Below are positions 1 to 64,000 of a stretch of DNA of 64,000 nucleotides, piece after piece. Positions within the stretch are counted from its first letter, which is position 1; each line of letters begins with the position of its first letter. Below the pieces are notes generated by a model. That model saw nothing but the letters and a program-made list of their open reading frames with translations. It was not told the origin of the DNA and did not search any database. This DNA is from Bryobacterales bacterium (GTDB lineage: Bacteria > Acidobacteriota > Terriglobia > Bryobacterales > Bryobacteraceae): contig PLOR01000029.1 in assembly GCA_003142185.1 (NCBI GenBank), forward strand, positions 153,600 through 217,599, in the 5' to 3' direction. Position numbers and translations under genes: made by a program.

Positions 1-645
1 TGCCAGGAAGACCTGGCGCCTTCCCCGCAGCACCCCGGCTGCATCTATGGCGAAATGAACCTGTGCCTGCGGCCTTGCCAGCAGGTGGTGGGCCCGGCCG
101 AGTACGGGCACGAAGTGGAGCGAGTGCTCGAATTCCTGCGCAGCGACGGCCAATCGCTGGAGGGCGCGATCGCCAATTCGCGCGACCGGCTGAGCGAGCA
201 GATGCAGTTCGAAGAAGCTGCCCGCCAGCATAAACGCCTGGAGAAAGTGCAGGACGTGCTGAAACTGCGCGACGAGCTGGCGCGCGATATCGATCGGCTG
301 CACGGCGTGGCCATATTGCCATCCGCCGCGCCATCGGCCGTCGAGCTGTGGTTCGTGGCCGGCGGCCATCTGCAAGCCCCCGCGAGGCTGGGATTCGAAG
401 TCGAGGAAGGGAAGCCGGTGTCGCTCGACCAGAAACTGCGCGACTTGCTGGCCACGCTTACGCCGCAGCAGGGAAGCATGCGGGAGCGGCAGGAATCGCT
501 GGCGCTGATCGCGCGCTGGTATTACTCCACCTGGCGCGACGGCGAATGGCTGGCCTTTGACGACTTCACCGCGATTCCCTATCGCAAACTGGTCAACGCC
601 ATCTCGCGCGTGGCGCACGGCGTGGTAGCCGAGCCGCAGCCGTGA
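1..645 (+). CDS. UvrC-like protein with UVR motif, 5' end outside window
   Basis: The frame is open from base 1, so the true start lies upstream; 214 codons are visible. The visible part begins inside a cysteine-containing linker (CIYGEMNLCLRPC), which in UvrC/Cho-type proteins follows the GIY-YIG nuclease domain. A UVR (UvrB-binding) helical hairpin follows, with EQMQFEEAARQHKRLE at about visible residues 63-78. About 130 residues remain after it, and I do not recognise the RNase H-like nuclease or helix-hairpin-helix of full-length UvrC there. A short UvrC paralogue that makes incisions in nucleotide excision repair, or is recruited by UvrB, is therefore more likely than canonical uvrC. The domain call is good; the exact role is inferred. 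Confidence 0.7.
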   Translation, partial: CQEDLAPSPQHPGCIYGEMNLCLRPCQQVVGPAEYGHEVERVLEFLRSDGQSLEGAIANSRDRLSEQMQFEEAARQHKRLEKVQDVLKLRDELARDIDRLHGVAILPSAAPSAVELWFVAGGHLQAPARLGFEVEEGKPVSLDQKLRDLLATLTPQQGSMRERQESLALIARWYYSTWRDGEWLAFDDFTAIPYRKLVNAISRVAHGVVAEPQP

Positions 646-655
646 AACAACGGGG

Positions 656-758
656 GCCACGGATAAACACAGATGAACACAGATAAGAAAGCAAGAAAAC
701 AAGAATCCTGAGACTCTTTATCTGTGTTCATCTGTGTTCATCTGTGTTTATCCGTGGC
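656..758. repeat. Inverted repeat built of ACACAGATGA-type decamers
   Basis: The left arm (656-686) reads GCCACGGATAAACACAGATG and onward. The right arm (718-758) is its reverse complement but carries one extra copy of the 10-bp unit TCTGTGTTCA (two units left, three right). The arms are AT-rich against a GC-rich background and would form a long hairpin with a loop of about 31 nt. The element sits between the UvrC-like gene and the 3' end of the convergent GH74 gene, so it may also act as a bidirectional transcript end. No ORF lies in it. Confidence 0.75.
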
Positions 759-769
759 TCAAAATGTAG

Positions 770-3052
770 TTATGGCGCGGCGACTCTGTGGCTTAAATCT
801 CCGTACACAATTCCGCGGCCCTGGGTGCCGACGTAAACGCGGCCGTAGATCCGCGGGTCGCCCGAGATTGTGCCGAGCATGCCGAACTGGTGGGCGTCGT
901 CATTGATGCGGACCCAGGAGGCGCCCATATCGTCGGAACGGAAGATCCCGTAAACGCCGCTCACTGTCCCAACGGCGTATATGGCGGGGTACGAGGCGCC
1001 GGGAGCCGCCATGCCGAACCCGGCCAGGGGAGCGCTCTCAATCGAGCCGATCCTGGTGAAGCTGGCGCCGGAGTCCGTCGAGTGGTAGAGACCGCTCGGC
1101 GTCGGCAGCCACAAGTCTCCTTCCCGGCCGAAAACCGCTTTCGGCTGACCTTCGGCCGACCATCCCGTCCCCATGTCCGCGGGAAGCCCAGTGGCTCGCG
1201 CGGCAAACGAGACGCCTCCGTCGGTGCTGGCATATACGATTCCGGTGGCGGCGTCATATCCATAGAACTTGTTCGGATTCACCCGGTCCGATACCACCCG
1301 CAGGCCAACCGGCGCTCCGGTCGAAGAAACCCACGGACCGTTGCGGATGTAGGCGGGCACGGAGTCCGGAGGCGCCCAGACATAGGTAGAGCCATTGGCG
1401 GAGACGGCTACCATGGCGGTGGTACCGCTGACGCTCGACCCAAGCCCCGCGCCCGGGGGAACGCCGCCTATCGGCATCCAGGTGGCGCCGCCATCCTCGG
1501 ACCAGGCGGACCCGATGTCTCCGTTGTAATTCAGCATGCCCACCCGAGCCATCACGAGAGGATTCAACTCGGCAAAGTCTATGGACGAGACATCGACCAT
1601 GAGTGGATTCAGATACGGTGCGGGAGAAACGCCGAGGTCGTCATGCCGGAAGCCGCCCTCGTCCCCAACCGCGCTGAACAGGTGAGCGCCGGATGGCGGA
1701 CTGACCACCAGGCGAATCACGGTTTCTTCGATTCCATTCGCTCCCACGTACCAGTGAGTGGGCTGTCCGGAATCCATCTGGGTCAGATCATTGGTGGCCC
1801 ACACGGAGTTGCCGGCGTCATAGAGGGCGTGGTTGGAATCGAACGGATCGACTTCGAACGAAGCGTTCCACACTCCGAAAGTCACCTGGTAATTCAGAAA
1901 CGGGGACAAAGAGGTGTCGCGCACGGAGTACTGCTGCAGGCTTCTCCAGGTCGCGCCGCCGTCGGTGCTGCGGAAAAAGTCGTCCCCCGGCCACCAGCGG
2001 TTCCAGGTGCCCACCATGACGGTCCCATTGCGCTGAGCGTCCACGCCGACGGCGCAGTAGCCGTACCACAAGTTAATCTGCGTGTCCGGCGGCGTGATAT
2101 CGGTCCAGGTTCCATTGTTGGTGTTGAGCTTGTAGACCGCTCCGTTGCCGATGCTGGAGAGCCCCGGCGAATTGGCGTAGGTCACGTACAGCAGGCCGTC
2201 GGGACCGAGTGCGCAGCGCATGGGCCGCAGTGTCTCTCCGTCGGGCAGAGTGGTGGGTTGGCCGGGCACCTGCTGCCAGGTGGCGCCGCTGTCTGTTGAA
2301 CGATAAATACCCCCGGTGTAAGCGCCAACATAGACGGTGCCCTGGTGCCGCGGGTCGAAGCGGACGAAGACCACGCCCACCAGGTCGGGAGTAGCGGTAA
2401 TGGGGAAGCTCGCCATCTGGCTCCAGGTGGCCCCGTAATCCGAGCTCAGCCAAAGCCCATTCTCATGCGTGCCGAGATAAAGCTGGTTGGGCTGAAATGG
2501 ATTGACGGCCAGGCGCTCGCCGCCCTGCTGGCCATAATCATCGTTGCCGCCGAGCTTGAAGGGCAGATTGACACGGTCGAAAGTGCGGCCCTGGTTCCTG
2601 GAAATGAGAATCGCGCCGTTGATGGTGATCCATGACTCGATATACATGCCCGCGGCGAGATAGAGGCGGTCCGGGTCGGTCGGGTCGAGGGCAATGCTCT
2701 CGATTCCCATCAGGCTCCAGTCCGCATTTGTGCCATCGAGCCAATCGGTCAGCGGAATCCACAGCGAGGTGGCCGCGTTCCAACGATAGGCTCCGCCCAC
2801 ATTGGCGCGGATGTACATCAGCCCCGGCTCGGTGGGATGAGTGTAGATGCCCGGCATCACGCCGCCGTCGACGATCTTGACGCTTTGCCAGGTGTAGGGC
2901 GATGAAGACCGCTCGCAGGGCACCGGATTATGATCCGCGCAACCGGGCGCAGCGGCGGCCGCGATCGCCGGTGTGGCGCAGCAGCAGCCCCAACCGGCTG
3001 CGATCGAGATCAGCGCCGAGACGCAAATATCACGTGCCGGTCGATGCGGCAT
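770..3052 (-). CDS. Secreted GH74-family xyloglucanase-like glycoside hydrolase
   Basis: Predicted secreted endo-xyloglucanase of family GH74, which cleaves the beta-1,4-glucan backbone of xyloglucan. The product starts with an Arg-containing n-region and a hydrophobic signal segment, then GH74 sequence: VKIVDGGVMPGIYTHPTEPG, NVGGAYRW and LPFKLGG. At least eight BNR/Asp-box motifs recur (for example SSDYGATW, STDSGATW, STDGGATW, SEDGGATW), as expected for a pair of seven-bladed propellers. The segment GDEGGFRHDDL matches the region of the family's second catalytic Asp, and the protein closes with the typical GRGIVYGDL. I chose the ATG at 3052 over that at 3070 because GGAGG lies seven bases before it. 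About 760 residues, full length. It suggests plant-cell-wall degradation. Confidence 0.88.
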   Translation of the reverse strand: MPHRPARDICVSALISIAAGWGCCCATPAIAAAAAPGCADHNPVPCERSSSPYTWQSVKIVDGGVMPGIYTHPTEPGLMYIRANVGGAYRWNAATSLWIPLTDWLDGTNADWSLMGIESIALDPTDPDRLYLAAGMYIESWITINGAILISRNQGRTFDRVNLPFKLGGNDDYGQQGGERLAVNPFQPNQLYLGTHENGLWLSSDYGATWSQMASFPITATPDLVGVVFVRFDPRHQGTVYVGAYTGGIYRSTDSGATWQQVPGQPTTLPDGETLRPMRCALGPDGLLYVTYANSPGLSSIGNGAVYKLNTNNGTWTDITPPDTQINLWYGYCAVGVDAQRNGTVMVGTWNRWWPGDDFFRSTDGGATWRSLQQYSVRDTSLSPFLNYQVTFGVWNASFEVDPFDSNHALYDAGNSVWATNDLTQMDSGQPTHWYVGANGIEETVIRLVVSPPSGAHLFSAVGDEGGFRHDDLGVSPAPYLNPLMVDVSSIDFAELNPLVMARVGMLNYNGDIGSAWSEDGGATWMPIGGVPPGAGLGSSVSGTTAMVAVSANGSTYVWAPPDSVPAYIRNGPWVSSTGAPVGLRVVSDRVNPNKFYGYDAATGIVYASTDGGVSFAARATGLPADMGTGWSAEGQPKAVFGREGDLWLPTPSGLYHSTDSGASFTRIGSIESAPLAGFGMAAPGASYPAIYAVGTVSGVYGIFRSDDMGASWVRINDDAHQFGMLGTISGDPRIYGRVYVGTQGRGIVYGDLSHRVAAP

Positions 3053-3106
3053 GAAGGTACCCGCCTCCATCTCGCATTATGGCAAAATCCGAGGTGCGGG
3101 TCCGAT

Positions 3107-3769
3107 TCAGTTCGCCTTCTTGCGACGAAGCATTCCCTTGATATCGGGCCAGTACTCGCGCGCGAGATTGCTCACGGCGAAGGTGCCCATGCCGGAGCTG
3201 CCCCACTCCGCAATCGAAGCGGCCGTGCGGTACTCCCGCGGGCTCCAGAGCGTGGCGATACCCCAACTGCCGTACGCATTGGCCGCCAGCGACCACGCCG
3301 GGGTTCGCGAACCGTCCTGACGGCGCGCCGTCACGGTATCCGTAATCACGTGCGCGGTGCGCCGGAAGAAGTTGCCGTGCCCCAACCGGCGGTAGCGCGT
3401 GTCCTCGTAGTGAATGGCCTTTACGGTTTCTTCGAGACCCACCCCAATCACGAACTGCCCGTATAGCGAGGCGATCCGCTTTTCGAAGCCGAGGCGGTCC
3501 TTGCCCCATTCATCGGGCCAGTTGTGCACCTGTTCGATAACGGCCGCTGGGAGAGTGGACGTGAGCGCGCGCACGCTGTACAAACGCTTCACAAAGGTGC
3601 GGAAGGAATGCACCTGCACTGGGTAATCCGGATCGGCCTGCGTGGCGGCCTGTACAGCCGCGGCCGCCGGTGCGCTCGCGCCCGCAACCGGCGCGGCCGG
3701 CTGCTCCTGCGCGCGGCAACAGACCACGGCGAGAGCGGCGGCGAGCATGAGCAGTGCGGTTCTGCGCAA
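3107..3769 (-). CDS. Exported protein of unknown function
   Basis: About 220 residues if translation starts at TTG 3769, which precedes a good signal peptide (LRRTALLMLAAALAVVCC) and has AAGGGA just upstream. The open frame continues to 3931 but that extension is low-complexity and Arg/Pro-rich, so I exclude it. After an Ala/Pro-rich linker the protein has a conserved-looking body (VHNWPDEWGKDRLGFEKR; SSGMGTFAVSNLAREYWPDI). I recognise no family or catalytic motif. It is likely periplasmic or surface-exposed and lies in tandem 54 bp upstream of the GH74 gene on the same strand, so the two may be co-transcribed. Confidence 0.6.
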   Translation of the reverse strand: MRRTALLMLAAALAVVCCRAQEQPAAPVAGASAPAAAAVQAATQADPDYPVQVHSFRTFVKRLYSVRALTSTLPAAVIEQVHNWPDEWGKDRLGFEKRIASLYGQFVIGVGLEETVKAIHYEDTRYRRLGHGNFFRRTAHVITDTVTARRQDGSRTPAWSLAANAYGSWGIATLWSPREYRTAASIAEWGSSGMGTFAVSNLAREYWPDIKGMLRRKKAN

Positions 3770-4039
3770 ATTGAATCCCTTGTGTAGCGACTTGGGAGCG
3801 CAGCCTCGGCAAGGTGGCCGCGCGGAAGGCCGTCTCTCTAGTGTATTACGGAACACGGTAGGGCACGCCCGGCCTTGTAAACTCTTGGGGCCAGGCGGCA
3901 AGCGTTGCCGGTGTCGCACCGCGAATCCCATTGATCTCCAGCACCGGGTCGTGATAGGCTAAAGCCGACGTGGAATGATTTAGGGCGCTGCTTGGCCCGG
4001 CTAATTGCAACCACGGAAAAAAATGCTAAAGGCGATTCG

Positions 4040-4094
4040 GTCTGTTCGAGAACAAGACCCTGGCGCCCATGGCTCCAGGGCTTTTTGTTTTCGC
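4040..4094 (+). terminator. Intrinsic terminator-like hairpin in a leader or small RNA
   Basis: A 6-bp stem CCCTGG (4058-4063) / CCAGGG (4075-4080) with an 11-nt loop is followed directly by CTTTTTGTTTT (4081-4091). No + strand gene lies upstream to be terminated, because the flanking gene runs on the minus strand. The hairpin therefore ends either a small RNA starting in 3800-4040 or an attenuated leader of the gene at 4133. The rest of the 3770-4132 gap shows nothing I recognise. Confidence 0.5.
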
Positions 4095-4132
4095 GCCGTC
4101 CCCATCGCTGGATGTGAAGGGAGAAGTTACCC

Positions 4133-4441
4133 ATGAACGTCTGGCTGAGTCCGGCATCGTCCGGTTTCAATCTGTCCACCAGTGAAGGCGAGTTGCTGGC
4201 GGTGTCCATCCGGGTGGACCCGCGCCGCCTGGAAGCGTTGCTCGAAGCGCTGGCCCTGGTGCCGTTCCCAATCAACCCGCAGATTCATCACGGCGCCGAG
4301 ACGGTAGTCGAGTTCCCGGCTTACCGGAATCGGGTTGCCGAGGTCGAGCGGGTTCTCGAGACATGCGGCTTCGCTCCGCAAAGCCTGCATTCGACGACCA
4401 TGCTCGAGGAGATCCACGCGGCAGCGGGCAGAGTGCAGTAG
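4133..4441 (+). CDS. Small protein of unknown function
   Basis: 102 residues starting MNVWLSPASSGFNLSTSEGE, with GAAGGGAGAAG upstream as a plausible ribosome-binding site. It has no signal peptide and no membrane segment. The middle part (VDPRRLEALLEALALVPFPI and ETVVEFPAYRNRVAEVERVL) looks like a small alpha/beta domain with regularly spaced hydrophobics. I do not recognise the family. It follows the terminator-like hairpin at 4058-4091 and converges on bcp with 3 bp between the stops. Codon use matches the neighbours, so it is probably a real gene. Confidence 0.55.
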   Translation: MNVWLSPASSGFNLSTSEGELLAVSIRVDPRRLEALLEALALVPFPINPQIHHGAETVVEFPAYRNRVAEVERVLETCGFAPQSLHSTTMLEEIHAAAGRVQ

Positions 4442-4444
4442 CCC

Positions 4445-4897
4445 CTACAGCCCGGCCAGCACTTCCGCTGCGTGGCCTTTGGCTTTCACCTTGGCGTAGA
4501 TCTTTTCGATCTTGCCGTCGGGGCCGATCACGAAGGTGCTGCGCACTATCCCCATCACCTTCTTGCCGTACATGTTCTTCTCTTTCCACACGCCATAAGC
4601 CTGGGCCGCGGCTTTCTCTTCATCGGCCAGCAGCGTGAACGGCAGATCGAACTTGTCCTTGAACTTGGCTTGCGCGGCCGGCTTATCGGGCGATACTCCC
4701 ACCACCGCCGCGCCCTTCTTCGCGAACTTCCCGATGCCGTCGCGGAATTCGCAGGCTTCGATGGTACAGCCGGGCGTATCGGCCCTGGGATAGAAATACA
4801 GCACCACGCGTTTGCCTTTGAGAGCGGACAGCTTGAATTCCGCGCCGCTATCCGTGCGCAGCGCGATCTCGGGAGCCTTGTCGCCAACCTGCAACAT
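4445..4897 (-). CDS. bcp: Thioredoxin-dependent thiol peroxidase (Bcp/PrxQ)
   Basis: A peroxiredoxin that reduces hydrogen peroxide and organic hydroperoxides in the cytoplasm with electrons from thioredoxin. The 150-residue protein has the peroxidatic site TPGCT (Cys44) and a resolving Cys49 five residues on (TIEACEFRD). This is the atypical 2-Cys layout of the PrxQ/Bcp class. Length and the C-terminal RSTFVIGPDGKI stretch match the family. It starts 3 bp after the gatB stop, so gatB-bcp is almost certainly one operon. Confidence 0.95.
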   Translation of the reverse strand: MLQVGDKAPEIALRTDSGAEFKLSALKGKRVVLYFYPRADTPGCTIEACEFRDGIGKFAKKGAAVVGVSPDKPAAQAKFKDKFDLPFTLLADEEKAAAQAYGVWKEKNMYGKKVMGIVRSTFVIGPDGKIEKIYAKVKAKGHAAEVLAGL

Positions 4898-4900
4898 GTT

Positions 4901-6379
4901 TCACCCCAGCTTCTGCTTTAACAGTTCCGTCACCACCGCCACGCTGGCCTGCCCACGCGTGGCTTTCATCACCTGGCCCACCAGGTAATTCATCACCGTG
5001 AGCTTGCCGCCGCGATACTGTTCCACCTGCTTGGCACTGGCCGCGATCACGTCCGCGATCACCTTTTCGAGCGCGCCGGTGTCGCTGATCTGCTTTAAGC
5101 CTTCCCGTGAGAGGATAGCCGCCGCGGCATCGCCGGTCGAAAACATCTTGGCGAAGACTTCCTTGGCCAGCTTGCCGGAAAGGTCGCCCGCGACGATCAG
5201 CCTGGCCAGCGCGCCCAGGTTTTCCGCGCTCACCGGGGATTCACCGATCTCCTTGCCCTCGGCCTTCAGCGCGCCCGCGAGGTCGCCCATCACCCAATTC
5301 GCGGCGGTCTTGGCGTCGCCCGAAACGCGCGCCACGGTTTCGTAGTAATCGCTCAACGCGCGCGTCTGCGTCAGCACTCCGGCATCGTATTCGCGCAGGC
5401 CATAAACGCTTGCGAAGCGCGCCCGCCGTGCGGCCGGCAATTCCGGGATAGTGGCTTTCACTTCCGCCAGCCAGGCTTCGCCGATCCGCAGCGGCACCAG
5501 GTCGGGCTCGGGGAAATAGCGGTAATCGTGGGCGTGTTCCTTGCTGCGCATGCCGGCGGTTTGGCCCAGATCCGGATCGTAAAGGCGCGTTTCCTGTTGC
5601 ACTGTGCCGCCGCTATCGAGCACGGCCACCTGGCGCGCAACCTCGTAATCCAGGGCCTCTTTCAAAAAGCGGAACGAGTTCAGGTTCTTGATCTCCGCCT
5701 TGGTGCCCAGCTTTTCGGCCCCGCGCAACCGCACCGACACGTTGGCGTCGCAGCGCAGATGGCCCTTTTCCATATCGCAGATCGAGACTTCGATGAACTG
5801 GAGCGCCTGCTTGACCTCGGCCAGGTAAGCGTATGCTTCGTCGGAGCTGCGCATGTCCGGCTCGCTGACGATCTCGATCAAGGGCGTGCCGCTGCGGTTC
5901 AGATCCACGTAGGACGCGCGGGCGGAATCCTTGAAGCCTTCGTGCACGCTCTTGCCGGCGTCGTCCTCCATGTGGACGCGCGTCACGCCGATGCGCTTGC
6001 GCTCACCGGCCACTTCGATATCCACGTACCCGCCCTCGGAAAACGGTTCGTCATATTGCGAGATCTGGTAGCCCTTGGGTAGGTCCGGGTAAAAATAGTT
6101 CTTGCGCGCGAAACGTGAAACCGGGCGGATGCGGCAATTGAGCGCCAGCGCGCCCTTGATCGCCAGTTCCACGGCGTGCCGGCTCAGCACTGGCAGCGCG
6201 CCCGGCAGGCCCAGGCACACCGGGCACACATTGGTGTTCGGCGGCTCGCCGAAGCTGGTCGGGCATCCGCAAAAAATCTTGGTCGCGGTCGAGAGCTGGA
6301 CATGAACTTCCAGCCCAATCACCGTTTCGTAACGCGCAATCGCATCTGGGCTCGCTAGTTCGGTAGCGGAAGATGGCAT
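4901..6379 (-). CDS. gatB: Asp/Glu-tRNA amidotransferase subunit B
   Basis: The tRNA-binding kinase-like subunit of GatCAB, which converts Glu-tRNA(Gln) or Asp-tRNA(Asn) to the correct amidated forms. The 492-residue protein has the diagnostic starts YETVIGLEVHVQLST and TKIFCGCPTSFG, followed by VCPVCLGLPGALPVLS. Also visible are RKNYFYPDLPKGYQISQYD, HMEDDAGKS and SGTPLIEIVSEPD, with a C-terminal YqeY-like helical tail containing GKLTVMNYLVGQVMKATRG. Full length. gatA and gatC are not next to it in this window. It is the first gene of a two-gene unit with bcp. Confidence 0.97.
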   Translation of the reverse strand: MPSSATELASPDAIARYETVIGLEVHVQLSTATKIFCGCPTSFGEPPNTNVCPVCLGLPGALPVLSRHAVELAIKGALALNCRIRPVSRFARKNYFYPDLPKGYQISQYDEPFSEGGYVDIEVAGERKRIGVTRVHMEDDAGKSVHEGFKDSARASYVDLNRSGTPLIEIVSEPDMRSSDEAYAYLAEVKQALQFIEVSICDMEKGHLRCDANVSVRLRGAEKLGTKAEIKNLNSFRFLKEALDYEVARQVAVLDSGGTVQQETRLYDPDLGQTAGMRSKEHAHDYRYFPEPDLVPLRIGEAWLAEVKATIPELPAARRARFASVYGLREYDAGVLTQTRALSDYYETVARVSGDAKTAANWVMGDLAGALKAEGKEIGESPVSAENLGALARLIVAGDLSGKLAKEVFAKMFSTGDAAAAILSREGLKQISDTGALEKVIADVIAASAKQVEQYRGGKLTVMNYLVGQVMKATRGQASVAVVTELLKQKLG

Positions 6380-6422
6380 GATTTCCTTACATTATAGTGG
6401 CCGAGGGCCGGGCATGCCCGGA

Positions 6423-6514
6423 GGTAGGACGGACGATCGGTTTTAGTCGTCTGTCAAGCCGCCCGCGCCCTGGCGTAACGCGACAGGCCACAAAAACCGA
6501 TGGCCCGTCCTACC
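6423..6514. repeat. Dispersed palindrome, family B copy 1
   Basis: A 92-bp element bounded by GGTAGGACGGACGATCGG at the left and CCGATGGCCCGTCCTACC at the right, with inner arms GTCGTCTGTC / GCGACAGGCCAC. The same boundaries recur at 19729-19811 and 51604-51694. Its right end overlaps the stop codon of the lipoprotein gene at 6510-6929: that gene's TAG is part of the element's GGTAGGAC terminus. It has the form of a REP/REPIN-type repeat. Confidence 0.85.
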
Positions 6515-6929
6515 GCGAATCCGGCGGCCCGAGACGGCCCTCCAGTTCGCGGATGAAGCTCTCGAGCGCCTGGCGTTCGGCCGCCTGCCATTTGACGACC
6601 ACGAAGAAGTGGCCGCGATTGAAGAACACGGTATCGGCGGAAGGCCGCCAGCGCTGGCTCAGCTCCAGGCCCACCGTCGCCGAGGAGAGCGCGTATACGC
6701 GCGCCGCGAGCTTGCCGGGGCCTTCGTACAACCCCTCTTTGAGCCACTCGATTTCATTGCGCGGCACCGGATCGGGAGCCTCCGATACCGGAACCTCGCG
6801 CGCCACCACCAGCCGCCATCCCCCCGCCGCACTGGCCGGAAACAGGTTGGGAGGCATCGCCACAGGTCTGTGGCAGCCGGCCAGCACGCAACACGCGCCC
6901 GCCGCCAGAATCTTCAGTGCCCACGCCAT
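6510..6929 (-). CDS. Predicted lipoprotein of unknown function
   Basis: 139 residues from the ATG at 6929. The frame stays open to 6989, but that part runs into a dispersed repeat. The N-terminus MAWALKILAAGACCVLAGC is a classical lipoprotein signal with the lipobox LAGC, so the mature protein should be anchored to a membrane. The rest (WRLVVAREVPVSEAPDPVP and FFNRGHFFVVVKWQAAERQA) looks like one small soluble domain that I do not recognise. The TAG stop is supplied by the end of the family B repeat, so the C-terminus may have been trimmed by the repeat's insertion. Confidence 0.65.
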   Translation of the reverse strand: MAWALKILAAGACCVLAGCHRPVAMPPNLFPASAAGGWRLVVAREVPVSEAPDPVPRNEIEWLKEGLYEGPGKLAARVYALSSATVGLELSQRWRPSADTVFFNRGHFFVVVKWQAAERQALESFIRELEGRLGPPDSR

Positions 6930-6958
6930 CAGCTTGATTCTGACATGAGTGTAGGGGC

Positions 6959-7022
6959 GGGGACAGACCGCTCTGTCCACGCGGCGCAAGAGCGGCGCCT
7001 TGGGACAGAGAGGTCAGTCCCC
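6959..7022. repeat. Dispersed palindrome, family A copy 1 (inverted orientation)
   Basis: 64 bp starting GGGGACAGACCGCTCTGTCC and ending GGACAGAGAGGTCAGTCCCC. Its reverse complement matches copy 2 (8237-8300) at all but about three positions. The two copies are inverted relative to each other and enclose the PadR/HAAS gene pair. A third copy is at 49778-49855. Confidence 0.85.
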
Positions 7023-7058
7023 GCAATAAGTGTTGGAACCAAGTAGCTGGCATTATCG

Positions 7059-7072
7059 TATACTATGCATTG
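7059..7072 (+). promoter_or_regulatory. -10 element directly upstream of the padR start
   Basis: TATACT at 7059-7064 is followed seven bases later by the most likely start codon (GTG 7072). Transcription would begin at about 7071-7072, so the message would be leaderless or nearly so. I see no Shine-Dalgarno sequence and no strong -35 box at 17 bp, so the promoter may depend on an activator or an extended contact. Confidence 0.4.
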
Positions 7073-7464
7073 TGGAGTACTCGGACGAAGGCAGAGACCG
7101 GCGGATTACCCAACTGCGGAAGGGCATCCTGGAATTGGCTGTGATGGGAGTTCTGTACGACGAACGGCATTACGGCTACTCGCTGGTCCGCGTTCTCTCC
7201 GAAAGCGGCTCCATCTCACTCAAGGAAGGCACCATTTATCCCATACTGGCGCGCCTCGACCGGGACGGCCTGGTCCGCTCGGAATGGGTGGAGTCCGATC
7301 AGGGGCCTCCTCGCAAATACTACGCGCTGACGTCTTCCGGCCGGCAGCTCTTCGATGCGCTGAGCCAGGAACTGGACGTATTGGTTTCCCTGGTCCAGCA
7401 AAAGTGGAAGGCCCCGGAGCAGTCCGCGCGTGCCGGGAAGAAACTTGTGGTCCGAAAGGGGTAA
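7072..7464 (+). CDS. PadR-family transcriptional regulator
   Basis: A winged-helix repressor of about 130 residues. The PadR core is clear: ITQLRKGILELAVMGVLYD, HYGYSLVRVLSE, LKEGTIYPILARLDRDGLV and PPRKYYALTSSGRQ, followed by a C-terminal dimerisation helix. I chose GTG 7072 because conserved sequence begins about ten residues later and the open frame before it runs back into the family A repeat. It lies 5 bp upstream of the HAAS-type membrane protein gene. Such padR-membrane pairs are common in Acidobacteria, where the regulator usually controls its own operon; the ligand is unknown. Confidence 0.9.
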   Translation: MEYSDEGRDRRITQLRKGILELAVMGVLYDERHYGYSLVRVLSESGSISLKEGTIYPILARLDRDGLVRSEWVESDQGPPRKYYALTSSGRQLFDALSQELDVLVSLVQQKWKAPEQSARAGKKLVVRKG

Positions 7465-7469
7465 ACAAA

Positions 7470-8228
7470 ATGAGTGCCTATCCGGAAGTGGTGGCGAAGA
7501 TTGCCAGCGACTATTTGGAGCGTGTGAAGTCGCAGCTCCGCTTGGTCCCGGCTCATGAGCAGGTCGAGTTTCTGCGGGAGATCGAGTCGCACCTGTATGA
7601 ATCTTACCAGCAAATGCCGGGCGAAGACGACGTGGCGCGAATACTCGCCGTGTTGCGGAAGTTCGGCGAACCTGCCGAAGTGGTGTCCGACCGGCTGCCC
7701 GGTGCGATGGTGCGGAGCGGCACCAGGCGCAACCTGCCGCTGTACGTAGTGGGCGGGATACTCATCGCGTTGTTCGGGCTCCCCCTGGGATCGGCCGGCG
7801 TCGGGGTGCTGGTGGGCCTGCTCGCAGCGCTGGCAGGCATTTTGGTCGCTTATTATGCGGTTGCGGGCAGCTTCCTCCTGGTCGGCGCCGTGACCATGTT
7901 GCTGGGTTTGATTCGAATCATCCTGCCGCAGTTATTTGACCGGCTGGTCGCGCTCGGCTATATCCAACTGGGTGGCCCGGTCGGCGAATTCCTCGATCAC
8001 TTCTCGCCTGGATATCAAGGAATCTTGATCATCTTGTTTGCCAGCTTGTTTGCCGGCGCCGGGTGGGGCATGCTGTGGGTAGGAAAATACATGCTTCGGG
8101 GACTGCGTTTCCTGTTTAGCCTGACCTTCGATTGGATGCGGCGGTTCGCGCAAGGCGCCCGGCGGAAGCTGCGGCGCGGCAATCGCGAAGCGCCCCAGTT
8201 GGGCAAGGCCTCATTCGTGAAACAGTGA
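7470..8228 (+). CDS. HAAS-domain (DUF1700-like) integral membrane protein
   Basis: 252 residues from ATG 7470, with GAAAGGGG upstream. The N-terminal 75 residues form a HAAS-type helical domain (YLERVKSQLRLVPAHEQVEF, FLREIESHLYE, VLRKFGEPAEV), the standard partner of PadR regulators. About four hydrophobic segments follow (VVGGILIALFGLPLG, GVLVGLLAALAGILVAYYAV, FLLVGAVTMLLGLI, ILIILFASLFAGAGWGM), then a basic cytoplasmic tail. It is likely co-transcribed with padR and may tune regulator activity at the membrane; this is inferred from known pairings, not shown here. Confidence 0.8.
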   Translation: MSAYPEVVAKIASDYLERVKSQLRLVPAHEQVEFLREIESHLYESYQQMPGEDDVARILAVLRKFGEPAEVVSDRLPGAMVRSGTRRNLPLYVVGGILIALFGLPLGSAGVGVLVGLLAALAGILVAYYAVAGSFLLVGAVTMLLGLIRIILPQLFDRLVALGYIQLGGPVGEFLDHFSPGYQGILIILFASLFAGAGWGMLWVGKYMLRGLRFLFSLTFDWMRRFAQGARRKLRRGNREAPQLGKASFVKQ

Positions 8229-8236
8229 AGAGGACC

Positions 8237-8300
8237 GGGGACAGACCTCTCTGTCCCAAGGCGCCGTTTTTGCGCCGCGTGGACAGAGCGGTCTGTCCCC
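8237..8300. repeat. Dispersed palindrome, family A copy 2
   Basis: 64 bp starting GGGGACAGACCTCTCTGTCC and ending GGACAGAGCGGTCTGTCCCC, with a short inner palindrome GGCGCCGTTTTTGCGCC. It starts 8 bp after the HAAS gene stop and is the inverted partner of 6959-7022. Confidence 0.85.
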
Positions 8301-8321
8301 CTGCGCGGGCACCATGCGCGG

Positions 8322-8341
8322 GGCAGGCGCTTTCGCCTGCC
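8322..8341. repeat. Short perfect hairpin GGCAGGCG/CGCCTGCC
   Basis: A perfect 8-bp inverted repeat around the loop CTTT lies 21 bp after the family A copy and 30 bp before the small membrane ORF. There is no T-run, so it does not look like an intrinsic terminator. It is probably a REP-like hairpin. Confidence 0.5.
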
Positions 8342-8371
8342 AAGCGAAATCGCGGTGCTACCATCGCATAG

Positions 8372-8518
8372 ATGGCGAAATTCAAGCCGCCCAAGGGCAA
8401 GCGTGACCGGAAGGGCGTTCCGCAGGGCGCTCTTCCCTGCGTGGTCTTCATCATCGGTGGCATTCTGCTGGTCATGCTGTTTCTGTTTCTGGTCCTGAAG
8501 AATTCGGGGCAATCATAA
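8372..8518 (+). CDS. Small single-pass membrane protein overlapping rph
   Basis: A 48-residue ORF starting MAKFKPPKGKRDRKG: a very basic N-terminus, then one hydrophobic helix (CVVFIIGGILLVMLFLFLVL) and a short tail ending KNSGQS. The positive-inside rule would place the N-terminus in the cytoplasm. Its TAA stop overlaps the rph ATG (TAATG at 8516-8520), which implies translational coupling. The charge pattern and exact junction argue for a real gene despite its size. No family is recognised; a helper of RNase PH or an unrelated small membrane protein are both possible. Confidence 0.6.
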   Translation: MAKFKPPKGKRDRKGVPQGALPCVVFIIGGILLVMLFLFLVLKNSGQS

Positions 8519-9234
8519 TGCGGATCGACAATCGGCAACCGGATGCCATGCGGCCAGCGGAAATCGTCACCGGCTACCTGCTGACGGCGGAGGGGTCGGT
8601 GCTGATGAAACTCGGCCACACGCAAGTGTTGTGCGCCGCCACCATCGAGGATACGGTGCCGCCATTTCTGCGCAACAGCGGCAAGGGCTGGGTGACGGCC
8701 GAGTATTCCATGCTGCCGCGCGCCACCGCCAAGCGCACTCCGCGCGAGGTGGTCAAGGGCCGGCCCTCGGGCAGGACCCACGAAATCCAGCGGCTGATCG
8801 GCCGCTCGCTGCGTTCCGTGATGGATATGGCGGCGCTCGGCGAACGCACGGTGATGCTCGATTGCGACGTGCTGCAGGCCGATGGCGGCACGCGCACGGC
8901 TTCCATCACGGGTGCCTTTGTGGCGCTGGCGCTGGCGCTGCGCCGCCTGGTGGATTTCGGCAAGCTGAAGTCGATGCCCGTTCGCGATTACGTCGCCGCC
9001 ACCAGCGTGGGCCTGGTCGGTGGCGCGTCGATGCTCGATCTTTGCTACGAAGAGGATTCGCAGGCCGACGTGGATATGAACGTGGTGATGACCGGCGGCG
9101 GCCGCTTCATCGAGGTGCAGGCCACCGCCGAGCACAAGCCTTTCGACGATGCGCAGATGGCCGAACTGCTGACGCTTGCCCGCGGCGGCATCGCCGATCT
9201 GGTCGAGTTGCAGAAGCGCGCGGTCAGGCTTTGA
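8518..9234 (+). CDS. rph: Ribonuclease PH
   Basis: A phosphorolytic 3'-5' exoribonuclease that trims tRNA 3' ends. The 238-residue protein matches the family over its whole length: MRIDNRQPDAMRPAEI, GHTQVLCAATIEDTVPPF, GKGWVTAEYSMLPRATAKRT, GRTHEIQRLIGRSLRSVMD, LDCDVLQADGGTRTASITGA and ADVDMNVVMTGGGRFIEVQ. The ATG overlaps the stop of the preceding small ORF, and its own TGA overlaps the TTG start of rdgB. The three form one coupled operon. Confidence 0.97.
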   Translation: MRIDNRQPDAMRPAEIVTGYLLTAEGSVLMKLGHTQVLCAATIEDTVPPFLRNSGKGWVTAEYSMLPRATAKRTPREVVKGRPSGRTHEIQRLIGRSLRSVMDMAALGERTVMLDCDVLQADGGTRTASITGAFVALALALRRLVDFGKLKSMPVRDYVAATSVGLVGGASMLDLCYEEDSQADVDMNVVMTGGGRFIEVQATAEHKPFDDAQMAELLTLARGGIADLVELQKRAVRL

Positions 9235-9863
9235 GCGCCGGGCCGACACCGCTGCAACTCTTCTGCGCCACCGGCAATCCGGGCAAGGCGCGCGAATTCG
9301 CGCTGGCCGCCGGCGAGCGCATTGTGATTCAGCCGTTGCCCGATTTCCGCGCGATAGCGCCGTGTGTCGAAGACGGCGCGACCTTCGCCGAAAACGCCAT
9401 CCTCAAGGCGCGCCACTATGGAGCCCACGCGTCCGGCCTGCTCTTCGCCGACGATTCCGGCCTGCAAGTGGATGCGCTGGATGGCGCTCCCGGCGTGTTT
9501 TCCGCGCGCTTCTCCGGGCCGGGCGCCACCGATGAATCCAACAATCGCCTGCTGCTCGAAAAGCTGCGCGGCGTGGAAGACCGGCGCGCGCGGTTCGTCT
9601 GCGCCATCGCCCTGGTGGATAGCGGCCGCGTGGTCGCCGTCTACAACGGCAGCGTGGAAGGCATCATTCTCGATGGGCCGCGCGGCGCCGGCGGCTTCGG
9701 TTACGATCCGTTGTTCTATTACGACCCCCTCGGTTGCACCTTCGGCGAGGTAGAAGGCGAGCGCAAGTTCGCCGTCAGCCACCGGGGCCAGGCATTGCGA
9801 GCGATGCTGCAGGCGCTGGTGAGGCAGGTCCCTGCCCTGCCCGAGCCGGGCCGGCGCGATTAA
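9231..9863 (+). CDS. rdgB: XTP/dITP diphosphatase (RdgB/HAM1)
   Basis: Removes non-canonical purine nucleoside triphosphates (XTP, ITP, dITP) from the pool. The 210-residue product has FCATGNPGKAREF at the N-terminus, FAENAILKARHY, LLFADDSGLQVDALDGAPG, and GGFGYDPLFYYDP with a C-terminal SHRGQALRAM. Translation most likely starts at TTG 9231, which overlaps the rph stop (TTGA). The rph-rdgB pairing is conserved in many bacteria. Its stop overlaps the stop of the convergent gene at 9860. Confidence 0.95.
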   Translation: MSAGPTPLQLFCATGNPGKAREFALAAGERIVIQPLPDFRAIAPCVEDGATFAENAILKARHYGAHASGLLFADDSGLQVDALDGAPGVFSARFSGPGATDESNNRLLLEKLRGVEDRRARFVCAIALVDSGRVVAVYNGSVEGIILDGPRGAGGFGYDPLFYYDPLGCTFGEVEGERKFAVSHRGQALRAMLQALVRQVPALPEPGRRD

Positions 9864-10414
9864 GTCGAAGTAATCGGACTGACGCCCGTTTCTCGAGAAG
9901 ACGCGATCCTTTGCAACTCCGAATACAGCGACTCATCGTTCGGAACCATGCTGCGCTCCCTCGGCATGTATACTCCCGTGCAGTTCTCGTCGAGCATTTC
10001 TGACACGAGCTTCGCGAGCACGCAGTATGCGAGATCAACATCCACATCGTGGTTCATGTAGTCAACTGCGGCCCAGGCCGCGTGCTCGATCCAGGCCCGA
10101 CGTTGGCTCTCTTGCGGCAGCCATTCAACGTGTTCCGGGGAGTTGTCGAAGTAAGGCTCGGAATTATGAAGAAGGTTCAGGAGGTGCGAGCCCGCTTTTA
10201 GAAGAGTAACGCCCCCCGACTGCGTGACGAAATGCATGGAACCCTCGCCGCCAGCGAAGGAGGTACGCCATGCCCGCTCGGCCGCGAGCCGGAGTTCTTC
10301 GACGCTGAAAACATGCGGCTCGCGAAGGAGCAAGACCACCGACAGCGGATCGCCCTTGCCGACTCGCTGCCACCGCATGGGAGTGAGCCTTCTGAGAATG
10401 TCCTTTAGACTCAT
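9860..10414 (-). CDS. Protein of unknown function (possibly DUF4261-like)
   Basis: A 184-residue soluble protein starting MSLKDILRRLTPMRWQRVG. It contains LSVVLLLREPHVFSVEELRL, GEGSMHFVTQSGG, WIEHAAWAAVDYM and CTGVYMPRERSMVPNDESLY. This order is reminiscent of proteins annotated DUF4261, but I cannot confirm it. It has no signal peptide or membrane segment. It lies 51 bp downstream of serA on the same strand and may be co-transcribed with it. Its stop overlaps the end of rdgB. Confidence 0.5.
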   Translation of the reverse strand: MSLKDILRRLTPMRWQRVGKGDPLSVVLLLREPHVFSVEELRLAAERAWRTSFAGGEGSMHFVTQSGGVTLLKAGSHLLNLLHNSEPYFDNSPEHVEWLPQESQRRAWIEHAAWAAVDYMNHDVDVDLAYCVLAKLVSEMLDENCTGVYMPRERSMVPNDESLYSELQRIASSRETGVSPITST

Positions 10415-10465
10415 TGCGACGAAAGAGACCCCTTCTCCTCCTGCCCGATTGTAATCTGGAATCCC

Positions 10466-11668
10466 TCACAGCCGGATCAGCGTCATCTCTAGAATATCTT
10501 CGTTCGCCTTCCGCACCTCTTCGAGCATGCCGGCGGCCGGCTCCGTCTCCAGGTTGATGCGCGCCACCGCGGCTTCGGCGCCGTCGAAGACCACGTTCTC
10601 CATTTCCTGCACGTTGATGCGCGCGGCGCTGATCGAATTGAGCACACCGGCCAGCACGCCGGGCCGGTCCAGGTGCCGCACCACCAGCGCGCACGTTGCC
10701 GGAGTCTTGCGCGCCAGGTTCACCACATTGGGCACTTGCCCGGTATCGCGGAAGGTCTGAATGATGCGCACCGTCTCCGCTGCGATGGCTTCCTGCGCCT
10801 GCTCGGTGGAGGCGCCGATGTGGTGCGTCCCGTAGACCAAATCGAGCTTGGCGATCGGGTCGGTGAATTCGCCCGCGCCGCCCGCCGGCTCTTGCGCGAA
10901 CACGTCTAGCCCGGCGCGGATTCTCTTCTCCAGCACGGCGCGGCTGAGCGCTTCCTGGTCCACCACCTCCGCGCGCGAGGTGTTGATGAAGAACGCGCCC
11001 GGCTTCAGTGCCTCGAAAAACGCGGCGCCCAACAAGCCACGCGTCTGGTTATTCAGCGCCACATGCACGCTCACGATGTCGGCTTCGGCCGCCACTTCTT
11101 CCACTGAGGATCGGTACTCGACGCCCAGTTCTTCCGCCCGTTCCAGCGTCAGGCTGCGGCTCCAGGCAATCACCCGCAGGCCGAATCCCCTGGCGCGCGG
11201 AATCATCTCGCGGCCGATCTGCCCCAGCCCCACCAGGCCCAGCGTCCGCCCACATATCCCCTTCGCCTTCGAGTATTCCTTCTTGTTCCACTGCCCGGCG
11301 CGCAGCGACGCCACGTTATCCGGCAGCCGCCGGTCGAGCGCCAGAATCAGCCCGAACGCCAGCTCTGCCACCGCAATCGAATTCTTGCCGGGACAGTTGG
11401 AAACGTAGATGCCGCGCCGCGAGGCCGCCGCCACGTCGATGGTGTTGTAGCCCGCCCCGGCGCGCACCACCAGCTTGAGCGCGCCCGCCGCCAGATGCGC
11501 TTCGGTCACTTTGGTCGACCGCACCACCAGCGCGTCAGGCTGGAATTGCCCGATGGCCGCCGTCAGCGCGTCATCCTTCAGCGCCGGCTGGAAGGAGATC
11601 TCGCATCCGAGATCCCGCAGCTTGTCGCGGCCGGACTGTTCGAACTCATCCGCAATCAGAACCCGCAT
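10466..11668 (-). CDS. serA: D-3-phosphoglycerate dehydrogenase-type 2-hydroxyacid dehydrogenase with ACT domain
   Basis: Catalyses the first step of serine synthesis, oxidising 3-phosphoglycerate with NAD. The 400-residue protein starts at ATG 11668 behind GGCGGGGTGG; an upstream 54-codon open extension is unlikely to be translated. Visible features are VRAGAGYNTIDV, the Rossmann motif LGLVGLGQIGREM, the catalytic Arg region INTSRAEVVD and the His region THHIGASTEQAQ. A C-terminal ACT domain (CALVVRHLDRPGVLAGVLNS) suggests serine feedback. A related D-isomer-specific dehydrogenase is the main alternative. Confidence 0.88.
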   Translation of the reverse strand: MRVLIADEFEQSGRDKLRDLGCEISFQPALKDDALTAAIGQFQPDALVVRSTKVTEAHLAAGALKLVVRAGAGYNTIDVAAASRRGIYVSNCPGKNSIAVAELAFGLILALDRRLPDNVASLRAGQWNKKEYSKAKGICGRTLGLVGLGQIGREMIPRARGFGLRVIAWSRSLTLERAEELGVEYRSSVEEVAAEADIVSVHVALNNQTRGLLGAAFFEALKPGAFFINTSRAEVVDQEALSRAVLEKRIRAGLDVFAQEPAGGAGEFTDPIAKLDLVYGTHHIGASTEQAQEAIAAETVRIIQTFRDTGQVPNVVNLARKTPATCALVVRHLDRPGVLAGVLNSISAARINVQEMENVVFDGAEAAVARINLETEPAAGMLEEVRKANEDILEMTLIRL

Positions 11669-11738
11669 GTCCACCCCGCCTTTCCCATCCACCCAGCAGT
11701 GTATCCCCGCGCGGGCCGGGTGGCGACGGCGGTATTGA

Positions 11739-13568
<1,830 letters not shown>

Positions 13569-13633
13569 TCCGCGAAATCGGGACAACCCTGTGCCGTGCA
13601 CACCGCGATATCATTTCAGGTGGGCAGGAAAGT

Positions 13634-14044
13634 GGAAAACACGTAGCCGGTCACGGGTTTTCACCTGCCACGGGCTTCCACCGGCAACAACCACGCGCGC
13701 CATTCTTGCCATGATGAACTCTTGGCGGATTCAGAGCGGTAGGGGCCTCAGACAGGTTCGGAGCCCCGTATCCTGTCCCCTTATCGTCGAACCGCGCCCC
13801 CGCCGGACGCGCGGGGTGTCATGGCTCCTTTCAGGTTACGTTTTCAGACGAGGCGGGCTTTCGCCTGTACACCATTTACATTCCTGATTACGCGCTCTCG
13901 AAGATCGCAGGAACAGCGAGCTATGAGGCGGACGGTCAGGGCGGATGCACAGCGAGATGCGGGGACAGGCTACGAAACTCCGAAACTATCCCGCGAGCAG
14001 GCTCATCTGTCGCTTGAAAACACGTGACGGGCTACGCGTTTCCC
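13634..14044. mobile_element. MITE-like block bounded by 30-bp inverted repeats
   Basis: The ends GGAAAACACGTAGCCGG... (13634-13663) and its partner (14015-14044) are inverted repeats matching at 26 of 30 positions. A second inverted pair is nested inside (13757-13780 with 13961-13984, 20 of 24). No transposase is encoded and no convincing ORF fills the 410 bp. It lies between the guaB end and the broken DUF2252 copy. The ends are themselves partly palindromic, so these could be two REP-like repeats instead of one element. Confidence 0.45.
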
Positions 14045-14074
14045 ATCTTCTTTAGTTCGACGACAGCGCCGTCA

Positions 14075-14232
14075 CAACTACCGCGCCGAACAATCCGCGA
14101 AATCTTCCAGCACCGATTTTTCCATTTGCCGCGCCGCTTGAAACAGCCATCCCTTCGGGCGTTTCTTGAGATCCGCCAAAAGCAGCGCAGCACGAGCGTG
14201 CCCAGGTGGATGTTGGCGGTTTCCCAACCCAC
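14075..14232 (-). pseudogene. Frameshifted duplicate of the DUF2252 gene 3' end
   Basis: About 155 bp that parallel the last 51 codons of the DUF2252 gene at 15595. One frame reads MGWETANIHLGTL, then homology shifts to another frame reading LADLKKRPKGWLFQAARQME and ending EDFADCSAR, against [10 protein letters not shown] in the intact gene. It has no start of its own and abuts the stop codon of the PIN toxin gene at 14233. Confidence 0.9.
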
Positions 14233-14613
14233 TCAGTAACTCGGCACTTCCAGATTCAGTTCGCCGATCATCTGGAAATGCTTCCGGTTCTTCGAGACCA
14301 GCGTAAGGCCGTTTTCGATTGCCGTGGCGGCGATCAGCGCATCGAGCGCATGCAAGCCGTGAGAGCGCGCGAAGGTCATCATGAGAGCATATGCCCGGCG
14401 TGCGATCTCCTCGGTCGGCGGAATCTGCTCGTAGGCCGAAATCAGGACGTCGAGATCGGTCACTTCGCGCTGGTTGCGGGCGCCGGCGATCAGTTCGAGC
14501 GCCGTGATCGCCGAGAGCAGGCAATCGTCGCCGAGGCTATCCAGGTAGTCGGCGGCCTTGGCGTTACCGCGTGTGAAGTCTACCATGACGTCGGAATCGA
14601 TCAGGTGTGCCAT
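14233..14613 (-). CDS. PIN-domain ribonuclease toxin (VapC-like)
   Basis: 126 residues with the PIN acidic signature: MAHLIDSDVMVDF (first Asp pair), LSAITALELIAGAR (Glu), HGLHALDALIAATAIE (Asp) and a final LVSKNRKHFQMI. PIN toxins of this class are Mg-dependent endoribonucleases that cleave tRNA, rRNA or mRNA. It follows the antitoxin gene at 14630-14845 with a gap of 16 bp, the usual antitoxin-first order. All catalytic acids are present, so it should be active. Confidence 0.9.
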   Translation of the reverse strand: MAHLIDSDVMVDFTRGNAKAADYLDSLGDDCLLSAITALELIAGARNQREVTDLDVLISAYEQIPPTEEIARRAYALMMTFARSHGLHALDALIAATAIENGLTLVSKNRKHFQMIGELNLEVPSY

Positions 14614-14629
14614 CGGGAGCTGCGAGCGG

Positions 14630-14845
14630 TCAAAACCGGGGCTCGCGCAGACGGTTCACGTACGTGACACCGTCGGGAATGTCCTCGCGGTCGGCCCACA
14701 TTCCAAAAGCGGCGAACTCACGCACGGATTTTGGCCGGCGGCCCGACTGCTGGGCGACGTGCACCTCGACCCTGGTACCCTCGGTGAGTTTCACGTCTTC
14801 CAGCGGCTTGAAGACGCCATCCTCGTACTTGGCGGCAATCGTCAT
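14630..14845 (-). CDS. DUF104 (AF2212-like) antitoxin
   Basis: 71 residues starting MTIAAKYEDGVFKPLEDVKL with TEGTRVEVHV. This is the short beta-strand module of DUF104/AF2212 antitoxins, which neutralise PIN toxins. The C-terminal half is probably the toxin-binding arm. It forms an operon with the PIN gene just downstream. Confidence 0.8.
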   Translation of the reverse strand: MTIAAKYEDGVFKPLEDVKLTEGTRVEVHVAQQSGRRPKSVREFAAFGMWADREDIPDGVTYVNRLREPRF

Positions 14846-14932
14846 CGCGTTCGCCCTCGCAATTCAAGGATACCAGGGATGGCCAACCGGGAACTCGGTG
14901 ACAGGCTGCCGAACCCGCCAAGGGGGCAGGGC

Positions 14933-15244
14933 TCAGAGCAGACTCGGCAGGTCGCGCCGGCCGTGAAGGATACGGACGATTTCCACCTCGGTGATTGGCC
15001 CATCGTCGGTGTCCGGGTGGGTTTCGTAGAGGATGAGGTATGGCCGCTCTACCAAGACTCGGGCCTGCGGCCGAATTTCGGGACGGCGCGGACCGATGCG
15101 CGGCTGCGATGCCAGCCGTTTTGTCCGGGCTTCAACAGCGGAATAGAACCTTTCGGCCGCGCCAGGGTTGTCGAGACCGATTGTGAGGTAGATGTCCAGG
15201 ATATCCACGCGGGCCTGGGGCGTCCACAGGACCGTTGGTTTCAT
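14933..15244 (-). CDS. parE: ParE/RelE-superfamily toxin
   Basis: 103 residues from ATG 15244: VLWTPQARVDILDIYLTIGL, AERFYSAVEARTKRLASQP and RVLVERPYLILYET, ending VEIVRILHGRRDL. This is the ParE fold with its C-terminal basic strand. ParE toxins poison DNA gyrase; other members of the fold cleave mRNA on the ribosome. The start overlaps the antitoxin stop (ATGA), so the two are translated together. Confidence 0.9.
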   Translation of the reverse strand: MKPTVLWTPQARVDILDIYLTIGLDNPGAAERFYSAVEARTKRLASQPRIGPRRPEIRPQARVLVERPYLILYETHPDTDDGPITEVEIVRILHGRRDLPSLL

Positions 15245-15525
15245 ACGCTGGCGCGTGTGGAGGCCCGTTTCAGGCGTTTCCGGGCTTCGTCGTGGAGATC
15301 GGCAAAGTTCAGCGTAGCGGGCCGCCCGCTGGTTTTGCCGCGGTCCCATGCCTCGCGAAGACGATTGGTCTCCTCCTGCCGCGCCTGGCGTTTGAATTGC
15401 CACTCCCTGAGGGCCTCGCGCACAATCTCGCTGGTGGTGGCGTATTCCCCCGCATCGACAGCAGCCCTGAGCGAGACGATCTGTTCTCCCGTGAGAGCAA
15501 CGCTGACCTTCCGAATGTCCGGCAT
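15241..15525 (-). CDS. parD: ParD-family ribbon-helix-helix antitoxin
   Basis: 94 residues starting MPDIRKVSVALTGEQIVSLR, then AAVDAGEYATTSEIVREALR, the DNA-binding RHH region typical of ParD/CC2985. A charged C-terminal tail follows for toxin binding. Its stop overlaps the parE start by 4 bp. It likely represses its own operon; I see no clear operator in the 70 bp upstream. Confidence 0.9.
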   Translation of the reverse strand: MPDIRKVSVALTGEQIVSLRAAVDAGEYATTSEIVREALREWQFKRQARQEETNRLREAWDRGKTSGRPATLNFADLHDEARKRLKRASTRASV

Positions 15526-15594
15526 GGTTCTCCCTCTGGCTTAAGAGTAGCAAATCTTGCTACCAGGTAGGAGCGAAGACAAGGGGTGTCGCAA

Positions 15595-16656
15595 CTACCG
15601 CGCGGAATAATCCGCGAAATCGGCCAGTACCGATTTTTCCATCCGGCGCGCCGCCTGAAACAGCCATCCTTTCGGCCGCTTCTTGAGATCCGCCAGAATC
15701 GCGCGTGGCTTCAGCGTGCCCAGATGGATGTTGGCGGTTTCCCAACCCATCGCTTCGAGCAGGCGCAGCGTGTCGTGCTCGGCGGGCAGCGCGGATAGCT
15801 CGATGCGCGAACAGTCCGGCGCCAGGCGGCGCACGATCCATCGCCTTTGCAGGCGCACGAACGGGTCCGGGCAGCGCACGGAGCGATTGAGGATTTCCTG
15901 GTAGTGGATGGGCGCCGTGCCTTTGCCCTCAGCCGCCCACACGCAAGCCGAAGGCGCCAGCGCCTTGGCCTCCCGCGCCACCGATCCGCCGTGCCATTGC
16001 GCAACCGCGACATAGCGCTCGCGGCCCAGGCTGCCGAGGCCAGCCACGCGGTGCGAGATGCGCCATTCCAGGCGCCGCCCCGGCATCATCCGTTCGATCG
16101 CCCTGATGGCGCCAGCGGGCGGCTTCTTTCGCAATTGGCCGAGGCCGAACAGCTTTTCCCAGTACGCCTGGACGTCGTGCAGCCGGCTGGTGGCCATGTG
16201 GCGCAGCGCGGTATGATGCTCGGCCAGCGCGAACGGCTGCCCGCCCGCCGCCACCGCCTCCGCATAGCCCTTGACGATAGCGCCAATGCCGGCTTTGGGC
16301 TCGCAATCCATCTTGGCGAGAAGCGCGCTGGTGGCCAGACGCACCAGGTCGTGCGTATACGGCAGCGTCCACGCTTCGTCGAAATCGTTGATGCCCCAGA
16401 TGAGGCGGCCTTCCACATCGCGCCAGGTCCCGAAATTCTCCACGTGCAGATCGCCCACCGCCAGCGCCTTGGGCGCTCGCGCCAGGTCGCCACAGATTTC
16501 CGGAAATGTCTGCGCCCAGCGGTAGTAAGTGGCGCGCAGAAACGGGAATGGCAGGGAGCGCATTTCGCGGTGCTTGAGTTCGAGATCCTCCGCGATGATG
16601 CTCAGGTGCCGGCTCAGCCAGGTTTCGTAACGCTGGGTAGCTTTTTGGATGTTCAT
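15595..16656 (-). CDS. DUF2252 family protein, kinase-like fold
   Basis: 353 residues. DUF2252 proteins resemble aminoglycoside-phosphotransferase-type kinases; here the motifs VGDLHVENFGTW and WGINDFDEAWTLPYTHDLVR carry the metal- and nucleotide-binding acids. Other conserved pieces are LPFPFLRATYYRWAQTFPEI and the C-terminal MGWETANIHLG. The substrate is unknown. Its 3' end exists in three copies between 13.55 and 15.6 kb: intact here, truncated at 14075-14232, and as 32 bp overlapping the guaB end. This suggests that guaB and this gene once converged and overlapped. Confidence 0.85.
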   Translation of the reverse strand: MNIQKATQRYETWLSRHLSIIAEDLELKHREMRSLPFPFLRATYYRWAQTFPEICGDLARAPKALAVGDLHVENFGTWRDVEGRLIWGINDFDEAWTLPYTHDLVRLATSALLAKMDCEPKAGIGAIVKGYAEAVAAGGQPFALAEHHTALRHMATSRLHDVQAYWEKLFGLGQLRKKPPAGAIRAIERMMPGRRLEWRISHRVAGLGSLGRERYVAVAQWHGGSVAREAKALAPSACVWAAEGKGTAPIHYQEILNRSVRCPDPFVRLQRRWIVRRLAPDCSRIELSALPAEHDTLRLLEAMGWETANIHLGTLKPRAILADLKKRPKGWLFQAARRMEKSVLADFADYSAR

Positions 16657-16708
16657 GGTGGTTCCTTATAAACTGGGTCTGCAACATGGAAGCGGGAACC
16701 GGGCGGCT

Positions 16709-16849
16709 GGCTTTGTATCAGGGCATGGATTTATCCATGCCGCAGCGCACCGGTGGCCAAAGGCTTTAGCCACTGAGCACGCAGGGGCTGAAGCCCAAGC
16801 CTTCTCCCGATCCGTCGGCACGGCTGAAGCGGTGCCCTGATACAAAGCC
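16709..16849. mobile_element. MITE-like element with perfect 17-bp terminal inverted repeats
   Basis: The ends GGCTTTGTATCAGGGCA (16709-16725) and TGCCCTGATACAAAGCC (16833-16849) are perfect inverted repeats around 107 bp rich in short hairpins (CATGGATTTATCCATG, GGGCTGAAGCCC). It codes for nothing. It occupies most of the 336-bp gap between the DUF2252 and UPF0182 genes; the remainder shows nothing that I recognise. Confidence 0.75.
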
Positions 16850-16992
16850 TCCCGATAAAGCAAAGCCCTGTGTGCTCTACGCCCAGATTCATGCGAATCG
16901 TTAGGAATCGAGAGGTTCGCCATTTCTGCGTCGCACACCCTTATAACCTATCACTCCAAGCTGCGGCCCGCCGCCGGTGCTACCCTTGAGCC

Positions 16993-19725
16993 ATGCCCCG
17001 TCAAATCGGACCCGGGCGTCGGCTCAGTTCGCCGGCCGCCCTTGTCGCCGCCGGTGTCGTCCTGGTGGCGCTCTTGCTGGGGGCGCGCACCGTCGCGTCT
17101 TATGCCATCGAGGTCGCATGGTGGAAGGAACTCGGCCAATTTCACACCTGGCTGAGCTTGCTTACCTACAGCATCGCGCCAGTGGCGGCAGCCACCCTGC
17201 TCGCTTTCTTAGTACTCTGGATCGCTCACGCCCGCGCCTTGAGATTCGCCGGCACACGCCTCGGCGAACACCCGCTCTATGCCCGCCTGGCCACGCTCGC
17301 TACGCTGGCGCTGGGCTATTTCATCGCCGCTTCTTCCATCGATACGTGGACCGTCATCCGCTTCGCCGGCTCGCGTGGTTTGGCGGCGCCGGCCGCCGCC
17401 TGGCACGATGCCGTTTTCGCTCAACCGCTCTCCTTTTATCTGTTCGATCTGCCGTTCTACGACCTGCTGCGCGGTTATGTCCTGGCGCTGGTGATCCTTT
17501 CGATTCTGGTTTACTGGGCCGCCGCGCGCGGCTGGCAGTTGCGCCACCGGTTTCCGGACCTGGTCAACGCCCGCGAGATGGACGCCAGCTTTTTCAAGCT
17601 GGAAGGCGGCCTGGAATCGCGGTTCCTGCGCGGCGCCGCAGTGGCGCTGTTGCTCGCCATGGTCGTGAAGTTCTACCTCGGCCGCTACGAGATGGTTTAC
17701 AACCTGCACGGCTCGTTCATGGTGGGCATCGACTGGGTGGACCTGAATGTCGGTCTCCCCATGCAATGGCTGCTCATCCTGGCTGCGCTCGCCGCCGCGG
17801 TGCTGGTGTGGATGGGACGCTGGATGAAAGCGGCATTCATGGCCATCGCATTGATCCTGGCTTTCGCCGTGCCGCGCATCGTGAGCGCCGTTTACGTGGC
17901 GCCCAATGAAATTTCGCTGGAGCGGCCTTACATAAAAACCCACATTGACGCTACACGGAGCGCCTACGACCTGGATAAGAACGTGCACGAAGAGGAGTTT
18001 CCCGTGAAGTCGGACGCGATCATCGACGTCGCGCAAAACCAGGCTACGCTCGAAAACGTGAGGCTGTGGGACGTGCACGCCTTTCACGACACCGTTACCC
18101 AGATCCAGGCGTTGCGTCCCTATTACGTCTTCAAAGATACCGATGTCGACCGCTACACCATCGACGGCCGTTACCGCCAGGTGTTTGTGTCGCCGCGCGA
18201 GCTCGACGTCAATCAGTTGCCCAACGTACACCAGAGCTGGATCAATCCGGAGATCATCTATACCCACGGCTACGGCCTGGTGATGGCCCCCGTCAGCCAG
18301 ATCACACCCGACGGCATGCCGGTGCTGCTGATTCAGGACGCGCCGCCGCGCACCTCGACTCCCGGCCTGAGGCTGACGCGGCCGGAGATCTACTATGGCG
18401 AAGTCACTCACGAACCGGTGTTCGTCAACACTGCGCAGGAGGAGTTCAACTACCCCTCCGGCGAAGGCAACGTGCGCAGTCATTATGAAGGCAAGGGCGG
18501 CTTTCCGATTTCCTCGTTCCCGATGCGCCTCGCCGCGGCGCTGGTGGAAGGCGAGCCCAACATTCTGCTGACCGACTATCTCACCGCCAACAGCCGCATG
18601 ATGATCCGGCGCAAAGTACGCGACCGGCTCCACGAGCTGGCCGGTTTTCTCGAATGGGATTCCGATCCGTACCTGGTGATCACCGACACCGGGCGCCTGG
18701 TGTGGATTGTGGACGGCTACACCACCTCCGACGCGCACCCATACTCGCGCGCCGTGGAAGCCGGCGACATCGGCGAAGTCAACTACATCCGCAACGCCGT
18801 CAAAGCTACGGTGGACGCCTACGACGGCGAAACGCACCTGTACATCTTCGCTCCCGGTGACCCCATTATCGGCTCCTACCAGCGCCTTTTCCCCGACCTC
18901 TTCCTGCCCGCTTCCGCCATGCCGGCCGATCTGCGCGCCCACGCCCGCTACCCGGAAACGCTTTTTAAGGTGCAGGCGGAAATCTACCGCACTTACCACA
19001 TGCTCGATCCGCAGTCGTTCTATAACAAGGAAGATTTGTGGGACCTGGCACGGCGCGTCACCGGCCAGACCGAGGGCGCGGAATCGGTTTCCCCCACTTA
19101 TGTGGTGGCCTCGCTGCCGGGCGAGAACAAAGCGGAGTTTCTGCTGTTGACGCCGTTCACGCCGCGCAACAAGGACAACATGATCGGCCTGATGGTGGCG
19201 CGTTGCGACGGCCCCAATCTGGGAAACATGGTGGTGCTGCTGCTTTCCAAGCAGAAGCTGATTTACGGGCCGATGCAGATCGATTCGCGTATCAACTCGG
19301 ATGGGACCATATCGAAGGACCTCACGCTGTGGAATCAGCAGGGCTCGCAGGTGATCCGCAGCCAGACGCTGGTGCTCCCTGTCGGCAACACGTTTCTCTA
19401 CGTGGACCCGATTTACATTCAGGCCACCGAAGCACGCATGCCGCAGTTGAAGAAGATCGTGCTGGCCGTCGGCGACCGCTTGATCTACGCGGACACTTAC
19501 GATGAGGCGCTGTCCCAGCTTTCGCAAGGCGCGCAACAACTCGTCGCACAGGCCCTGGCGCAGCCAGCGGCAGGGGCGCAATCGTCCGCACCAGTCGCCG
19601 TCCCCGATCCGCGCCTGTCGCGCATCCGCGATCATCTCCGGCGCTATCGCGAGTTGGCCGGCGCCGGCAAGTGGGCCGAAGCCGGTAAAGAACTGGAAGC
19701 CATCGAAGCCGAAGTAGGCAGGTAG
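16993..19725 (+). CDS. UPF0182 family integral membrane protein
   Basis: A 910-residue protein matching UPF0182 (COG1615) over its whole length. Residues about 15-290 contain seven hydrophobic segments (for example LVAAGVVLVALLLGART, TLATLALGYFIAASSI, LILAALAAAVLVWMG). A large extracytoplasmic domain follows with family blocks NVRLWDVHAFHDTVTQIQAL, VNQLPNVHQSWINPEIIYTH, AGFLEWDSDPYLVI and VDAYDGETHLYIF. The C-terminus is a short helical segment. The function of the family is unknown. Start ATG 16993 gives a basic n-region before the first helix. Confidence 0.92.
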   Translation: MPRQIGPGRRLSSPAALVAAGVVLVALLLGARTVASYAIEVAWWKELGQFHTWLSLLTYSIAPVAAATLLAFLVLWIAHARALRFAGTRLGEHPLYARLATLATLALGYFIAASSIDTWTVIRFAGSRGLAAPAAAWHDAVFAQPLSFYLFDLPFYDLLRGYVLALVILSILVYWAAARGWQLRHRFPDLVNAREMDASFFKLEGGLESRFLRGAAVALLLAMVVKFYLGRYEMVYNLHGSFMVGIDWVDLNVGLPMQWLLILAALAAAVLVWMGRWMKAAFMAIALILAFAVPRIVSAVYVAPNEISLERPYIKTHIDATRSAYDLDKNVHEEEFPVKSDAIIDVAQNQATLENVRLWDVHAFHDTVTQIQALRPYYVFKDTDVDRYTIDGRYRQVFVSPRELDVNQLPNVHQSWINPEIIYTHGYGLVMAPVSQITPDGMPVLLIQDAPPRTSTPGLRLTRPEIYYGEVTHEPVFVNTAQEEFNYPSGEGNVRSHYEGKGGFPISSFPMRLAAALVEGEPNILLTDYLTANSRMMIRRKVRDRLHELAGFLEWDSDPYLVITDTGRLVWIVDGYTTSDAHPYSRAVEAGDIGEVNYIRNAVKATVDAYDGETHLYIFAPGDPIIGSYQRLFPDLFLPASAMPADLRAHARYPETLFKVQAEIYRTYHMLDPQSFYNKEDLWDLARRVTGQTEGAESVSPTYVVASLPGENKAEFLLLTPFTPRNKDNMIGLMVARCDGPNLGNMVVLLLSKQKLIYGPMQIDSRINSDGTISKDLTLWNQQGSQVIRSQTLVLPVGNTFLYVDPIYIQATEARMPQLKKIVLAVGDRLIYADTYDEALSQLSQGAQQLVAQALAQPAAGAQSSAPVAVPDPRLSRIRDHLRRYRELAGAGKWAEAGKELEAIEAEVGR

Positions 19726-19728
19726 CGC

Positions 19729-19811
19729 GGTAGGACAGACGATCGGTTTTTGTCGTCTGTCAAGCATCGGCGAGGCGCGACAGACCACGAAAGGCGATGG
19801 TCTGTCCTACC
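19729..19811. repeat. Dispersed palindrome, family B copy 2
   Basis: 83 bp from GGTAGGACAGACGATCGG to GGTCTGTCCTACC, with the inner GTCGTCTGTC / GCGACAGACCAC arms of the family. It exactly fills the space between two convergent genes: 4 bp after the UPF0182 stop and touching the STAS stop codon. Confidence 0.85.
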
Positions 19812-20161
19812 TACGCTCCAGTTGCCAGTTGCGCCTCGGCTTGCTCCGGGGTGTCGTAACACATCAGAAAGCCGTCCACCCCCGCCACCTGGAACAGCGT
19901 CCGGATGCGGCCGGAAACGCCCGTCAGCGCGTACCGGTGGCCTTCCCGCTGGCAGGAAACATGATAGCCCAGCAGCGCACCGAGCGCCGCCGAATCCATG
20001 TACGGCACGCTGCTCAGATCGATGATAGTGACGGCGGCCGCTCCTTCGCGTACAATGTTCTGGAAATCGAACATCGTGGCGAGGGTGAAGGGGCCCGTCA
20101 GCCGGAGTATCCGCACGTCGGGCCTGGAGCCGGCAACGATTTCGATCTGCAGTTCTTCCAT
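19811..20161 (-). CDS. STAS-domain anti-sigma factor antagonist
   Basis: 116 residues from ATG 20161: a single STAS domain with VRILRLTGPFTLATMFDFQN, VTIIDLSSVPYMDSAALGAL and the phosphorylatable Ser in MDSAALG. STAS antagonists bind or release anti-sigma kinases depending on phosphorylation of this Ser. No HPK/RsbW-type kinase is nearby, so the partner must be encoded elsewhere. It may equally be part of a regulatory switch unrelated to sigma factors. Confidence 0.88.
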   Translation of the reverse strand: MEELQIEIVAGSRPDVRILRLTGPFTLATMFDFQNIVREGAAAVTIIDLSSVPYMDSAALGALLGYHVSCQREGHRYALTGVSGRIRTLFQVAGVDGFLMCYDTPEQAEAQLATGA

Positions 20162-20216
20162 GGTGGGCAGTGTACTATGGCGGCGGGCACGCTTCAATCA
20201 AAATAGTGTTACAACC

Positions 20217-20780
20217 ATGAGACATTCGACTCCGGCTACGGCGCGGGTGATGACGCCGCCGGGCGAGCGCTGGCTGGCGCGCCGCGTGGAATCGCTGCTC
20301 GGCCGATTGCCGCCCGCGGCGGGCGCTCCGGTTTGGATTGTGCGCGTACCGGAATTGCGCGACCGGCGCGGCGCGGTGCACGCCGGGTCGTTTCTGCGGC
20401 AGCGGCGCATGGTGATCGCCTGCACGCGCGCCGAGTTTCCGCGTGTGTTCGTGCATGAGTGGTTTCACTTCGTCTGGCGGCGGGCGGGCAATCCGCTGCG
20501 CCGCGATTTCGAAGCGCTGCTGGCCGCCGAGCGCCGCGCCGGCGCGCGCGGCGAATTGGGCTGGTCGGCCGAATGGCGCAAGCGGGCGCTTACGGCGCAA
20601 GAGGTGCGCGGCCGCTCGAGGCGCTGGCGCGAATACTGTTGCGAGAGTTTCTGCGATACCGCCGCGTGGCTGTATGCCGGCGCGGCGAGCCACGCCGAGT
20701 TCACCCTCGCGCTCCGTTTCCGCCGCCGCCGCCAGGCCTGGTTCGCGCAAAACATTGCCGGCAAACGATTGTCGATATAA
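20217..20780 (+). CDS. HExxH-motif protein, putative metallopeptidase
   Basis: 187 residues from ATG 20217. The motif VFVHEWFHFVWRR fits an HExxH zinc site, and EYCCESFCDTAAWLY 60 residues on supplies a candidate Glu or Asp third ligand, as in gluzincin-like proteins. The rest is Arg-rich and has no signal peptide, so it is probably cytoplasmic. I do not recognise a named family. It is divergent from the STAS gene (55 bp between starts) and 56 bp upstream of the tlpA-like gene. Confidence 0.6.
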   Translation: MRHSTPATARVMTPPGERWLARRVESLLGRLPPAAGAPVWIVRVPELRDRRGAVHAGSFLRQRRMVIACTRAEFPRVFVHEWFHFVWRRAGNPLRRDFEALLAAERRAGARGELGWSAEWRKRALTAQEVRGRSRRWREYCCESFCDTAAWLYAGAASHAEFTLALRFRRRRQAWFAQNIAGKRLSI

Positions 20781-20791
20781 TTGAAAGTGAG

Positions 20792-20817
20792 GTGGGGCAG
20801 GTCCCCGACCTGCCAAC
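20792..20817. repeat. Family C hairpin, copy 1
   Basis: GTGGGGCAGGTCCCCGACCT and six further bases: a 7-bp stem GGCAGGT/ACCTGCC with loop CCCCG, 11 bp after a stop codon. There is no T-tract. Related hairpins follow the stops of genes ending at 33196 and 44915. Confidence 0.65.
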
Positions 20818-20836
20818 TCAACTTAGGAACCCACGC

Positions 20837-21427
20837 GTGTCTGCCTTCCGTTTTTCCGCCATCTTGAGCACGGCCCTGGCGCTGGGACTGTTTAGCGCCG
20901 GTTGCGGCGGCACCGTCGAGGTGAAGGCCGCCTCGCTCAAGGCCGAGAAGGAGCGCAAGACCGCCCCCGATTTCACGCTCAAGGACGCTGACGGCAAGGT
21001 GGTCCATCTTTCCGACTACCGCGGCAAAGTGGTGATTCTCGATTTCTGGGCCACCTGGTGCGGCCCCTGCCGCATCGAGATTCCCTGGTTTATGGATCTT
21101 CAGCGAAGGAACAGAGACCGCGGATTTGAAGTGCTGGGCGTGGCGATGGACGACGAGGGTTGGGAAGTGGTGAAGCCGTTCCTGGCCGAACTGGGCGTCA
21201 ATTACCGCGTGATGGTCGGCGACGACCTCACCGCCCAGATGTACGGCGGCGTGGACGCGCTGCCCACCACGTTCCTGATCGATAAAACCGGCAAGATCGC
21301 CGCGGTTCACGTCGGCCTCGCCAGCAGGAAGGATTTTGAAAATGGTGTCGAACAGCTTTTGCAGGCGCCCGCTCCGGTGGCTTCCGCTGGCGCTGGTGAG
21401 CCTGTGGTCTCTCTCGGCGCAAAGTAG
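20837..21427 (+). CDS. TlpA/ResA-like thiol-disulfide oxidoreductase lipoprotein
   Basis: A 196-residue thioredoxin-fold protein from GTG 20837. It has a lipoprotein signal ending LFSAGC, so it should be membrane-anchored outside the cytoplasm. The active site is FWATWCGPCRIEIPW and the cis-Pro region is ALPTTFLIDKTGKI. Proteins of this class reduce disulfides during cytochrome c maturation or supply reductant to periplasmic enzymes. The last 86 bp overlap the start of the next gene in another frame. Together with that DsbD-alpha-like gene it makes a small extracytoplasmic redox module. Confidence 0.9.
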   Translation: MSAFRFSAILSTALALGLFSAGCGGTVEVKAASLKAEKERKTAPDFTLKDADGKVVHLSDYRGKVVILDFWATWCGPCRIEIPWFMDLQRRNRDRGFEVLGVAMDDEGWEVVKPFLAELGVNYRVMVGDDLTAQMYGGVDALPTTFLIDKTGKIAAVHVGLASRKDFENGVEQLLQAPAPVASAGAGEPVVSLGAK

Positions 21428-21830
21428 CGGCCATCTGAAAGTGGGCGAACCAGCCAAAGTGGCGGCCGCTCGCGGCGCCGCCGTCGAGGCCAGGATTCCC
21501 GTCACGGTGGACGCGGGCTTTCACGTCAACAGCAACCACCCGAGCGAAGACTATCTCATCCCTTTGAAGCTGACCTGGACTTCGCTGGGCGCGCTAGAAG
21601 GGGGCGAGGTCGCCTACCCGCCGGCTAAGGCGGAGAAATACGAATTCGCCGATAAGCCGCTTTCGGTACTCTCCGGCGCGTTTTCTTTGACGGTGAGCTT
21701 CAAAGTCGCTGCCAACGCGCCGTCAGGTCCCGGTGTGGCGAGTGGCAAGCTGCGCTATCAGGCGTGCAATTCGAACACCTGCTTCCCACCGAAAACGGCG
21801 GATGTGAGCGTGGCGTATCAGGTGCAATAA
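21342..21830 (+). CDS. DsbD N-terminal (alpha) domain protein, secreted
   Basis: 162 residues from ATG 21342 (a second ATG is at 21336). The signal segment RWLPLALVSLWSLSAQSS is followed by an immunoglobulin-like DsbD-alpha domain: FHVNSNHPSEDYLIPLKLTW, VAYPPAKAEKYEFADKPLSV and the redox loop LRYQACNSNTCFPPKT. The two Cys are four residues apart; DsbD of E. coli has five between them. A full DsbD also has a membrane and a gamma domain, absent here, so the adjacent TlpA-like protein is the probable electron partner. Confidence 0.82.
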   Translation: MVSNSFCRRPLRWLPLALVSLWSLSAQSSGHLKVGEPAKVAAARGAAVEARIPVTVDAGFHVNSNHPSEDYLIPLKLTWTSLGALEGGEVAYPPAKAEKYEFADKPLSVLSGAFSLTVSFKVAANAPSGPGVASGKLRYQACNSNTCFPPKTADVSVAYQVQ

Positions 21831-21834
21831 AGAC

Positions 21835-21944
21835 GTGGCGCACGCACTCGTGCGTGCAGCGTCGAGACTCTTCTCGACGCGTCTTACTCCGGGCCGGCGG
21901 GCGTCGGCAGGAGCGCCGACGCTGCACGCACGAGCGTGCGCCAC
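21835..21944. repeat. Long inverted repeat between convergent genes
   Basis: Left arm GTGGCGCACGCACTCGTGCG (21835 on, 30 bp) pairs with CGACGCTGCACGCACGAGCG (from 21917, 28 bp), perfect except for a 2-bp indel. An inner hairpin GCGTCGGC/GCCGACGC lies at 21901-21922. It fills the gap between the DsbD-alpha gene stop and the aminotransferase stop and could end transcripts from both sides, though it lacks a T-tract. Confidence 0.75.
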
Positions 21945-21950
21945 ATCCGT

Positions 21951-23141
21951 TTACGAATTCTTCACCATGAACTGGTGCAGCCTGTCCATGCCGCGCTCCA
22001 ACTGCTCCATCGAAGCGGCGTAGGAAATGCGAACGTGGCGGTCGGTGCCGAAAGCTTCGCCTGGCACCACGGCCACATGCGCCTCCTGTAGCAGGCGTTC
22101 GGAGAAAGCCAGCGTATCCGCCATGCCGTTCTTGCCCAGCGCAACGCCGATGTTCGGGTACACGTAGAATGCCCCGCGCGGCTCGGCGCATGTCACGCCG
22201 GGGATGGCGCGCAACCGCGCCACCACGAAATCGCGCCGCTTGCGGTACTCGGCCAGCATTACGCCTACCGATTCCTGTGGTCCGAGCAAGGCTTCCACCG
22301 CCGCTTTCTGCGCAATCGAAGTCGGGTTCGACGTGGAATGGCTCTGCAGTTTCCCCATCGCGTTGATGAGCGGCGCCGGCATCAGGCCGAAGCCGATGCG
22401 CCAGCCCGTCATCGCATAGGTCTTCGAAACCGAGCCCGCCACCAGCACCGTCTCTTTGGCGCCCGGAAGCGAGGCGATCGAGAACGGCTCGCTATCGTAG
22501 AGGAATTTGCAGTAGCATTCGTCGGTCATCAGGTAGATGCCGCGCTGCGCCGCCAGGGCGAAGATCTTCTCGAACTCCGCGCGATCGAGCAGCGCGCCGC
22601 TCGGGTTCGACGGCGAATTGATGATGATCAGCTTGGTCCGCGCCGTGAGGTGCGGCTCCAACATCGCGGCGGTGAACGTGAACCCTTGCGCCTCGTCCGT
22701 GTCGACGAAAACGCATTTGCCGCCGGCGTAATTCACCACGTCCTTATAAGTCACCCAGTAAGGCACCGGAATAATGACTTCGTCGCCGGGGTTGATCAGC
22801 GCCTGCATGAGATTAAATATGATGTGCTTGCCGCCCACCGTGATCAGGCACTCGCTGGGCTGGTAATTGGTGCCGAAGTCCTTCTTGTGGGACTCGCACA
22901 CGGCCTTCTTCAGCTCGGCGGTGCCCCCGACGGGCGTGTACTTGGTGAAGTTTTGGTCGATCGCGCGCTTCGCCGCCTGCTTGATGTTGTCGGGCGTCGG
23001 GAAATCGGGCTCGCCGGCGCCAAAATCGACGACGTCAATGCCCTGCGCGCGTAGTTTGGTGGCCTCGGCGGCCACTCTCATGGTGGAGGATTCGCTGATC
23101 GAAGCGATGCGCTCCGCGATTGCGTTGGCTACGGCCTGCAT
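21951..23141 (-). CDS. Aspartate aminotransferase, class I
   Basis: A PLP enzyme that interconverts aspartate and oxaloacetate (or prephenate and arogenate in subgroup 1b). The 396 residues include VDFGAGEPDFPTPDNIKQAA, ITVGGKHIIFNLMQALINPG, IINSPSNPSGALLDR and the PLP-lysine motif GSVSKTYAMTGWRIGF. The C-terminal Arg region is HVRISYAASMEQLERG. It matches the AspC/AAT-Ib class. It lies 30 bp downstream of coaD on the same strand. Confidence 0.93.
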   Translation of the reverse strand: MQAVANAIAERIASISESSTMRVAAEATKLRAQGIDVVDFGAGEPDFPTPDNIKQAAKRAIDQNFTKYTPVGGTAELKKAVCESHKKDFGTNYQPSECLITVGGKHIIFNLMQALINPGDEVIIPVPYWVTYKDVVNYAGGKCVFVDTDEAQGFTFTAAMLEPHLTARTKLIIINSPSNPSGALLDRAEFEKIFALAAQRGIYLMTDECYCKFLYDSEPFSIASLPGAKETVLVAGSVSKTYAMTGWRIGFGLMPAPLINAMGKLQSHSTSNPTSIAQKAAVEALLGPQESVGVMLAEYRKRRDFVVARLRAIPGVTCAEPRGAFYVYPNIGVALGKNGMADTLAFSERLLQEAHVAVVPGEAFGTDRHVRISYAASMEQLERGMDRLHQFMVKNS

Positions 23142-23171
23142 GGGCCCTCCTCTTCTTCTCTTTAGACTCTC

Positions 23172-23675
23172 TCAAACGACCTTGGCCAGCCGGCGCTGCA
23201 GCCGGGCCTCGACGGTGGGCGGCACCAGGCCGGAGATGTCTCCGCCCAGGCTAAATACTTCCTTTACGAGACGGGAGCTGATGAACGAGTACGTTTCGTT
23301 GGCCATCATGAAGACGGTCTCGATCGCTGGACGCAACCGCCGGTTCATCAGCGCCATTTGCAACTCATACTCGTAATCCGAAATCGCCCGTATGCCGCGC
23401 AGCAGGACGGTAGCCGAGTGCGCGGACGCGTGGTCCACCAGGAGGCCGTGGAACGAATCCACCTCCACGTTGGGATAAACATGGACCACTTCGCGAAGCA
23501 TTTCGATACGCTCGTCGACCGAGAAAAGCGGCTCCTTGGCGTCGTTCCAGAGAATCGAAACGATCAGCCGGTCGAACATTCGCGAACCGCGCTGGATGAG
23601 ATCGAGATGGCCGTTGGTAATCGGGTCGAACGATCCAGGATATATGGCAGTCACGCGCGTCGGCTTGAGCGGCAA
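23172..23675 (-). CDS. coaD: Phosphopantetheine adenylyltransferase
   Basis: Transfers AMP from ATP to 4'-phosphopantetheine, the fourth step of coenzyme A synthesis. 167 residues with the nucleotidyltransferase motif YPGSFDPITNGHLDLIQRG, LLVDHASAHSATVLLRGIRA, YELQMALMNRRLRP and the second ATP motif YSFISSRLVKEV. Full length and canonical. It heads a probable operon with the aspartate aminotransferase. Confidence 0.97.
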   Translation of the reverse strand: MPLKPTRVTAIYPGSFDPITNGHLDLIQRGSRMFDRLIVSILWNDAKEPLFSVDERIEMLREVVHVYPNVEVDSFHGLLVDHASAHSATVLLRGIRAISDYEYELQMALMNRRLRPAIETVFMMANETYSFISSRLVKEVFSLGGDISGLVPPTVEARLQRRLAKVV

Positions 23676-23741
23676 CGGTTCGATTCGCTTTCTCGGGGTC
23701 TTATTATTCTACCGGAAAACTTGGCTGGAATTCTCGACGCA

Positions 23742-23806
23742 GGTAGGGCATCCTTTAGGTTGCCCGTGTGTTTTGGAATGCAGGGCAAGCTAAAGCATGC
23801 CCTACC
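23742..23806. repeat. Palindromic repeat GGTAGGGCATCC...GCATGCCCTACC
   Basis: A 24-bp left arm (23742-23765) pairs with the right arm (23783-23806) at 22 of 24 positions around a 17-bp loop. It lies 66 bp upstream of the coaD start, so it may sit in or behind the coaD promoter. Confidence 0.7.
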
Positions 23807-23829
23807 AAGAAAAATGGTTCCAAGTGACC

Positions 23830-24500
23830 CGATTCCCAGCACTGCCCACCGCCGTCATGCACGGCACTGAACATCGCGTTTGAGAGCACCGGACGATTCG
23901 CCGTTCCACTCCCCCAAAGCTGTTTTCTCCAGCCTCGGGATCGAAGCTTCCCGGCTCGCCGCAGCCTTTTGCCTCTCTCAAACTGAACCGCCGGCTCGTA
24001 ACGGCCTTTCGCTCGCCCGCAACGGTTGCCTCTTTCAAGGCCTCCATTCCGGGGTCAAAGTTCCCGGCCTGCTACTTCGCCTGCTTGCCAGCCGCTTCCG
24101 CAACCCGTTCGGCTCTTCGGCTCCGCTACCGCCCGCGAGTTCTTACTCGCCACGGCCGCTTCCTTGCCTCGTGCCCGTTGCTGCTTCCACGACCGGCTCC
24201 CCGAATGGCTCGCCCAGCTTCCACTCCCCTTCGGGACTTTTGCCTCCCTAAGGATCAAAGCGTTCGACTGGCCCGGTCACCCGGCGGCCCGCCTTCCGAT
24301 TCCGCCCGATCTCCGTTCGCTCCCCGCAGCCTCAAAACTAGTAAACTAGACTTTCTGGCTACGGATCACCGTTCCCGGTCCGCTACGTTTCCGGAGGCTT
24401 GCTGTTCCTCAAACCTCTTGGAACCAGATCCACTATGCGCCCGCCGGAGATTCCGGTCAATCTTTATTTGCCCTCTAACCCCTTGTTTCCTCAAGTTTTA
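23830..24500 (-). ncRNA. Candidate structured RNA or decayed element, strongly purine-biased on the minus strand
   Basis: About 670 bp without a convincing gene. The plus strand is markedly pyrimidine-rich and the minus strand correspondingly G/A-rich, unlike coding DNA around it. The minus strand holds many short hairpins closed by purine loops, such as GCGAGTAAGAACTCGC, CGGGAAGCTTCGATCCCG and CCGGAAACGTAGCGG. Several frames stay open at once, but their products are low-complexity (Ser/Pro/Arg-rich) with no ribosome-binding sites. This pattern fits a large non-coding RNA such as a HEARO/omega-RNA type element or a group II intron remnant. No IscB, reverse transcriptase or HNH gene adjoins it. 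The family is not established. Confidence 0.35.
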
Positions 24501-24597
24501 TTCGCTTTGTTTTTATATGGTTACAGGGCCATGGTCGTGCAAGGTCTGTGAATAAACCATCCGCCGGGCAGAATGCTTTTGCGATACTGAAGCCACC

Positions 24598-25383
24598 ATG
24601 CGCAGGCTCGTGATCCGGCCGGGGGCGATCGGCGATTTCATCGTTTCGCTGCCGGCCCTGGAATGCCTGCGGTCCGATTACCTGGAGGTCTGGACCGCAT
24701 CGCCCAACGCGCCCCTGATTCGGTTCGCTGGCGCGGTGCGCTCGATCGCCTCTACCGGCCTCGACCTACTGGGCATAGCGCAACCGCTGCCGCGCCTTAT
24801 CGATGAGCTGCGCCGCTTCGATTCGATCGTCTCCTGGTATGGCGCCAACCGGCCGGAGTTTCGCGAGTTGGTGCATTCGCTCGATCTGCCATTCACGTTC
24901 CTCCCCGCGTTGCCGCCGCAGGGCGCGGGAATGCATGCCACGGACTTCTACCTGGAGCAGGTGAGCGCACTGGCGGAGTACCGCGCCGACCCGATTCCGC
25001 GCATTCCGTGTAGCGTCATGCGAGAGAACTTCGCCGTCATTCATCCTTTCTCCGGAAGCCCGCGCAAGAACTGGCCCCTCGAAAACTTTCGCCGGCTGGC
25101 GCGCGGGCTGGAGCGAAGGATGCCGGTCCGCTGGTGCGCCGGGCCGGAGGACCCGCCGCTCCTGGACGCGCATCGCTTCGACGACCTGTACGAGCTGGCC
25201 TGCTGGCTGGCGCAAGCCTCTCTCTACATCGGCAACGATTCCGGCATCACCCACCTGGCGGCGGCTGTGGGAACACCCGTGCTGGCGATTTTCGGCCCCA
25301 CCGACCCTGCCGTTTGGGCGCCGCGCGGCCCGCATGTGCGAATCGCGCCATGGAGAATCGGGCCAACCCTGGAGGCAGCATGA
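24598..25383 (+). CDS. Glycosyltransferase family 9 (heptosyltransferase-like)
   Basis: 261 residues. GT9 enzymes transfer heptose from ADP-heptose to lipopolysaccharide core or related glycans. The N-terminal VIRPGAIGDFIVSLPALECL is the GT9 acceptor-side motif. The C-terminal LYIGNDSGITHLAAAVGTPV and LAIFGPTDPAVWAPRGPHV form the donor site. It is shorter than typical WaaF/WaaC (about 350) because the central region is reduced, but both halves are complete. No other LPS genes are adjacent. Confidence 0.88.
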   Translation: MRRLVIRPGAIGDFIVSLPALECLRSDYLEVWTASPNAPLIRFAGAVRSIASTGLDLLGIAQPLPRLIDELRRFDSIVSWYGANRPEFRELVHSLDLPFTFLPALPPQGAGMHATDFYLEQVSALAEYRADPIPRIPCSVMRENFAVIHPFSGSPRKNWPLENFRRLARGLERRMPVRWCAGPEDPPLLDAHRFDDLYELACWLAQASLYIGNDSGITHLAAAVGTPVLAIFGPTDPAVWAPRGPHVRIAPWRIGPTLEAA

Positions 25384-25471
25384 GCAGCCGCTGCTGATGC
25401 CCAGCTTCGATGCCGCGGACCAACAACTCGGTTACGCCGCTCGGTACGGAGTACAATAGCAGACGCCCCCC

Positions 25472-26440
25472 ATGGCAGCCCGCCTGAACCCGGTGGCCCG
25501 GGATGAGATCGTCGATCTACGGCTCGTTGCCGCCGCGGATTTGGACCCCGTGCTCGAGGAGGAAGTCGCCGTTTGGCACGACGACCTCGAGTGGGACTTC
25601 GCCAAATCGGCCCAGTTGGCGCGCCGCTTCGTTGGCGTGCACGCCTTGAGCGGACGCGTGCTGGTGGTCGACGGCCGGGTCGCGGGCTACGTCTATTTTG
25701 TGTTCGAGGATCACAAGGCCCTCCTCGGCGATCTGTACATCCTGCACGCCCTGCGCACCCAGGAACGGGAGGATCTCCTGCTGAGACCGGCGCTCGATGA
25801 GATCTTCTCGACCCCGCACGTCACTCGCATCGAGGCCCAACTGCTGATGCTCAACTACGCGCCCGCGCGCGTGTTGCCCCGCGCGGCCGAGACCCATCAG
25901 TTCTGCCGCAACTTCATGCGAGCGGATCTGAAGAAGGCGGATCTGGGGGAAGGCACCGTGCGCCGGCCCTTCTATCTGGAGAACTGGTCGGACCGTTACA
26001 GCGACGCCGCTGCCGCGCTGATTGCCGAATCGTATGCCGGACACGTGGACGGCTGGATCAACGACCAGTATCGCAGCCCCGCCGGCGCGCACCGTTTCCT
26101 GCACAATATCGTGGCGTATCCGGGCTGCGGCACGTTTTCGCAACCCGCTTCTTACCTTGCTTTCGAAGGCGCCAGTGGCAGCTTGTGCGGCCTTTCCCTG
26201 ACCAGCCTGGTCTCGGCCGAATCCGGCCACATCACCCAAATCTGCGTGTCGCCTTCCGTGCGCGGCACCGGCATCGGTCATGCCCTGCTGCGCCAGTCGC
26301 TGCTGGCCTTGCGCAATATGGAATGCCGCTCCGTGGGCCTCACCGTCACCGCGGCCAATGAGAACGCGGTGGCTCTTTACGAGCGCGTCGGCTTCCGCAC
26401 GATTCGCCAGTTCTCCGCCTACGCCTGGGACTTGGCGTAG
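25472..26440 (+). CDS. GNAT family acetyltransferase, double domain
   Basis: 322 residues in two GNAT-like halves. The N-terminal half (about 15-150) has LVVDGRVAGYVYFVFEDHKA but a degenerate acetyl-CoA site. The C-terminal half (about 170-320) has a full motif A, ITQICVSPSVRGTGIGHALL, followed by LTVTAANENAVALYERVGF. One active and one degenerate domain is common in this superfamily. The substrate is unknown; a small-molecule or protein N-acetyltransferase is likely. It is preceded by a gap of 88 bp after the GT9 gene. Confidence 0.85.
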   Translation: MAARLNPVARDEIVDLRLVAAADLDPVLEEEVAVWHDDLEWDFAKSAQLARRFVGVHALSGRVLVVDGRVAGYVYFVFEDHKALLGDLYILHALRTQEREDLLLRPALDEIFSTPHVTRIEAQLLMLNYAPARVLPRAAETHQFCRNFMRADLKKADLGEGTVRRPFYLENWSDRYSDAAAALIAESYAGHVDGWINDQYRSPAGAHRFLHNIVAYPGCGTFSQPASYLAFEGASGSLCGLSLTSLVSAESGHITQICVSPSVRGTGIGHALLRQSLLALRNMECRSVGLTVTAANENAVALYERVGFRTIRQFSAYAWDLA

Positions 26441-26538
26441 GCTCCAGCCCACCCCTAGACCGGCGTTTCGCATCGGATTACCCTAATATATGGAAGCCGG
26501 TGCGGCGCAGTAGCCGCCCGGCGCCAAGGGGGTGGTCC

Positions 26539-27405
26539 ATGGTGCCGGTTGCCAAGATCCTGTTGCCGGTGGACTTTTCGGAACGCTCCGTCGGAGCCGT
26601 CCACTGCGCCCAGCGCCTCGCGCAGCGCTTTTCCCCGGAAATCATCCTGCTGCACGTATTGGCGCCCATGCAGTACCGGCTCGGCGACACCGAGATGGGC
26701 GGCGTCATGCTGGGTGACTTATACCGCGCCCAGCTGGAGAGTCTGACCCTCGATCTGGAGCAGTTTCAGCAGGCGGAACTGGCGGGGTGCAATGTGCGGC
26801 GCCTGGTGGTGGACGGCGACCCCGCGTTCCGCATCATCGAGTTTGCGCATGACGAAAAGGTGGACCTCATCATGATGCCCACCCACGGTTGCGGACTGTT
26901 CCGCCGGTTCATTCTCGGCTCCAACACCGCCAAGGTGCTGCATGACGTGGAGTGTCCCGTGTGGACCGGCGTGCATATCGCGGAGTCCGCCACGAGACCG
27001 GTCGAGGTTCGCCACGTGCTCTGCGCGGTGGACCTCGGCTCGCAAAGCGAGCGCGCTTTGAAATGGGCCCACTGGCTGAGCCGTACCTTGGAAGCCCAGC
27101 TCACTTTGCTGCACGTCACGGCCGCCTGCCCGGAGACCCCGGACCATGCCGACGACGCGTGGCGCGCCAAGCTGCGCTGGTCGGCGGAGGAGACGCTGGA
27201 CCGCCTGCAGGCAAAGGCGGGATCGCAGGCGGAAGTCATGCTTCAGGCCGGCGATCCGGCCCATGCCATCTGCGCCGCCGCCGCCCGCATTCACGCCGGC
27301 GTGCTGGTGATCGCGCGCGGTTCCGCCGCTGGAGGCTTCGGCCGCCTGCGCACCAACGCCTACGCCATCATCCGCCAATCGCCGTGTCCGGTAGTGAGCG
27401 TGTAG
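26539..27405 (+). CDS. Universal stress protein with two UspA domains
   Basis: 288 residues from ATG 26539, with GGGGGTGG upstream. Domain 1 (about 5-145) begins KILLPVDFSERSVGAVHCAQ and has the ATP-loop region MMPTHGCGLFRRFILGSNTA. Domain 2 (about 155-288) begins VRHVLCAVDLGSQSERALKW and ends VIARGSAAGGFGRLRTNAYA. Domain 1 looks able to bind ATP; the loop in domain 2 is altered. Such tandem proteins respond to starvation, oxygen limitation or DNA damage; no inducer is evident here. Confidence 0.92.
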   Translation: MVPVAKILLPVDFSERSVGAVHCAQRLAQRFSPEIILLHVLAPMQYRLGDTEMGGVMLGDLYRAQLESLTLDLEQFQQAELAGCNVRRLVVDGDPAFRIIEFAHDEKVDLIMMPTHGCGLFRRFILGSNTAKVLHDVECPVWTGVHIAESATRPVEVRHVLCAVDLGSQSERALKWAHWLSRTLEAQLTLLHVTAACPETPDHADDAWRAKLRWSAEETLDRLQAKAGSQAEVMLQAGDPAHAICAAAARIHAGVLVIARGSAAGGFGRLRTNAYAIIRQSPCPVVSV

Positions 27406-27548
27406 AACCCGTTGCAGGTCTTCGCTGCCACCGCTCCATAGCTTCCTTTAACAGCTTCCGGATGGCCGAGGCAGCGATATAATCGGGAAACGCCCGCCGG
27501 CAGCATCGGCCGATTGCGCGCAGAACTTTCACTTTTGGAGGATCCAAA

Positions 27549-28109
27549 ATGCCACTTGCCTGGCCCGCCCCTGAACCGGCCCCCGAAAAAGCTACCACAA
27601 AGGAAGCGGAGACTCGAACCGTCCTCCTTCAGGAATATGGAGATCACGGAAACTGGGCGCGCCATTACAGCACCATCAGGTTGACGCTCGGAACCTTTTT
27701 CATCACCGCCGCGACCGGCATGATAACTGTCCGCTGGGACAGACCTCAGACGGCTATCGCGGTGAGCGCGGGCGTCGTCTTCGGCATTGGCGTGCTTCTC
27801 TTTATGGTCTTTAGCGCCTTCACATTCGACAAGATGAACAAGCAGCTCGAGATCGTAGATTCATACAGCGCAAAACTAAAAACGGGGACTGTAGAGACAA
27901 CCAAGAAGCTCAAATTGTGGGGGTGGGGAACCGGCTTGCCCATCGCCATTCTATTCGTGGTCGCGTTCACATCGTTTGACCTCTGGTGGCTTGTCGCCTC
28001 CAAGCCGGCGCCGGGCCAGGTGACCCAGATTACAGTCCCCATGACGATCAAGGTCGGACAACAACCGGAAGTCACCGTCGACGTTCCGGTCAGAGTGACT
28101 GCACCCTAG
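27549..28109 (+). CDS. Integral membrane protein of unknown function
   Basis: 186 residues with a strong ribosome-binding site (TTGGAGGATCC). The N-terminus is acidic and soluble, followed by two hydrophobic segments (LTLGTFFITAATGMI, AIAVSAGVVFGIGVLLFMVF). A cytoplasmic-looking linker and a third segment (LPIAILFVVAFTSFDLWWLV) come next, then a C-terminal beta-rich tail (VTQITVPMTIKVGQQPEVTV). The layout resembles small SLATT-like membrane proteins but I cannot assign it. Lower GC than its neighbours hints at a different origin. Confidence 0.6.
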   Translation: MPLAWPAPEPAPEKATTKEAETRTVLLQEYGDHGNWARHYSTIRLTLGTFFITAATGMITVRWDRPQTAIAVSAGVVFGIGVLLFMVFSAFTFDKMNKQLEIVDSYSAKLKTGTVETTKKLKLWGWGTGLPIAILFVVAFTSFDLWWLVASKPAPGQVTQITVPMTIKVGQQPEVTVDVPVRVTAP

Positions 28110-28248
28110 GCTGTGGGGCGGACGCCCTCGCCCGCGCGCGATCCCCTGGTCGCGCATCGTGAGTATCAACGTTGTCGTGAGAGGTGCAGTAACGGCGGTC
28201 TCTTTGCCGCCGGTTCTTTGCACGGCCCTCCGTGATACAGTGCTTGAA

Positions 28249-30021
28249 GTGAACCCCCGCACTCTGTATCAGGTCCTGGAAGAGGCCGCTGCGCGCTATG
28301 GCGATGCGCCGGCATTGCATCAGCCCCAAGCCGACGGCGCTTACCTCACGTATTCGTGGAATGAGTATCGCCGCGCGGCCCAGGAGATCGCCGCCGGGCT
28401 GCGGGCGTTGGGAGTCGAGAAGGGGCAGGTCGTCGTCCTGGATTCGGAGACGCGGCTGGAGTTTTACCTGGCGGACCTGGGAATTCTGGCCTGCGGCGCC
28501 ATCGCCGCCGCGCTGTACCCCAGTTACCCGGTGCCCGACCTGATTCGCACCATCGAAGCCACCGGCGCCGCGGCGGCATTCGTCGAGGATCCGCAAACCT
28601 TCCGCGCCCTGCGCCAAGCCCGCGTCAGCCGCTGGATTCTGCTCACCGGCCAGGCCGAGGGCGCGCTCGCCCTGGACGACCTCCGCGCGCTGGGACGCGA
28701 AGCGCTGGCGCGCGACCCGGAACTGGCCGGACGGCTGCGCTCCGAGACGCTGCCATCCGATCCGGCCGTGCTGTACCTGACCTCCGGCGCCACCGGCGAA
28801 CCGAAGATGGCGCTGGTCACGCACCAATCAATCGTCTCCAACCTCGACATGGGGCCGCAAGTGTTTCCCATGGGGCCACAAGATGCGACGGTCGCGTTTC
28901 TGCCTTCCGCGCACATCGCGCAGCGCGTAGTCATCGAGTTTCTGCCGATCCGCGGCGGTATGCCGGTCCACTTCTTCGAAAGCCTCATGAAGCTGCCGCA
29001 GGATATCCGCAAGGTGCGGCCCACCATCCTGCTGGCGCCCCCGCGCATGTGGGAGCGCATCTACCAGACCATCTGCACCGAGTTGCGCAAGCGCTCCGCC
29101 GCTTCCCGCAAGGCGTTTTACGCCGGCCTCGCGCTGGCGCTGGCGGCCGCGCGCTATCGCCGCGAAGGCAAGCCCGTACCGCTCCGCATCCGCGCGCCGC
29201 TGGCGCTGGCCGACCGCCTGCTGTTTCGCAAAGTGCGGGCGCGCTTCGGCGGACGCCTTCGCGTCCCTGCTTCCGGCGCCGCGCCGCTCAGCAAAGAGCT
29301 GGCCGAGTTTTATGAGGCCGTCGGCATGCCTCTAATCGAAGGCTACGGCCTCACCGAAGGCGGCGTGGCCGCGCTCAATCCGCTCGACGCCCCCAGGCCC
29401 GGCAGCATCGGCAAGATGATGCCCGGCGTCGAAATCAGAATTTCCCAAGATAATGAGCTGCTAATCAAAGGCCCCTGCCTGTTTTCCGCTTACTGGGGCG
29501 ACCCCGCCACCACCGCCGAAGTGCTGCGCGATGGCTGGCTGCACACCGGCGACTTGGGCTACATAGACGCCACGGGGTATATCTATATCACCGGCCGCAA
29601 GAAAGAGTTGATCGTTTCCTCCACCGGCAAGAAGATTCACCCCAGCCGCGTCGAGAGCCTGTTTAAGATGGAACCGCTCATCAGCCAGGTGCTCTTAATT
29701 GGCGACCGGCTGCCGTATCTCACCGCGCTGTTCACCATCAACACCGCTGTCGCCGAGACGCTGAAGGGCATGGACGCCGTCGCGGGCCATTCACCCGCCG
29801 AGATTTGCGGCGCGCCTCCGGTGGAAAAGGAAATTCGCCGGATTGTCAACCAGGTGAACCGCCAGCTTGCGCCTTTCGAACAAGTGCGCAGATTCCGCAT
29901 CCTGCCGCGCGACTTCTCGATCGAGCAGGGAGAGCTTACCGCCACCATGAAGGTGCGCCGCACCAAGGCCATCGAGAACTTCAAAGAAGATATCGATGCC
30001 CTCTACGCCGGCCGCGAGTAG
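28249..30021 (+). CDS. Long-chain acyl-CoA synthetase-type AMP-binding enzyme
   Basis: Activates a fatty acid to acyl-AMP and then acyl-CoA. About 590 residues from GTG 28249; the frame is open to 28159 but that stretch lacks family sequence. Visible core motifs are VLYLTSGATGEPKMALVTH, IEGYGLTEGGVAALNP, WLHTGDLGYIDATGYIYITG, RKKELIVSSTGKKIHP and the C-terminal lysine region GELTATMKVRRTKAIENF. The P-loop reads TSGATGEPKMA where family members usually have TSGTTGxPKG. It fits the COG1022 group. Confidence 0.9.
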   Translation: MNPRTLYQVLEEAAARYGDAPALHQPQADGAYLTYSWNEYRRAAQEIAAGLRALGVEKGQVVVLDSETRLEFYLADLGILACGAIAAALYPSYPVPDLIRTIEATGAAAAFVEDPQTFRALRQARVSRWILLTGQAEGALALDDLRALGREALARDPELAGRLRSETLPSDPAVLYLTSGATGEPKMALVTHQSIVSNLDMGPQVFPMGPQDATVAFLPSAHIAQRVVIEFLPIRGGMPVHFFESLMKLPQDIRKVRPTILLAPPRMWERIYQTICTELRKRSAASRKAFYAGLALALAAARYRREGKPVPLRIRAPLALADRLLFRKVRARFGGRLRVPASGAAPLSKELAEFYEAVGMPLIEGYGLTEGGVAALNPLDAPRPGSIGKMMPGVEIRISQDNELLIKGPCLFSAYWGDPATTAEVLRDGWLHTGDLGYIDATGYIYITGRKKELIVSSTGKKIHPSRVESLFKMEPLISQVLLIGDRLPYLTALFTINTAVAETLKGMDAVAGHSPAEICGAPPVEKEIRRIVNQVNRQLAPFEQVRRFRILPRDFSIEQGELTATMKVRRTKAIENFKEDIDALYAGRE

Positions 30022-30093
30022 GGCCGTGGGCGCTCACTCAAGAACGAACGTTTCGCCTCGTCGCAGCGCAAGGAGCCGGTGGAGATTGCCTCT

Positions 30094-31131
30094 TTAACCC
30101 ACCACCCGCGGCAATTCTTCCATCGGTCCCATCCACTCCAGTTCCCGCTCCATGTCCGTGTGCAGCCGGTACTTCTTGCGCACCGCTTCCAGCTTCGCGC
30201 CGCGGATATCGATTTTGCTCAGGTCGTATTGGCCAATCCCGAAATCGCCGCAGAAATTCAGATAGCCGAGCCACTTTGGATTGATGCCCATCACTTCGAG
30301 CCCAACCCGGTCGGCCGCAATGTAATCGCGAGAGGCAATCGCCACGCGCGAAGCCACCGGTGTGCCTGACGCAGGGCCATTGCCTTCCATCCCCTCGTAG
30401 CCGTCGATCACCGTGGCGCCCCAGAACGGCTTCATCGCCTGCGCGGTCAGAAAAATGTTGTAGTGCGTCTGCCGCAGCCCGTTGTGCGTCACGCGCTTGT
30501 CGTTCCATGCCGGCGTCACGCCCGGCGCGCTGTGCAACGGCGCGCCCAGCGCCATGTTTTTCACCGAGAGCGTGGCCACCACGGTGTTGTGCGTTTTCAG
30601 CAGCGCGGCGCAGATGACGAAAGCGTCCGGGTCCATCAGCCGCGCGCCCAGCCGTGCCGGCTTGGCGTGCAGGTCGTAATCGATCAGCGGTACTGTGACA
30701 TACCGGGCTTCGCGGTTCAGGTCCACCAGATCGACTTTCAGCGGCTTGTGCTCGCTGGCAATCTGCCCGTAGCGGAACTCCTCGAACGCCTGCATGGTGT
30801 CGCCAGCCGAAGCTTCCGCCACCATTACCCGTCCTTTGAATCGCGGCTCCAGGTAATCCAGGATGCCGTGGATCGCGTTTGCGTGCGTGGCGGCGAGTTG
30901 GTTCGTCGTCGAAACGAAATTGGGCTTGATGACCACGTACTTCTTCGCCCGCAGCGCCGGGCCGATCTGATCGTCGATCGCCTCCAGCGCCGCGGCGATG
31001 TTCTTGCGGCGGTCGTTGCCCTGCACCACCGCAACCGTCGACCGCGCGAGCGGCGGCGCCTGACCCAGCAACGGCCGCAGGGCCGGGGAAAAAGCGGTGA
31101 GTTGCAACATGGTGCGGCGGGTGAAACGCAT
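30094..31131 (-). CDS. DUF362 domain protein with twin-arginine signal
   Basis: 345 residues from ATG 31131: MRFTRRTMLQLTAFSPALRP is a twin-arginine signal, so the protein is probably exported folded. The DUF362 body has KKYVVIKPNFVSTTNQLAAT, KGRVMVAEASAGDT and the conserved VICAALLKTHNTVVATLSVK and GATVIDGYEGMEG. DUF362 proteins often associate with iron-sulfur redox proteins but their reaction is not established. It is divergent from the iron-sulfur aldo-keto reductase at 31200 with 68 bp between starts. Confidence 0.88.
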   Translation of the reverse strand: MRFTRRTMLQLTAFSPALRPLLGQAPPLARSTVAVVQGNDRRKNIAAALEAIDDQIGPALRAKKYVVIKPNFVSTTNQLAATHANAIHGILDYLEPRFKGRVMVAEASAGDTMQAFEEFRYGQIASEHKPLKVDLVDLNREARYVTVPLIDYDLHAKPARLGARLMDPDAFVICAALLKTHNTVVATLSVKNMALGAPLHSAPGVTPAWNDKRVTHNGLRQTHYNIFLTAQAMKPFWGATVIDGYEGMEGNGPASGTPVASRVAIASRDYIAADRVGLEVMGINPKWLGYLNFCGDFGIGQYDLSKIDIRGAKLEAVRKKYRLHTDMERELEWMGPMEELPRVVG

Positions 31132-31199
31132 AGGGGTGGACCTCCACTCTGAAATACAATAGGATATTAGCATCTGGTCATATCGATTAGGAGTCGCCC
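31132..31199. promoter_or_regulatory. Shared divergent promoter region
   Basis: 68 bp separate the starts of the DUF362 gene (minus) and the aldo-keto reductase gene (plus). It is the only AT-rich stretch locally (AATACAATAGGATATTAGC) and has -10-like hexamers on both strands: TACAAT on plus, TATTGT/TAATAT on minus. A Shine-Dalgarno GGAG precedes the plus gene. Coordinated expression is likely. Confidence 0.5.
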
Positions 31200-32372
31200 A
31201 TGAATCGAACCGCTTCGCGCCGCAGTTTTCTCGCCGCCGCCGGGCTGGCTTTGCCCGTTGCGGCATCCGCCGCCCGTTCCACTGACCCGCCGCCGGCGCC
31301 GTCGAAATCTGCCGGATCCCCCACGCCGGCCCTCGAATACCGCATCCTCGGGAAAACCGGGCTCAAGGTGACCGCCGTCGGCTTCGGCTGCATGATCACC
31401 TCCGACGGCAGCGTCATCGAGCGCGCCGCCGACATGGGCATCACCTACTTTGACACCGCCCGCGTGTATCAGAATGGCAACAATGAGCGCATGGTCGGGG
31501 CTGCGCTCAAAAACAGGCGCAAGAACATCGTGCTATCCAGCAAGACTGGCGCCCACACCCGCGCCGACGCGCTCGCTAACCTCGATACCAGCCTCAAGGA
31601 GCTCGGCACGGACTATCTCGACATCTGGTACCTGCACGGCAAGACGCATCCCGAAGACGTCACCGACGAGCTGATCGACGCGCAGCAAGCCGCCAAACAG
31701 GCGGGCAAGATCCGCTTCGCCGGCGTCAGCACGCACAGCGGTCAGCCCCAGCTCATCCCCTTCCTCGCCGCGCATCCCAAGATCGACGTGATTCTCTCCG
31801 CCTACAACTTCACTGTGGAGCCGGTCGTCACCACGGTGTTGGAACAGGCGGCCAAAGCGGGCAAAGGCACCGTGGCCATGAAGGTGATGGCGGGCGGCTT
31901 TCGCCGCTTGGCGCCAACCGATCCCAACTATCAAAAGCTGAAACAGGACGGCGGCATGCTGTCGGCGCTCAAGTGGGTCACACGTAATCGCAGCGTCCAC
32001 ACCACCGTCCCCAGCATGACGGACATCGATCAGCTCGAAGAAAACTTCAAGGCCATGTCCGCGCCCTTCGGCCGCGATGACGAGAAACGGCTGGCCGCCC
32101 AACTCGAGCACATCAGCCCGCTCTACTGCCGCATGTGCGGCGCTTGCCAGGGCCAGTGCCGCCAGGGTCTGCCGGTCGAAGACATGCTGCGCTTCGTCAC
32201 CTACGCCGAAGCCTACGGCCAGTTCGCGCTCGGCCGCGAGCACTTCCTTTCGCTCGCCCCTGCCCATATCGCGGCGAACTGCGGCGATTGCGACTCCTGC
32301 ACGGTGGAATGCCCCCACGGCGTCAAGGTGCCGGAACGGCTGCTCCGCGCGCAGGAGCTGTTCCGTTGCTAA
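31200..32372 (+). CDS. Exported aldo-keto reductase with C-terminal ferredoxin domain
   Basis: 390 residues. The signal TASRRSFLAAAGLALPVAAS is a Tat type. The AKR barrel (about 50-310) has the catalytic Tyr in FDTARVYQNGNNERMVG, Lys in VLSSKTGAHT and His in WYLHGKTHPED. The C-terminal 70 residues carry two cysteine clusters, CRMCGACQGQC and CGDCDSCTVECPHG, for two [4Fe-4S] clusters. The fusion of an AKR barrel to a ferredoxin points to electron transfer, not simple NADPH chemistry. Its TAA stop lies inside the TTG start region of the next gene. Confidence 0.9.
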   Translation: MNRTASRRSFLAAAGLALPVAASAARSTDPPPAPSKSAGSPTPALEYRILGKTGLKVTAVGFGCMITSDGSVIERAADMGITYFDTARVYQNGNNERMVGAALKNRRKNIVLSSKTGAHTRADALANLDTSLKELGTDYLDIWYLHGKTHPEDVTDELIDAQQAAKQAGKIRFAGVSTHSGQPQLIPFLAAHPKIDVILSAYNFTVEPVVTTVLEQAAKAGKGTVAMKVMAGGFRRLAPTDPNYQKLKQDGGMLSALKWVTRNRSVHTTVPSMTDIDQLEENFKAMSAPFGRDDEKRLAAQLEHISPLYCRMCGACQGQCRQGLPVEDMLRFVTYAEAYGQFALGREHFLSLAPAHIAANCGDCDSCTVECPHGVKVPERLLRAQELFRC

Positions 32373-33196
32373 AAGCGTGGATGGCGCTCCCGCTAGCGGC
32401 GCTCGCCTGGGCGGACGCACCGGCGCCGGCTCCATCCTGCGCACTCGTGCCGGGCTGGGCGCAAAGCGGCCCGGCCCGCAGTTATGAAGCCGGCAATCTC
32501 TTCGAGTACATGGATGGCAATGCCGAAGGCTATCTCATTTACGGCTTCCGCAATATGAAGGGCGTCACCTGCCGGCAGGGCGAAATCAGCTTCGTCATCG
32601 ATCTCTCCGATATGGGCGATGCCGATGGCGCCTATGGCATCTTCTCCGCCGATCGCGATCCGGCCCTGCCGACAGACAAGATCGGGATGGCGGGACAGGT
32701 GGCGCCGCGCCGCGCCATGTTCGTCAAGGGAAATTACTTCGTTGAGATCGCCGCCAATCCGGAGGGCGATCACACCGCCGCATTGCGGGCGTGGCTGGCG
32801 GCTCTCGATCGAATCATCACCGGCAGCACCGCGTTGCCGGAAGCGCTCGCCTGGTTTCCCGCCGAGGGCCGCCAGTCGCTGCGCCTGGTGCCCGAAAGCG
32901 TCCTTGGCATACGCCTGCTCAAGCGCGGTTACGTGGCGCAATACGATTTCGGCAAGGCCTTTGTGGCTTACGAAACATCGCCCGATTCAGCCAGCGCCAT
33001 CATGCAGAAGCTGCGCGCCCGTTTCGGCCAGGTCGCCGCCGCTAATCTCGCCGACGACGCGTTCCAGGCCACCGACCAGTATCTCGGCCGCCTGTTCATC
33101 TTCCGCAAAGGCCGCCTGATCGGCGGCTACTCGATCAAAGCCGAAGGCCACGACCCCGTCGCCCTGGCCACCGCGCTAGCCGCCCAGGTCCGCTAG
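32366..33196 (+). CDS. DUF6599 family exported protein
   Basis: About 276 residues from TTG 32366, which overlaps the preceding stop; ATG 32381 is the alternative start. The N-terminus (LKAWMALPLAALAWADA) is a signal peptide. The body carries the DUF6599 pattern, with AGNLFEYMDGNAEGYLIYGF and VIDLSDMGDADGAYGIFSAD. The function is unknown. Overlap with the aldo-keto reductase gene implies coupled translation, so the product may act with that enzyme outside the cytoplasm. Confidence 0.75.
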   Translation: MLKAWMALPLAALAWADAPAPAPSCALVPGWAQSGPARSYEAGNLFEYMDGNAEGYLIYGFRNMKGVTCRQGEISFVIDLSDMGDADGAYGIFSADRDPALPTDKIGMAGQVAPRRAMFVKGNYFVEIAANPEGDHTAALRAWLAALDRIITGSTALPEALAWFPAEGRQSLRLVPESVLGIRLLKRGYVAQYDFGKAFVAYETSPDSASAIMQKLRARFGQVAAANLADDAFQATDQYLGRLFIFRKGRLIGGYSIKAEGHDPVALATALAAQVR

Positions 33197-33200
33197 CAAA

Positions 33201-33226
33201 GTGGGGCCGGTCCCCGACCGGCCAAC
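33201..33226. repeat. Family C hairpin, copy 2
   Basis: GTGGGGCCGGTCCCCGACCG plus six bases, a 7-bp GC-rich stem with loop CCCCG, 4 bp after the DUF6599 stop. The stem differs from copy 1 by a compensating A-to-C / T-to-G change, which keeps pairing. Confidence 0.65.
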
Positions 33227-33307
33227 CGTCCCGTAGGGGCAGGGCAGTCCGGCCCGCCACTAGTCTCCATCACCCCCGAAATTCGCAAAATCGATCAAGC
33301 ACCTCGC

Positions 33308-33706
33308 ATGCGCCTGGTTTACACTCTGGCTTTGGAGGCACCCAGGATCCTTTGGAAACGCGCCGCGGAGCTCGGGCTCTTGAGCTGGCTGATCCCCTTC
33401 GTCATCTCATTTCTTCTGTTCCCGTTGAAGAAGCCGAACGCCGCTCTGTTCGAGACCCTGATGAATTTGATTCTGCTCCTCACCGGCGGGGCGCTGCTCA
33501 GCGTCTATTTCCGCTACCGGCCGGTTGCGCTCCGCGAAGCGGTTCTGGTAGGTGCGCTCTGGACCGGCTTCAATCTTCTGTTCGACTACCCCATGTTCGC
33601 TTTTGGACCGATGCAAATGACAGTGGGGAAATATTACTCGGAAATCGGCCTCAGCTACCTGGCCTTTCCGGCGCTGGCTTTCGGGGCGGCGCGCCTGGCG
33701 CGCTGA
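33308..33706 (+). CDS. Small four-helix membrane protein
   Basis: 132 residues with about four hydrophobic segments (LLSWLIPFVISFLLFPL, TLMNLILLLTGGALLSVYF, EAVLVGALWTGFNLLFDYP, LSYLAFPALAFGAARLA). I recognise no family. Its TGA overlaps the ATG of the downstream AraC-type regulator (TGATG at 33704-33708), so the two are translationally coupled and the regulator may respond to or control this protein. Confidence 0.72.
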   Translation: MRLVYTLALEAPRILWKRAAELGLLSWLIPFVISFLLFPLKKPNAALFETLMNLILLLTGGALLSVYFRYRPVALREAVLVGALWTGFNLLFDYPMFAFGPMQMTVGKYYSEIGLSYLAFPALAFGAARLAR

Positions 33707-34587
33707 TGAAGGCATCCACCGAGCAGGACTATTACGAGCGGATCGTCCGCGCGCTGGTGTTCATCCAGGCGCATCTGGACGATGAACTGGAACCGGAACA
33801 GGTCGCCGCCGTGGCGGCCTTTTCGCAATTCCACTTTGCGCGTATTTTTCGCGGCCTCGTCGGCGAAACGCTGAAGGAGTACATCCGGCGGCTGCGCTTG
33901 GAGCGCGCCGCCCGGAACCTCAAGCTGCGCGACGAGCCCGTCACTCAACTTGCATTGGAAGCCGGATTCGAAACTCACGAATCCTTCACGAGGGCATTTG
34001 GAGCCATGTTCGGAATACCACCTTCCGCTTACCGTGCCGCGCACAAGCCCGCCCCAGAGGCGGCGTCCGGTACTCACATCGACGATGTGGCGGGTTACCA
34101 CCCGCCAGACTATGGAGACGTTCCCCCGCCGCAGGTGAAAGAGCTCGCGCCGCTGCGGGTGGTTTTCCTGCGCCACGTGGGCCCGTACAGCCAGGTCGGC
34201 GCCACCTGGGGCCGGTCGATGGCCTGGGCCGGAATGCGCGGCCTGCTGGGGCCCGGCATGAAGATGTTCGGCATCGTTCATGACGATCCGGACGTGACAC
34301 CGGAGGATAAAATCCGCTACGACGCCGCGGTGGCCGTGAGCCGCCCGGTCTCTCCCGAAGGCGAATTCGGTGTGATGGAATTGGCCGGCGGCCGCTACGC
34401 CGTGGCCACCCATCGCGGACCGTATGAGGAACTCGGGAAAGCCTACCAGCGAGTCTACGGCGCGTGGCTGCCGAAAAGCGGATATGAGCTGCGCGATTCG
34501 CCGGCCTTCGAGGAGTACCTCAACTCACCGCAGACCAGCAAGCCGGAAGATCTACTGACCGTGATTCACGTGCCGGTGGCGGGCTGA
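33706..34587 (+). CDS. AraC-family regulator with GyrI-like effector domain
   Basis: 293 residues from ATG 33706. The N-terminal half is a double helix-turn-helix AraC domain: VAAVAAFSQFHFARIFRGLV and VTQLALEAGFETHESFTRAF, then FGIPPSAYRA. The C-terminal half is a GyrI-like small-molecule-binding domain (LRVVFLRHVGPYSQVGATWG and AGGRYAVATHRGPYEELGKA). This is the Rob/BmrR-style layout used to sense hydrophobic or cationic compounds. It overlaps the small membrane protein gene. Confidence 0.93.
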   Translation: MKASTEQDYYERIVRALVFIQAHLDDELEPEQVAAVAAFSQFHFARIFRGLVGETLKEYIRRLRLERAARNLKLRDEPVTQLALEAGFETHESFTRAFGAMFGIPPSAYRAAHKPAPEAASGTHIDDVAGYHPPDYGDVPPPQVKELAPLRVVFLRHVGPYSQVGATWGRSMAWAGMRGLLGPGMKMFGIVHDDPDVTPEDKIRYDAAVAVSRPVSPEGEFGVMELAGGRYAVATHRGPYEELGKAYQRVYGAWLPKSGYELRDSPAFEEYLNSPQTSKPEDLLTVIHVPVAG

Positions 34588-34592
34588 TCGGC

Positions 34593-34919
34593 CTACTGGG
34601 ATTCCAGGTCGAGAGCGAATGCCAACGCGCTCTTCAGTGCCATCATCACGTCTTTTGGAAGTCGGCCGAGTCTGCGTTCAAGCCGTGCAGTTGGTATTGA
34701 GGCAAGTCCTTGCACGTTGGCCACCGAGTCCCGGTCAAGGAACGGAAATCGCGGCAGAGGCACTTCGTAAGGGCTGAACCGCCGTTGGGTGGTAAGCGGC
34801 ACGTAGAGGACGAGCGCGCGGGGCGGGCTGGGATCCTGGCGCGATACAATCACGACTGGCCGCATTTTCGCGGCGAGCCCCAGGTCGGCCAACCAAACCT
34901 CACCTGGTTGTGGGCTCAT
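34593..34919 (-). CDS. MazF/PemK-family toxin
   Basis: 108 residues: PQPGEVWLADLGLAAKMRPV, VIVSRQDPSPPRALVLYVPL and LERRLGRLPKDVMMALKSAL. This is the PemK-like SH3 barrel of a sequence-specific mRNA interferase. The typical GEVW and RPVVIVS signatures are intact. It overlaps the upstream small gene (34900-35085) by 20 bp, the usual antitoxin-toxin organisation. Confidence 0.9.
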   Translation of the reverse strand: MSPQPGEVWLADLGLAAKMRPVVIVSRQDPSPPRALVLYVPLTTQRRFSPYEVPLPRFPFLDRDSVANVQGLASIPTARLERRLGRLPKDVMMALKSALAFALDLESQ

Positions 34920-35085
34920 CGAGAATGTCTAGAACCTCTTGTTCTATAGCGCGCGACCGCATCAGATCGAGAACGTCTTGGTCGGCGAGGTCGATTACTT
35001 CTGTTACGCGCTCTCGCACCTGAGCGGCCGTCTCCGGTTTCCATTCGCGTAGCCTAGCGTCGAGCCTCTCCACCAAAGCATCCAC
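34900..35085 (-). CDS. Putative antitoxin partner of the MazF-like toxin
   Basis: 61 residues starting MDALVERLDARLREWKPETA, highly acidic and helical, ending LDEPTTR. It overlaps the toxin start by 20 bp and has the size of an antitoxin. I see no AbrB or RHH DNA-binding motif, so it may be a non-DNA-binding antitoxin. The role is inferred from position. Confidence 0.75.
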   Translation of the reverse strand: MDALVERLDARLREWKPETAAQVRERVTEVIDLADQDVLDLMRSRAIEQEVLDILDEPTTR

Positions 35086-35233
35086 AGCGGCAATCCTCCT
35101 TCTTATTTTAGTTTAGCTCTGCGGGCCTCGCGTTGCCGCGAGGCGTCTGCCGATCTAGAGAAGGTTTGAGATTTGCGAGTTTCTTGCGCTTTCCAGACTG
35201 CCAATCCACGTACTCTGTCGAGTCCGTTCCCCG

Positions 35234-36178
35234 CTACGAACGCGGCGCCATGGCCAGACCGGCGGCGCCGACGATGCCGGATTTATCGGCCACCTGCTGT
35301 TCGACCAGCGGCACATCGCGGCCCAACAGTCCGCGCGAGCGCTCCCACACGGCATCCTGCAAGGGGGCCAGCAGATCCGCGCCGGCGTTGGCGACGTGGC
35401 CACCGATGATCACGATCTCGGGGTCGAAGGTGTGCAGCAGGCCGGCCAGCGCAGCGGCCAGTTTGCCGATGGCGTCCAGGACGATGGTGGAGGCGAGCTC
35501 ATCGCCTTCGCGCGCGGCCTGAAAAATGGTCCGGCAGTTGACCAGTTGCGGCTGCTGGCGGAACAGAAGCGTGAGGCTGGAAGCGCAACCGCGGTGCACG
35601 GCGCTCCAGGCCTGGGCCTCGATGGCGCGGGCGGAGAACACGGTTTCCAGGCAGCCCCGATTGCCGCAGGCGCATTGCGCTCCGTCCGGCTCCACGGTGA
35701 GATGACCCAGATTACCGGCCAAGCCGGTGTGGCCGCGCAGCAGGTGGCCTCCGGCCAGCACCGCGCCGCCAACTCCCTGGCCGAGGGTGAGCATGATGAC
35801 GTTTTCGTGGCCGCGCGCGGCGCCCCACGCCATCTCGCCGGCCAACGCCACGCGGGCATCGTTATCGGCGAACACCGGCACGTCGGCCGGCAGCCCCACC
35901 AGGTCGCTGAGGCGCAGGCCTTCGAGAAAATGCAAGGTCCCCGGCAGCCGTTCGATCCGCGTACTATCCGGATCGATGACGCCCTTGCAGCCGACGCCAA
36001 CGGCAGCGGGGTCCGCGGTTGCCTCAAGCAGCCAGCCAATGGCATCGTGTAGCGAGATGAGCAACGAATCCAGGTCGCCCGGCGTCTCGATGGTGCGCGC
36101 GGCGAGGATGGCGCCCGCCTCGTCCACCATTCCAGCCTTGATCTGCGCGCCGCCGATGTCGATTCCCAATACCACCAT
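35234..36178 (-). CDS. ROK family sugar kinase-like protein
   Basis: 314 residues: the ATP phosphate-1 motif VLGIDIGGAQIKAGMVDEAG, the Asp-containing VFADNDARVALAGEMAWGAA and the zinc motif CACGNRGCLET. ROK kinases phosphorylate glucose, N-acetylglucosamine or N-acetylmannosamine. The sugar-binding motif usually written GEIGH reads AGNLGH here, with Asn for Glu, so sugar specificity or activity may differ. There is no N-terminal HTH, so it is not a NagC-type repressor. Confidence 0.85.
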   Translation of the reverse strand: MVVLGIDIGGAQIKAGMVDEAGAILAARTIETPGDLDSLLISLHDAIGWLLEATADPAAVGVGCKGVIDPDSTRIERLPGTLHFLEGLRLSDLVGLPADVPVFADNDARVALAGEMAWGAARGHENVIMLTLGQGVGGAVLAGGHLLRGHTGLAGNLGHLTVEPDGAQCACGNRGCLETVFSARAIEAQAWSAVHRGCASSLTLLFRQQPQLVNCRTIFQAAREGDELASTIVLDAIGKLAAALAGLLHTFDPEIVIIGGHVANAGADLLAPLQDAVWERSRGLLGRDVPLVEQQVADKSGIVGAAGLAMAPRS

Positions 36179-36236
36179 GTGTGCTATTTAATATACGCCA
36201 GTACGCGCCGCGGGATTTGCACTGCAAGCCTGACCG

Positions 36237-38429
36237 TCACAGCTTCGGATTGAAATCCAACACCTTCACCAGAAAAGCCCAACGGTCGGCAAACTCCTCG
36301 ATGGTCTTCGACGTCGGGGTGCCTGCGCCGTGGCCGGCGCGCGTCTCGATGCGGATCAGGATCGGTGCCGCGCCTTGCTGCGACTCCTGTAGCGTTGCCG
36401 CGTATTTGAAGCTGTGGCCGGGCACCACGCGGTCGTCGTGATCGGAAGTGGTGATCAGCGTGGCCGGATAATTGGCCTTGCGGATGTTGTGCAATGGCGA
36501 ATAGGCCAGCAGCGTTTTGAAATCTTCCGGGTCGTCCGGCGACCCGTACTCGCCCACCCATCCGGCACCGGCGGTGAACTTGTGAAAGCGCAGCATGTCC
36601 ATCACGCCGACGGCGGGCATGGCCGCGCCAAACAAGTCGGGGCGCTGGTTCAGGCAGGCGCCCACCAGCAGGCCTCCGTTGCTGCCGCCGAAAATCGCCA
36701 GCTTGGGCGTCGACGTGTAGCGGTTGTGGATCAGCCATTCGGCGGCCGCGATGAAATCGTCGAACACGTTCTGCTTGTTGTGCCGCGCGCCGGCCAGGTG
36801 CCAGGCTTCGCCGTATTCGGCTCCGCCGCGCAGGTTGGCCTCCGCGTACACGCCGCCCATTTCCAGCCACTCGACCAGCGCGGGGCTAAACGACGGGCTG
36901 ATGGCGACGTTGAATCCGCCATAGCCATAGAGGACGGTAGGATTCCGCCCGTCGAGCGGCATGCCCTTGCGGTGGACCAGGAACATCGAAACTTGCGTGC
37001 CGTCTTTCGACGGATAGAAGACCTGGTCGGTTTGATACTGGCCGGCATCGAAGCTGAGCTGGCTGTGGCGCAGCACCGTGCTTCGGCCGGTGCGCAGATC
37101 GAGGCGATAGAGCGCGGCCGGCGAGGTGAAGGTGACGAAGCTGTAGAACAGCTCGCTCGAATCGGGCTCGGCGGGCGACCAGTTGGCGGCGCCTATGCCA
37201 TCGAAGGCGACCTCGCTGGTGGTCTTGGTCTCGAGCGAATAGAGGACGGCCCGTGCGTGTGCGTTGTGCAAATACGAAAGCAGCAACCGGCCGCTGGCGA
37301 GAACCGCGTGGTCGAGGCTGTCCGGCGTCTCCGCCACCACTTCCTCCCAATGCTCGCGGCCGGGCCGGCTAAGATCGATGGCAATGACGCGGCCCTTGGG
37401 CGCTCCATCCGTGGTGCGCAGGTAGATGCGGCTGCCCTGGCTGCCGGCGTAATCGTAGAGGCCCTTGGGATCGGGCGTGAGCGGCGCCATCCGCGGGCTG
37501 GCGGCGGAGAGGTCTTCGAAGTACAGCATGTTGCGGGAGCTGTTCTGCGGCAGATCCACGTGGACGATCAGCCAGCGCCCGTCCGCGGAGAGCACGGGGC
37601 CAAGCCCGCTGTCGGCGTGCGCCGGGTCTTCGTAAACGAACTGGTCCCGATCGGCCGCCTCGCCCACGCGATGCAGCATCACCTGGGGATTGCGGTTGAC
37701 TGCGGTGAGGAGTTGGCCCTCCGGCGGCTTGGGATAGCGGACGTAATAGAAGGCGCGGTTATCCGCGGTCCAGGTGGGCGCGGCGTCCTTGGTCCATTGC
37801 AGCACCTCGGGCAGATCCTGCCCCGATTCGACATTGCGAATGCGCCATTCGCACCAGTCCGAGCCGGCTTGCGCGGTGCCGAACGCCAGCAGGCTGCCAT
37901 CGCGGCTGGGAGCCAGCCCGCACAGCGCCGCGGTGCCATCTTTGCGAAACGTATTGGGATCGAGCAGCACCAACGGCCGATTGCCCTGGGCGTCGACCGT
38001 ATACAGTACCGATTGATTCTGCAGGCCGCTGTTGCGCAGCAGGAAGTAATGGCTGCCGGCGGAGAACGCGCCGGCATAGCTCCAGATGAAGCCGTGCGAA
38101 AAATTGGTGAGCGCGGCGGCGGGATACCGCTCATAGTCGAATAATTGCGTAAGGCGCCGCTTGATGGCGTCCCGCTGCGGGATGGCGGCCAGCCACTGGC
38201 CGGTCAACTTCACTTCGGCTTCGATCCAGGCGCGCGTCGCCGGATTGTCCGTGTCTTCCAGCGTGCGGTAAGGATCGGCGATCTGGCGGCCGTGATAGTC
38301 GTCAACCTGGTTGGTGCGCGGAGCAGTTGGGTACACCAGCGCCGAGCCGCTTTCGGCCAGTGCCACACACATGGCAGCCGCGGCGGCCAGCGCCGCGAGA
38401 GTCTTACGGGCGAGACGGTCTCTAAGCAT
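36237..38429 (-). CDS. Prolyl oligopeptidase, S9A family, exported
   Basis: 730 residues. It cleaves short peptides after proline. It has an N-terminal signal (KTLAALAAAAAMCVALA), then YHGRQIADPYRTLEDTDNPA, a seven-bladed propeller and a C-terminal alpha/beta-hydrolase domain. The catalytic residues are Ser583 in FGGSNGGLL, Asp666 in SDHDDRVV and His700 in RAGHGAG. Other landmarks are TVLYGYGGFNVAISPSFSPA and NLRGGAEYGEAWHLAG. Full length. It is 58 bp upstream of the ROK gene on the same strand. Confidence 0.96.
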   Translation of the reverse strand: MLRDRLARKTLAALAAAAAMCVALAESGSALVYPTAPRTNQVDDYHGRQIADPYRTLEDTDNPATRAWIEAEVKLTGQWLAAIPQRDAIKRRLTQLFDYERYPAAALTNFSHGFIWSYAGAFSAGSHYFLLRNSGLQNQSVLYTVDAQGNRPLVLLDPNTFRKDGTAALCGLAPSRDGSLLAFGTAQAGSDWCEWRIRNVESGQDLPEVLQWTKDAAPTWTADNRAFYYVRYPKPPEGQLLTAVNRNPQVMLHRVGEAADRDQFVYEDPAHADSGLGPVLSADGRWLIVHVDLPQNSSRNMLYFEDLSAASPRMAPLTPDPKGLYDYAGSQGSRIYLRTTDGAPKGRVIAIDLSRPGREHWEEVVAETPDSLDHAVLASGRLLLSYLHNAHARAVLYSLETKTTSEVAFDGIGAANWSPAEPDSSELFYSFVTFTSPAALYRLDLRTGRSTVLRHSQLSFDAGQYQTDQVFYPSKDGTQVSMFLVHRKGMPLDGRNPTVLYGYGGFNVAISPSFSPALVEWLEMGGVYAEANLRGGAEYGEAWHLAGARHNKQNVFDDFIAAAEWLIHNRYTSTPKLAIFGGSNGGLLVGACLNQRPDLFGAAMPAVGVMDMLRFHKFTAGAGWVGEYGSPDDPEDFKTLLAYSPLHNIRKANYPATLITTSDHDDRVVPGHSFKYAATLQESQQGAAPILIRIETRAGHGAGTPTSKTIEEFADRWAFLVKVLDFNPKL

Positions 38430-38490
38430 CGAGTTCAGTTTACACCCGGCGCCGCGCGGTTCCGGAGCCGGCGACCGCCCGGTAACCGGT

Positions 38491-38917
38491 TCATCTCTTC
38501 GCTGGCGAGTTCAAGCGGCGAACGCCCCGAATCCGCACTCGAACCCGACATCTCAGGGGTAACCGGTGCACTCGCATTCCGCGGGAGCCCGCCTTGAGGA
38601 CGCATCCCTGTTCCAGTGCGCGCTCGTGGTCCCGCCAAATCGACGCAACCAGCGACGCGAGTTCAGCCGCTCGCAATCGCTGCCGGCGGATGAGAACAAC
38701 GGAAGGACGATTGGCCGCCGTCAGCGCGAGGATCTGAGGGAAGTCCCGATCCAGCGTGATAACCACGCGCGATTCGCGGGCGGCGTAGTCGAGAACCTCG
38801 CTGTCCGTCGCCAGAATGCATTGCGATTTCGCGGACGTGTACGGCGTCCCAGCCTTCGCTTCGCAGAATCGCCGCTGCGGTCGCCGGCAGCCCTTGGTCA
38901 AGAACGACGCGCTTCAT
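38491..38917 (-). pseudogene. Frameshifted DUF5615 PIN-like toxin gene
   Basis: The first part (start 38917) reads MKRVVLDQGLPATAAAILRS and continues to VHVREIAMHS. Family homology then continues in another frame as TDSEVLDYAARESRVVITLD, RPSVVLIRRQRLRAAELASL and MRVHRLPLR. A single-base shift near 38812 splits an otherwise complete DUF5615 (Mut7-C/PIN-like) protein. The ATGA overlap with the DUF433 antitoxin gene is intact. Either the toxin is inactivated, the assembly has an error, or there is programmed frameshifting. Confidence 0.85.
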
Positions 38918-39156
38918 GCAGCATCGATTTGAAGATCGATTGTGCCATCGACGGTGGCTGCGGCGAATGCAAGCACTTGTTGAAGATCTTCTTCTTGGAG
39001 ATCAGGATAATCCTTGAACAGCTCCAGCCGGTCCGGATACGTCGCGAGGATTTCCAGCACGCGCCTGACCGTGATCCGCATCCCGCGGATACAGGGCTGT
39101 CCGCCCATCTTGCCGGGCTCGATTGTGATCCGGTCAAATGGCGGCTTGAGATCCAT
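38914..39156 (-). CDS. DUF433 antitoxin
   Basis: 80 residues from ATG 39156: FDRITIEPGKMGGQPCIRGM, RITVRRVLEILATYPDRLEL and DYPDLQEEDLQQVLAFA. This is the DUF433 helical DNA-binding module and the standard partner of DUF5615 toxins. It remains intact although the toxin downstream is frameshifted. Confidence 0.9.
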   Translation of the reverse strand: MDLKPPFDRITIEPGKMGGQPCIRGMRITVRRVLEILATYPDRLELFKDYPDLQEEDLQQVLAFAAATVDGTIDLQIDAA

Positions 39157-39237
39157 ACGACCATTATGACTCACCAGCCTTGCCTGGAGCGTCGGCAGCC
39201 AATAAGCGAAGCAGGCGGCGTTATACTGAGATGAACG

Positions 39238-39447
39238 GTGAAGGATGCGATGGCTGAACTCGTTCAGAAGTATTCCCGCGCGGGACACCCCTCCGCGGAG
39301 GAATTGATCGCCACCCAGGGGCTGACATTTCCTCGCGACCCCAGGGATTTATTGGGCAACTTCTGGCCCGAGGAAGAGTCCCTGGACGATTTCCTGGCGG
39401 CGGTGCGGGAATGGCGCGGGCACGCGAAGACTGATCCAGCCGCATGA
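39238..39447 (+). CDS. Putative antitoxin partner of PIN toxin
   Basis: About 65-69 residues; start GTG 39238 or, with better spacing from GAAGGA, ATG 39250. It is short, acidic and Trp/Arg-containing (LGNFWPEEESLDDFLAAVRE). Its TGA overlaps the ATG of the PIN gene (ATGA). The size, position and an acidic C-terminus with a hydrophobic strip suit a PIN-toxin antitoxin. I see no DNA-binding domain. Confidence 0.75.
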   Translation: MKDAMAELVQKYSRAGHPSAEELIATQGLTFPRDPRDLLGNFWPEEESLDDFLAAVREWRGHAKTDPAA

Positions 39448-39833
39448 AGCCCGTCGTACTCGACACGGACGTCGTCTCATTCCTCTTCAAGTCCGACACC
39501 CGCGCACAAATATACCTTCCAGAACTGCAAGACCGGCAATGGTTCATTTCGTTCATGACCGAAGCCGAGCTGGAACAATGGGCTCTCCTGGCGAACTGGA
39601 GCGAAAAGCGCGTGGACTGGCTGCGATTGTTTCTCAGCCACTTTGTAGTTGTGCCTTCGTCACATGACCTGGTTCTGAAGTGGGCGGAGGCGATGGTTGG
39701 TGCTCGGAGAAACGGCCGGCGTATCGAAACTGCCGACGCTTGGATCGCCGCGACGGCTCTGCTCTACGATGTTCCACTGTTGACCCACAACAAAGCCGAT
39801 TACCTCGGCGTTCCGGGATTGCAGCTTAGCTGA
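39444..39833 (+). CDS. PIN-domain toxin (VapC-like)
   Basis: 129 residues: MKPVVLDTDVVSFLFK (first acidic pair), FISFMTEAELEQWALL (Glu), IETADAWIAATALLYDVPLL (Asp) and LLTHNKADYLGVPGLQL. All catalytic acids of the PIN fold are present, so an active endoribonuclease is expected. Its 3' end overlaps the convergent mpg gene by 34 bp. Confidence 0.9.
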   Translation: MKPVVLDTDVVSFLFKSDTRAQIYLPELQDRQWFISFMTEAELEQWALLANWSEKRVDWLRLFLSHFVVVPSSHDLVLKWAEAMVGARRNGRRIETADAWIAATALLYDVPLLTHNKADYLGVPGLQLS

Positions 39834-40462
39834 ACCCCGCCAGAGCTCGAAACGTGTGCCCGCGGACCGCTGACGAAGCGGTTGCCTCGCAGAATGAAGC
39901 GCAAAGGCCGCTCGGCGCAGATGCGGATGCCAACGCGCGGCGTCACCTCAATCTCCAGCGAGCGCGGCTCAGCGGGCTCGCGCACCACCAGGCTGCCGCG
40001 GGTGACGTCAGCGCCGTAATGGGTGCGGATGATGCCCATCGCCATGGTGAGCCGGCCGGGACCGCGCGCGATGTCCTCCAGCTTGCCGGCGGCGGGGCGC
40101 CGCTCGCGCATCAGCTCGATGCCCGCCACCGGTTGCAGGGCGCGAATCAGGACGCACCCCGGCATGCCCGCCGGCTCGGCAACCAGGTTGAGGCATTGGT
40201 ACATACCATAGATCAAATAGACGTAGGCGTGGCCGGGCTCGCCGAAGATAACGCGGGTGCGAGCGGTGATGCCGCGCGCGGAATGGGAAGCCAGATCGTC
40301 GCGGCCAGGGTACGCCTCGGTCTCGACGATGATCCCGGCGGCCGGTCCATGCACCAGCACCTTGCCGAGCAGGGCCCGCGCCACCTCCGCCGTCGGCCGT
40401 TCGTAGAAGGTCCGCTTGAGGACGCACCCGAATCGCAGCATCGCCGAACCATCTTCGCTCAT
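39800..40462 (-). CDS. mpg: DNA-3-methyladenine glycosylase (AAG/MPG family)
   Basis: 220 residues. A base-excision repair enzyme that removes alkylated purines and hypoxanthine. Typical blocks: VARALLGKVLVHGPAAGIIV, VETEAYPGRDDLASHSARGI, TARTRVIFGEPGHAYVYLIY and GMYQCLNLVAEPAGMPGCVL, with LIRALQPVAGIELM. The catalytic Glu is in VETEAY. Start 40462 is uncertain; ATG 40441 is possible. The C-terminal tail overlaps the PIN gene. Confidence 0.94.
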   Translation of the reverse strand: MSEDGSAMLRFGCVLKRTFYERPTAEVARALLGKVLVHGPAAGIIVETEAYPGRDDLASHSARGITARTRVIFGEPGHAYVYLIYGMYQCLNLVAEPAGMPGCVLIRALQPVAGIELMRERRPAAGKLEDIARGPGRLTMAMGIIRTHYGADVTRGSLVVREPAEPRSLEIEVTPRVGIRICAERPLRFILRGNRFVSGPRAHVSSSGGVQLSCNPGTPR

Positions 40463-40486
40463 CCGCCGTTACAATGGAAAGCGCCC

Positions 40487-41035
40487 ATGCGATTGTTCAC
40501 CGCCCTGGACCTGGCGCCCGGCGTGGTTGCCAACCTGGAACGGCTGCTGGCGCAGCTTCGACCCACCACGCGCATCCAATGGAGCCCGCCCGCCAACCTG
40601 CACGTCACCACCAAGTTCATTGGGGAATGGCCGGACGAGCGGCTGGCGGAACTGAAGACGGTCCTTGGCGCGCTGCCGGCGCGACCGGCCATCCCGGTCC
40701 GCATCCACCATCTGGGTTTTTTCCCCAATCCGCACGCGCCGCGGATTTTCTGGTGCGGCCTCGAAGCGCCGGGTTTGGCCGAACTCGCCGGCGAAACGGA
40801 TCGCGCCACTGCGGCGTTGGGCGTCGCAGCGGAAACCCGCGCCTTTTCGCCGCACCTCACCCTGGCGCGAATTAAGGACCGCCTCAACCTACAACCGCTG
40901 CGGGAGGCCATCGCCGGGCTGCCCGAACTCGAATTTGGCGACTTCGTGGCTGCGGGTTTCTATCTGTACCAGAGTCAATTGCGTCCCGGCGGGAGCGTGT
41001 ACACTAAGCTTGCGGAGTTCCCATTCCAGCTATGA
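40487..41035 (+). CDS. thpR: RNA 2',3'-cyclic phosphodiesterase (2'-5' RNA ligase family)
   Basis: 182 residues from ATG 40487. The two HxTx motifs are NLHVTTKFIGEWPDE and SPHLTLARIKD. N-terminus MRLFTALDLAPGVVANLERL is standard. The enzyme hydrolyses RNA 2',3'-cyclic phosphates and can ligate 2'-5' bonds; its cellular role is unclear. It overlaps plsY by 4 bp, starting a thpR-plsY-gpsA operon. Confidence 0.94.
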   Translation: MRLFTALDLAPGVVANLERLLAQLRPTTRIQWSPPANLHVTTKFIGEWPDERLAELKTVLGALPARPAIPVRIHHLGFFPNPHAPRIFWCGLEAPGLAELAGETDRATAALGVAAETRAFSPHLTLARIKDRLNLQPLREAIAGLPELEFGDFVAAGFYLYQSQLRPGGSVYTKLAEFPFQL

Positions 41036-41637
41036 TGCCGCTCGCCGCCTGCCTGCTCGCCTACTTCCTGGGCGCCATTCCGTTCGGATACATTCTGGTG
41101 AAACTGAAAACCGGGGGCGACGTGCGCGGCGCGGGCAGCGGCAACATCGGCGCCACCAACGTGCTGCGCACCACCGGCCGGACGGCGGGCGTGATTACCC
41201 TGCTGCTCGATATCGCCAAGGGTTATGTGGCAGTCTGGGCGGCGGGCAGGTTAACCGGCGGCGATTCGCGGTGGATGGCGGCCGCCGCCGTGGCGGTGAT
41301 GCTGGGTCACGCTTACCCGGTGTTCCTCGCATTTCGAGGCGGCAAGGCGGTCGCCAGTTTCGTTGGCGCGTTTTTGTGTTTGACGCCGCTGGCCTTGGCG
41401 ACGGTGCTGGTGGTGTTCGTTGGGGTGGTGGCATGGACGCGCCACATCTCCATGGGCTCGATCGTGGCGGCCGCGGTCTTCCCGCTGGCGGTCTGGCTGA
41501 TTGCGGTGCCCACTTGGCCGGTGGAGGCAGCGGCGGTGATCGGAGCCATGCTTATAATTTACAAGCATAGTAATAATATCCAACGACTGCGGGCGGGAAC
41601 CGAGAGCAAGTTCACTTTTGAGGTCAGAAAACCGTGA
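41032..41637 (+). CDS. plsY: Glycerol-3-phosphate acyltransferase PlsY
   Basis: 201 residues. An integral membrane acyltransferase that uses acyl-phosphate to acylate glycerol 3-phosphate, the first step in phospholipid synthesis. It has the three family motifs, near LGAIPFGYILVK, GSGNIGATNVLRTTGRTAG and GHAYPVFLAFRGGKAVASFV. Five hydrophobic segments are visible. It overlaps thpR and gpsA by 4 bp each. Confidence 0.96.
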   Translation: MMPLAACLLAYFLGAIPFGYILVKLKTGGDVRGAGSGNIGATNVLRTTGRTAGVITLLLDIAKGYVAVWAAGRLTGGDSRWMAAAAVAVMLGHAYPVFLAFRGGKAVASFVGAFLCLTPLALATVLVVFVGVVAWTRHISMGSIVAAAVFPLAVWLIAVPTWPVEAAAVIGAMLIIYKHSNNIQRLRAGTESKFTFEVRKP

Positions 41638-42629
41638 AGCGGCTGGCCGTGATCGGTGGCGGGGCTTGGGGAACGGCGCTGGCCATCGTGCTTGCCCCGC
41701 GTTTCGAGCGCGTTCGTCTCTGGGTTTATGAAGACGACGTCGCTCAGCGGCTACAGGCCGAGCGGGAGAATGATACTTACCTTCCTGGCTTTCAAATATC
41801 TGAAAATATTTCAGTTAGCAGCGACTTGGGGATTGCCGTGGAGGACGCCGAGGTGGTGCTGAGCGTAATGCCTTCCCACCATGTGCGGAGCGTGTATGCG
41901 CAGATGCTGCCTTCGCTCAGCGAGTCCATGGTTTTCGTCAGCGCCACTAAAGGGCTCGAAGTTCACACGATTCTACGAATGTCGGAAATAATTCGATTGG
42001 CAGGCACCCGCTTTCCTCTGCGAGTGGCTGCACTTTCCGGTCCGACCTTCGCAAAGGAAGTGGCGCGCGGCGAACCAACGGCATTGGTAGTAGCTTCACC
42101 GGACGACGATTTGAACCGGCGCATCCAAGCGGCGTTCTCCGGGCCAACTTTCCGGGTCTATACTTCACAAGATCCGATAGGTGTAGAAATTGGCGGCTCG
42201 ATTAAGAATGTGATTGCCATCGGCTCCGGCGTGATTCATGGAATGGGGTTTGGGCACAACGTAACTGCCGCACTGATCACGCGCGGGCTGGCGGAGATCA
42301 CGCGGCTGGCGGTGGCCATGGGCGGGCGGGCGCAGACTCTGGCGGGCCTTGCCGGCCTGGGAGATCTGGTCCTCACCTGCACTGGTGAGCTCAGCCGTAA
42401 CCGCATGGTGGGTATCGAGTTGGCGCGCGGCCGGAAACTCGACGAGATCGTCGGCTCGATGAGGATGGTGGCGGAAGGGGTCAAGACCACCGACGCCGCT
42501 CGCGAACTGGCACGGCGCTTCAATGTGGAAATGCCGATCACCGAACAGATGTACCAGATGCTGTACCACGGCGTATCCCCCCGGGAAGCCATTCGGCGGC
42601 TGATGGAACGCTCGCTCAAGGGGGAGTAG
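41634..42629 (+). CDS. gpsA: Glycerol-3-phosphate dehydrogenase [NAD(P)+]
   Basis: 331 residues. Reduces dihydroxyacetone phosphate to glycerol 3-phosphate, the substrate for PlsY encoded just upstream. N-terminal Rossmann motif VIGGGAWGTALAIVL, then VLSVMPSHHVRSVYAQMLP, FVSATKGLEV, VAALSGPTFAKEVARGEPTA and the catalytic Lys region GSIKNVIAIGSGVIHGMGFG. Full length. It overlaps plsY by 4 bp, so substrate synthesis and use are co-expressed. Confidence 0.97.
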   Translation: MKRLAVIGGGAWGTALAIVLAPRFERVRLWVYEDDVAQRLQAERENDTYLPGFQISENISVSSDLGIAVEDAEVVLSVMPSHHVRSVYAQMLPSLSESMVFVSATKGLEVHTILRMSEIIRLAGTRFPLRVAALSGPTFAKEVARGEPTALVVASPDDDLNRRIQAAFSGPTFRVYTSQDPIGVEIGGSIKNVIAIGSGVIHGMGFGHNVTAALITRGLAEITRLAVAMGGRAQTLAGLAGLGDLVLTCTGELSRNRMVGIELARGRKLDEIVGSMRMVAEGVKTTDAARELARRFNVEMPITEQMYQMLYHGVSPREAIRRLMERSLKGE

Positions 42630-42659
42630 GCAGTTTTTGCAGGTTTGCCGCAACCTCCG

Positions 42660-43265
42660 ATGATGGAACGTGTTAATACGAACATGGGAGGAGCCACGGC
42701 GGCTCTGGACTATGATGCGGAGCTGATGCTCCGGGTGAAAGACGGTGACGGGGCGAGCTTCGCTCAATTGCTGGAGAAGCACCGTTCGCCGGTAGTCCAC
42801 TTCTTGTACAGGATGGTACAGCAGCAGGCTGTGGCCGAGGAATTGGCGCAGGAGGTATTCCTGCGCGTATACCGCTCGCGCGGCACCTACGAGCCGACGG
42901 CGAAGTTCACCACGTGGCTCTTTCGGATTGCCACGCATTTGGCCTTGAACGCGCTTCGCGATGGCAGAAACGAGCGGAACCAGGAGCGGCTGGACGAGCG
43001 CTCTGACGATATGCCGGCGTTGCAGGTGGAAGACCGCCGACCGTCGGTGGAGCAGGCGATGGTCCATCAGGCGACGTTGGACGAAGTCAGGCGGGCCGTG
43101 GCGGCGCTGCCCGGCAAGCAACGGGCAGCGGTCCTGATGCATAAGTACAGAGAGATGGAATATACGCAGATCGCCAAGGTACTGAACTGTTCCGAATCTG
43201 CGGTAAAGTCATTACTATTCCGGGCATACGAAACACTGCGTGCCCGTTTGGCCCATATGGCCTAG
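42660..43265 (+). CDS. ECF-type RNA polymerase sigma factor
   Basis: About 201 residues; start ATG 42660 or 42663. Region 2: ELMLRVKDGDGASFAQLLEK, EELAQEVFLRVYRSRGTYEP and KFTTWLFRIATHLALNALRD. Region 4: EVRRAVAALPGKQRAAVLMH and YTQIAKVLNCSESAVKSLLF. There is no extra C-terminal domain. It is followed 11 bp later by a zf-HC2 anti-sigma gene, so activity is probably set by the membrane anti-sigma factor. Confidence 0.94.
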   Translation: MMERVNTNMGGATAALDYDAELMLRVKDGDGASFAQLLEKHRSPVVHFLYRMVQQQAVAEELAQEVFLRVYRSRGTYEPTAKFTTWLFRIATHLALNALRDGRNERNQERLDERSDDMPALQVEDRRPSVEQAMVHQATLDEVRRAVAALPGKQRAAVLMHKYREMEYTQIAKVLNCSESAVKSLLFRAYETLRARLAHMA

Positions 43266-43276
43266 GGAAGGACGTT

Positions 43277-43768
43277 ATGAAGTGTCCACTGGAAACTCGG
43301 GAAGAGAGGGTCCTGGTTGCGTATAGTTCCCGCACGCTCGACGGGGGCGATAAGGAGCTGCTGGAAGCGCACCTGCAATCCTGCTCAGCGTGCCGGGAGT
43401 TCGTGCGCGGGCAGCGGGAGGTGTGGGAAGCGCTGGACGGCTGGGAAGCGGCGCCAGTATCGGCGGATTTCGACCGCCGCTTGTATGCGCGCATGCAGCG
43501 GGAGGTTTCCTGGTGGCAACGAATGCGGGGCCGGATGGGCCTCGTGCCGGTCTACCGCGCGTTATTGCCAGTCACCACGCTGGCGGCGTTGGTGCTGGCG
43601 GCAGTGCTGCTCGAACGGCCCTCACCGCCCCGAGTGCCTCCGCAGCCGGTGACAGCGCAAGTGGAAGGATTGCAGCCGGACCAGGTGGTACACGCGCTGG
43701 ATGAGATGGAAGTTCTCGACCAGTTTAATCACATGATGAAGCCGGACAGTTCCACGCCAAGGATGTAA
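43277..43768 (+). CDS. Zinc-finger (zf-HC2) anti-sigma factor
   Basis: 163 residues. The N-terminal ZAS-like module has LEAHLQSCSACREFVRGQRE (HxxxCxxC zinc site). A single membrane helix follows at about residues 95-113 (LLPVTTLAALVLAAVLLE). The outer part is short and ends in a conserved-looking helix. It should bind the ECF sigma encoded just upstream and release it on an envelope signal. It is 1 bp upstream of the next gene. Confidence 0.9.
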   Translation: MKCPLETREERVLVAYSSRTLDGGDKELLEAHLQSCSACREFVRGQREVWEALDGWEAAPVSADFDRRLYARMQREVSWWQRMRGRMGLVPVYRALLPVTTLAALVLAAVLLERPSPPRVPPQPVTAQVEGLQPDQVVHALDEMEVLDQFNHMMKPDSSTPRM

Positions 43769-43769
43769 A

Positions 43770-44357
43770 ATGCCGAGGCTCTGTTCCATCGCGGGTTTGG
43801 CTTGCCTGATGGCCGCGGGTGCGTGGGCGGATGAGAATGCCGCCAAACCGCCCAAGCCGGTTCCGGCACCGCGTCCCCATGCGGCGGCGCCGGCAGGGGC
43901 GCATCCCAACGGCGGTCCCGGGGCGGGCCACCGGTTGAACAACCCGTTGAACGCGGGCCAACGGTTCCTCCAGATGACCCCGGAGGAGCAGGAGCGCGTG
44001 ATGGAGCGCGCCAACCCGCAGCAACAGGAGCGGATGCGGGCGGCGCTGGAGCGCTACAACAATCTACCCCCGGCGGCGCGCGAACGTCTTCTCCGGCAAT
44101 ACCAATTGCTCAAGGACTTGCCGGTGGAGCAGCAGGCGCTGATCAGCCGCCAGTTTCAGGCATTTAACCAGTTGCCGGACGACCGCCGCTGGCCGGTCGG
44201 ACAGGAGCTCATCCGGCTTCACCGAATGCCGCCGGAGGAGCGTGCCACGCGGTTGCAGAGTGAAGACTTCACAGCCCGGTATTCCCCGGCCGAACAGCAC
44301 ATCCTGAGGGATCTTGCTCTGAATCTGCCGCCCGAGTACCCGTTGCCTGGCAAATAG
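43770..44357 (+). CDS. DUF3106-type exported protein
   Basis: 195 residues with a signal peptide (LCSIAGLACLMAAGAWA). A Pro/Ala-rich linker is followed by helical repeats of the DUF3106 type: LQMTPEEQERVMERANPQQQ, YNNLPPAARERLLRQYQLLK and FNQLPDDRRWPVGQELIRLH. It starts 1 bp after the anti-sigma stop, so it is co-transcribed. It may be the periplasmic partner of the anti-sigma factor, in the manner of CpxP/ZraP-like helical proteins; that is inference. Confidence 0.78.
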   Translation: MPRLCSIAGLACLMAAGAWADENAAKPPKPVPAPRPHAAAPAGAHPNGGPGAGHRLNNPLNAGQRFLQMTPEEQERVMERANPQQQERMRAALERYNNLPPAARERLLRQYQLLKDLPVEQQALISRQFQAFNQLPDDRRWPVGQELIRLHRMPPEERATRLQSEDFTARYSPAEQHILRDLALNLPPEYPLPGK

Positions 44358-44513
44358 GCGAAGCCTAGGCCAACTTTGGAGAACGGCCGCCTGTTGTCCA
44401 AATGACAAGCAACCATTACTAACCAAGTCTTCGGTTGATTTTCTGTCGAGAATTCTGTTACGTTGCGTTGACCTTATGAATTGTTGTGGCCGTTCCACAA
44501 CCAGGAGGGCGCT

Positions 44514-44915
44514 ATGAAGCAACCAGTGGCGGCCGGTAACGGGATTTACCGGGAAATGCTGCTGGCCAAGCGGCACGATGTGCTGGCGGGGCTCGGCATC
44601 AAGTTCGATACTTTGGCGCGGATGGGCCGCGTCGCGGAAGAAGACCAGGCACAGATCACTCACGACGAGTTCGTGTCGCTGCGTCTGAACAGGCTCGACT
44701 ACTTACAACTGCGGATGATCGAAGCGGCGCTGGACCGCCTGAACTCCGGCGATTTTGGCACCTGCCTGGGCTGCGAGGAGCCGATCCCGGCCAAGCGTCT
44801 GAATGCCTTGCCCTGGGCGCGCTACTGCGTCGGCTGCCAGGAATCGATTGGCGCCGACACAGAGGACCCGGACGTGAAGGGCACGCCGCGGCTGGCGGTG
44901 GGCCTTGCGGATTGA
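44514..44915 (+). CDS. DksA/TraR-family C4 zinc-finger protein
   Basis: 133 residues from ATG 44514 behind CAGGAGGGCG. It has a helical N-terminal part (IYREMLLAKRHDVLAGLGIK) and a C4 zinc finger (CLGCEEPIPAKRLNALPWAR, then YCVGC). Family members bind the RNA polymerase secondary channel and alter promoter response, often with ppGpp. The acidic tip of classical DksA (DxxDxA) is not obvious, so it may not replace DksA. The gap before it (44358-44513) is AT-rich and probably holds its promoter. Confidence 0.85.
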   Translation: MKQPVAAGNGIYREMLLAKRHDVLAGLGIKFDTLARMGRVAEEDQAQITHDEFVSLRLNRLDYLQLRMIEAALDRLNSGDFGTCLGCEEPIPAKRLNALPWARYCVGCQESIGADTEDPDVKGTPRLAVGLAD

Positions 44916-44916
44916 A

Positions 44917-44953
44917 GTGGGGCAGGTCCCTGACGTCGGGGACCTGCCAATGC
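44917..44953. repeat. Family C hairpin, copy 3 (extended)
   Basis: GTGGGGCAGGTCCCTGACGT followed by CGGGGACCTGCCAATGC. The stem GGCAGGTCCC/GGGACCTGCC (10 bp) is longer than in copies 1 and 2, with loop TGACGTCG. It begins 1 bp after the DksA-like gene stop. There is no T-tract. Confidence 0.65.
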
Positions 44954-45109
44954 CGGCCCGCTCGGCACCCTGGTTCGCAGGCCGGGGGCCTGCGCCACCG
45001 GGTACGCTACAGGCACAGGTGTGCCCCGGTTTCACGGGATTGACCCGGTGAAGCGCCGGTTCTACAATGAAGTCGAGCCCAAATCGCTTCCGTCCGGTAC
45101 CGGTGTCGC

Positions 45110-46804
45110 ATGGACCGAATACGTCTTTCCATTGTTTGCATCTCGATCTCGATTTTGGTCTGTCTGATTGCGGCGGCCCAGCAGACCGATTCTAAGGATT
45201 CCCAAACCGATAAGGACAAGGCCCAGGCGCTGCGGGAGACCGTCTCCAAGCCGCTGACGGAGAAGCAGAAGAAGAAAAAGGAAGCGCAACTCAAGCGGGA
45301 GTTGGAATCGCCCTACCGCAAGTGGCTGAACGAAGACGTCTCCTATATCATCACCGATGAAGAGCGGGCTGCCTTCAGGCGCCTGCAGACCGACGAAGAG
45401 CGCGAGCAGTTCATCGAGAATTTCTGGCTACGGCGCGATCCGACGCCGGATACGGTAGAGAACGAGTTCAAGGAAGAGCATTACCGCCGGATCGCATACG
45501 CCAACGAGCATTTCCCTTCGGGAATCCCGGGGTGGAAAACCGATCGCGGCCGCATCTATATCGTGTACGGGCCGCCGGATGAAATCGATGACCACTCGTC
45601 GGGCGGGTTCTATGAACGGCCTCCGGAAGAGGGCGGCGGCGAAACCGCCACCTATCCGTTCCAGCAGTGGCGCTATCGATACGTGGAAGGTATTGGCAAC
45701 AACGTGATCCTCGAATTCGTGGATCCCACCATGTCGGGCGAATTCCATCTGACCATGGACCCCTCGGAAAAAGACGCGTTGCTGTACGTGCCCGGCGCCG
45801 GCCTCACCATGATGGAACAGATGGGCATGAGCAGCAAGAACCAGCGCTTCCAGAACACCGACGGCACGCACTTGGGGCAGGCATTCGGCGGCCAGCCGGA
45901 AAGCATGATGGAATTCACCCGCCTGGAGAACTTCAGCAACATATTCAAGCCCCCGAAGACCCAGTTCCCGGACCTGGAAGCGCAGGTCTATTCCAAGATC
46001 AGCTACAACATTTTGCCGTGCAAGGTGCGCACCGATTTCTTTCCGGTCACCGACGCCACGGTGCTAACGTACGTCACGGTGCAGTTCGATAATAAAGATC
46101 TGCAGTTCACCTCCAAGGAAGGCTTGCAGCGGGCCACGGTGAATATTTTCGGCCGCATCACCACCATGACGCGCCGCATTGTGGCGACCTTCGAAGACAC
46201 GGTCACGATCAACGCCGCACCGCAAATGTTGCAGGCTTACCAGGCGCAAAAGTCGATTTACCAGAAGCCGCTGCCGCTGGCGCCGGGGACCTACCGGTTG
46301 AACGTGGTCTCCAAGGACCTGACGGCGGGGAACATGAACAACTATGAGGCGGCCATTACAGTCCCCCGCCTCGATCCGGACAAGGCCAGCACCAGCAGCG
46401 TGATGCTGGCGGATATCATCGAGAAAGTGCCCATGAAGAGCATCGGCACCGGGCAGTTCATTATCGGCGAATCCAAGGTCCGGCCGCGCATGGACGATGT
46501 GTTCAAGCACGAAGAGAAGATGGGCATTTATTTTAAAGTCTATAACTTGGGGGCCGATCAGGCGACCCACAAGCCGGCCGGCTCGGTGGAGTATGAGCTG
46601 GTGCGGTCCGGCTCCAACGAGAGGATCTTCGACGTCACCCAGGACTTCAGCGACATCCCGGATGCCTCGTCTTCCCAGTTGACGATTGAGAGGTTCCTTC
46701 CCCTGAAGACCCTGCTTCCCGGACAATACACGTTACGGATGAAAATAACCGACAAAAACCGTAACCAGACCCTCACACCCTCGGCCAAGTTTACGGTAAC
46801 CTAG
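45110..46804 (+). CDS. GWxTD domain-containing exported protein
   Basis: 564 residues. The signal sequence (LSIVCISISILVCLIAAAQQ) is followed by a Lys-rich linker and the GWxTD-type module: YRKWLNEDVSYIITDEERAA, REQFIENFWLRRDPTPDTVE and DRGRIYIVYGPPDEIDDHSS. The C-terminal two-thirds is beta-rich. GWxTD proteins are abundant in Acidobacteria and their function is unknown; the domain resembles parts of gliding or adhesion machinery only in its repeat context. It is 44 bp upstream of the carboxypeptidase-regulatory protein gene, a pairing likely to be functional. Confidence 0.88.
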   Translation: MDRIRLSIVCISISILVCLIAAAQQTDSKDSQTDKDKAQALRETVSKPLTEKQKKKKEAQLKRELESPYRKWLNEDVSYIITDEERAAFRRLQTDEEREQFIENFWLRRDPTPDTVENEFKEEHYRRIAYANEHFPSGIPGWKTDRGRIYIVYGPPDEIDDHSSGGFYERPPEEGGGETATYPFQQWRYRYVEGIGNNVILEFVDPTMSGEFHLTMDPSEKDALLYVPGAGLTMMEQMGMSSKNQRFQNTDGTHLGQAFGGQPESMMEFTRLENFSNIFKPPKTQFPDLEAQVYSKISYNILPCKVRTDFFPVTDATVLTYVTVQFDNKDLQFTSKEGLQRATVNIFGRITTMTRRIVATFEDTVTINAAPQMLQAYQAQKSIYQKPLPLAPGTYRLNVVSKDLTAGNMNNYEAAITVPRLDPDKASTSSVMLADIIEKVPMKSIGTGQFIIGESKVRPRMDDVFKHEEKMGIYFKVYNLGADQATHKPAGSVEYELVRSGSNERIFDVTQDFSDIPDASSSQLTIERFLPLKTLLPGQYTLRMKITDKNRNQTLTPSAKFTVT

Positions 46805-46848
46805 TAGGGTTCCAGATTAGCGTTCGTCAAGGACGGACGAGCGTCGCG

Positions 46849-48636
46849 ATGGTGACGAACAAGGCGCATAACACGGCGGCCTGCATGCTGGCGGGGGTGT
46901 TGTGCTTGCTTGCGCCCTGCACCGCGGGCGCCGCCGAGCCCGTCAAACTGTCCGGCTCGATTGCAGGCATCGTGAACGACTCGCGCGGCGTGCCGCAAAT
47001 GGGCGCCGCGGTGACCGTCTACAACCGCCAGGACCGGCAGATAGGCAAAGTACTGAGCGATGAGAACGGTCAGTTCCGCCTCGCCGGTCTTTTCCCATCG
47101 TTGTACTCGCTACGCGTGACGCTGGCCAGTTTCGTGCCTGCCGTCCGCAAGGACATTTCCGTCGAGGCGGGCCGGCTCAGGCTTTTGCACGTCAGTTTGA
47201 ACACGCTGTTCAGCTCGATACAGTTGGATTATCCGAACATCGAAAGCGGCACCCTCATCTCCGACGACTGGAAGTGGGTGTTGCGAAGCGCTTCCGACGT
47301 TCGCCCGGTCATGCGCTTCCGGGAAGACCCGGTCGGGGCTGGCCAGGGCCCGCCGGTGACGGTGTTTGCCGACACGCGCGGAATTCTCCGGTTCTCGGCC
47401 GGCGACGGCCAGATGGTGACCAACGGCGCCAGCGAGGCGGATCTCGGCACGGCGTTTGCAGTCGAAACCTCACTGTACGGCAACAGCCTGCTTCAGTTGA
47501 GCGGTAATTTCGGATACGGTTCGCAAACCGGCGCACCGGCGGCGGCGTTTCGTACCAGCTACAGCCGCGAACTCGCCGGAGGCAAGCCGGTGATTTCCGT
47601 AACCATGCGGCAATTATATTTGCCGGAACGTATCGGTCCCGTGCTGGCGGGCACCGACGTCGGGATACCCATTCTGCGGACGCTTTCGGCGAGCGTGGAT
47701 AACCGCACCCAGGTTACCGACAACGTCTCGGTGCAATACGGAACCCAGGTGGACATGGTATCGTTCCTGGACCATCTCACGTATCTGAGTCCGTATGCGC
47801 GCCTTTCGTGGGCGGTGGACGATGCGACGGATGTGGAAGTGTCTTACTCCTCCGGCAACGCCCGGCCCGAGATGGGGGACGCCGGGGCGGATGACGCCGA
47901 GTTGCGCCAGGACCTGAACACGCTGGGAATGTTCCCACGGCTTTCGCTCTCTAACGGCTACACCCGGTTGCAGCGCGGCGTGGAGTACGAAGTTGCCGTG
48001 GCGCGCAAAATGGGATCGCGCGCGGTCCGGCTGTCGGCTTACCGCGAGGCGCTCAGCGATAGCGCTATCGCGATGGTGATGCCGGCCGGTTTCTTCATGC
48101 CCGGCAACATCGTTCCCGACCTGTTCTCGAACACCTCGGTTTTCAACGCCGGGAACTTCGATATGACCGGATTGGATGCCGCGTTCACGCAGAATCTGGG
48201 AGAGCACGGGAACGCCAGCATTTCATACGGCAATGAGGGCGCCTTAACCGCCTGGCATGGGGAACTGGTGAGCAACAGCCCGGACGAATTACGTTCGATG
48301 ATCCATGCCGGGCGGCGGCAGGCCGTCACCGCGCGGCTTGCCATGACGGTGCCGCACGCCGGCACCCGCCTGATCGCGACTTACCAGATCGCGCTCGGCG
48401 ACGCGCGCTGGGTGATGGCCGGCAACCCGTATAGCATGGAGCCGCTGCGGGCGCTTCCGGGGCTGAACGTCGGTCTGCGGCAGCCGATCCCAGGCTTGGG
48501 GAAACGCGTCGAGGCGACCGCCGAGTTGCGCAATATTCTGGCGCAGGGGTACCTGGGGATCGACACGCAGGGCGGCCGGTTGTTGCTGGTGGACAACCCG
48601 CGCAGCGTGCGCGGCGGCCTCGCTTTCATCTTCTGA
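46849..48636 (+). CDS. Carboxypeptidase regulatory-like domain protein, outer-membrane type
   Basis: 595 residues. A signal peptide (MLAGVLCLLAPCTAGAAE) precedes one carboxypeptidase-regulatory (CarboxypepD_reg) domain: SGSIAGIVNDSRGVPQMGAA, FRLAGLFPSLYSLRVTLASF. The remaining 480 residues are beta-rich with alternating hydrophobics and a C-terminal aromatic strand ending RGGLAFIF, as in outer-membrane barrels. It resembles TonB-dependent receptor-like proteins of Acidobacteria but lacks an obvious plug or TonB box. It probably works with the GWxTD protein upstream. Confidence 0.75.
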   Translation: MVTNKAHNTAACMLAGVLCLLAPCTAGAAEPVKLSGSIAGIVNDSRGVPQMGAAVTVYNRQDRQIGKVLSDENGQFRLAGLFPSLYSLRVTLASFVPAVRKDISVEAGRLRLLHVSLNTLFSSIQLDYPNIESGTLISDDWKWVLRSASDVRPVMRFREDPVGAGQGPPVTVFADTRGILRFSAGDGQMVTNGASEADLGTAFAVETSLYGNSLLQLSGNFGYGSQTGAPAAAFRTSYSRELAGGKPVISVTMRQLYLPERIGPVLAGTDVGIPILRTLSASVDNRTQVTDNVSVQYGTQVDMVSFLDHLTYLSPYARLSWAVDDATDVEVSYSSGNARPEMGDAGADDAELRQDLNTLGMFPRLSLSNGYTRLQRGVEYEVAVARKMGSRAVRLSAYREALSDSAIAMVMPAGFFMPGNIVPDLFSNTSVFNAGNFDMTGLDAAFTQNLGEHGNASISYGNEGALTAWHGELVSNSPDELRSMIHAGRRQAVTARLAMTVPHAGTRLIATYQIALGDARWVMAGNPYSMEPLRALPGLNVGLRQPIPGLGKRVEATAELRNILAQGYLGIDTQGGRLLLVDNPRSVRGGLAFIF

Positions 48637-48735
48637 TGGCTCGTGGCCAGGCAAGGGCTTTTGCCCGCGCAATCCGCCTTCCTGATGAGCGATTCGACTC
48701 CTTTGCGTGGCACGAGAGTCTTGCCAGCCAGGAAA

Positions 48736-48755
48736 TGTCGAGATGACTCTCGACA
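48736..48755. repeat. Hairpin TGTCGAGA/TCTCGACA, relative of family G
   Basis: A perfect 8-bp stem with loop TGAC in the 152-bp gap between two convergent genes. It is a diverged, inverted relative of GCCGAGAGTCATCTCGGC at 54865 and 56311. It may end transcripts from either side. Confidence 0.45.
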
Positions 48756-48788
48756 CATCAGGCTTGACAGCCCGCGCCACGCGTCAGG

Positions 48789-49463
48789 TTAGCGGGCTTC
48801 GTCAAGCCAGACAGTGAGGGAGGCGCGATTGACCGTGATGCCGGCACGCGAGTAGCGCAGCAATCCCTGTCGCCGGAACTGGCTCATGTAATGGGTGACG
48901 ATCTCGCGCGAAGTGCCGACATACTGTGCCAGCAACTCGTGGGTGAACGGCGGCATCGACACCGTGCCGTCCTGGCCCTGGGTTCCCAAGCGTTCGGCAA
49001 AGCGGAGTAGCGACCGCGCCAGCCGCCGCGCGATGTTGTCCACCGAGAGGCTTTCCACGCGGCGGGTGAGGTCGCCGGTGCGCTGAACCAGAATCTGCAG
49101 CAACGCCATTCCCAAACGGGGCCGCTTGGCGATGGCCGCCTCGATTTCCGCGCAGCTCCAGGACATCAGCCGCGTGTCTTCCATGGCGACGGCCTGGTCC
49201 GACCGCGGCGGCGCGTCCAGAAACGCCGATTCGCCGAATAAGTCGTCCGGCCGATAAATATCCACCACCACCTGCCGTCCATCGCCAGCCAATCGCGAGA
49301 CCTTAACTTTGCCGCTGATCACGAGATAGACGGCCAGCGAAGGCTGCTGTTGACTATAGATGGTTTGACCTTTGGGATACTCTACAACATTGGTGCGCGC
49401 CAAGTGCGCCAGGGGATCTTCGATGGGCCGCGAAGGCGCCATCACCGCCGGACTTGTTGCCAT
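48789..49463 (-). CDS. Crp/Fnr-family transcriptional regulator
   Basis: 224 residues. An N-terminal cyclic-nucleotide-binding fold (YLVISGKVKVSRLAGDGRQV, DDLFGESAFLDAPPRSDQAV) and a C-terminal winged helix (FTHELLAQYVGTSREIVTHY, MSQFRRQGLLRYSRAGITVN). No Cys cluster of FNR type is present. The RxS/T cAMP contact is unclear, so the effector is unknown. The 418-bp gap to metX contains a family A repeat and no other recognisable signal besides TTGACA at 49620. Confidence 0.92.
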   Translation of the reverse strand: MATSPAVMAPSRPIEDPLAHLARTNVVEYPKGQTIYSQQQPSLAVYLVISGKVKVSRLAGDGRQVVVDIYRPDDLFGESAFLDAPPRSDQAVAMEDTRLMSWSCAEIEAAIAKRPRLGMALLQILVQRTGDLTRRVESLSVDNIARRLARSLLRFAERLGTQGQDGTVSMPPFTHELLAQYVGTSREIVTHYMSQFRRQGLLRYSRAGITVNRASLTVWLDEAR

Positions 49464-49777
49464 TTACATGCCCTCCATTCAGACTGCATTGCGGTTGGAC
49501 CAAGTTACAGCCGGCCGAGCTTTTCTGAGTAAGCGCAACCGGAAATGCACGTTATCTGCCACGATGATACGTTGTTCGCGGCGAAGGGGCAAGATGCGGC
49601 AATAGCTCTTTATAGGGGGTTGACAGGGCAGGAAGTCGCACCGCTTTGGCGCAATAGTATAGATTCTACCGTGTAGAAACATACACTTGGAGGGGGTTCT
49701 GGGCCAGGGGCAGAGGCGCTTTCCGCGGGATCGCAAATTTACAAGTTCATATCGTCCGGTAAGGGGTCGAAGCGGCC

Positions 49778-49855
49778 GGGGACAGACCTCTCTGTCCCAA
49801 GACGCCGCTTCCAAGGCGCCGCTTCTGCGCCGCGCGGAGAGAGCGGTCTGTCCCC
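49778..49855. repeat. Dispersed palindrome, family A copy 3, with internal duplication
   Basis: 78 bp with the family ends GGGGACAGACCTCTCTGTCC and GAGAGAGCGGTCTGTCCCC. It is 14 bp longer than copies 1 and 2 because CCAAGACGCCGCTT is repeated as CCAAGGCGCCGCTT. It lies 26 bp before the metX start and so in its leader. Confidence 0.85.
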
Positions 49856-49881
49856 TCTCTGCTATTATAAGAACTCCCCGC

Positions 49882-50988
49882 ATGATCGTTGAGGCCAGTG
49901 TTGTCCGCTTCGATTCGATTGCGCTCGACAGCGGCGCCGCGCTCGCGCCGGTCGACGTGGCTTACGAGACGTACGGCCAGTTGAACGCGGCGCGGAACAA
50001 CGCCATCCTGGTGCTGCACGCCTTTTCGGGCGATGCGCACGCGGCCGGGATCAGCCCGGAAACCGGCAAGCCGGGCTGGTGGGACAACATGATCGGTCCC
50101 GGCAAAGCGTTCGACACCAATAAATACTTCGTGATATCGAGCAACGTGCTGGGAGGGTGCCGCGGGACGACGGGGCCGGCTTCGATCAACCCGGCGACCG
50201 GCTGCCCATACGGCATGTCGTTTCCGGGAATCACGATTTCCGACATGGTGCGCCTGGAGAAGATGCTGATCGATAAGCTCGGCATTCCGCGGCTGCTGTC
50301 GGTGACCGGCGGGTCGATGGGGGGCATGCAGGCGCTCGAATGGGCGGTAGCCTACCCGGACCGCGTGGTATCGGCGATTCCGATCGCCACCACGACGCGG
50401 CACAGCGCGCAGCAGATTGCGTTCAATGAAGTGGGGCGGCAGGCGATTATGGCCGACCCGGACTGGAACGGCGGCGACTACTACGGCAAGCAACTTCCAG
50501 GGCGCGGCCTGGCGGTGGCGCGCATGGTGGGCCACATCACGTACATGAGCGACGATTCGATGCGCGAAAAATTCGGCCGCCGGCTGCGCGGCAAGGAGAA
50601 TTTCGGCTTCGATTTCGACGTGGATTTCGAAGTGGAAAGCTACCTGCGCTACCGTGGCAGCCAGTTCGTCGGCCGCTTCGACGCCAACTCGTATCTGTAC
50701 ATCACGAAAGCGATGGATTATTTCGACCTGACGAACGGTCAGGGCTCGCTCGCAGCGGCGCTGGCGCCGGCCCAGGCGCGCTTCCTGGTGATCAGCTTCA
50801 GCTCGGACTGGCTGTACCCGAGCTACCAATCGCAGGAGACCGTGCGGGCGCTGCGGGCGCGCAATTGCGACGTGGCTTATGCCGAGCTGCCTTCCAACTA
50901 CGGGCACGATTCCTTCCTGGTGGACGTGGCCGAGCAGACCGAGCTGATCCGCGGCTTTCTGGCGAACACGCTGGAGCGAGCGTCATGA
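49882..50988 (+). CDS. metX: Homoserine O-acetyltransferase
   Basis: 368 residues from ATG 49882. Acylates homoserine for methionine synthesis (acetyl in most MetX; some use succinyl). The alpha/beta-hydrolase fold has nucleophile Ser145 in [19 protein letters not shown]. Other blocks: [54 protein letters not shown] and the His region [11 protein letters not shown]. It is followed by metW with a 4-bp overlap, the classical metXW operon. Confidence 0.96.
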
Positions 50989-51608
50989 CCGCCGTGGTGG
51001 CCAAGCAGGCATTCGTCCGCGAGCTGCTAGGGCGCAGCGATTACGCCATCATCGGCGAAATTGTTTCGCCCGGCGCGCGCGTGCTGGACTTAGGCTGTGG
51101 CGAGGGCGAACTGCTGCATTGGCTGGCCGCGAACAAGAACGTGGATGCGCGCGGCGTCGAGATCGCGGGCGAGAAAGTGCGCCGCGCGATCGCGCGCGGG
51201 GTCTCGGTGTTTCAAGGCGATATCGATGAGGGGCTGGCCGACTATCCCGACCACGCCTTCGATTACGTGATCCTCAGCCAGACCTTGCAGGAAACGCGGC
51301 AGCCGCGGCGGGTGTTGCGCGAAATGCTGCGCGTGGGGCGCCGGGGCATCGTGGCCTTCCCTAATTTCGGCCACTGGCGGGTGCGGCTTTCCATGCTGGC
51401 GAGCGGCCGCGCGCCACGCACCAAGCTGTTTCCCTACCAATGGTACGACTCGCCGAACATTCACTTCCTCACGGTGGAGGATTTCGAAGCACTGGCCGCG
51501 CTGGAGGGCCTCACCGTGGAGCGTCGCTACTTCCTGGCCGGACGCCGCAAGGTGACGCTCATGCCGAATCTGCTGGCGGAGGTTGCGGTGTTTTTGGTGA
51601 GCAGGTAG
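50985..51608 (+). CDS. metW: Methionine biosynthesis protein MetW
   Basis: 207 residues from ATG 50985 (ATGA overlap with metX). A class I methyltransferase-like fold: [60 protein letters not shown] and [20 protein letters not shown]. MetW is required for MetX activity in several bacteria. The protein ends VAVFLVSR, and its TAG stop is inside the family B repeat. A second version of the last 14 codons lies beyond the repeat, so the C-terminus seems to have been altered. Confidence 0.93.
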
Positions 51609-51694
51609 GACGGACCATCGTCTTTCGTGGTCTGTCATTTCTCGCCCAAGGGCGACACATTGACAGACGACAAAAACCGATCGTCCGTCCTACC
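51604..51694. repeat. Dispersed palindrome, family B copy 3
   Basis: 91 bp from GGTAGGACGGACCATCG to CGATCGTCCGTCCTACC with the inner GTGGTCTGTC / TGACAGACGAC arms. It begins inside the metW stop codon region (AGG TAG) and separates metW from a second copy of the metW 3' end. Confidence 0.85.
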
Positions 51695-51703
51695 TCAGAT
51701 CGC

Positions 51704-51796
51704 GTGGTGAGCCTGATGCCGAATCAGCTGGCCGAAGTCGCCGTGTTTCTGGTGAGCGCGGGGTACCGGCCGGTGTATTCTGGGAGTGGAGCCTGA
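51704..51796 (+). pseudogene. Second copy of the metW 3' end
   Basis: Encodes [20 protein letters not shown] and onward to a TGA at 51794, matching [18 protein letters not shown] at the metW C-terminus. The two DNA copies differ at many third positions, so the duplication is old or the second copy came from a diverged relative. It has no start of its own. It ends 1 bp before the next gene. Confidence 0.75.
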
Positions 51797-51797
51797 G

Positions 51798-51998
51798 ATG
51801 AGCCGAGTCGAGCACATAGAGGGACAAGTGAAAAGCCTCAGCCATGACGAGCTGAAGGCCTTCCGCGACTGGTTCGGACAGTTCGACGCCGAGATTTGGG
51901 ACGACCAGATTGAGGCGGACGCGAAAAACGGGAAACTGCGTTCCCTCGCTGAGCGCGCTTTGCAGGATCACGAATCGGGCCGCTCGACGATTTTGTGA
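51798..51998 (+). CDS. Small antitoxin-like protein without a toxin partner
   Basis: 66 residues starting MSRVEHIEGQVKSLSHDELK, with AFRDWFGQFDAEIWDDQIEA. This is a short, acidic addiction-module-component style protein, normally followed by a RelE/ParE toxin. No toxin follows; the next gene lies on the other strand. It is probably the remains of a pair or an orphan antitoxin. Confidence 0.6.
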   Translation: MSRVEHIEGQVKSLSHDELKAFRDWFGQFDAEIWDDQIEADAKNGKLRSLAERALQDHESGRSTIL

Positions 51999-52015
51999 TC
52001 CACCACGGCAAAGGC

Positions 52016-52336
52016 TCAAGCCACATGCAAGGCCGGGGCGTTGTTCCGGCTGCGGTGCGGCTTCACGACGATTTCGACATCCTGATTCAGCGCCACGAGG
52101 AAGCGTAGAAGACGTTCGACGGAGAATTGACGGAATTCGCCTCGCAACATCTTCGATATGTCAGGCTGACGAACTCCAAATAGATTGGCGGCGCCCACCT
52201 GCTTCATGCCACGTTCTTTCATGATCGTGTCGATTTTGAACACCAGTTGCGCCTTGACGAAGTGCTCTTCGGCATTCGGCACGCCAATGTCTTTGAATAC
52301 ATTGCGGCTCCCGGTTTCGTAGTCCTTGTTGCTCAT
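52016..52336 (-). CDS. XRE-family (HigA-type) helix-turn-helix protein
   Basis: 106 residues from ATG 52336: HFVKAQLVFKIDTIMKERGM, KQVGAANLFGVRQPDISKML and FSVERLLRFLVALNQDVEIV. This matches the HTH_37/HigA2 antitoxin group. The usual HigB-like toxin gene is not adjacent. A strong promoter containing a perfect palindrome lies 54-82 bp upstream, so it likely represses itself. Confidence 0.85.
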   Translation of the reverse strand: MSNKDYETGSRNVFKDIGVPNAEEHFVKAQLVFKIDTIMKERGMKQVGAANLFGVRQPDISKMLRGEFRQFSVERLLRFLVALNQDVEIVVKPHRSRNNAPALHVA

Positions 52337-52389
52337 GGCTCTCAATCCCCTGCAACCGGCGTGAAAGGCGGCGCGTCGGATATTGGGTA

Positions 52390-52418
52390 AATATAGTGAT
52401 CTCACTATATCATGTGAA
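52390..52418 (-). promoter_or_regulatory. Promoter with palindromic operator in the spacer, for the XRE gene
   Basis: On the minus strand, -35 TTCACA (52418-52413), a 17-bp spacer, and -10 TATATT (52395-52390). A perfect 9-2-9 palindrome, ATATAGTGA TC TCACTATAT (52391-52410), fills the spacer and overlaps the -10. Binding by the XRE protein would block RNA polymerase. The palindrome also lies 31 bp before pgeF on the other strand. Confidence 0.7.
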
Positions 52419-52440
52419 GTGGAGAGTTCTATGAGGTTCG

Positions 52441-53121
52441 ATGTTCTATCTTGACTCCAATCAGACTTACCGCGTGAGCGAGCTGGACGAGTTCGACTGG
52501 CTGTTGCATGGGTTCGGGACACGCAACGCGGATATTCCGGCGCGGTTCGAGCGACTGGCTACGCTCCAGCAGGTCCATTCGGCGGAGTGCGTGGCGGGCG
52601 CGGGACGCGGCGGTGTGCTGGGAACGGGCGATGCGCTGCTCGAAAACACTCCGGGCGCGGTGGTAGCGGTGAAGACGGCCGATTGCATCCCGCTGCTGCT
52701 AGTGGACCCGGGCCATCGCGCGGTGGCCGCGGTGCACGCCGGATGGCGCGGCACTGTGGCGGGCATCGCCCGGAGCGCAGTGGCGGCGCTCGGCGCGCAG
52801 TTCGGCAGCCGCACCGGCGATCTCCGCGCCGCCATCGGGCCCGCGATCGGCAAGTGCTGCTACGAAGTGGGCCCGGAAGTGGCGGCGCGGTTCGGCGTGG
52901 ACGGGCGGGCGCACATCGACCTGGCGGAGACCGTGCGCCGCCAATTGGAGGCGGCGGGCGTCGGCGGGCAGCGGATTTACATGTCCGGCCTCTGCACCCA
53001 ATGCCGCGCCGAGGAATTCCACTCGTTTCGGCGCGATGGCGCAGCGGCGGGGCGCCTGTATTCTTTTGTTGGAATTCTCGAAACCGGTCCGGCGGCGGGT
53101 GCATCGACTCGTTTACAGTAG
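52441..53121 (+). CDS. pgeF: Peptidoglycan editing factor PgeF (YfiH, laccase-fold)
   Basis: 226 residues. The family removes wrongly incorporated residues from peptidoglycan precursors; older annotation calls it polyphenol oxidase. The metal ligands His46 (LQQVHSAEC), Cys82 (KTADCIPLLLVDP) and His99 (AAVHAGWRGTVAGIA) are in place, and AAIGPAIGKCCYEVGPEVAA is typical. It ends with SFRRDGAAAGRLYSFVGI. It starts 31 bp after the XRE operator. Confidence 0.92.
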   Translation: MFYLDSNQTYRVSELDEFDWLLHGFGTRNADIPARFERLATLQQVHSAECVAGAGRGGVLGTGDALLENTPGAVVAVKTADCIPLLLVDPGHRAVAAVHAGWRGTVAGIARSAVAALGAQFGSRTGDLRAAIGPAIGKCCYEVGPEVAARFGVDGRAHIDLAETVRRQLEAAGVGGQRIYMSGLCTQCRAEEFHSFRRDGAAAGRLYSFVGILETGPAAGASTRLQ

Positions 53122-53138
53122 AAGTAAGACGAGCCAAA

Positions 53139-53885
53139 ATGTTTACATGGATCTGCCCGCAATGCGGGCGTGAAGTGCCTCCAGCCTACACGGAATGTCC
53201 GGACTGCACGAAGAGGCCGCAGCCGATTGCGGCGGGGGCGGCGCCGCCTCCTTCCGCGTTGACCTTTCGGGAAGCGGAAGCAGCAGCCGCTGCAGCGGAC
53301 CGTCCGCCCGAGATCAAGCCTCTGGCTCCGCCGATTGAGCCCGATCATGCGCCTGCCTTCCAGGCGCCCGCGCCATTCCCGCGGCAGCCGGTGCAACCAC
53401 GGACCTTCGGGTTGCCGATGTGGCTGGCCACGGTGCTATCGGCGGTGGCGATTGTCGGTTTGGTGGCGGGCGTGTATTGGATCGTGAACAATCTTCACGG
53501 CGGCCGGCCTGCAAAGCCAACCACCGCGGAGGAGAGCCCGGGCGCCAAGCCAGGTGCGCCGGTCAGCGCGATACAGAAGTTCATCGAAGTTTCCTCGGTG
53601 CGATTTTTGGAAGACCCGAAGAACAAGAACAAGGTTCTGGTGAAGTTCGTGCTGACCAATCACGCCGAAGCCGAGCTCAACGGACTGGCGGGCAACGTCA
53701 CCATCTGGGCCAGCACGGGCCGGTCGGAAGAGGACGCGGAAGGCACCTTCGAGTTCGCGACCAATTTAAGGGGGCTGGAATCGAAGGAGCTCACGGCGCC
53801 GCTGACCGGCAAGAAGAAAATTTACGAACTGCCCGATTGGCAGAACATGACCAACGACGTGCAGATCACGGCGCCAGCTTCCTGA
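53139..53885 (+). CDS. Zinc-ribbon membrane protein of unknown function
   Basis: 248 residues from ATG 53139. An N-terminal zinc ribbon (CPQCGREVPPAYTECPDC), a Pro/Ala-rich linker, one membrane helix at about 95-117 (WLATVLSAVAIVGLVAGVYW) and an outer beta-sandwich-like domain (FIEVSSVRFLEDPKNKNKVL, FVLTNHAEAELNGLAGNVTI) follow. The layout is cytoplasmic zinc ribbon, single span, outer domain. I recognise no named family. It follows pgeF by 17 bp and converges on the TMTC-like gene, overlapping by 20 bp. Confidence 0.7.
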   Translation: MFTWICPQCGREVPPAYTECPDCTKRPQPIAAGAAPPPSALTFREAEAAAAAADRPPEIKPLAPPIEPDHAPAFQAPAPFPRQPVQPRTFGLPMWLATVLSAVAIVGLVAGVYWIVNNLHGGRPAKPTTAEESPGAKPGAPVSAIQKFIEVSSVRFLEDPKNKNKVLVKFVLTNHAEAELNGLAGNVTIWASTGRSEEDAEGTFEFATNLRGLESKELTAPLTGKKKIYELPDWQNMTNDVQITAPAS

Positions 53886-55494
53886 GGTTTTCGCGCGCGG
53901 CGGCCAAGCCGGGATCGAGCTCGAGAGCGCGCTTGAAATCGGCGCGTGCGGCTTCGGTCTGCCCAAGCGCCTGGAGAGCGACGCCGCGGTTGTTGTAGTT
54001 GTTGGCATCGCTCGGCGCGAGCGCCAGCGCGCGGCCGAATTGCGCGAGCGCCTCGGCTGGGCGGCCGGCGGCCAGCAGCACACGGCCGGTTTCGGCGGCC
54101 ACGGTCGCGTCATCGGGGGCCATGCGGCGGGCTTCGGCCAGCAGGGCTAGCGCTTCCTCGGTTCCCACGCTGCGCGACAGTTGGATGCGCGGCCGCACCT
54201 TATCCGGCGCGCGGAGCACGGCTTCGCGCCATAGCGATTCGTCGCTGGCCCAGACCTGGGTCCGGCCGAAACTCACCACCACCAGCACGGCGATGAAAAT
54301 CGGCGCGATCGCGCGGTTGCGAATACGGGAGAGAAGCAGCGCGGCCGCGGCGGCCAGGGGCAGCATGGCGAGATACATTCGGCGATCGGCCGCCAGGTCC
54401 GCGGCGGGGAAGATGGAGGAACTGGGCAGCAGCAGCAGCACGGCGGCAGCAAGCCAGATGGCCAGATCGCGGCTCGATCGCCACAGCGCGGCGAGCGCGG
54501 CGACGATGGCGAGCCACGCAGCTAGCCCCAGCCACGCGGCGGGAACGCGAATTTCGGCATCCACGGTGAACCCGTAAGGAAACACGAACAGGCGCAGGTA
54601 ACGCCAGAGCACGGTGCCTTGGGCCAGCAGGTAATGCGCAGGCGAGATGCCGGCCTGCGCGCCCGCCTGCGTGCCTGGCGTCATCGCGGCGGCGTAAATG
54701 GTGCGGAGACCGGCGGCCAGCGATAGAACCAGCATGGCGGCCAGCGGAGCCCAACGCGTGGAAGTGCAGCATCGGAGCCGCGACCAAAGGGAGCGACCAC
54801 GGGCCTGCGGCACTCCCAAAGGGATGAAACCGAGCGCCGTGGCGCGGGCCGTCAGGCCTGCTGAGCCGAGAGTCATCTCGGCTTTTCTTCCCGCCGCGCG
54901 GGCGCGATTTTCGACGGAGCGGTTGCTGGTAGCTGAACTGGTCATTACCCGTCGGTCTCTTGTGACGACACACGCGTCGAGCAGCCACAGCGCCAGCGGA
55001 AATGCGGCGCATTCCTCTTTGGACAGCAGGGCCAGCGCGAACAGCGCGACCGCCAGCCAGGGACGGTCGTCCATCCAAGCCAGCAGGGACGCGAAGACGA
55101 AGACGGCGGCCAACACAATGGCGCGCGCCCAGACGTAATCTACCGCCTCGGCCTGCAGTGGATGCACGGCAAAGAGGGCTGCGGCCAGCCAGGCGGCGCG
55201 CCGGTCCAGCAGCCGCAGCAGGCACGCATACGCCAGCATCACGGCGGCCAGGTGCAGCGCCAGGTTCAGTGCGTGATAGCCCAGCGGGTTTTCGCCGCCA
55301 AGGGCGCGGTTCAACCAGAAGGTGAGATAGGTGAGCGGCCGGGTCTGCCGCAGGGCGAAGATGGCGCCAAGGCTGGCAGCGGACGCGTGGTTTGCGCCGT
55401 CAAAAATGGCATAATCGTCAAAGTGAAAACCGGAGACAAGGGAAGCGCCAAAGGCGGCCAGCGCGGCGGCGGCAAGAAGAAGGCGAGCGCGCAT
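53866..55494 (-). CDS. TMTC-like multispanning protein with C-terminal TPRs
   Basis: 542 residues with about nine membrane segments (for example AVMLAYACLLRLL, IVLAAVFVFASLLAWM). An N-terminal GFHFDDYAIFDGA loop resembles the DD motif of GT-C glycosyltransferases such as PMT/TMTC. Two or three TPRs close the protein (AEALAQFGRALALAPSDANN, YNNRGVALQALGQTEAARAD). A segment of about 60 Arg-rich residues between two helices contains a dispersed repeat in frame (54862-54899). It probably transfers a sugar from a lipid donor to exported proteins; this is inferred from fold. Confidence 0.72.
   Translation of the reverse strand: MRARLLLAAAALAAFGASLVSGFHFDDYAIFDGANHASAASLGAIFALRQTRPLTYLTFWLNRALGGENPLGYHALNLALHLAAVMLAYACLLRLLDRRAAWLAAALFAVHPLQAEAVDYVWARAIVLAAVFVFASLLAWMDDRPWLAVALFALALLSKEECAAFPLALWLLDACVVTRDRRVMTSSATSNRSVENRARAAGRKAEMTLGSAGLTARATALGFIPLGVPQARGRSLWSRLRCCTSTRWAPLAAMLVLSLAAGLRTIYAAAMTPGTQAGAQAGISPAHYLLAQGTVLWRYLRLFVFPYGFTVDAEIRVPAAWLGLAAWLAIVAALAALWRSSRDLAIWLAAAVLLLLPSSSIFPAADLAADRRMYLAMLPLAAAAALLLSRIRNRAIAPIFIAVLVVVSFGRTQVWASDESLWREAVLRAPDKVRPRIQLSRSVGTEEALALLAEARRMAPDDATVAAETGRVLLAAGRPAEALAQFGRALALAPSDANNYNNRGVALQALGQTEAARADFKRALELDPGLAAARENLRKLAP
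54862..54899. repeat. Family G repeat, copy inside coding sequence
   Basis: TGAGCCGAGAGTCATCTCGG and 18 further bases match the intergenic copy at 56308-56342 except for a 3-bp TTC insertion. It lies inside the TMTC-like gene and is read in frame, adding residues RAAGRKAEMTLGSAGL. The 3-bp difference preserves the frame. Confidence 0.75.
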
Positions 55495-56172
55495 CGTATT
55501 CTACGAGCTTACGGGAAACGGCCACGCAACGCAGCCGGGCGCGCCGCGCGGGTTGCGGAAATTCTGCGGCGCCTCGACCAAATGTATCCCGGCGCCACCT
55601 GCGCGCTCACCCACCGCAGCCCTTGGGAATTGCTGGTGGCGACCATCCTCTCCGCGCAATGCACGGACAAACGCGTCAATATGGTGACGCCCGGCCTGTT
55701 CGCCAAGTACCCCACGCCGGCCGATTTCGCCGCCGTGCGCCCGGAGGCGCTGGCGCAGGATATTCGCAGCACCGGCTTCTTCAACAACAAAGCGAAATCG
55801 ATTGTCGGCGCGGCGCGCCGAGTGGTGAGCGCATTCGGCGGGGCGGTGCCGAAGACGATGGAAGAGATGCTCACCATCCCCGGCGCGGCGCGCAAGACGG
55901 CCAACGTGGTGCTGGGTACGGCCTACGGCATCGCCGCCGGCGTCGTGGTGGATACGCACGTGAGCCGCATCGCGCAGCGGCTCGACCTGACGCAGAATAC
56001 CGACGCCGTGAAGGCGGAGCAGGATCTCATAAAAATCATTCCGCCGGAACACTGGATCTCGTTTTCGCACCAGATCATCCTGCACGGCCGGGCCCTTTGC
56101 GTGGCACGCAATCCGCGGTGCGCCGAGTGCGGGTTGAACGATCTGTGCTACGCAGCGGATAAAACGGTGTAG
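55423..56172 (+). CDS. nth: Endonuclease III
   Basis: A base-excision repair glycosylase/AP lyase for oxidised pyrimidines. About 249 residues from GTG 55423. The first 40 residues are basic and low-complexity. Catalytic Lys and Asp are in GAARKTANVVLGTAY and VVVDTHVSRIAQRL. The [4Fe-4S] ligands follow C-x6-C-x2-C-x5-C (CVARNPRCAECGLNDLC). The hairpin usually reads PGVGRKT; here it is PGAARKT. The 5' ends of nth and the divergent TMTC-like gene overlap by 72 bp, so the nth start is not certain. Confidence 0.92.
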   Translation: MKTGDKGSAKGGQRGGGKKKASAHRILRAYGKRPRNAAGRAARVAEILRRLDQMYPGATCALTHRSPWELLVATILSAQCTDKRVNMVTPGLFAKYPTPADFAAVRPEALAQDIRSTGFFNNKAKSIVGAARRVVSAFGGAVPKTMEEMLTIPGAARKTANVVLGTAYGIAAGVVVDTHVSRIAQRLDLTQNTDAVKAEQDLIKIIPPEHWISFSHQIILHGRALCVARNPRCAECGLNDLCYAADKTV

Positions 56173-56180
56173 CGCACCTT

Positions 56181-56205
56181 TGACATCGCAATTTGCGATG
56201 TCAAC
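56181..56205. promoter_or_regulatory. Perfect 12-1-12 palindrome downstream of nth
   Basis: TTGACATCGCAA (56181-56192), a central T, TTGCGATGTCAA (56194-56205), 8 bp after the nth stop. There is no T-tract after it. It is either a high-affinity binding site or a transcript-end hairpin. The next gene on the plus strand lies far away, so no promoter function is evident. Confidence 0.55.
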
Positions 56206-56307
56206 AAGGCGCGCGGAAGGGTAGTGTAGTCTTTGTGGGGAGATGAAGTAGTCAGCGTTTTACCCGCAGGCTCTTCGAGGATTTGTGCGTTGCTAGTTCT
56301 CGAAGGA

Positions 56308-56342
56308 TGAGCCGAGAGTCATCTCGGCTTTTCCCGCCGCGC
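56308..56342 (+). terminator. Family G repeat, intergenic copy; terminator-like on the plus strand
   Basis: A 7-bp stem GCCGAGA/TCTCGGC with loop GTCA is followed by TTTTC, which fits a weak intrinsic terminator of nth, 140 bp downstream of its stop. The same sequence occurs inside the TMTC-like gene, so it is a dispersed repeat first and a terminator only by position. Confidence 0.5.
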
Positions 56343-56401
56343 TGGAACCGGATCAACCGTAACGAGTGTGAGCAGTCCGTCTCCGGACAACCGCCGTGCG
56401 C

Positions 56402-57184
56402 CTACTTCTCTCCCGCGTCCCCTGGCTCGGGTTTCGGCTCTTCGCCACCCTGACGATCCAGTTCTTCATTGAGGATGATGGCCTCGGCCAGTTCCTTCAT
56501 AGGGCGGCGCAGACGGCGGCTTTGCTCGCGCAGGCGGAGGTAGGCTTCCTCTTCGGTGAGCTGGCGCTTGCGCTGGAGAATGCCTTTGGCGCGCTCCACC
56601 AGCTTGCGGGTTTCCAGTTCCCGGCGCATTTCCAGGGTCTGTTCCAGCAGGCGGGCGTTCTCCTCCTGCAAGAAGGACTTGGCGATGGCGACCCCAAGCT
56701 GTTCGCCGATGAACACCAGGGTGCCGATTTCGTCGTGCGTGTGCTCGTGCGGCTCCCGGTGATGAACGTTGATCACGCCCACCAGGTCGCCCGCGCTCGC
56801 CAGCGGCACCGAGAGCAGCGCCTCGTAGGTGTCCTCCACCAACCCCTGGAACAGCTTGAACCTGGCGTCACGGGTGGCGTTGGAGGAAAGAGCGACCACC
56901 GATTTGTGTTCGGCTACCCATCCGGTGACCCCCTCGCCCACGTGCATGCGCAGGTTGCCCAGCGCCGTGGCATGCGGCACTTGGGAGGCCCGCAACACAA
57001 CTTCGTTGGTTGCGGGATCGATCAGGTATACCAGGCAGGCGTCGCAGGCCGTGGCTTGCACGGCGAGCCCGACTACTTCGCCCAGCATTTCGTCGAGCGT
57101 CAGCTTCGAGCTGACGATCTTGCTTACCTGGTGCAGCACCGGCACCAGCGAGGGCTGCTCCTGGGCCGGCTTCTTCGTGGCCAT
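56402..57184 (-). CDS. GAF-ANTAR regulator (predicted RNA-binding antiterminator)
   Basis: 260 residues. The N-terminal GAF domain (about 20-165) includes VVGLAVQATACDACLVYLID and GEGVTGWVAEHKSVVALSSN. The linker is coiled-coil-like (LQEENARLLEQTLEMRREL). The C-terminal ANTAR domain has RKLVERAKGILQRKRQLTEE, EEAYLRLREQSRRLRRPMKE and LAEAII. ANTAR proteins bind paired hexaloop hairpins in leader RNAs and prevent termination. GAF senses a small ligand. No obvious target leader is adjacent. Full length; its gap to the DUF4097 gene is 110 bp. Confidence 0.93.
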   Translation of the reverse strand: MATKKPAQEQPSLVPVLHQVSKIVSSKLTLDEMLGEVVGLAVQATACDACLVYLIDPATNEVVLRASQVPHATALGNLRMHVGEGVTGWVAEHKSVVALSSNATRDARFKLFQGLVEDTYEALLSVPLASAGDLVGVINVHHREPHEHTHDEIGTLVFIGEQLGVAIAKSFLQEENARLLEQTLEMRRELETRKLVERAKGILQRKRQLTEEEAYLRLREQSRRLRRPMKELAEAIILNEELDRQGGEEPKPEPGDAGEK

Positions 57185-57294
57185 ACTTTAAAGCTATCGG
57201 TGATGGAAAGCACCGTGCAATCGATATTTTCTATGCACGGGATCAGCGTTTTTTCCGCACCCCCCCGGTCGGACATGCTTTTAGCTTGCCCGGC

Positions 57295-58074
57295 CTACTT
57301 CTTCTTGCGCAGATAAATGGCTCCGTGAAGAGTGTGAAAACTGACCGGCACGCCGCCGCCGTTGATGGCCCCATCGAAATTGTTGTCGAAGCGCAGGCGG
57401 AATTTAAGCGGGCCGGAGTCGTCCTTCACCATCGACGCGGACTCGCCGGGCCTGATATCGAAATCGCTGTGGATGTCGGAGCGCATGGTCTTGAACTGCA
57501 CGTTCGCCTTGACGTCGGCCGGCAGCGTCACGTCGATGGAGCCGTTCAGGCTGCTGAACGACAGCGGCTTGGAGGGATCGACGCGATCCATGACCACGCG
57601 GATCGGGCCGTTCAGCGAATGCGCCACCACGGTTCCCGAGATGCCGGTCAGTTCGGTACGCCCGGAGAGGGTGTCGGCATCCACTTCGCCGTGCACGCCG
57701 TCCACACTCAGGTTGCCGTTGAGCGTGTGCAGATCCACCGAAACGTCGGCGGGAACGGTGATGGTTAGAGGGCCCTGCAGGGTAGGATCGGCATGGATCT
57801 CGATCACGTTATCGGCCTCATCGATGGTGAGGCCGCGCGGCCCGTCGATGCGGCGCATGCCTCCGGCGCTGGGTGCGGGATGAGAGCCGGCTTCCACGAC
57901 CACCTCGCTGCCGCCGTTCGTCTTCACCGCAATCGAGTTGTTGATCGCATGCACATTCACTTGGCGCGCGTGGCCGCCAGGGGGCGCTGGAACCACGACG
58001 CGCTCCGCGCTACCGGCGGCGGCAAGACTGCACACGACAATAGCAGTGCCCGCAAGGGCGAATATGGTTTTCAT
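57295..58074 (-). CDS. DUF4097-type exported beta-helix protein
   Basis: 259 residues with a signal (MKTIFALAGTAIVVCSLAAA). The body has the repeating DUF4097 pattern of short beta-strands: LTIDEADNVIEIHADPTLQG, VDLHTLNGNLSVDGVHGEVD, ADTLSGRTELTGISGTVVAH and PLSFSSLNGSIDVTLPADVK. Such proteins form right-handed beta-helices on the cell surface or in the periplasm; function unknown. It is the last gene of the ECF sigma operon starting at 60295. Confidence 0.85.
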   Translation of the reverse strand: MKTIFALAGTAIVVCSLAAAGSAERVVVPAPPGGHARQVNVHAINNSIAVKTNGGSEVVVEAGSHPAPSAGGMRRIDGPRGLTIDEADNVIEIHADPTLQGPLTITVPADVSVDLHTLNGNLSVDGVHGEVDADTLSGRTELTGISGTVVAHSLNGPIRVVMDRVDPSKPLSFSSLNGSIDVTLPADVKANVQFKTMRSDIHSDFDIRPGESASMVKDDSGPLKFRLRFDNNFDGAINGGGVPVSFHTLHGAIYLRKKK

Positions 58075-58110
58075 GACTGTTCCTCTTCTATGTCCGGCCG
58101 AATCGCCCGC

Positions 58111-58929
58111 CTACGGTTTCGCCTCGTGCAGGCGGATGGGGCCGTTGAAGCCCTCAAATTCGAGCTTGGGGCCGCCCTGGCCGATTCGCCCGGACCCCGA
58201 GCGGCCGCTGTGATAAACGTACTTCGTGCCGCTTCCTTCGGCGCTGGCTTTGAGCGGCACTGTCGTCACATCGAAATCGGAAAACACGCCGCCGTTAAAC
58301 GTTTTGTAGCTCAGCTCGGCATTGAGGCCGTGCTGAAAATAGGCATCCACGGTGCCGTTGAAGGTCTTGACCTTGAGATCGCGCTCCGGATTGCGGCGGA
58401 AGGCGATCTTCACCGGCCCGTTGAACGTGTGAACGTTGCCGGCGCCGGTAACGTCGTCCACCTCGATGTGGCCATTAAACGCGTGGATCCTGAAATCGCC
58501 GCTGGTTCCTTTGACGGCGATTTCGCTATTGAAGTTGTCGAGCGAAAGCGCGGTGCCGGCGGGCACCTGGATGTCGTAGTCAAACTCGACGCGATAGCCT
58601 TCTCGATCGTCGTGATGGCCGTGGTGGTAATCCTGATGGAGTCTGACCTCGCCACCCTGCTCGGAGATTTCGAGCTTCACCTCGCGTTTGGCTTCCGCGA
58701 GTTTTTCCGCGGAATCGGCGCGGTTGTGGCGGACCATCGTGACCTCGATCTGGCTGCCGCCGCCGGTGACGTGAATCGCGCCGGCGAAGTTGTCGACCAC
58801 CAGCTTGTGGCCGGTTCCACCGGCGTAAGAATGATGGATGGTCTCCTGGTCTTCCACCTTCCAGCGGTGATCGGAATCGTGCGCCGCCAGCGGCGCCAGC
58901 GAAATGGTCAACAGCAAAAGCGCTTTCAT
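58111..58929 (-). CDS. DUF4097-type exported beta-helix protein, His-rich
   Basis: 272 residues from ATG 58929 (signal MKALLLLTISLAPLAAHDSD). Same DUF4097 repeat: LVVDNFAGAIHVTGGGSQIE, FRIHAFNGHIEVDDVTGAGN and LSYKTFNGGVFSDFDVTTVP. A cluster HQDYHHGHHDD near residue 110 is rich in His and Asp and may bind a metal. It overlaps the anti-sigma gene by 4 bp and is 36 bp upstream of its paralogue. Confidence 0.85.
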   Translation of the reverse strand: MKALLLLTISLAPLAAHDSDHRWKVEDQETIHHSYAGGTGHKLVVDNFAGAIHVTGGGSQIEVTMVRHNRADSAEKLAEAKREVKLEISEQGGEVRLHQDYHHGHHDDREGYRVEFDYDIQVPAGTALSLDNFNSEIAVKGTSGDFRIHAFNGHIEVDDVTGAGNVHTFNGPVKIAFRRNPERDLKVKTFNGTVDAYFQHGLNAELSYKTFNGGVFSDFDVTTVPLKASAEGSGTKYVYHSGRSGSGRIGQGGPKLEFEGFNGPIRLHEAKP

Positions 58930-59747
58930 CTGGATACTCCTATTCCCAACTGATCGATAGCCCATTGCGCCCGCTGGCGCACGGCTTCATCGGCCTCCGG
59001 ACGGCTGGCCAGGCGGCGCAGCGCGGGGGCGCAGTCGCGGTCTTTGCTTTTCACCACCAGGTCGATCAGCGCCACTTGCGCCAGGGGCGAATCCTGCGCG
59101 GCCAGCGTGGCAGCGAGAGCGCGCCGCACGTTCGGATCGGCCGCATACTTATCCAGCGCGTCCACCGCGGAAAGGCGCACGTTCACGTTGGAATCGTGGC
59201 CGGCGGCGTAGAGCAGCGCCTCTTCCACCTGAGGATCCGGCTGCGTCATCGAATAGGCGTAACTGACGCCTTCGATCCGGGATGCGGGAGACTGCTGCTG
59301 CTGCATCAACGAGAGCGCCACCAATTGGTGCAGGCTCTCGACCTGGCCCTGCAACTGCGCGATCTCGGGAGTAACCGATGGACGCGGCGCCAGCCCGCGG
59401 CCGGCGATGAGACCGATAGCGAGAACGGCCAGGCCCGCCGCCAGTTGCCACGCCCAACGCGGAACTTGGCGCGACGGCCCCGGCAGCGCCACGGCGGCCA
59501 GGCGGCCCTGTTCCAGCCCGGCTTCGAAAGCGGCCAGGGTTGCCTGGAAACGCTCTTTCATCGCCAGGTCGGGTTCGGCTTCGAGCTTGAGTGCTTCGAG
59601 ACCGCGCCAGACGATTCCCAGGTGCGCCAGTTCGCCGCGGCACCCGGAACAGCCTTCCAGGTGTTCGATGAGGCGCTCCCGCGCGCTTTCGCCCAACCTG
59701 CCGGCGAGGCACTCGGGAAGTCGGTCGCGGATGTTCTCGCAGTTCAT
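58926..59747 (-). CDS. Zinc-finger anti-sigma factor with C-terminal HEAT repeats
   Basis: 273 residues from ATG 59747. N-terminal ZAS module MNCENIRDRLPECLAGRLGE with LIEHLEGCSGCRGEL (HxxxCxxC). One membrane helix at about residues 101-117 (AWQLAAGLAVLAIGLIAG). The outer part holds a coil (LQGQVESLHQLVALSLMQQQ) and HEAT-like repeats (NVNVRLSAVDALDKYAADPN, PALRRLASRPEADEAVRQRA). HEAT repeats on an anti-sigma suggest that it senses a protein ligand. It overlaps its sigma gene by 4 bp. Confidence 0.88.
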   Translation of the reverse strand: MNCENIRDRLPECLAGRLGESARERLIEHLEGCSGCRGELAHLGIVWRGLEALKLEAEPDLAMKERFQATLAAFEAGLEQGRLAAVALPGPSRQVPRWAWQLAAGLAVLAIGLIAGRGLAPRPSVTPEIAQLQGQVESLHQLVALSLMQQQQSPASRIEGVSYAYSMTQPDPQVEEALLYAAGHDSNVNVRLSAVDALDKYAADPNVRRALAATLAAQDSPLAQVALIDLVVKSKDRDCAPALRRLASRPEADEAVRQRAQWAIDQLGIGVSR

Positions 59748-60295
59748 GACAAGGGTTCTCCCCGTAAGGCGAAGAAGCGGTCGCCCAGTTCGTGCAATGC
59801 CCGGTAGACGCGCACCTTCACCGTTCCGACTTCGCACTGCAATGCAGCGGCGATTTCTTCGTATTTCAAATCCAGAAAACGGCTCATCACCAGCACTTCC
59901 CTTTTCTCCGGCGGCAACTCGGCCAGGGCCTGGCGCAGCAGCGCGGTTTCCTGCTTCTCTTCCATCAGCCGGTCGGGCGCCGCGTCCGGACTGGCCGCCT
60001 CCGGCGCCTCGGCCGCCCAGGCGACTTCGTTCTTCCGCCGCCCCAGGTGATCCAGGTAAGCATTGCGGCCAATCTGGAACAGCCAGGCGCGGAAGGTATT
60101 TTCCGTCTGGTAGCTGCGGCGGTACTTCAGGACGCGAAAGAACGCCTCCTGCACCAGGTCCTCGCTGGCGGCGCGGTTCCCGGTGAGGTGCAGGAAGTAA
60201 TGCAACAAAGCCCGTTGATGGCGGTCGAACAAAACCTCGAGGCGGTTCACCTCGCCATCCCGGACTTGCCGCATGATTTGCTCGTCCTCCACCAT
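59744..60295 (-). CDS. ECF-type RNA polymerase sigma factor
   Basis: 183 residues. Region 2: VNRLEVLFDRHQRALLHYFL, ASEDLVQEAFFRVLKYRRSY and NTFRAWLFQIGRNAYLDHLG. Region 4: RQALAELPPEKREVLVMSRF and LKYEEIAAALQCEVGTVKVR. First gene of a four-gene unit: sigma, HEAT anti-sigma, two DUF4097 proteins. The 4-bp overlaps indicate translational coupling, and the operon is probably autoregulated. Confidence 0.95.
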   Translation of the reverse strand: MVEDEQIMRQVRDGEVNRLEVLFDRHQRALLHYFLHLTGNRAASEDLVQEAFFRVLKYRRSYQTENTFRAWLFQIGRNAYLDHLGRRKNEVAWAAEAPEAASPDAAPDRLMEEKQETALLRQALAELPPEKREVLVMSRFLDLKYEEIAAALQCEVGTVKVRVYRALHELGDRFFALRGEPLS

Positions 60296-60533
60296 TGCCT
60301 GCTTTTCAAAAGGGAATACCGGCCAGATCGAAAATGGTTACGAAAATAGTTGGAGCGGGGTTCCGGAAGCGCGCCGTGCGATTCTTTGCGTACTTTCCGG
60401 CTTCGCGAGCGTAGTAAGATACGCGCCTATGGATCTCGGCCTGCGACCCGGTGACCTTCGCGTGCCTCGCAAATCGATCCGATATCCGCCCTACGCGCTG
60501 ATTAGCGCACAAACCCCACCAGACAGCGGTGGC

Positions 60534-63254
60534 CTACTGCAGCGCGGCGTTGATCACCGTCTCGAAGTCCGCCAACGGCTGGGCGCCGACTATCTTCGTC
60601 CCATTCACGAAAAACGTCGGCACCGCGGTCACACCCTGGCTCCTGCCCGTTGCAATTTCGGTCTGGACCTCCTGGAGGTACTTGCCGCTGTCCAGGCATT
60701 GATCGAACTGATCGGTGTTCAGGCCCAATTGCGCGGCAAATTGTTTCTGATTAGCTACCGAGGCCCATCCGCTGTTCTCGCCGCCTTGGTGAAGGTATAG
60801 ATAATCGTGGTACTGCCAGAATCGATACTGGTCGCCCGCGCAATGCGCTGCCATGGCTGCGGTCGTCGAATCGGGTCCCAGGAAAGCGTAATCCTGAAAT
60901 GAGAATCGGATCTTCCCCGTGTCCACATACTCCGCCTTCAACTGCGGCCATGTGTTCTGGAAGAAGGCCTCGCAGTACGGGCACTGATAATCGCCGTATT
61001 GGATCACGGTGACCGTCGCGTTCGGGTTGCCTAAGTACGAACCGTTTGGCTCGAAGACAATCGGCAAAACAAGTTCGTTGGCAGCCTGATTGTTGACGCT
61101 CAGCACCATCGGGCTGGTCATGATGGTGTTAGCCGGCGAAGTTGTCCCGCTTACTGGCACAGGCACGACGATATTGAACTGGCACAATCCCGCATACCCG
61201 GGCGCAAGGCCGTTGAACAGATTCTGCGCCAGCGCGTCTCCGATCGTGACCGTAGCCGGAAGCGTGGCGTAGATCAAGTGATCCATCGGAGCCGGTTGTC
61301 CCGCCGGCAGCGCTTCCGAAAGCGGTCCGCAGCCCGTGTAATACACCGAGAGCGCGTCTCCCACATGAGCCGGGAGATCGGGGGCGACGACGCTTCCAGC
61401 TTGCGAACCCACCGCGAACACCACCGTGCCGAGTTGCAGGCCCGCGTCCGCGATGAAGATAGAGGGCTCGGCGGCCGACACCACGGTCTGTAGGACGTTC
61501 GAGGCCGTGCCGTTCCGATAGATCTGTAGAGACACGGTCTCTCCGGCTGGTAGCGTGGAAGGAGCCAGTATGTTGATCTGCCCCCACGAACAATAGTTAG
61601 TGTTGGCGTTCCAAGTCTGGGTTCCGGATGAGAATACGGCCGTCGTGTTGCCGTACTCGTCGGCACACGCCTGAGTGGGGAATGCGCCATCGCCGCCGGG
61701 CGTCGTGAAATCCGGCTCGCCCGGAGTTCCTCCCACCGTTGCCAGCGCGTACCACGTGTTCGGAGAAACCTGGTAGCCGGATCCGAGCAGGCTTGGCTGG
61801 AACGTAGCCGCATCCAGAATCGATAACACGTTGGGATCCTCAAACGGCGTCCAGGTCCAGATATTGCCGCCCGGCACATCGGGAACCCACGGGAACTTTC
61901 GGGTCGCCGCGCCGTCGCTCAGCGCGACTTCCGCGTAGGACGCTGGCAGCCCGCCGATGGCCACCGCCCCCGGACGCGCTGTCAGGTTGTACGTTTGGCC
62001 CGGAGAGAGGCTGAGCGCCGCCTTATTCAACGTCGAATATCCCGGACCGTTCGCGATCACAACCAGCTTGCCCGTAGTCCAGCCGCTTTGATCGATCAGT
62101 ATCGGCTGGAACTGATCCAATTGGGGGTCGCAACTGGCCCCGTCATCCTGCAGGACGCAGGTTTCGGCCGGGTAAGCGCCATCCGCGAGGCCGGCCACTA
62201 CAGCCGGCGGTATCGATAGCGTGCCGCTTCCCGAGGAGACTTCCAGGTTGCTCGCGTAAAGTTCCGTGGCGCCGGCCGCGTCCAGTATGCGGAACCTCGC
62301 CGTTCGCGTTCCGCTCCAACTGGTAACTCCGCCTTGACTCTGCTTCAGAAGCACCAGCGCCGTGGTTGGATTCACCACGGTCTGGGACTGGTTCCAGCCG
62401 GAAATCGTGCCCAACCAGTAAGCCTGCATCCAAACGCCATCGGTCGGATCGCCGGCGGCCGGAAAGCCCAGCGCCACTCGCTGCGAAGAATCCAAGCTGA
62501 AAGCCGCCGGCAGGTTCTGTAGCCACGTCGAAGGATTTCTGCCGGCGATGGTCCCCACCAGCGCGTCCGCGGCGGAGAGAAACAGCGGCATGAATTGATC
62601 CGCTCGCCCCGTGAAACTGGCGGGAATCGTTACTTGAGCCCACGCCGCATCGAGGGGAGCCAGCGTCGGCGATATCCCGCCAAGCTTCGCCGCGAATAGC
62701 TCGAACACGCACGCAATAGCTTCGGGGCTTCCCCCGTTCCCGGCAAAACTTGTCGAGCCGCCCGCCGCAAAATACCGCTGGCTGAGGTTGCCCGGCATAG
62801 CCGCCAGAGACGTCATTGGGGCGACGCCTGCCGTGCCCGCCCTGGCCAGCGCCCGCAGCGCCAGGAACGCTTTCGCCCGCGCTTGTCCTTCCGTGAATGC
62901 TCCCGCCAGGTCCGTGGTCGAAAACTGGCACACCGTGAACATTGCCAGGCTCATCTGTTGCGCGACGCCCGGCACATCGATCTGGCCGTTCAACGACGAC
63001 GTGTTCTTGCACGGGTCGCTCGAAGGGGTCTGTGCCTGGTAAGCGACCGTCCATTGCGAGCCCGTCGGTTGCGCCCCGGTCTGCATCGCCGGCCAGAGTT
63101 GCTGGGCCGCTGTCAGCACGGTCTGAAGGTCCGCCGCAGGCCAGTTCCCGGTGAACACAATCGTGTTTCCGCCCGGGACCGGGTAGCTCTGCGCGTTCGC
63201 GCCAATCGGCAGAAGCATTCCCGTCATTAGAATGAGAAAAGTTTTGACGGTCAT
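60534..63254 (-). CDS. Large exported protein with TIGR03437-like domain and C-terminal DsbA-like domain
   Basis: 906 residues. A signal peptide (MTVKTFLILMTGMLLPIGAN) precedes a 250-residue N-terminal region that I do not recognise. The next part is beta-rich; about 500-720 resembles the Solibacter-type TIGR03437 domain (SYYxGCG-like VYYTGCGPLSEALPAGQPAP, GLAPGYAGLCQFNIVVPVPV). The last 170 residues are a DsbA/thioredoxin-4 domain with NATVTVIQYGDYQCPYCEAF (CPYC at 758-761) and a cis-Pro loop GVTAVPTFFVNGTKIVGAQ. Expected to act as an extracytoplasmic thiol-disulfide enzyme attached to a surface scaffold. It is 239 bp from the sigma operon; the gap 60296-60533 shows nothing convincing. Confidence 0.85.
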   Translation of the reverse strand: MTVKTFLILMTGMLLPIGANAQSYPVPGGNTIVFTGNWPAADLQTVLTAAQQLWPAMQTGAQPTGSQWTVAYQAQTPSSDPCKNTSSLNGQIDVPGVAQQMSLAMFTVCQFSTTDLAGAFTEGQARAKAFLALRALARAGTAGVAPMTSLAAMPGNLSQRYFAAGGSTSFAGNGGSPEAIACVFELFAAKLGGISPTLAPLDAAWAQVTIPASFTGRADQFMPLFLSAADALVGTIAGRNPSTWLQNLPAAFSLDSSQRVALGFPAAGDPTDGVWMQAYWLGTISGWNQSQTVVNPTTALVLLKQSQGGVTSWSGTRTARFRILDAAGATELYASNLEVSSGSGTLSIPPAVVAGLADGAYPAETCVLQDDGASCDPQLDQFQPILIDQSGWTTGKLVVIANGPGYSTLNKAALSLSPGQTYNLTARPGAVAIGGLPASYAEVALSDGAATRKFPWVPDVPGGNIWTWTPFEDPNVLSILDAATFQPSLLGSGYQVSPNTWYALATVGGTPGEPDFTTPGGDGAFPTQACADEYGNTTAVFSSGTQTWNANTNYCSWGQINILAPSTLPAGETVSLQIYRNGTASNVLQTVVSAAEPSIFIADAGLQLGTVVFAVGSQAGSVVAPDLPAHVGDALSVYYTGCGPLSEALPAGQPAPMDHLIYATLPATVTIGDALAQNLFNGLAPGYAGLCQFNIVVPVPVSGTTSPANTIMTSPMVLSVNNQAANELVLPIVFEPNGSYLGNPNATVTVIQYGDYQCPYCEAFFQNTWPQLKAEYVDTGKIRFSFQDYAFLGPDSTTAAMAAHCAGDQYRFWQYHDYLYLHQGGENSGWASVANQKQFAAQLGLNTDQFDQCLDSGKYLQEVQTEIATGRSQGVTAVPTFFVNGTKIVGAQPLADFETVINAALQ

Positions 63255-63554
63255 TATATAATAGGTATTGTTATCTTAAAGTCGGCAACAACGCAACCGG
63301 GGAAGATCCGTCGACTCGCAAAAAACTGAAGATTCGTCCGGACTTCAGCGGCTTAGCTCTCTCCGGGCTCTTTGACCCATCCCGCCTCGTCCGGCCTTGA
63401 AACTAAAAAACGCGTGTTCGCCGAGAGGCATTTCGTTTGGGCGCTTCAGCCACGGGCGTGATGTCCGCCCTATCGGCCAACCGGTGGAGAGCGCCGTTTC
63501 GCCGCGCCGCTTCGTGGTGTCGCCGCTACGACCCGCGCGACTCGCTCCGCTCAT

Positions 63555-63584
63555 TTGACAACCCTTGTGCGCGGTTTCTATCAT
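63555..63584 (+). promoter_or_regulatory. Sigma70-type promoter of the ABC transporter operon
   Basis: -35 TTGACA (63555-63560), 18-bp spacer, -10 TATCAT (63579-63584). Transcription would begin near 63591 and give a leader of about 95 nt before ATG 63685. The 430-bp gap 63255-63684 otherwise shows only a hairpin CTGAAG/CTTCAG at 63326-63348 and no recognisable gene. Confidence 0.6.
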
Positions 63585-63684
63585 AGAGACTCACAGTCGA
63601 TCTAGTTCCGGCCGCCCTTCCGGGCCGCCGTTTGCTGCCCAAATGTCAATTACTGCGTCTTCTTCAGTCTGGGATACAACCGTA

Positions 63685-64000
63685 TGATTAAGGTAGAAGG
63701 TCTCACCAAGCGATACGCGCGCACCGTCGCGGTGGACAACATTTCGTTCGAGGTGGAAAAGGGGCAAATCGTCGGCTTCCTGGGACCCAATGGCGCCGGG
63801 AAGACCACCACCATGCGTGTGCTGACGTGCTTTCTGCCCCCCACGGCCGGCACCGCGTCGGTCGCCGGCTTCGACGTTCAAGAGCACCCCATCGAAGTGA
63901 AAAGGCGGATCGGCTACCTGCCGGAATCGCCGCCCGTGTACCCGGAGATGGAGGTGACCGAGTACCTCGAATTCACCGGCAAGTTGAAAGGCATTCCGTC
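63685..64000 (+). CDS. ABC transporter ATP-binding protein, cut by window edge
   Basis: The first 105 codons of an ATPase: MIKVEGLTKRYARTVAVDNI, then the Walker A motif LGPNGAGKTTTMRVLTCFLP and the Q-loop region IGYLPESPPVYPEMEVTEYL. Best match is the NatA/GldA-type exporter subfamily often used in gliding-motility or antibiotic export loci of Bacteroidetes and Acidobacteria. The Walker B and signature motifs lie beyond the window. Its permease is presumably downstream. Confidence 0.9.

Follow-up and report, generated by a model that had tools for sequence, protein, structure and literature searches.

A putative structured RNA gene of about 610 nt with five kink-turn-like modules in the Bryobacterales

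The window analyzed here is a stretch of 64,000 nucleotides from a Bryobacterales genome (assembly GCA_003142185.1, contig PLOR01000029.1, positions 153,600 to 217,599). Between coaD, which Pfam recognizes as cytidylyltransferase-like, and a gene that it assigns to GT9, the minus strand almost certainly carries a gene for a structured RNA, as judged from comparison with homologues. An earlier note on this DNA had placed a candidate large non-coding RNA at 23830-24500. The comparison bears this candidate out but moves its coordinates to 24425-23807; the region from about 24432 to 24522 contains a promoter and upstream A/T tracts, and lies outside the RNA. The predicted transcript ends are taken from sequence conservation. 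Alignment positions are given as r, where the window position equals 24425 - r. The proposed RNA and its main structural elements are as follows.

23807 to 24425, minus strand: putative RNA gene, about 610 nt, with GGUUCCAAGAGG at its 5' end (24425) and CUUGGAACC plus a U-run at its 3' end; placed by a second copy, homologue ends and covariation
24409 to 24425, minus strand: 5' strand of the closing helix P1, whose partner strand is 23816-23832; in 59 sequences, 95.0% of its cells are paired
24291 to 24398, minus strand: arm D1, the basis of covariance model R1; supported by that model and covariation
24200 to 24285, minus strand: arm D2, with a GGGA/UCCC hairpin; supported by covariation (r180-r189)
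24090 to 24194, minus strand: arm D3; supported by covariation and pairing counts
23990 to 24084, minus strand: arm D4; supported by covariation and pairing counts
23880 to 23981, minus strand: arm D5; supported by covariation and pairing counts
23843 to 23872, minus strand: D6, a short hairpin in which no kink-turn was seen; supported by covariation and pairing counts
23816 to 23832, minus strand: 3' strand of P1, followed by one base and then the U-run; supported by homologue ends and pairing counts

The composition of this region is distinctive. The minus strand from 23807 to 24425 is 62.2% purine, and only six of 1268 segments (619 bases, 50-base steps, either strand) come within 0.01 of this value or exceed it. 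These six start at 23751-24001 and all overlap the RNA element, which bears out the strong minus-strand purine bias reported in the earlier note. Within 20000-28000, a GC skew of about -0.29 occurs at the RNA locus alone. The hairpins described for this strand are likewise reflected in its predicted fold of -283.6 kcal/mol, compared with a mean of -244.2 kcal/mol for 20 shuffled sequences (z -5.3). Immediately 3' of the RNA is a separate, strong inverted repeat (23737-23811, GGTAGGGCAT..ATGCCCTACC) that overlaps only the U-run, and a similar sequence, AAAGCATGC, follows the RNA in one homologue (L020). The word GGGCATGCTTTAG is not above chance in the window, with three matches at up to two mismatches, a number reached by 19 of 100 shuffles. 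Elsewhere in the window, a SAM-II riboswitch (long-loop type, RF01726) lies at 3964-4039 on the plus strand; its 44 bits just equal the gathering score of 44.

The genome contains two strong matches in all, namely the RNA of the window and a second copy. The copies agree at 609 of the 620 positions aligned (98%), from 23806 to 24425; the alignment stops there and the flanks differ. They are separated by two single-base gaps, one of which falls inside the open reading frames at 24026-24349 and 24085-24555. This bears on the reading of the region as a protein gene on the plus strand, to which we give almost no credence. Stop-free runs are long on that strand (a median of 158 codons, compared with 95 for the RNA strand), but such runs can follow from composition. 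A frame-disrupting gap between nearly identical copies argues against coding, as do the 117-sequence alignment, where just 542 of 7789 gap runs are divisible by three, and substitutions that follow the RNA pairs. The earlier statements that no plausible gene is present, and that the plus-strand frames look like translations antisense to an RNA, therefore agree with the comparison between copies and homologues.

Homologues were detected by DNA search in the genomes of 87 of 201 relatives, and a second query from a divergent homologue gave 86 of 201. An iterated profile recovered a near-full-length unit in 81 of 91 loci. Model R1, which represents the 5' domain (arm D1), matches 146 of the 257 genomes searched in the order, or 95 of 163 if only good-quality genomes are counted, usually with one or two matches per genome. 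Two of the matches in the order come from a second family, f2, and the other listed ones from f1. Among the 32 f1 genomes without a DNA match, R1 clearly matched one (G064) and marginally another (G009, E 0.0095); the latter was rejected together with G127 (E 0.008), as both score no more than 0.3 bits by the full-length profile. A DNA match in a genome of another family (G181, E 3.7e-4) was also discarded, as R1 does not match it. Across a sample of the phylum, R1 matched two of 396 genomes, both f1, in a search that scored few candidates per genome and could have passed over weak relatives. A strict DNA pattern identified 116 stretches among genome contigs, whose titles name Acidobacteria, Bryobacterales, Solibacter, Terriglobia and the like with one exception. 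This contig (L187, VFZE01000005.1) is labelled Acidimicrobiia and carries the RNA in locus A, one of the genomic settings described below; its label looks wrong. Searches of open-licence PMC papers turned up no description of the RNA.

Several sequence sets were used for comparison. The largest contains 117 sequences, which are the 171 full-length matches minus partial and redundant copies. A 76-sequence alignment leaves out L050 and L083, where an internal piece is missing, and L072, where the 5' end does not match; subsets A1 and A2 hold 61 and 59 of the 76. The RNA copies of L050 and L083 may be natural deletions or assembly errors. Loci that are not full length and two duplicates were omitted from the end comparison.

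Covariation in these sets supports the proposed fold. The 76 sequences have a mean identity of 59%, and a tree-based test that takes site rates into account returned 11 significant column pairs for them, ten of which are in predicted helices; an initial test without site rates, which gave 18 pairs, was set aside for this stricter one. When all column pairs of the 117 sequences were compared with a tree-based, rate-aware null, ten pairs passed, and nine of these were in the model. The tenth, r180-r189, lay outside the first model and is complementary in 99% of sequences. D2 was corrected accordingly to contain a GGGA/UCCC hairpin, and the RNAalifold pairs r171-173/r178-180 were dropped. With testing restricted to proposed pairs in the 117 sequences, 56 of 179 covary at E < 0.05. 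These tests are our own implementation of the idea behind R-scape, rather than R-scape itself.

Pairing counts on 59 sequences are consistent with these results. Once RNAalifold pairs inside the kink-turn loops had been removed, 174 curated pairs remained, for which 87.4% of cells are paired compared with 71.6% after shuffling. Covariation is 0.486 against 0.210, and 147 of 174 pairs have changed on both sides against 109.4. None of 500 shuffles reaches the observed pairing, two-sided changes or covariation, with the proviso that related sequences can beat shuffles. Pairing falls to 35-46% when partners are slid by 1 to 3 columns, a control that favors the structure, itself derived from related alignments. 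Two-sided changes occur in 29 of 30 helices, and the distal helix of D5 is weak, with 66.4% of cells paired. As 11 of the 16 P1 pairs never vary, those pairs provide no test of its pairing. In the resulting layout, P1 closes the molecule and D1 stands alone; a short helix, r135-139/436-440, encloses D2, D3 and D4, and is followed by D5 and D6. The earlier note had proposed that the minus strand encodes a large structured non-coding RNA and had named covarying helices in homologues as the support to look for; such helices are found.

Each of D1 to D5 contains the same internal loop, in which the strand C-NNN-GA-(3b)-stem lies opposite stem-(3n)-GA-G. The candidate modules are located as follows, where the core consists of the G.A pair, the A.G pair and the C-stem pair.

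24362 to 24371, minus strand: bulged strand of kink-turn 1, partner 24320-24326; core in 116 of 117 homologues
24252 to 24262, minus strand: bulged strand of kink-turn 2, partner 24222-24229; core in 105 of 117
24158 to 24168, minus strand: bulged strand of kink-turn 3 (GGC-AAG-GA-A-GC), partner 24119-24126; core in 108 of 117
24050 to 24061, minus strand: bulged strand of kink-turn 4, partner 24011-24019; core in 107 of 117
23937 to 23947, minus strand: bulged strand of kink-turn 5, partner 23908-23915; core in 103 of 117

The loops display the features that define a kink-turn, that is a 3-nt bulge, tandem G.A/A.G pairs and paired C and NC helices. In modules 1 to 5 respectively, the G.A pair is present in 116, 114, 111, 110 and 109 of 117 sequences, the A.G pair in 116, 113, 110, 111 and 110, and the 3-nt bulge in 117, 98, 116, 114 and 116. 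All five cores occur in 76 of the 117 homologues and at least four in 112. Some instances fail the strict definition, and all of its features are found together in 115, 91, 89, 100 and 91 sequences. These counts come from the same alignment in which the modules had first been recognized. A structure-free search for the motif pair of modules 1, 2, 4 and 5 found 2.50 per RNA, compared with 0.018 in 2340 dinucleotide shuffles. On this sequence evidence, most of the five modules are very probably real kink-turns.

The modules also tend to satisfy published sequence rules for folding. According to McPhee and colleagues (PMC4382518), a kink-turn with G at 3n or C at 3b, though not both, can fold in metal ions. 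PMC8191799 adds that C:G is common at -1b:-1n and that G:C there impairs folding. We scored the former as a sequence rule only, excluding Watson-Crick 3b:3n pairs. It holds in 556 of 585 module instances, and in 507 of 585 it is combined with C:G at -1b:-1n. For modules 1 to 5, the 3b:3n rule is satisfied in 117, 114, 104, 110 and 111 of 117 sequences, whereas 117, 114, 95.1, 81.7 and 105.5 are expected if the two columns vary independently. Hence only modules 3, 4 and 5 exceed column composition, while modules 1 and 2 do no better. Kink-turn 4 switches between C:C and U:G types, and parsimony on the tree places ten double changes from C:C to U:G or G:G. C:G at this position, which would stop ion folding, occurs in none of the 117 sequences. 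Changes from allowed to disallowed combinations were counted by parsimony as 3 of 12 in module 2, 9 of 41 in module 3, 8 of 34 in module 4 and 4 of 25 in module 5. The L7Ae family (PF01248) was found in one of 201 relatives, a genome of a different family (f6), and was not found in the sample of the window's own family by a search whose control detects 7 of 14 known genomes. A kink-turn binder unrelated to this protein family may still be present. We predict from these patterns that the kink-turns would fold by ions alone.

The RNA is preceded by a conserved promoter sequence of the form TTGAC-17-CATnnT, which recurs across relatives with GGTTCCAAG at the RNA start. Promoter and end counts refer to 114 homologues, as three of the 117 are too short upstream (at least 70 nt is needed). 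The predicted signals in the window are listed below.

24465 to 24522, minus strand: A/T tracts at about -42, -63, -75, -88 and -98, roughly helically phased and UP-element-like; seen in the information content of 114 upstream regions
24455 to 24460, minus strand: -35 element TTGACC, 17 bp from the -10 element; TTGAC in 109 of 114 homologues, against a shuffled rate of 2.8%
24432 to 24437, minus strand: -10 element CATAGT; 87 of 114 homologues have a -10 with a score of 4 of 6 or better, and conservation is seen position by position
23807 to 23814, minus strand: terminator-like U-run that ends the RNA; 106 of 114 homologues have CTTGGAACC, and in 98 of those 106 the 12 nt that follow contain 7 or more T

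Spacing is constrained in the 87 homologues with a scoring -10, with 17 bp between the elements in 76 and 18 bp in 11. The first G of the RNA is the seventh base after the -10 in 85 of them. The A/T tracts resemble the upstream elements of strong stable-RNA promoters. A TTGnGGAAAA-like word also recurs at about -62 to -70 and may be an A-tract or a regulator site; GGAAA starts at -75 to -55 in 65 of 114 sequences, compared with two in a control stretch. At the other end, local folding of the last 60 nt pairs a mean of only 3.5 of the nine bases of CTTGGAACC, and 7 or 8 of the nine in ten sequences. In most homologues, it is therefore the long-range helix P1 that supplies a complete stem ahead of the U-run, and we infer that termination depends on it.

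The genomic setting of the RNA is recurrent. Classification by neighbors assigned 136 of 208 loci to type A and 24 to type B, with three mixed and 45 unclassed (same-record duplicates included). At a typical A locus, GAF and YCF48-like genes precede the RNA, and zinc-ribbon, aminotransferase and HipA-like genes lie beyond it in convergent orientation. Pfam supports the GAF, YCF48-type repeat, class IV aminotransferase and HipA-like kinase assignments in one representative each; its zinc-ribbon label is below the cut-off. In the B setting, to which the copy in the window belongs, a GT9 gene lies upstream and points away. At least ten of the 136 A rows have an A gene in another arrangement, for example a HipA-like gene upstream on the same strand, which indicates that a third setting exists. 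This recurrent HipA-like arrangement was observed at L099/L125, L134, L169, L145, L200 and L117.

These neighborhoods argue against the RNA acting in cis, as a leader or riboswitch, on the gene that lies downstream, which in the window would be coaD. The RNA does point towards coaD, whose start is about 130 nt further on. However, among the loci searched coaD adjoins the RNA only in the window's own copy, the commoner locus has convergent next genes (the aminotransferase and the weakly assigned zinc-ribbon protein), and the RNA ends in its own U-run. A leader function is accordingly extremely improbable.

Some relatives retain the flanking genes of locus A without the RNA. In L226, L228 and L232 these genes abut, and our most sensitive profile search finds no RNA. 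It follows that the RNA is not essential throughout the family. The GAF and zinc-ribbon genes adjoin in L226 and L232, with no YCF48-like gene between them. We also discarded the idea that the YCF48-like gene is functionally tied to the RNA, since L228 keeps this gene without the RNA and the gene is not found at locus B.

Copies within a genome are often alike. In nine of 14 two-copy genomes, the copies are closer to each other than to the copy of any other genome in the alignment, and five of these nine carry one copy at locus A and the other at locus B. The remaining five genomes (G053, G104, G119, G094, G090) have copies that are not closest to each other. This pattern fits gene conversion between copies in some lineages, an effect that missing close relatives could inflate. 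The mixed loci (L028/L142, apparently one contig, and L188) combine an upstream gene of B with a downstream gene of A, which is what recombination between copies at the RNA would produce.

It is also highly improbable that the element is mobile or a remnant of something mobile, be it a MITE-like repeat with GGTTCCAAG/CTTGGAACC ends, a HEARO/omega RNA or a group II intron. The inverted ends, a 98% identical second copy with different flanks, the 45 of 208 loci that could not be assigned to the two main settings and the rearranged A rows would fit such an element. Nevertheless, two settings are common to most loci across genera, and the window's genome holds just two strong matches, the identity of which can be explained by gene conversion. 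The strict DNA pattern has no match in viral contigs, a distant blastn search of the window RNA against phages and plasmids returned nothing, the promoter is conserved outside the repeat, and no Rfam family matches.

The Rfam comparison was extended to divergent homologues. Within the RNA, no Rfam 15 model matches at gathering score or at E <= 5 with permissive filters; none matches in eight divergent loci at gathering score or in ten loci at E <= 0.1. The earlier note had singled out HEARO, GOLLD and group II introns for comparison, and these assignments are not supported: neither their covariance models nor those of ROOL and OLE match the RNA. Relaxed matches (microRNA-type, Termite-leu) lie on the neighboring inverted repeat at 23737-23811 and were treated as chance. 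RNase P RNA and tmRNA were rejected, as the above-cut-off matches of the genome are on other contigs. The 6S model (RF00013) has no match in the genome and detects only 5 of 14 control genomes; we take the size and fold of the RNA to differ from those of 6S.

The RNA nonetheless resembles some known systems. OLE RNA is likewise about 600 nt, non-coding and elaborately folded, with a kink-turn (PMC9723947, PMC12286853). OLE occurs mostly in Bacillota and has a single reported kink-turn, bound by the L7Ae homologue YbxF/OapC, whereas the present RNA is found in Bryobacterales and has five kink-turn-like modules. An L7Ae/YbxF-type binder also distinguishes OLE, as no L7Ae homologue was detected in the family sample here. 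ROOL and GOLLD are large ornate bacterial RNAs of unknown role for which RNA-only complexes are known (PMC12286853). They are encoded in phages and prophages, often near tRNA islands; the present RNA has recurrent chromosomal neighbors and no match in phage records or viral contigs. Its modules resemble Kt-7-type kink-turns of the ribosome and SAM-I riboswitch, which PMC4382518 and PMC8191799 describe with a 3-nt bulge, tandem G.A/A.G pairs, usually C:G at -1b:-1n, and G at 3n or C at 3b. The difference is that there are five modules here, one per long arm. Finally, Table 1 of PMC2864571 includes a Solibacter-1 motif, a candidate RNA marked '?' from Solibacter usitatus, which is probably a relative. 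The row carries no Rfam number, and the two may overlap. The RNA represents a new family absent from Rfam 15, unless the Solibacter-1 candidate belongs to the same one. Large ornate RNAs are an already known descriptive kind, to which the RNA is likened by size, conservation and non-coding nature; the comparisons made here assign it to none of the known ones.

In summary, the comparison shows a conserved promoter sequence, conserved ends, covarying helices, a kink-turn-like module in every one of the five long arms and two recurrent chromosomal loci with different neighbors. No result singles out a particular partner or substrate. We lean towards reading the RNA as an independently transcribed, trans-acting, architectural RNA of about 610 nt that is pre-folded by kink-turns. 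That it serves as a scaffold rather than a catalyst is an evenly balanced judgment. In the mechanism we propose, the strong promoter and upstream A/T tracts would make the RNA abundant. The transcript would end once the 3' strand closes long-range P1 before the U-run, which would tie release to folding. Mg2+ would next bend each of the five kink-turns with no need for an L7Ae-type protein, after which the arms might pack against one another. The finished RNA would be a scaffold whose shape is set in advance, acting as an RNA-only particle or together with an as yet unrecognized protein.

Two other functions deserve consideration. A new large ribozyme, with an active site formed by the five-armed fold and positioned by the kink-turns, is rather unlikely. 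Its size, the several nearly invariant unpaired nucleotides outside the kink-turn cores, the closed terminal helix and the failure to find an L7Ae-family protein in the family would suit a catalyst. The lack of an Rfam match, however, means no known catalytic core, and the RNA has its own promoter sequence and end, unlike an intron. A long regulatory RNA that pairs with mRNAs or titrates a protein is a distinctly unlikely reading. It would be compatible with a dedicated promoter with upstream A/T tracts, usually one or two matches per genome and copies that are often homogenized. Against this, two-sided changes in 29 of 30 helices (147 of 174 pairs) leave little obvious free seed sequence. Typical sRNAs are also much shorter.

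To our knowledge, large structured bacterial RNAs outside the ribosome are few, and OLE, ROOL and GOLLD also have no settled function. The present RNA lacks a detectable Rfam relative yet occurs widely within a single acidobacterial order (146 of 257 genomes), and it raises the question of what role five kink-turns play in cells in which the search revealed no L7Ae-family protein. The support for its helices is sufficient for direct probing, and the double changes in kink-turn 4 provide a natural test of kink-turn folding rules. A bolder possibility, which we hold tentatively and consider doubtful, is a new class of RNA machine with five metal-folded kinked arms, a P1 helix doubling as terminator, a compact or oligomeric RNA-only particle and no detected L7Ae. 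If this were true, it would be the first RNA outside the ribosome known to us to be built on five kink-turns, and the shape of this RNA machine could respond to Mg2+.
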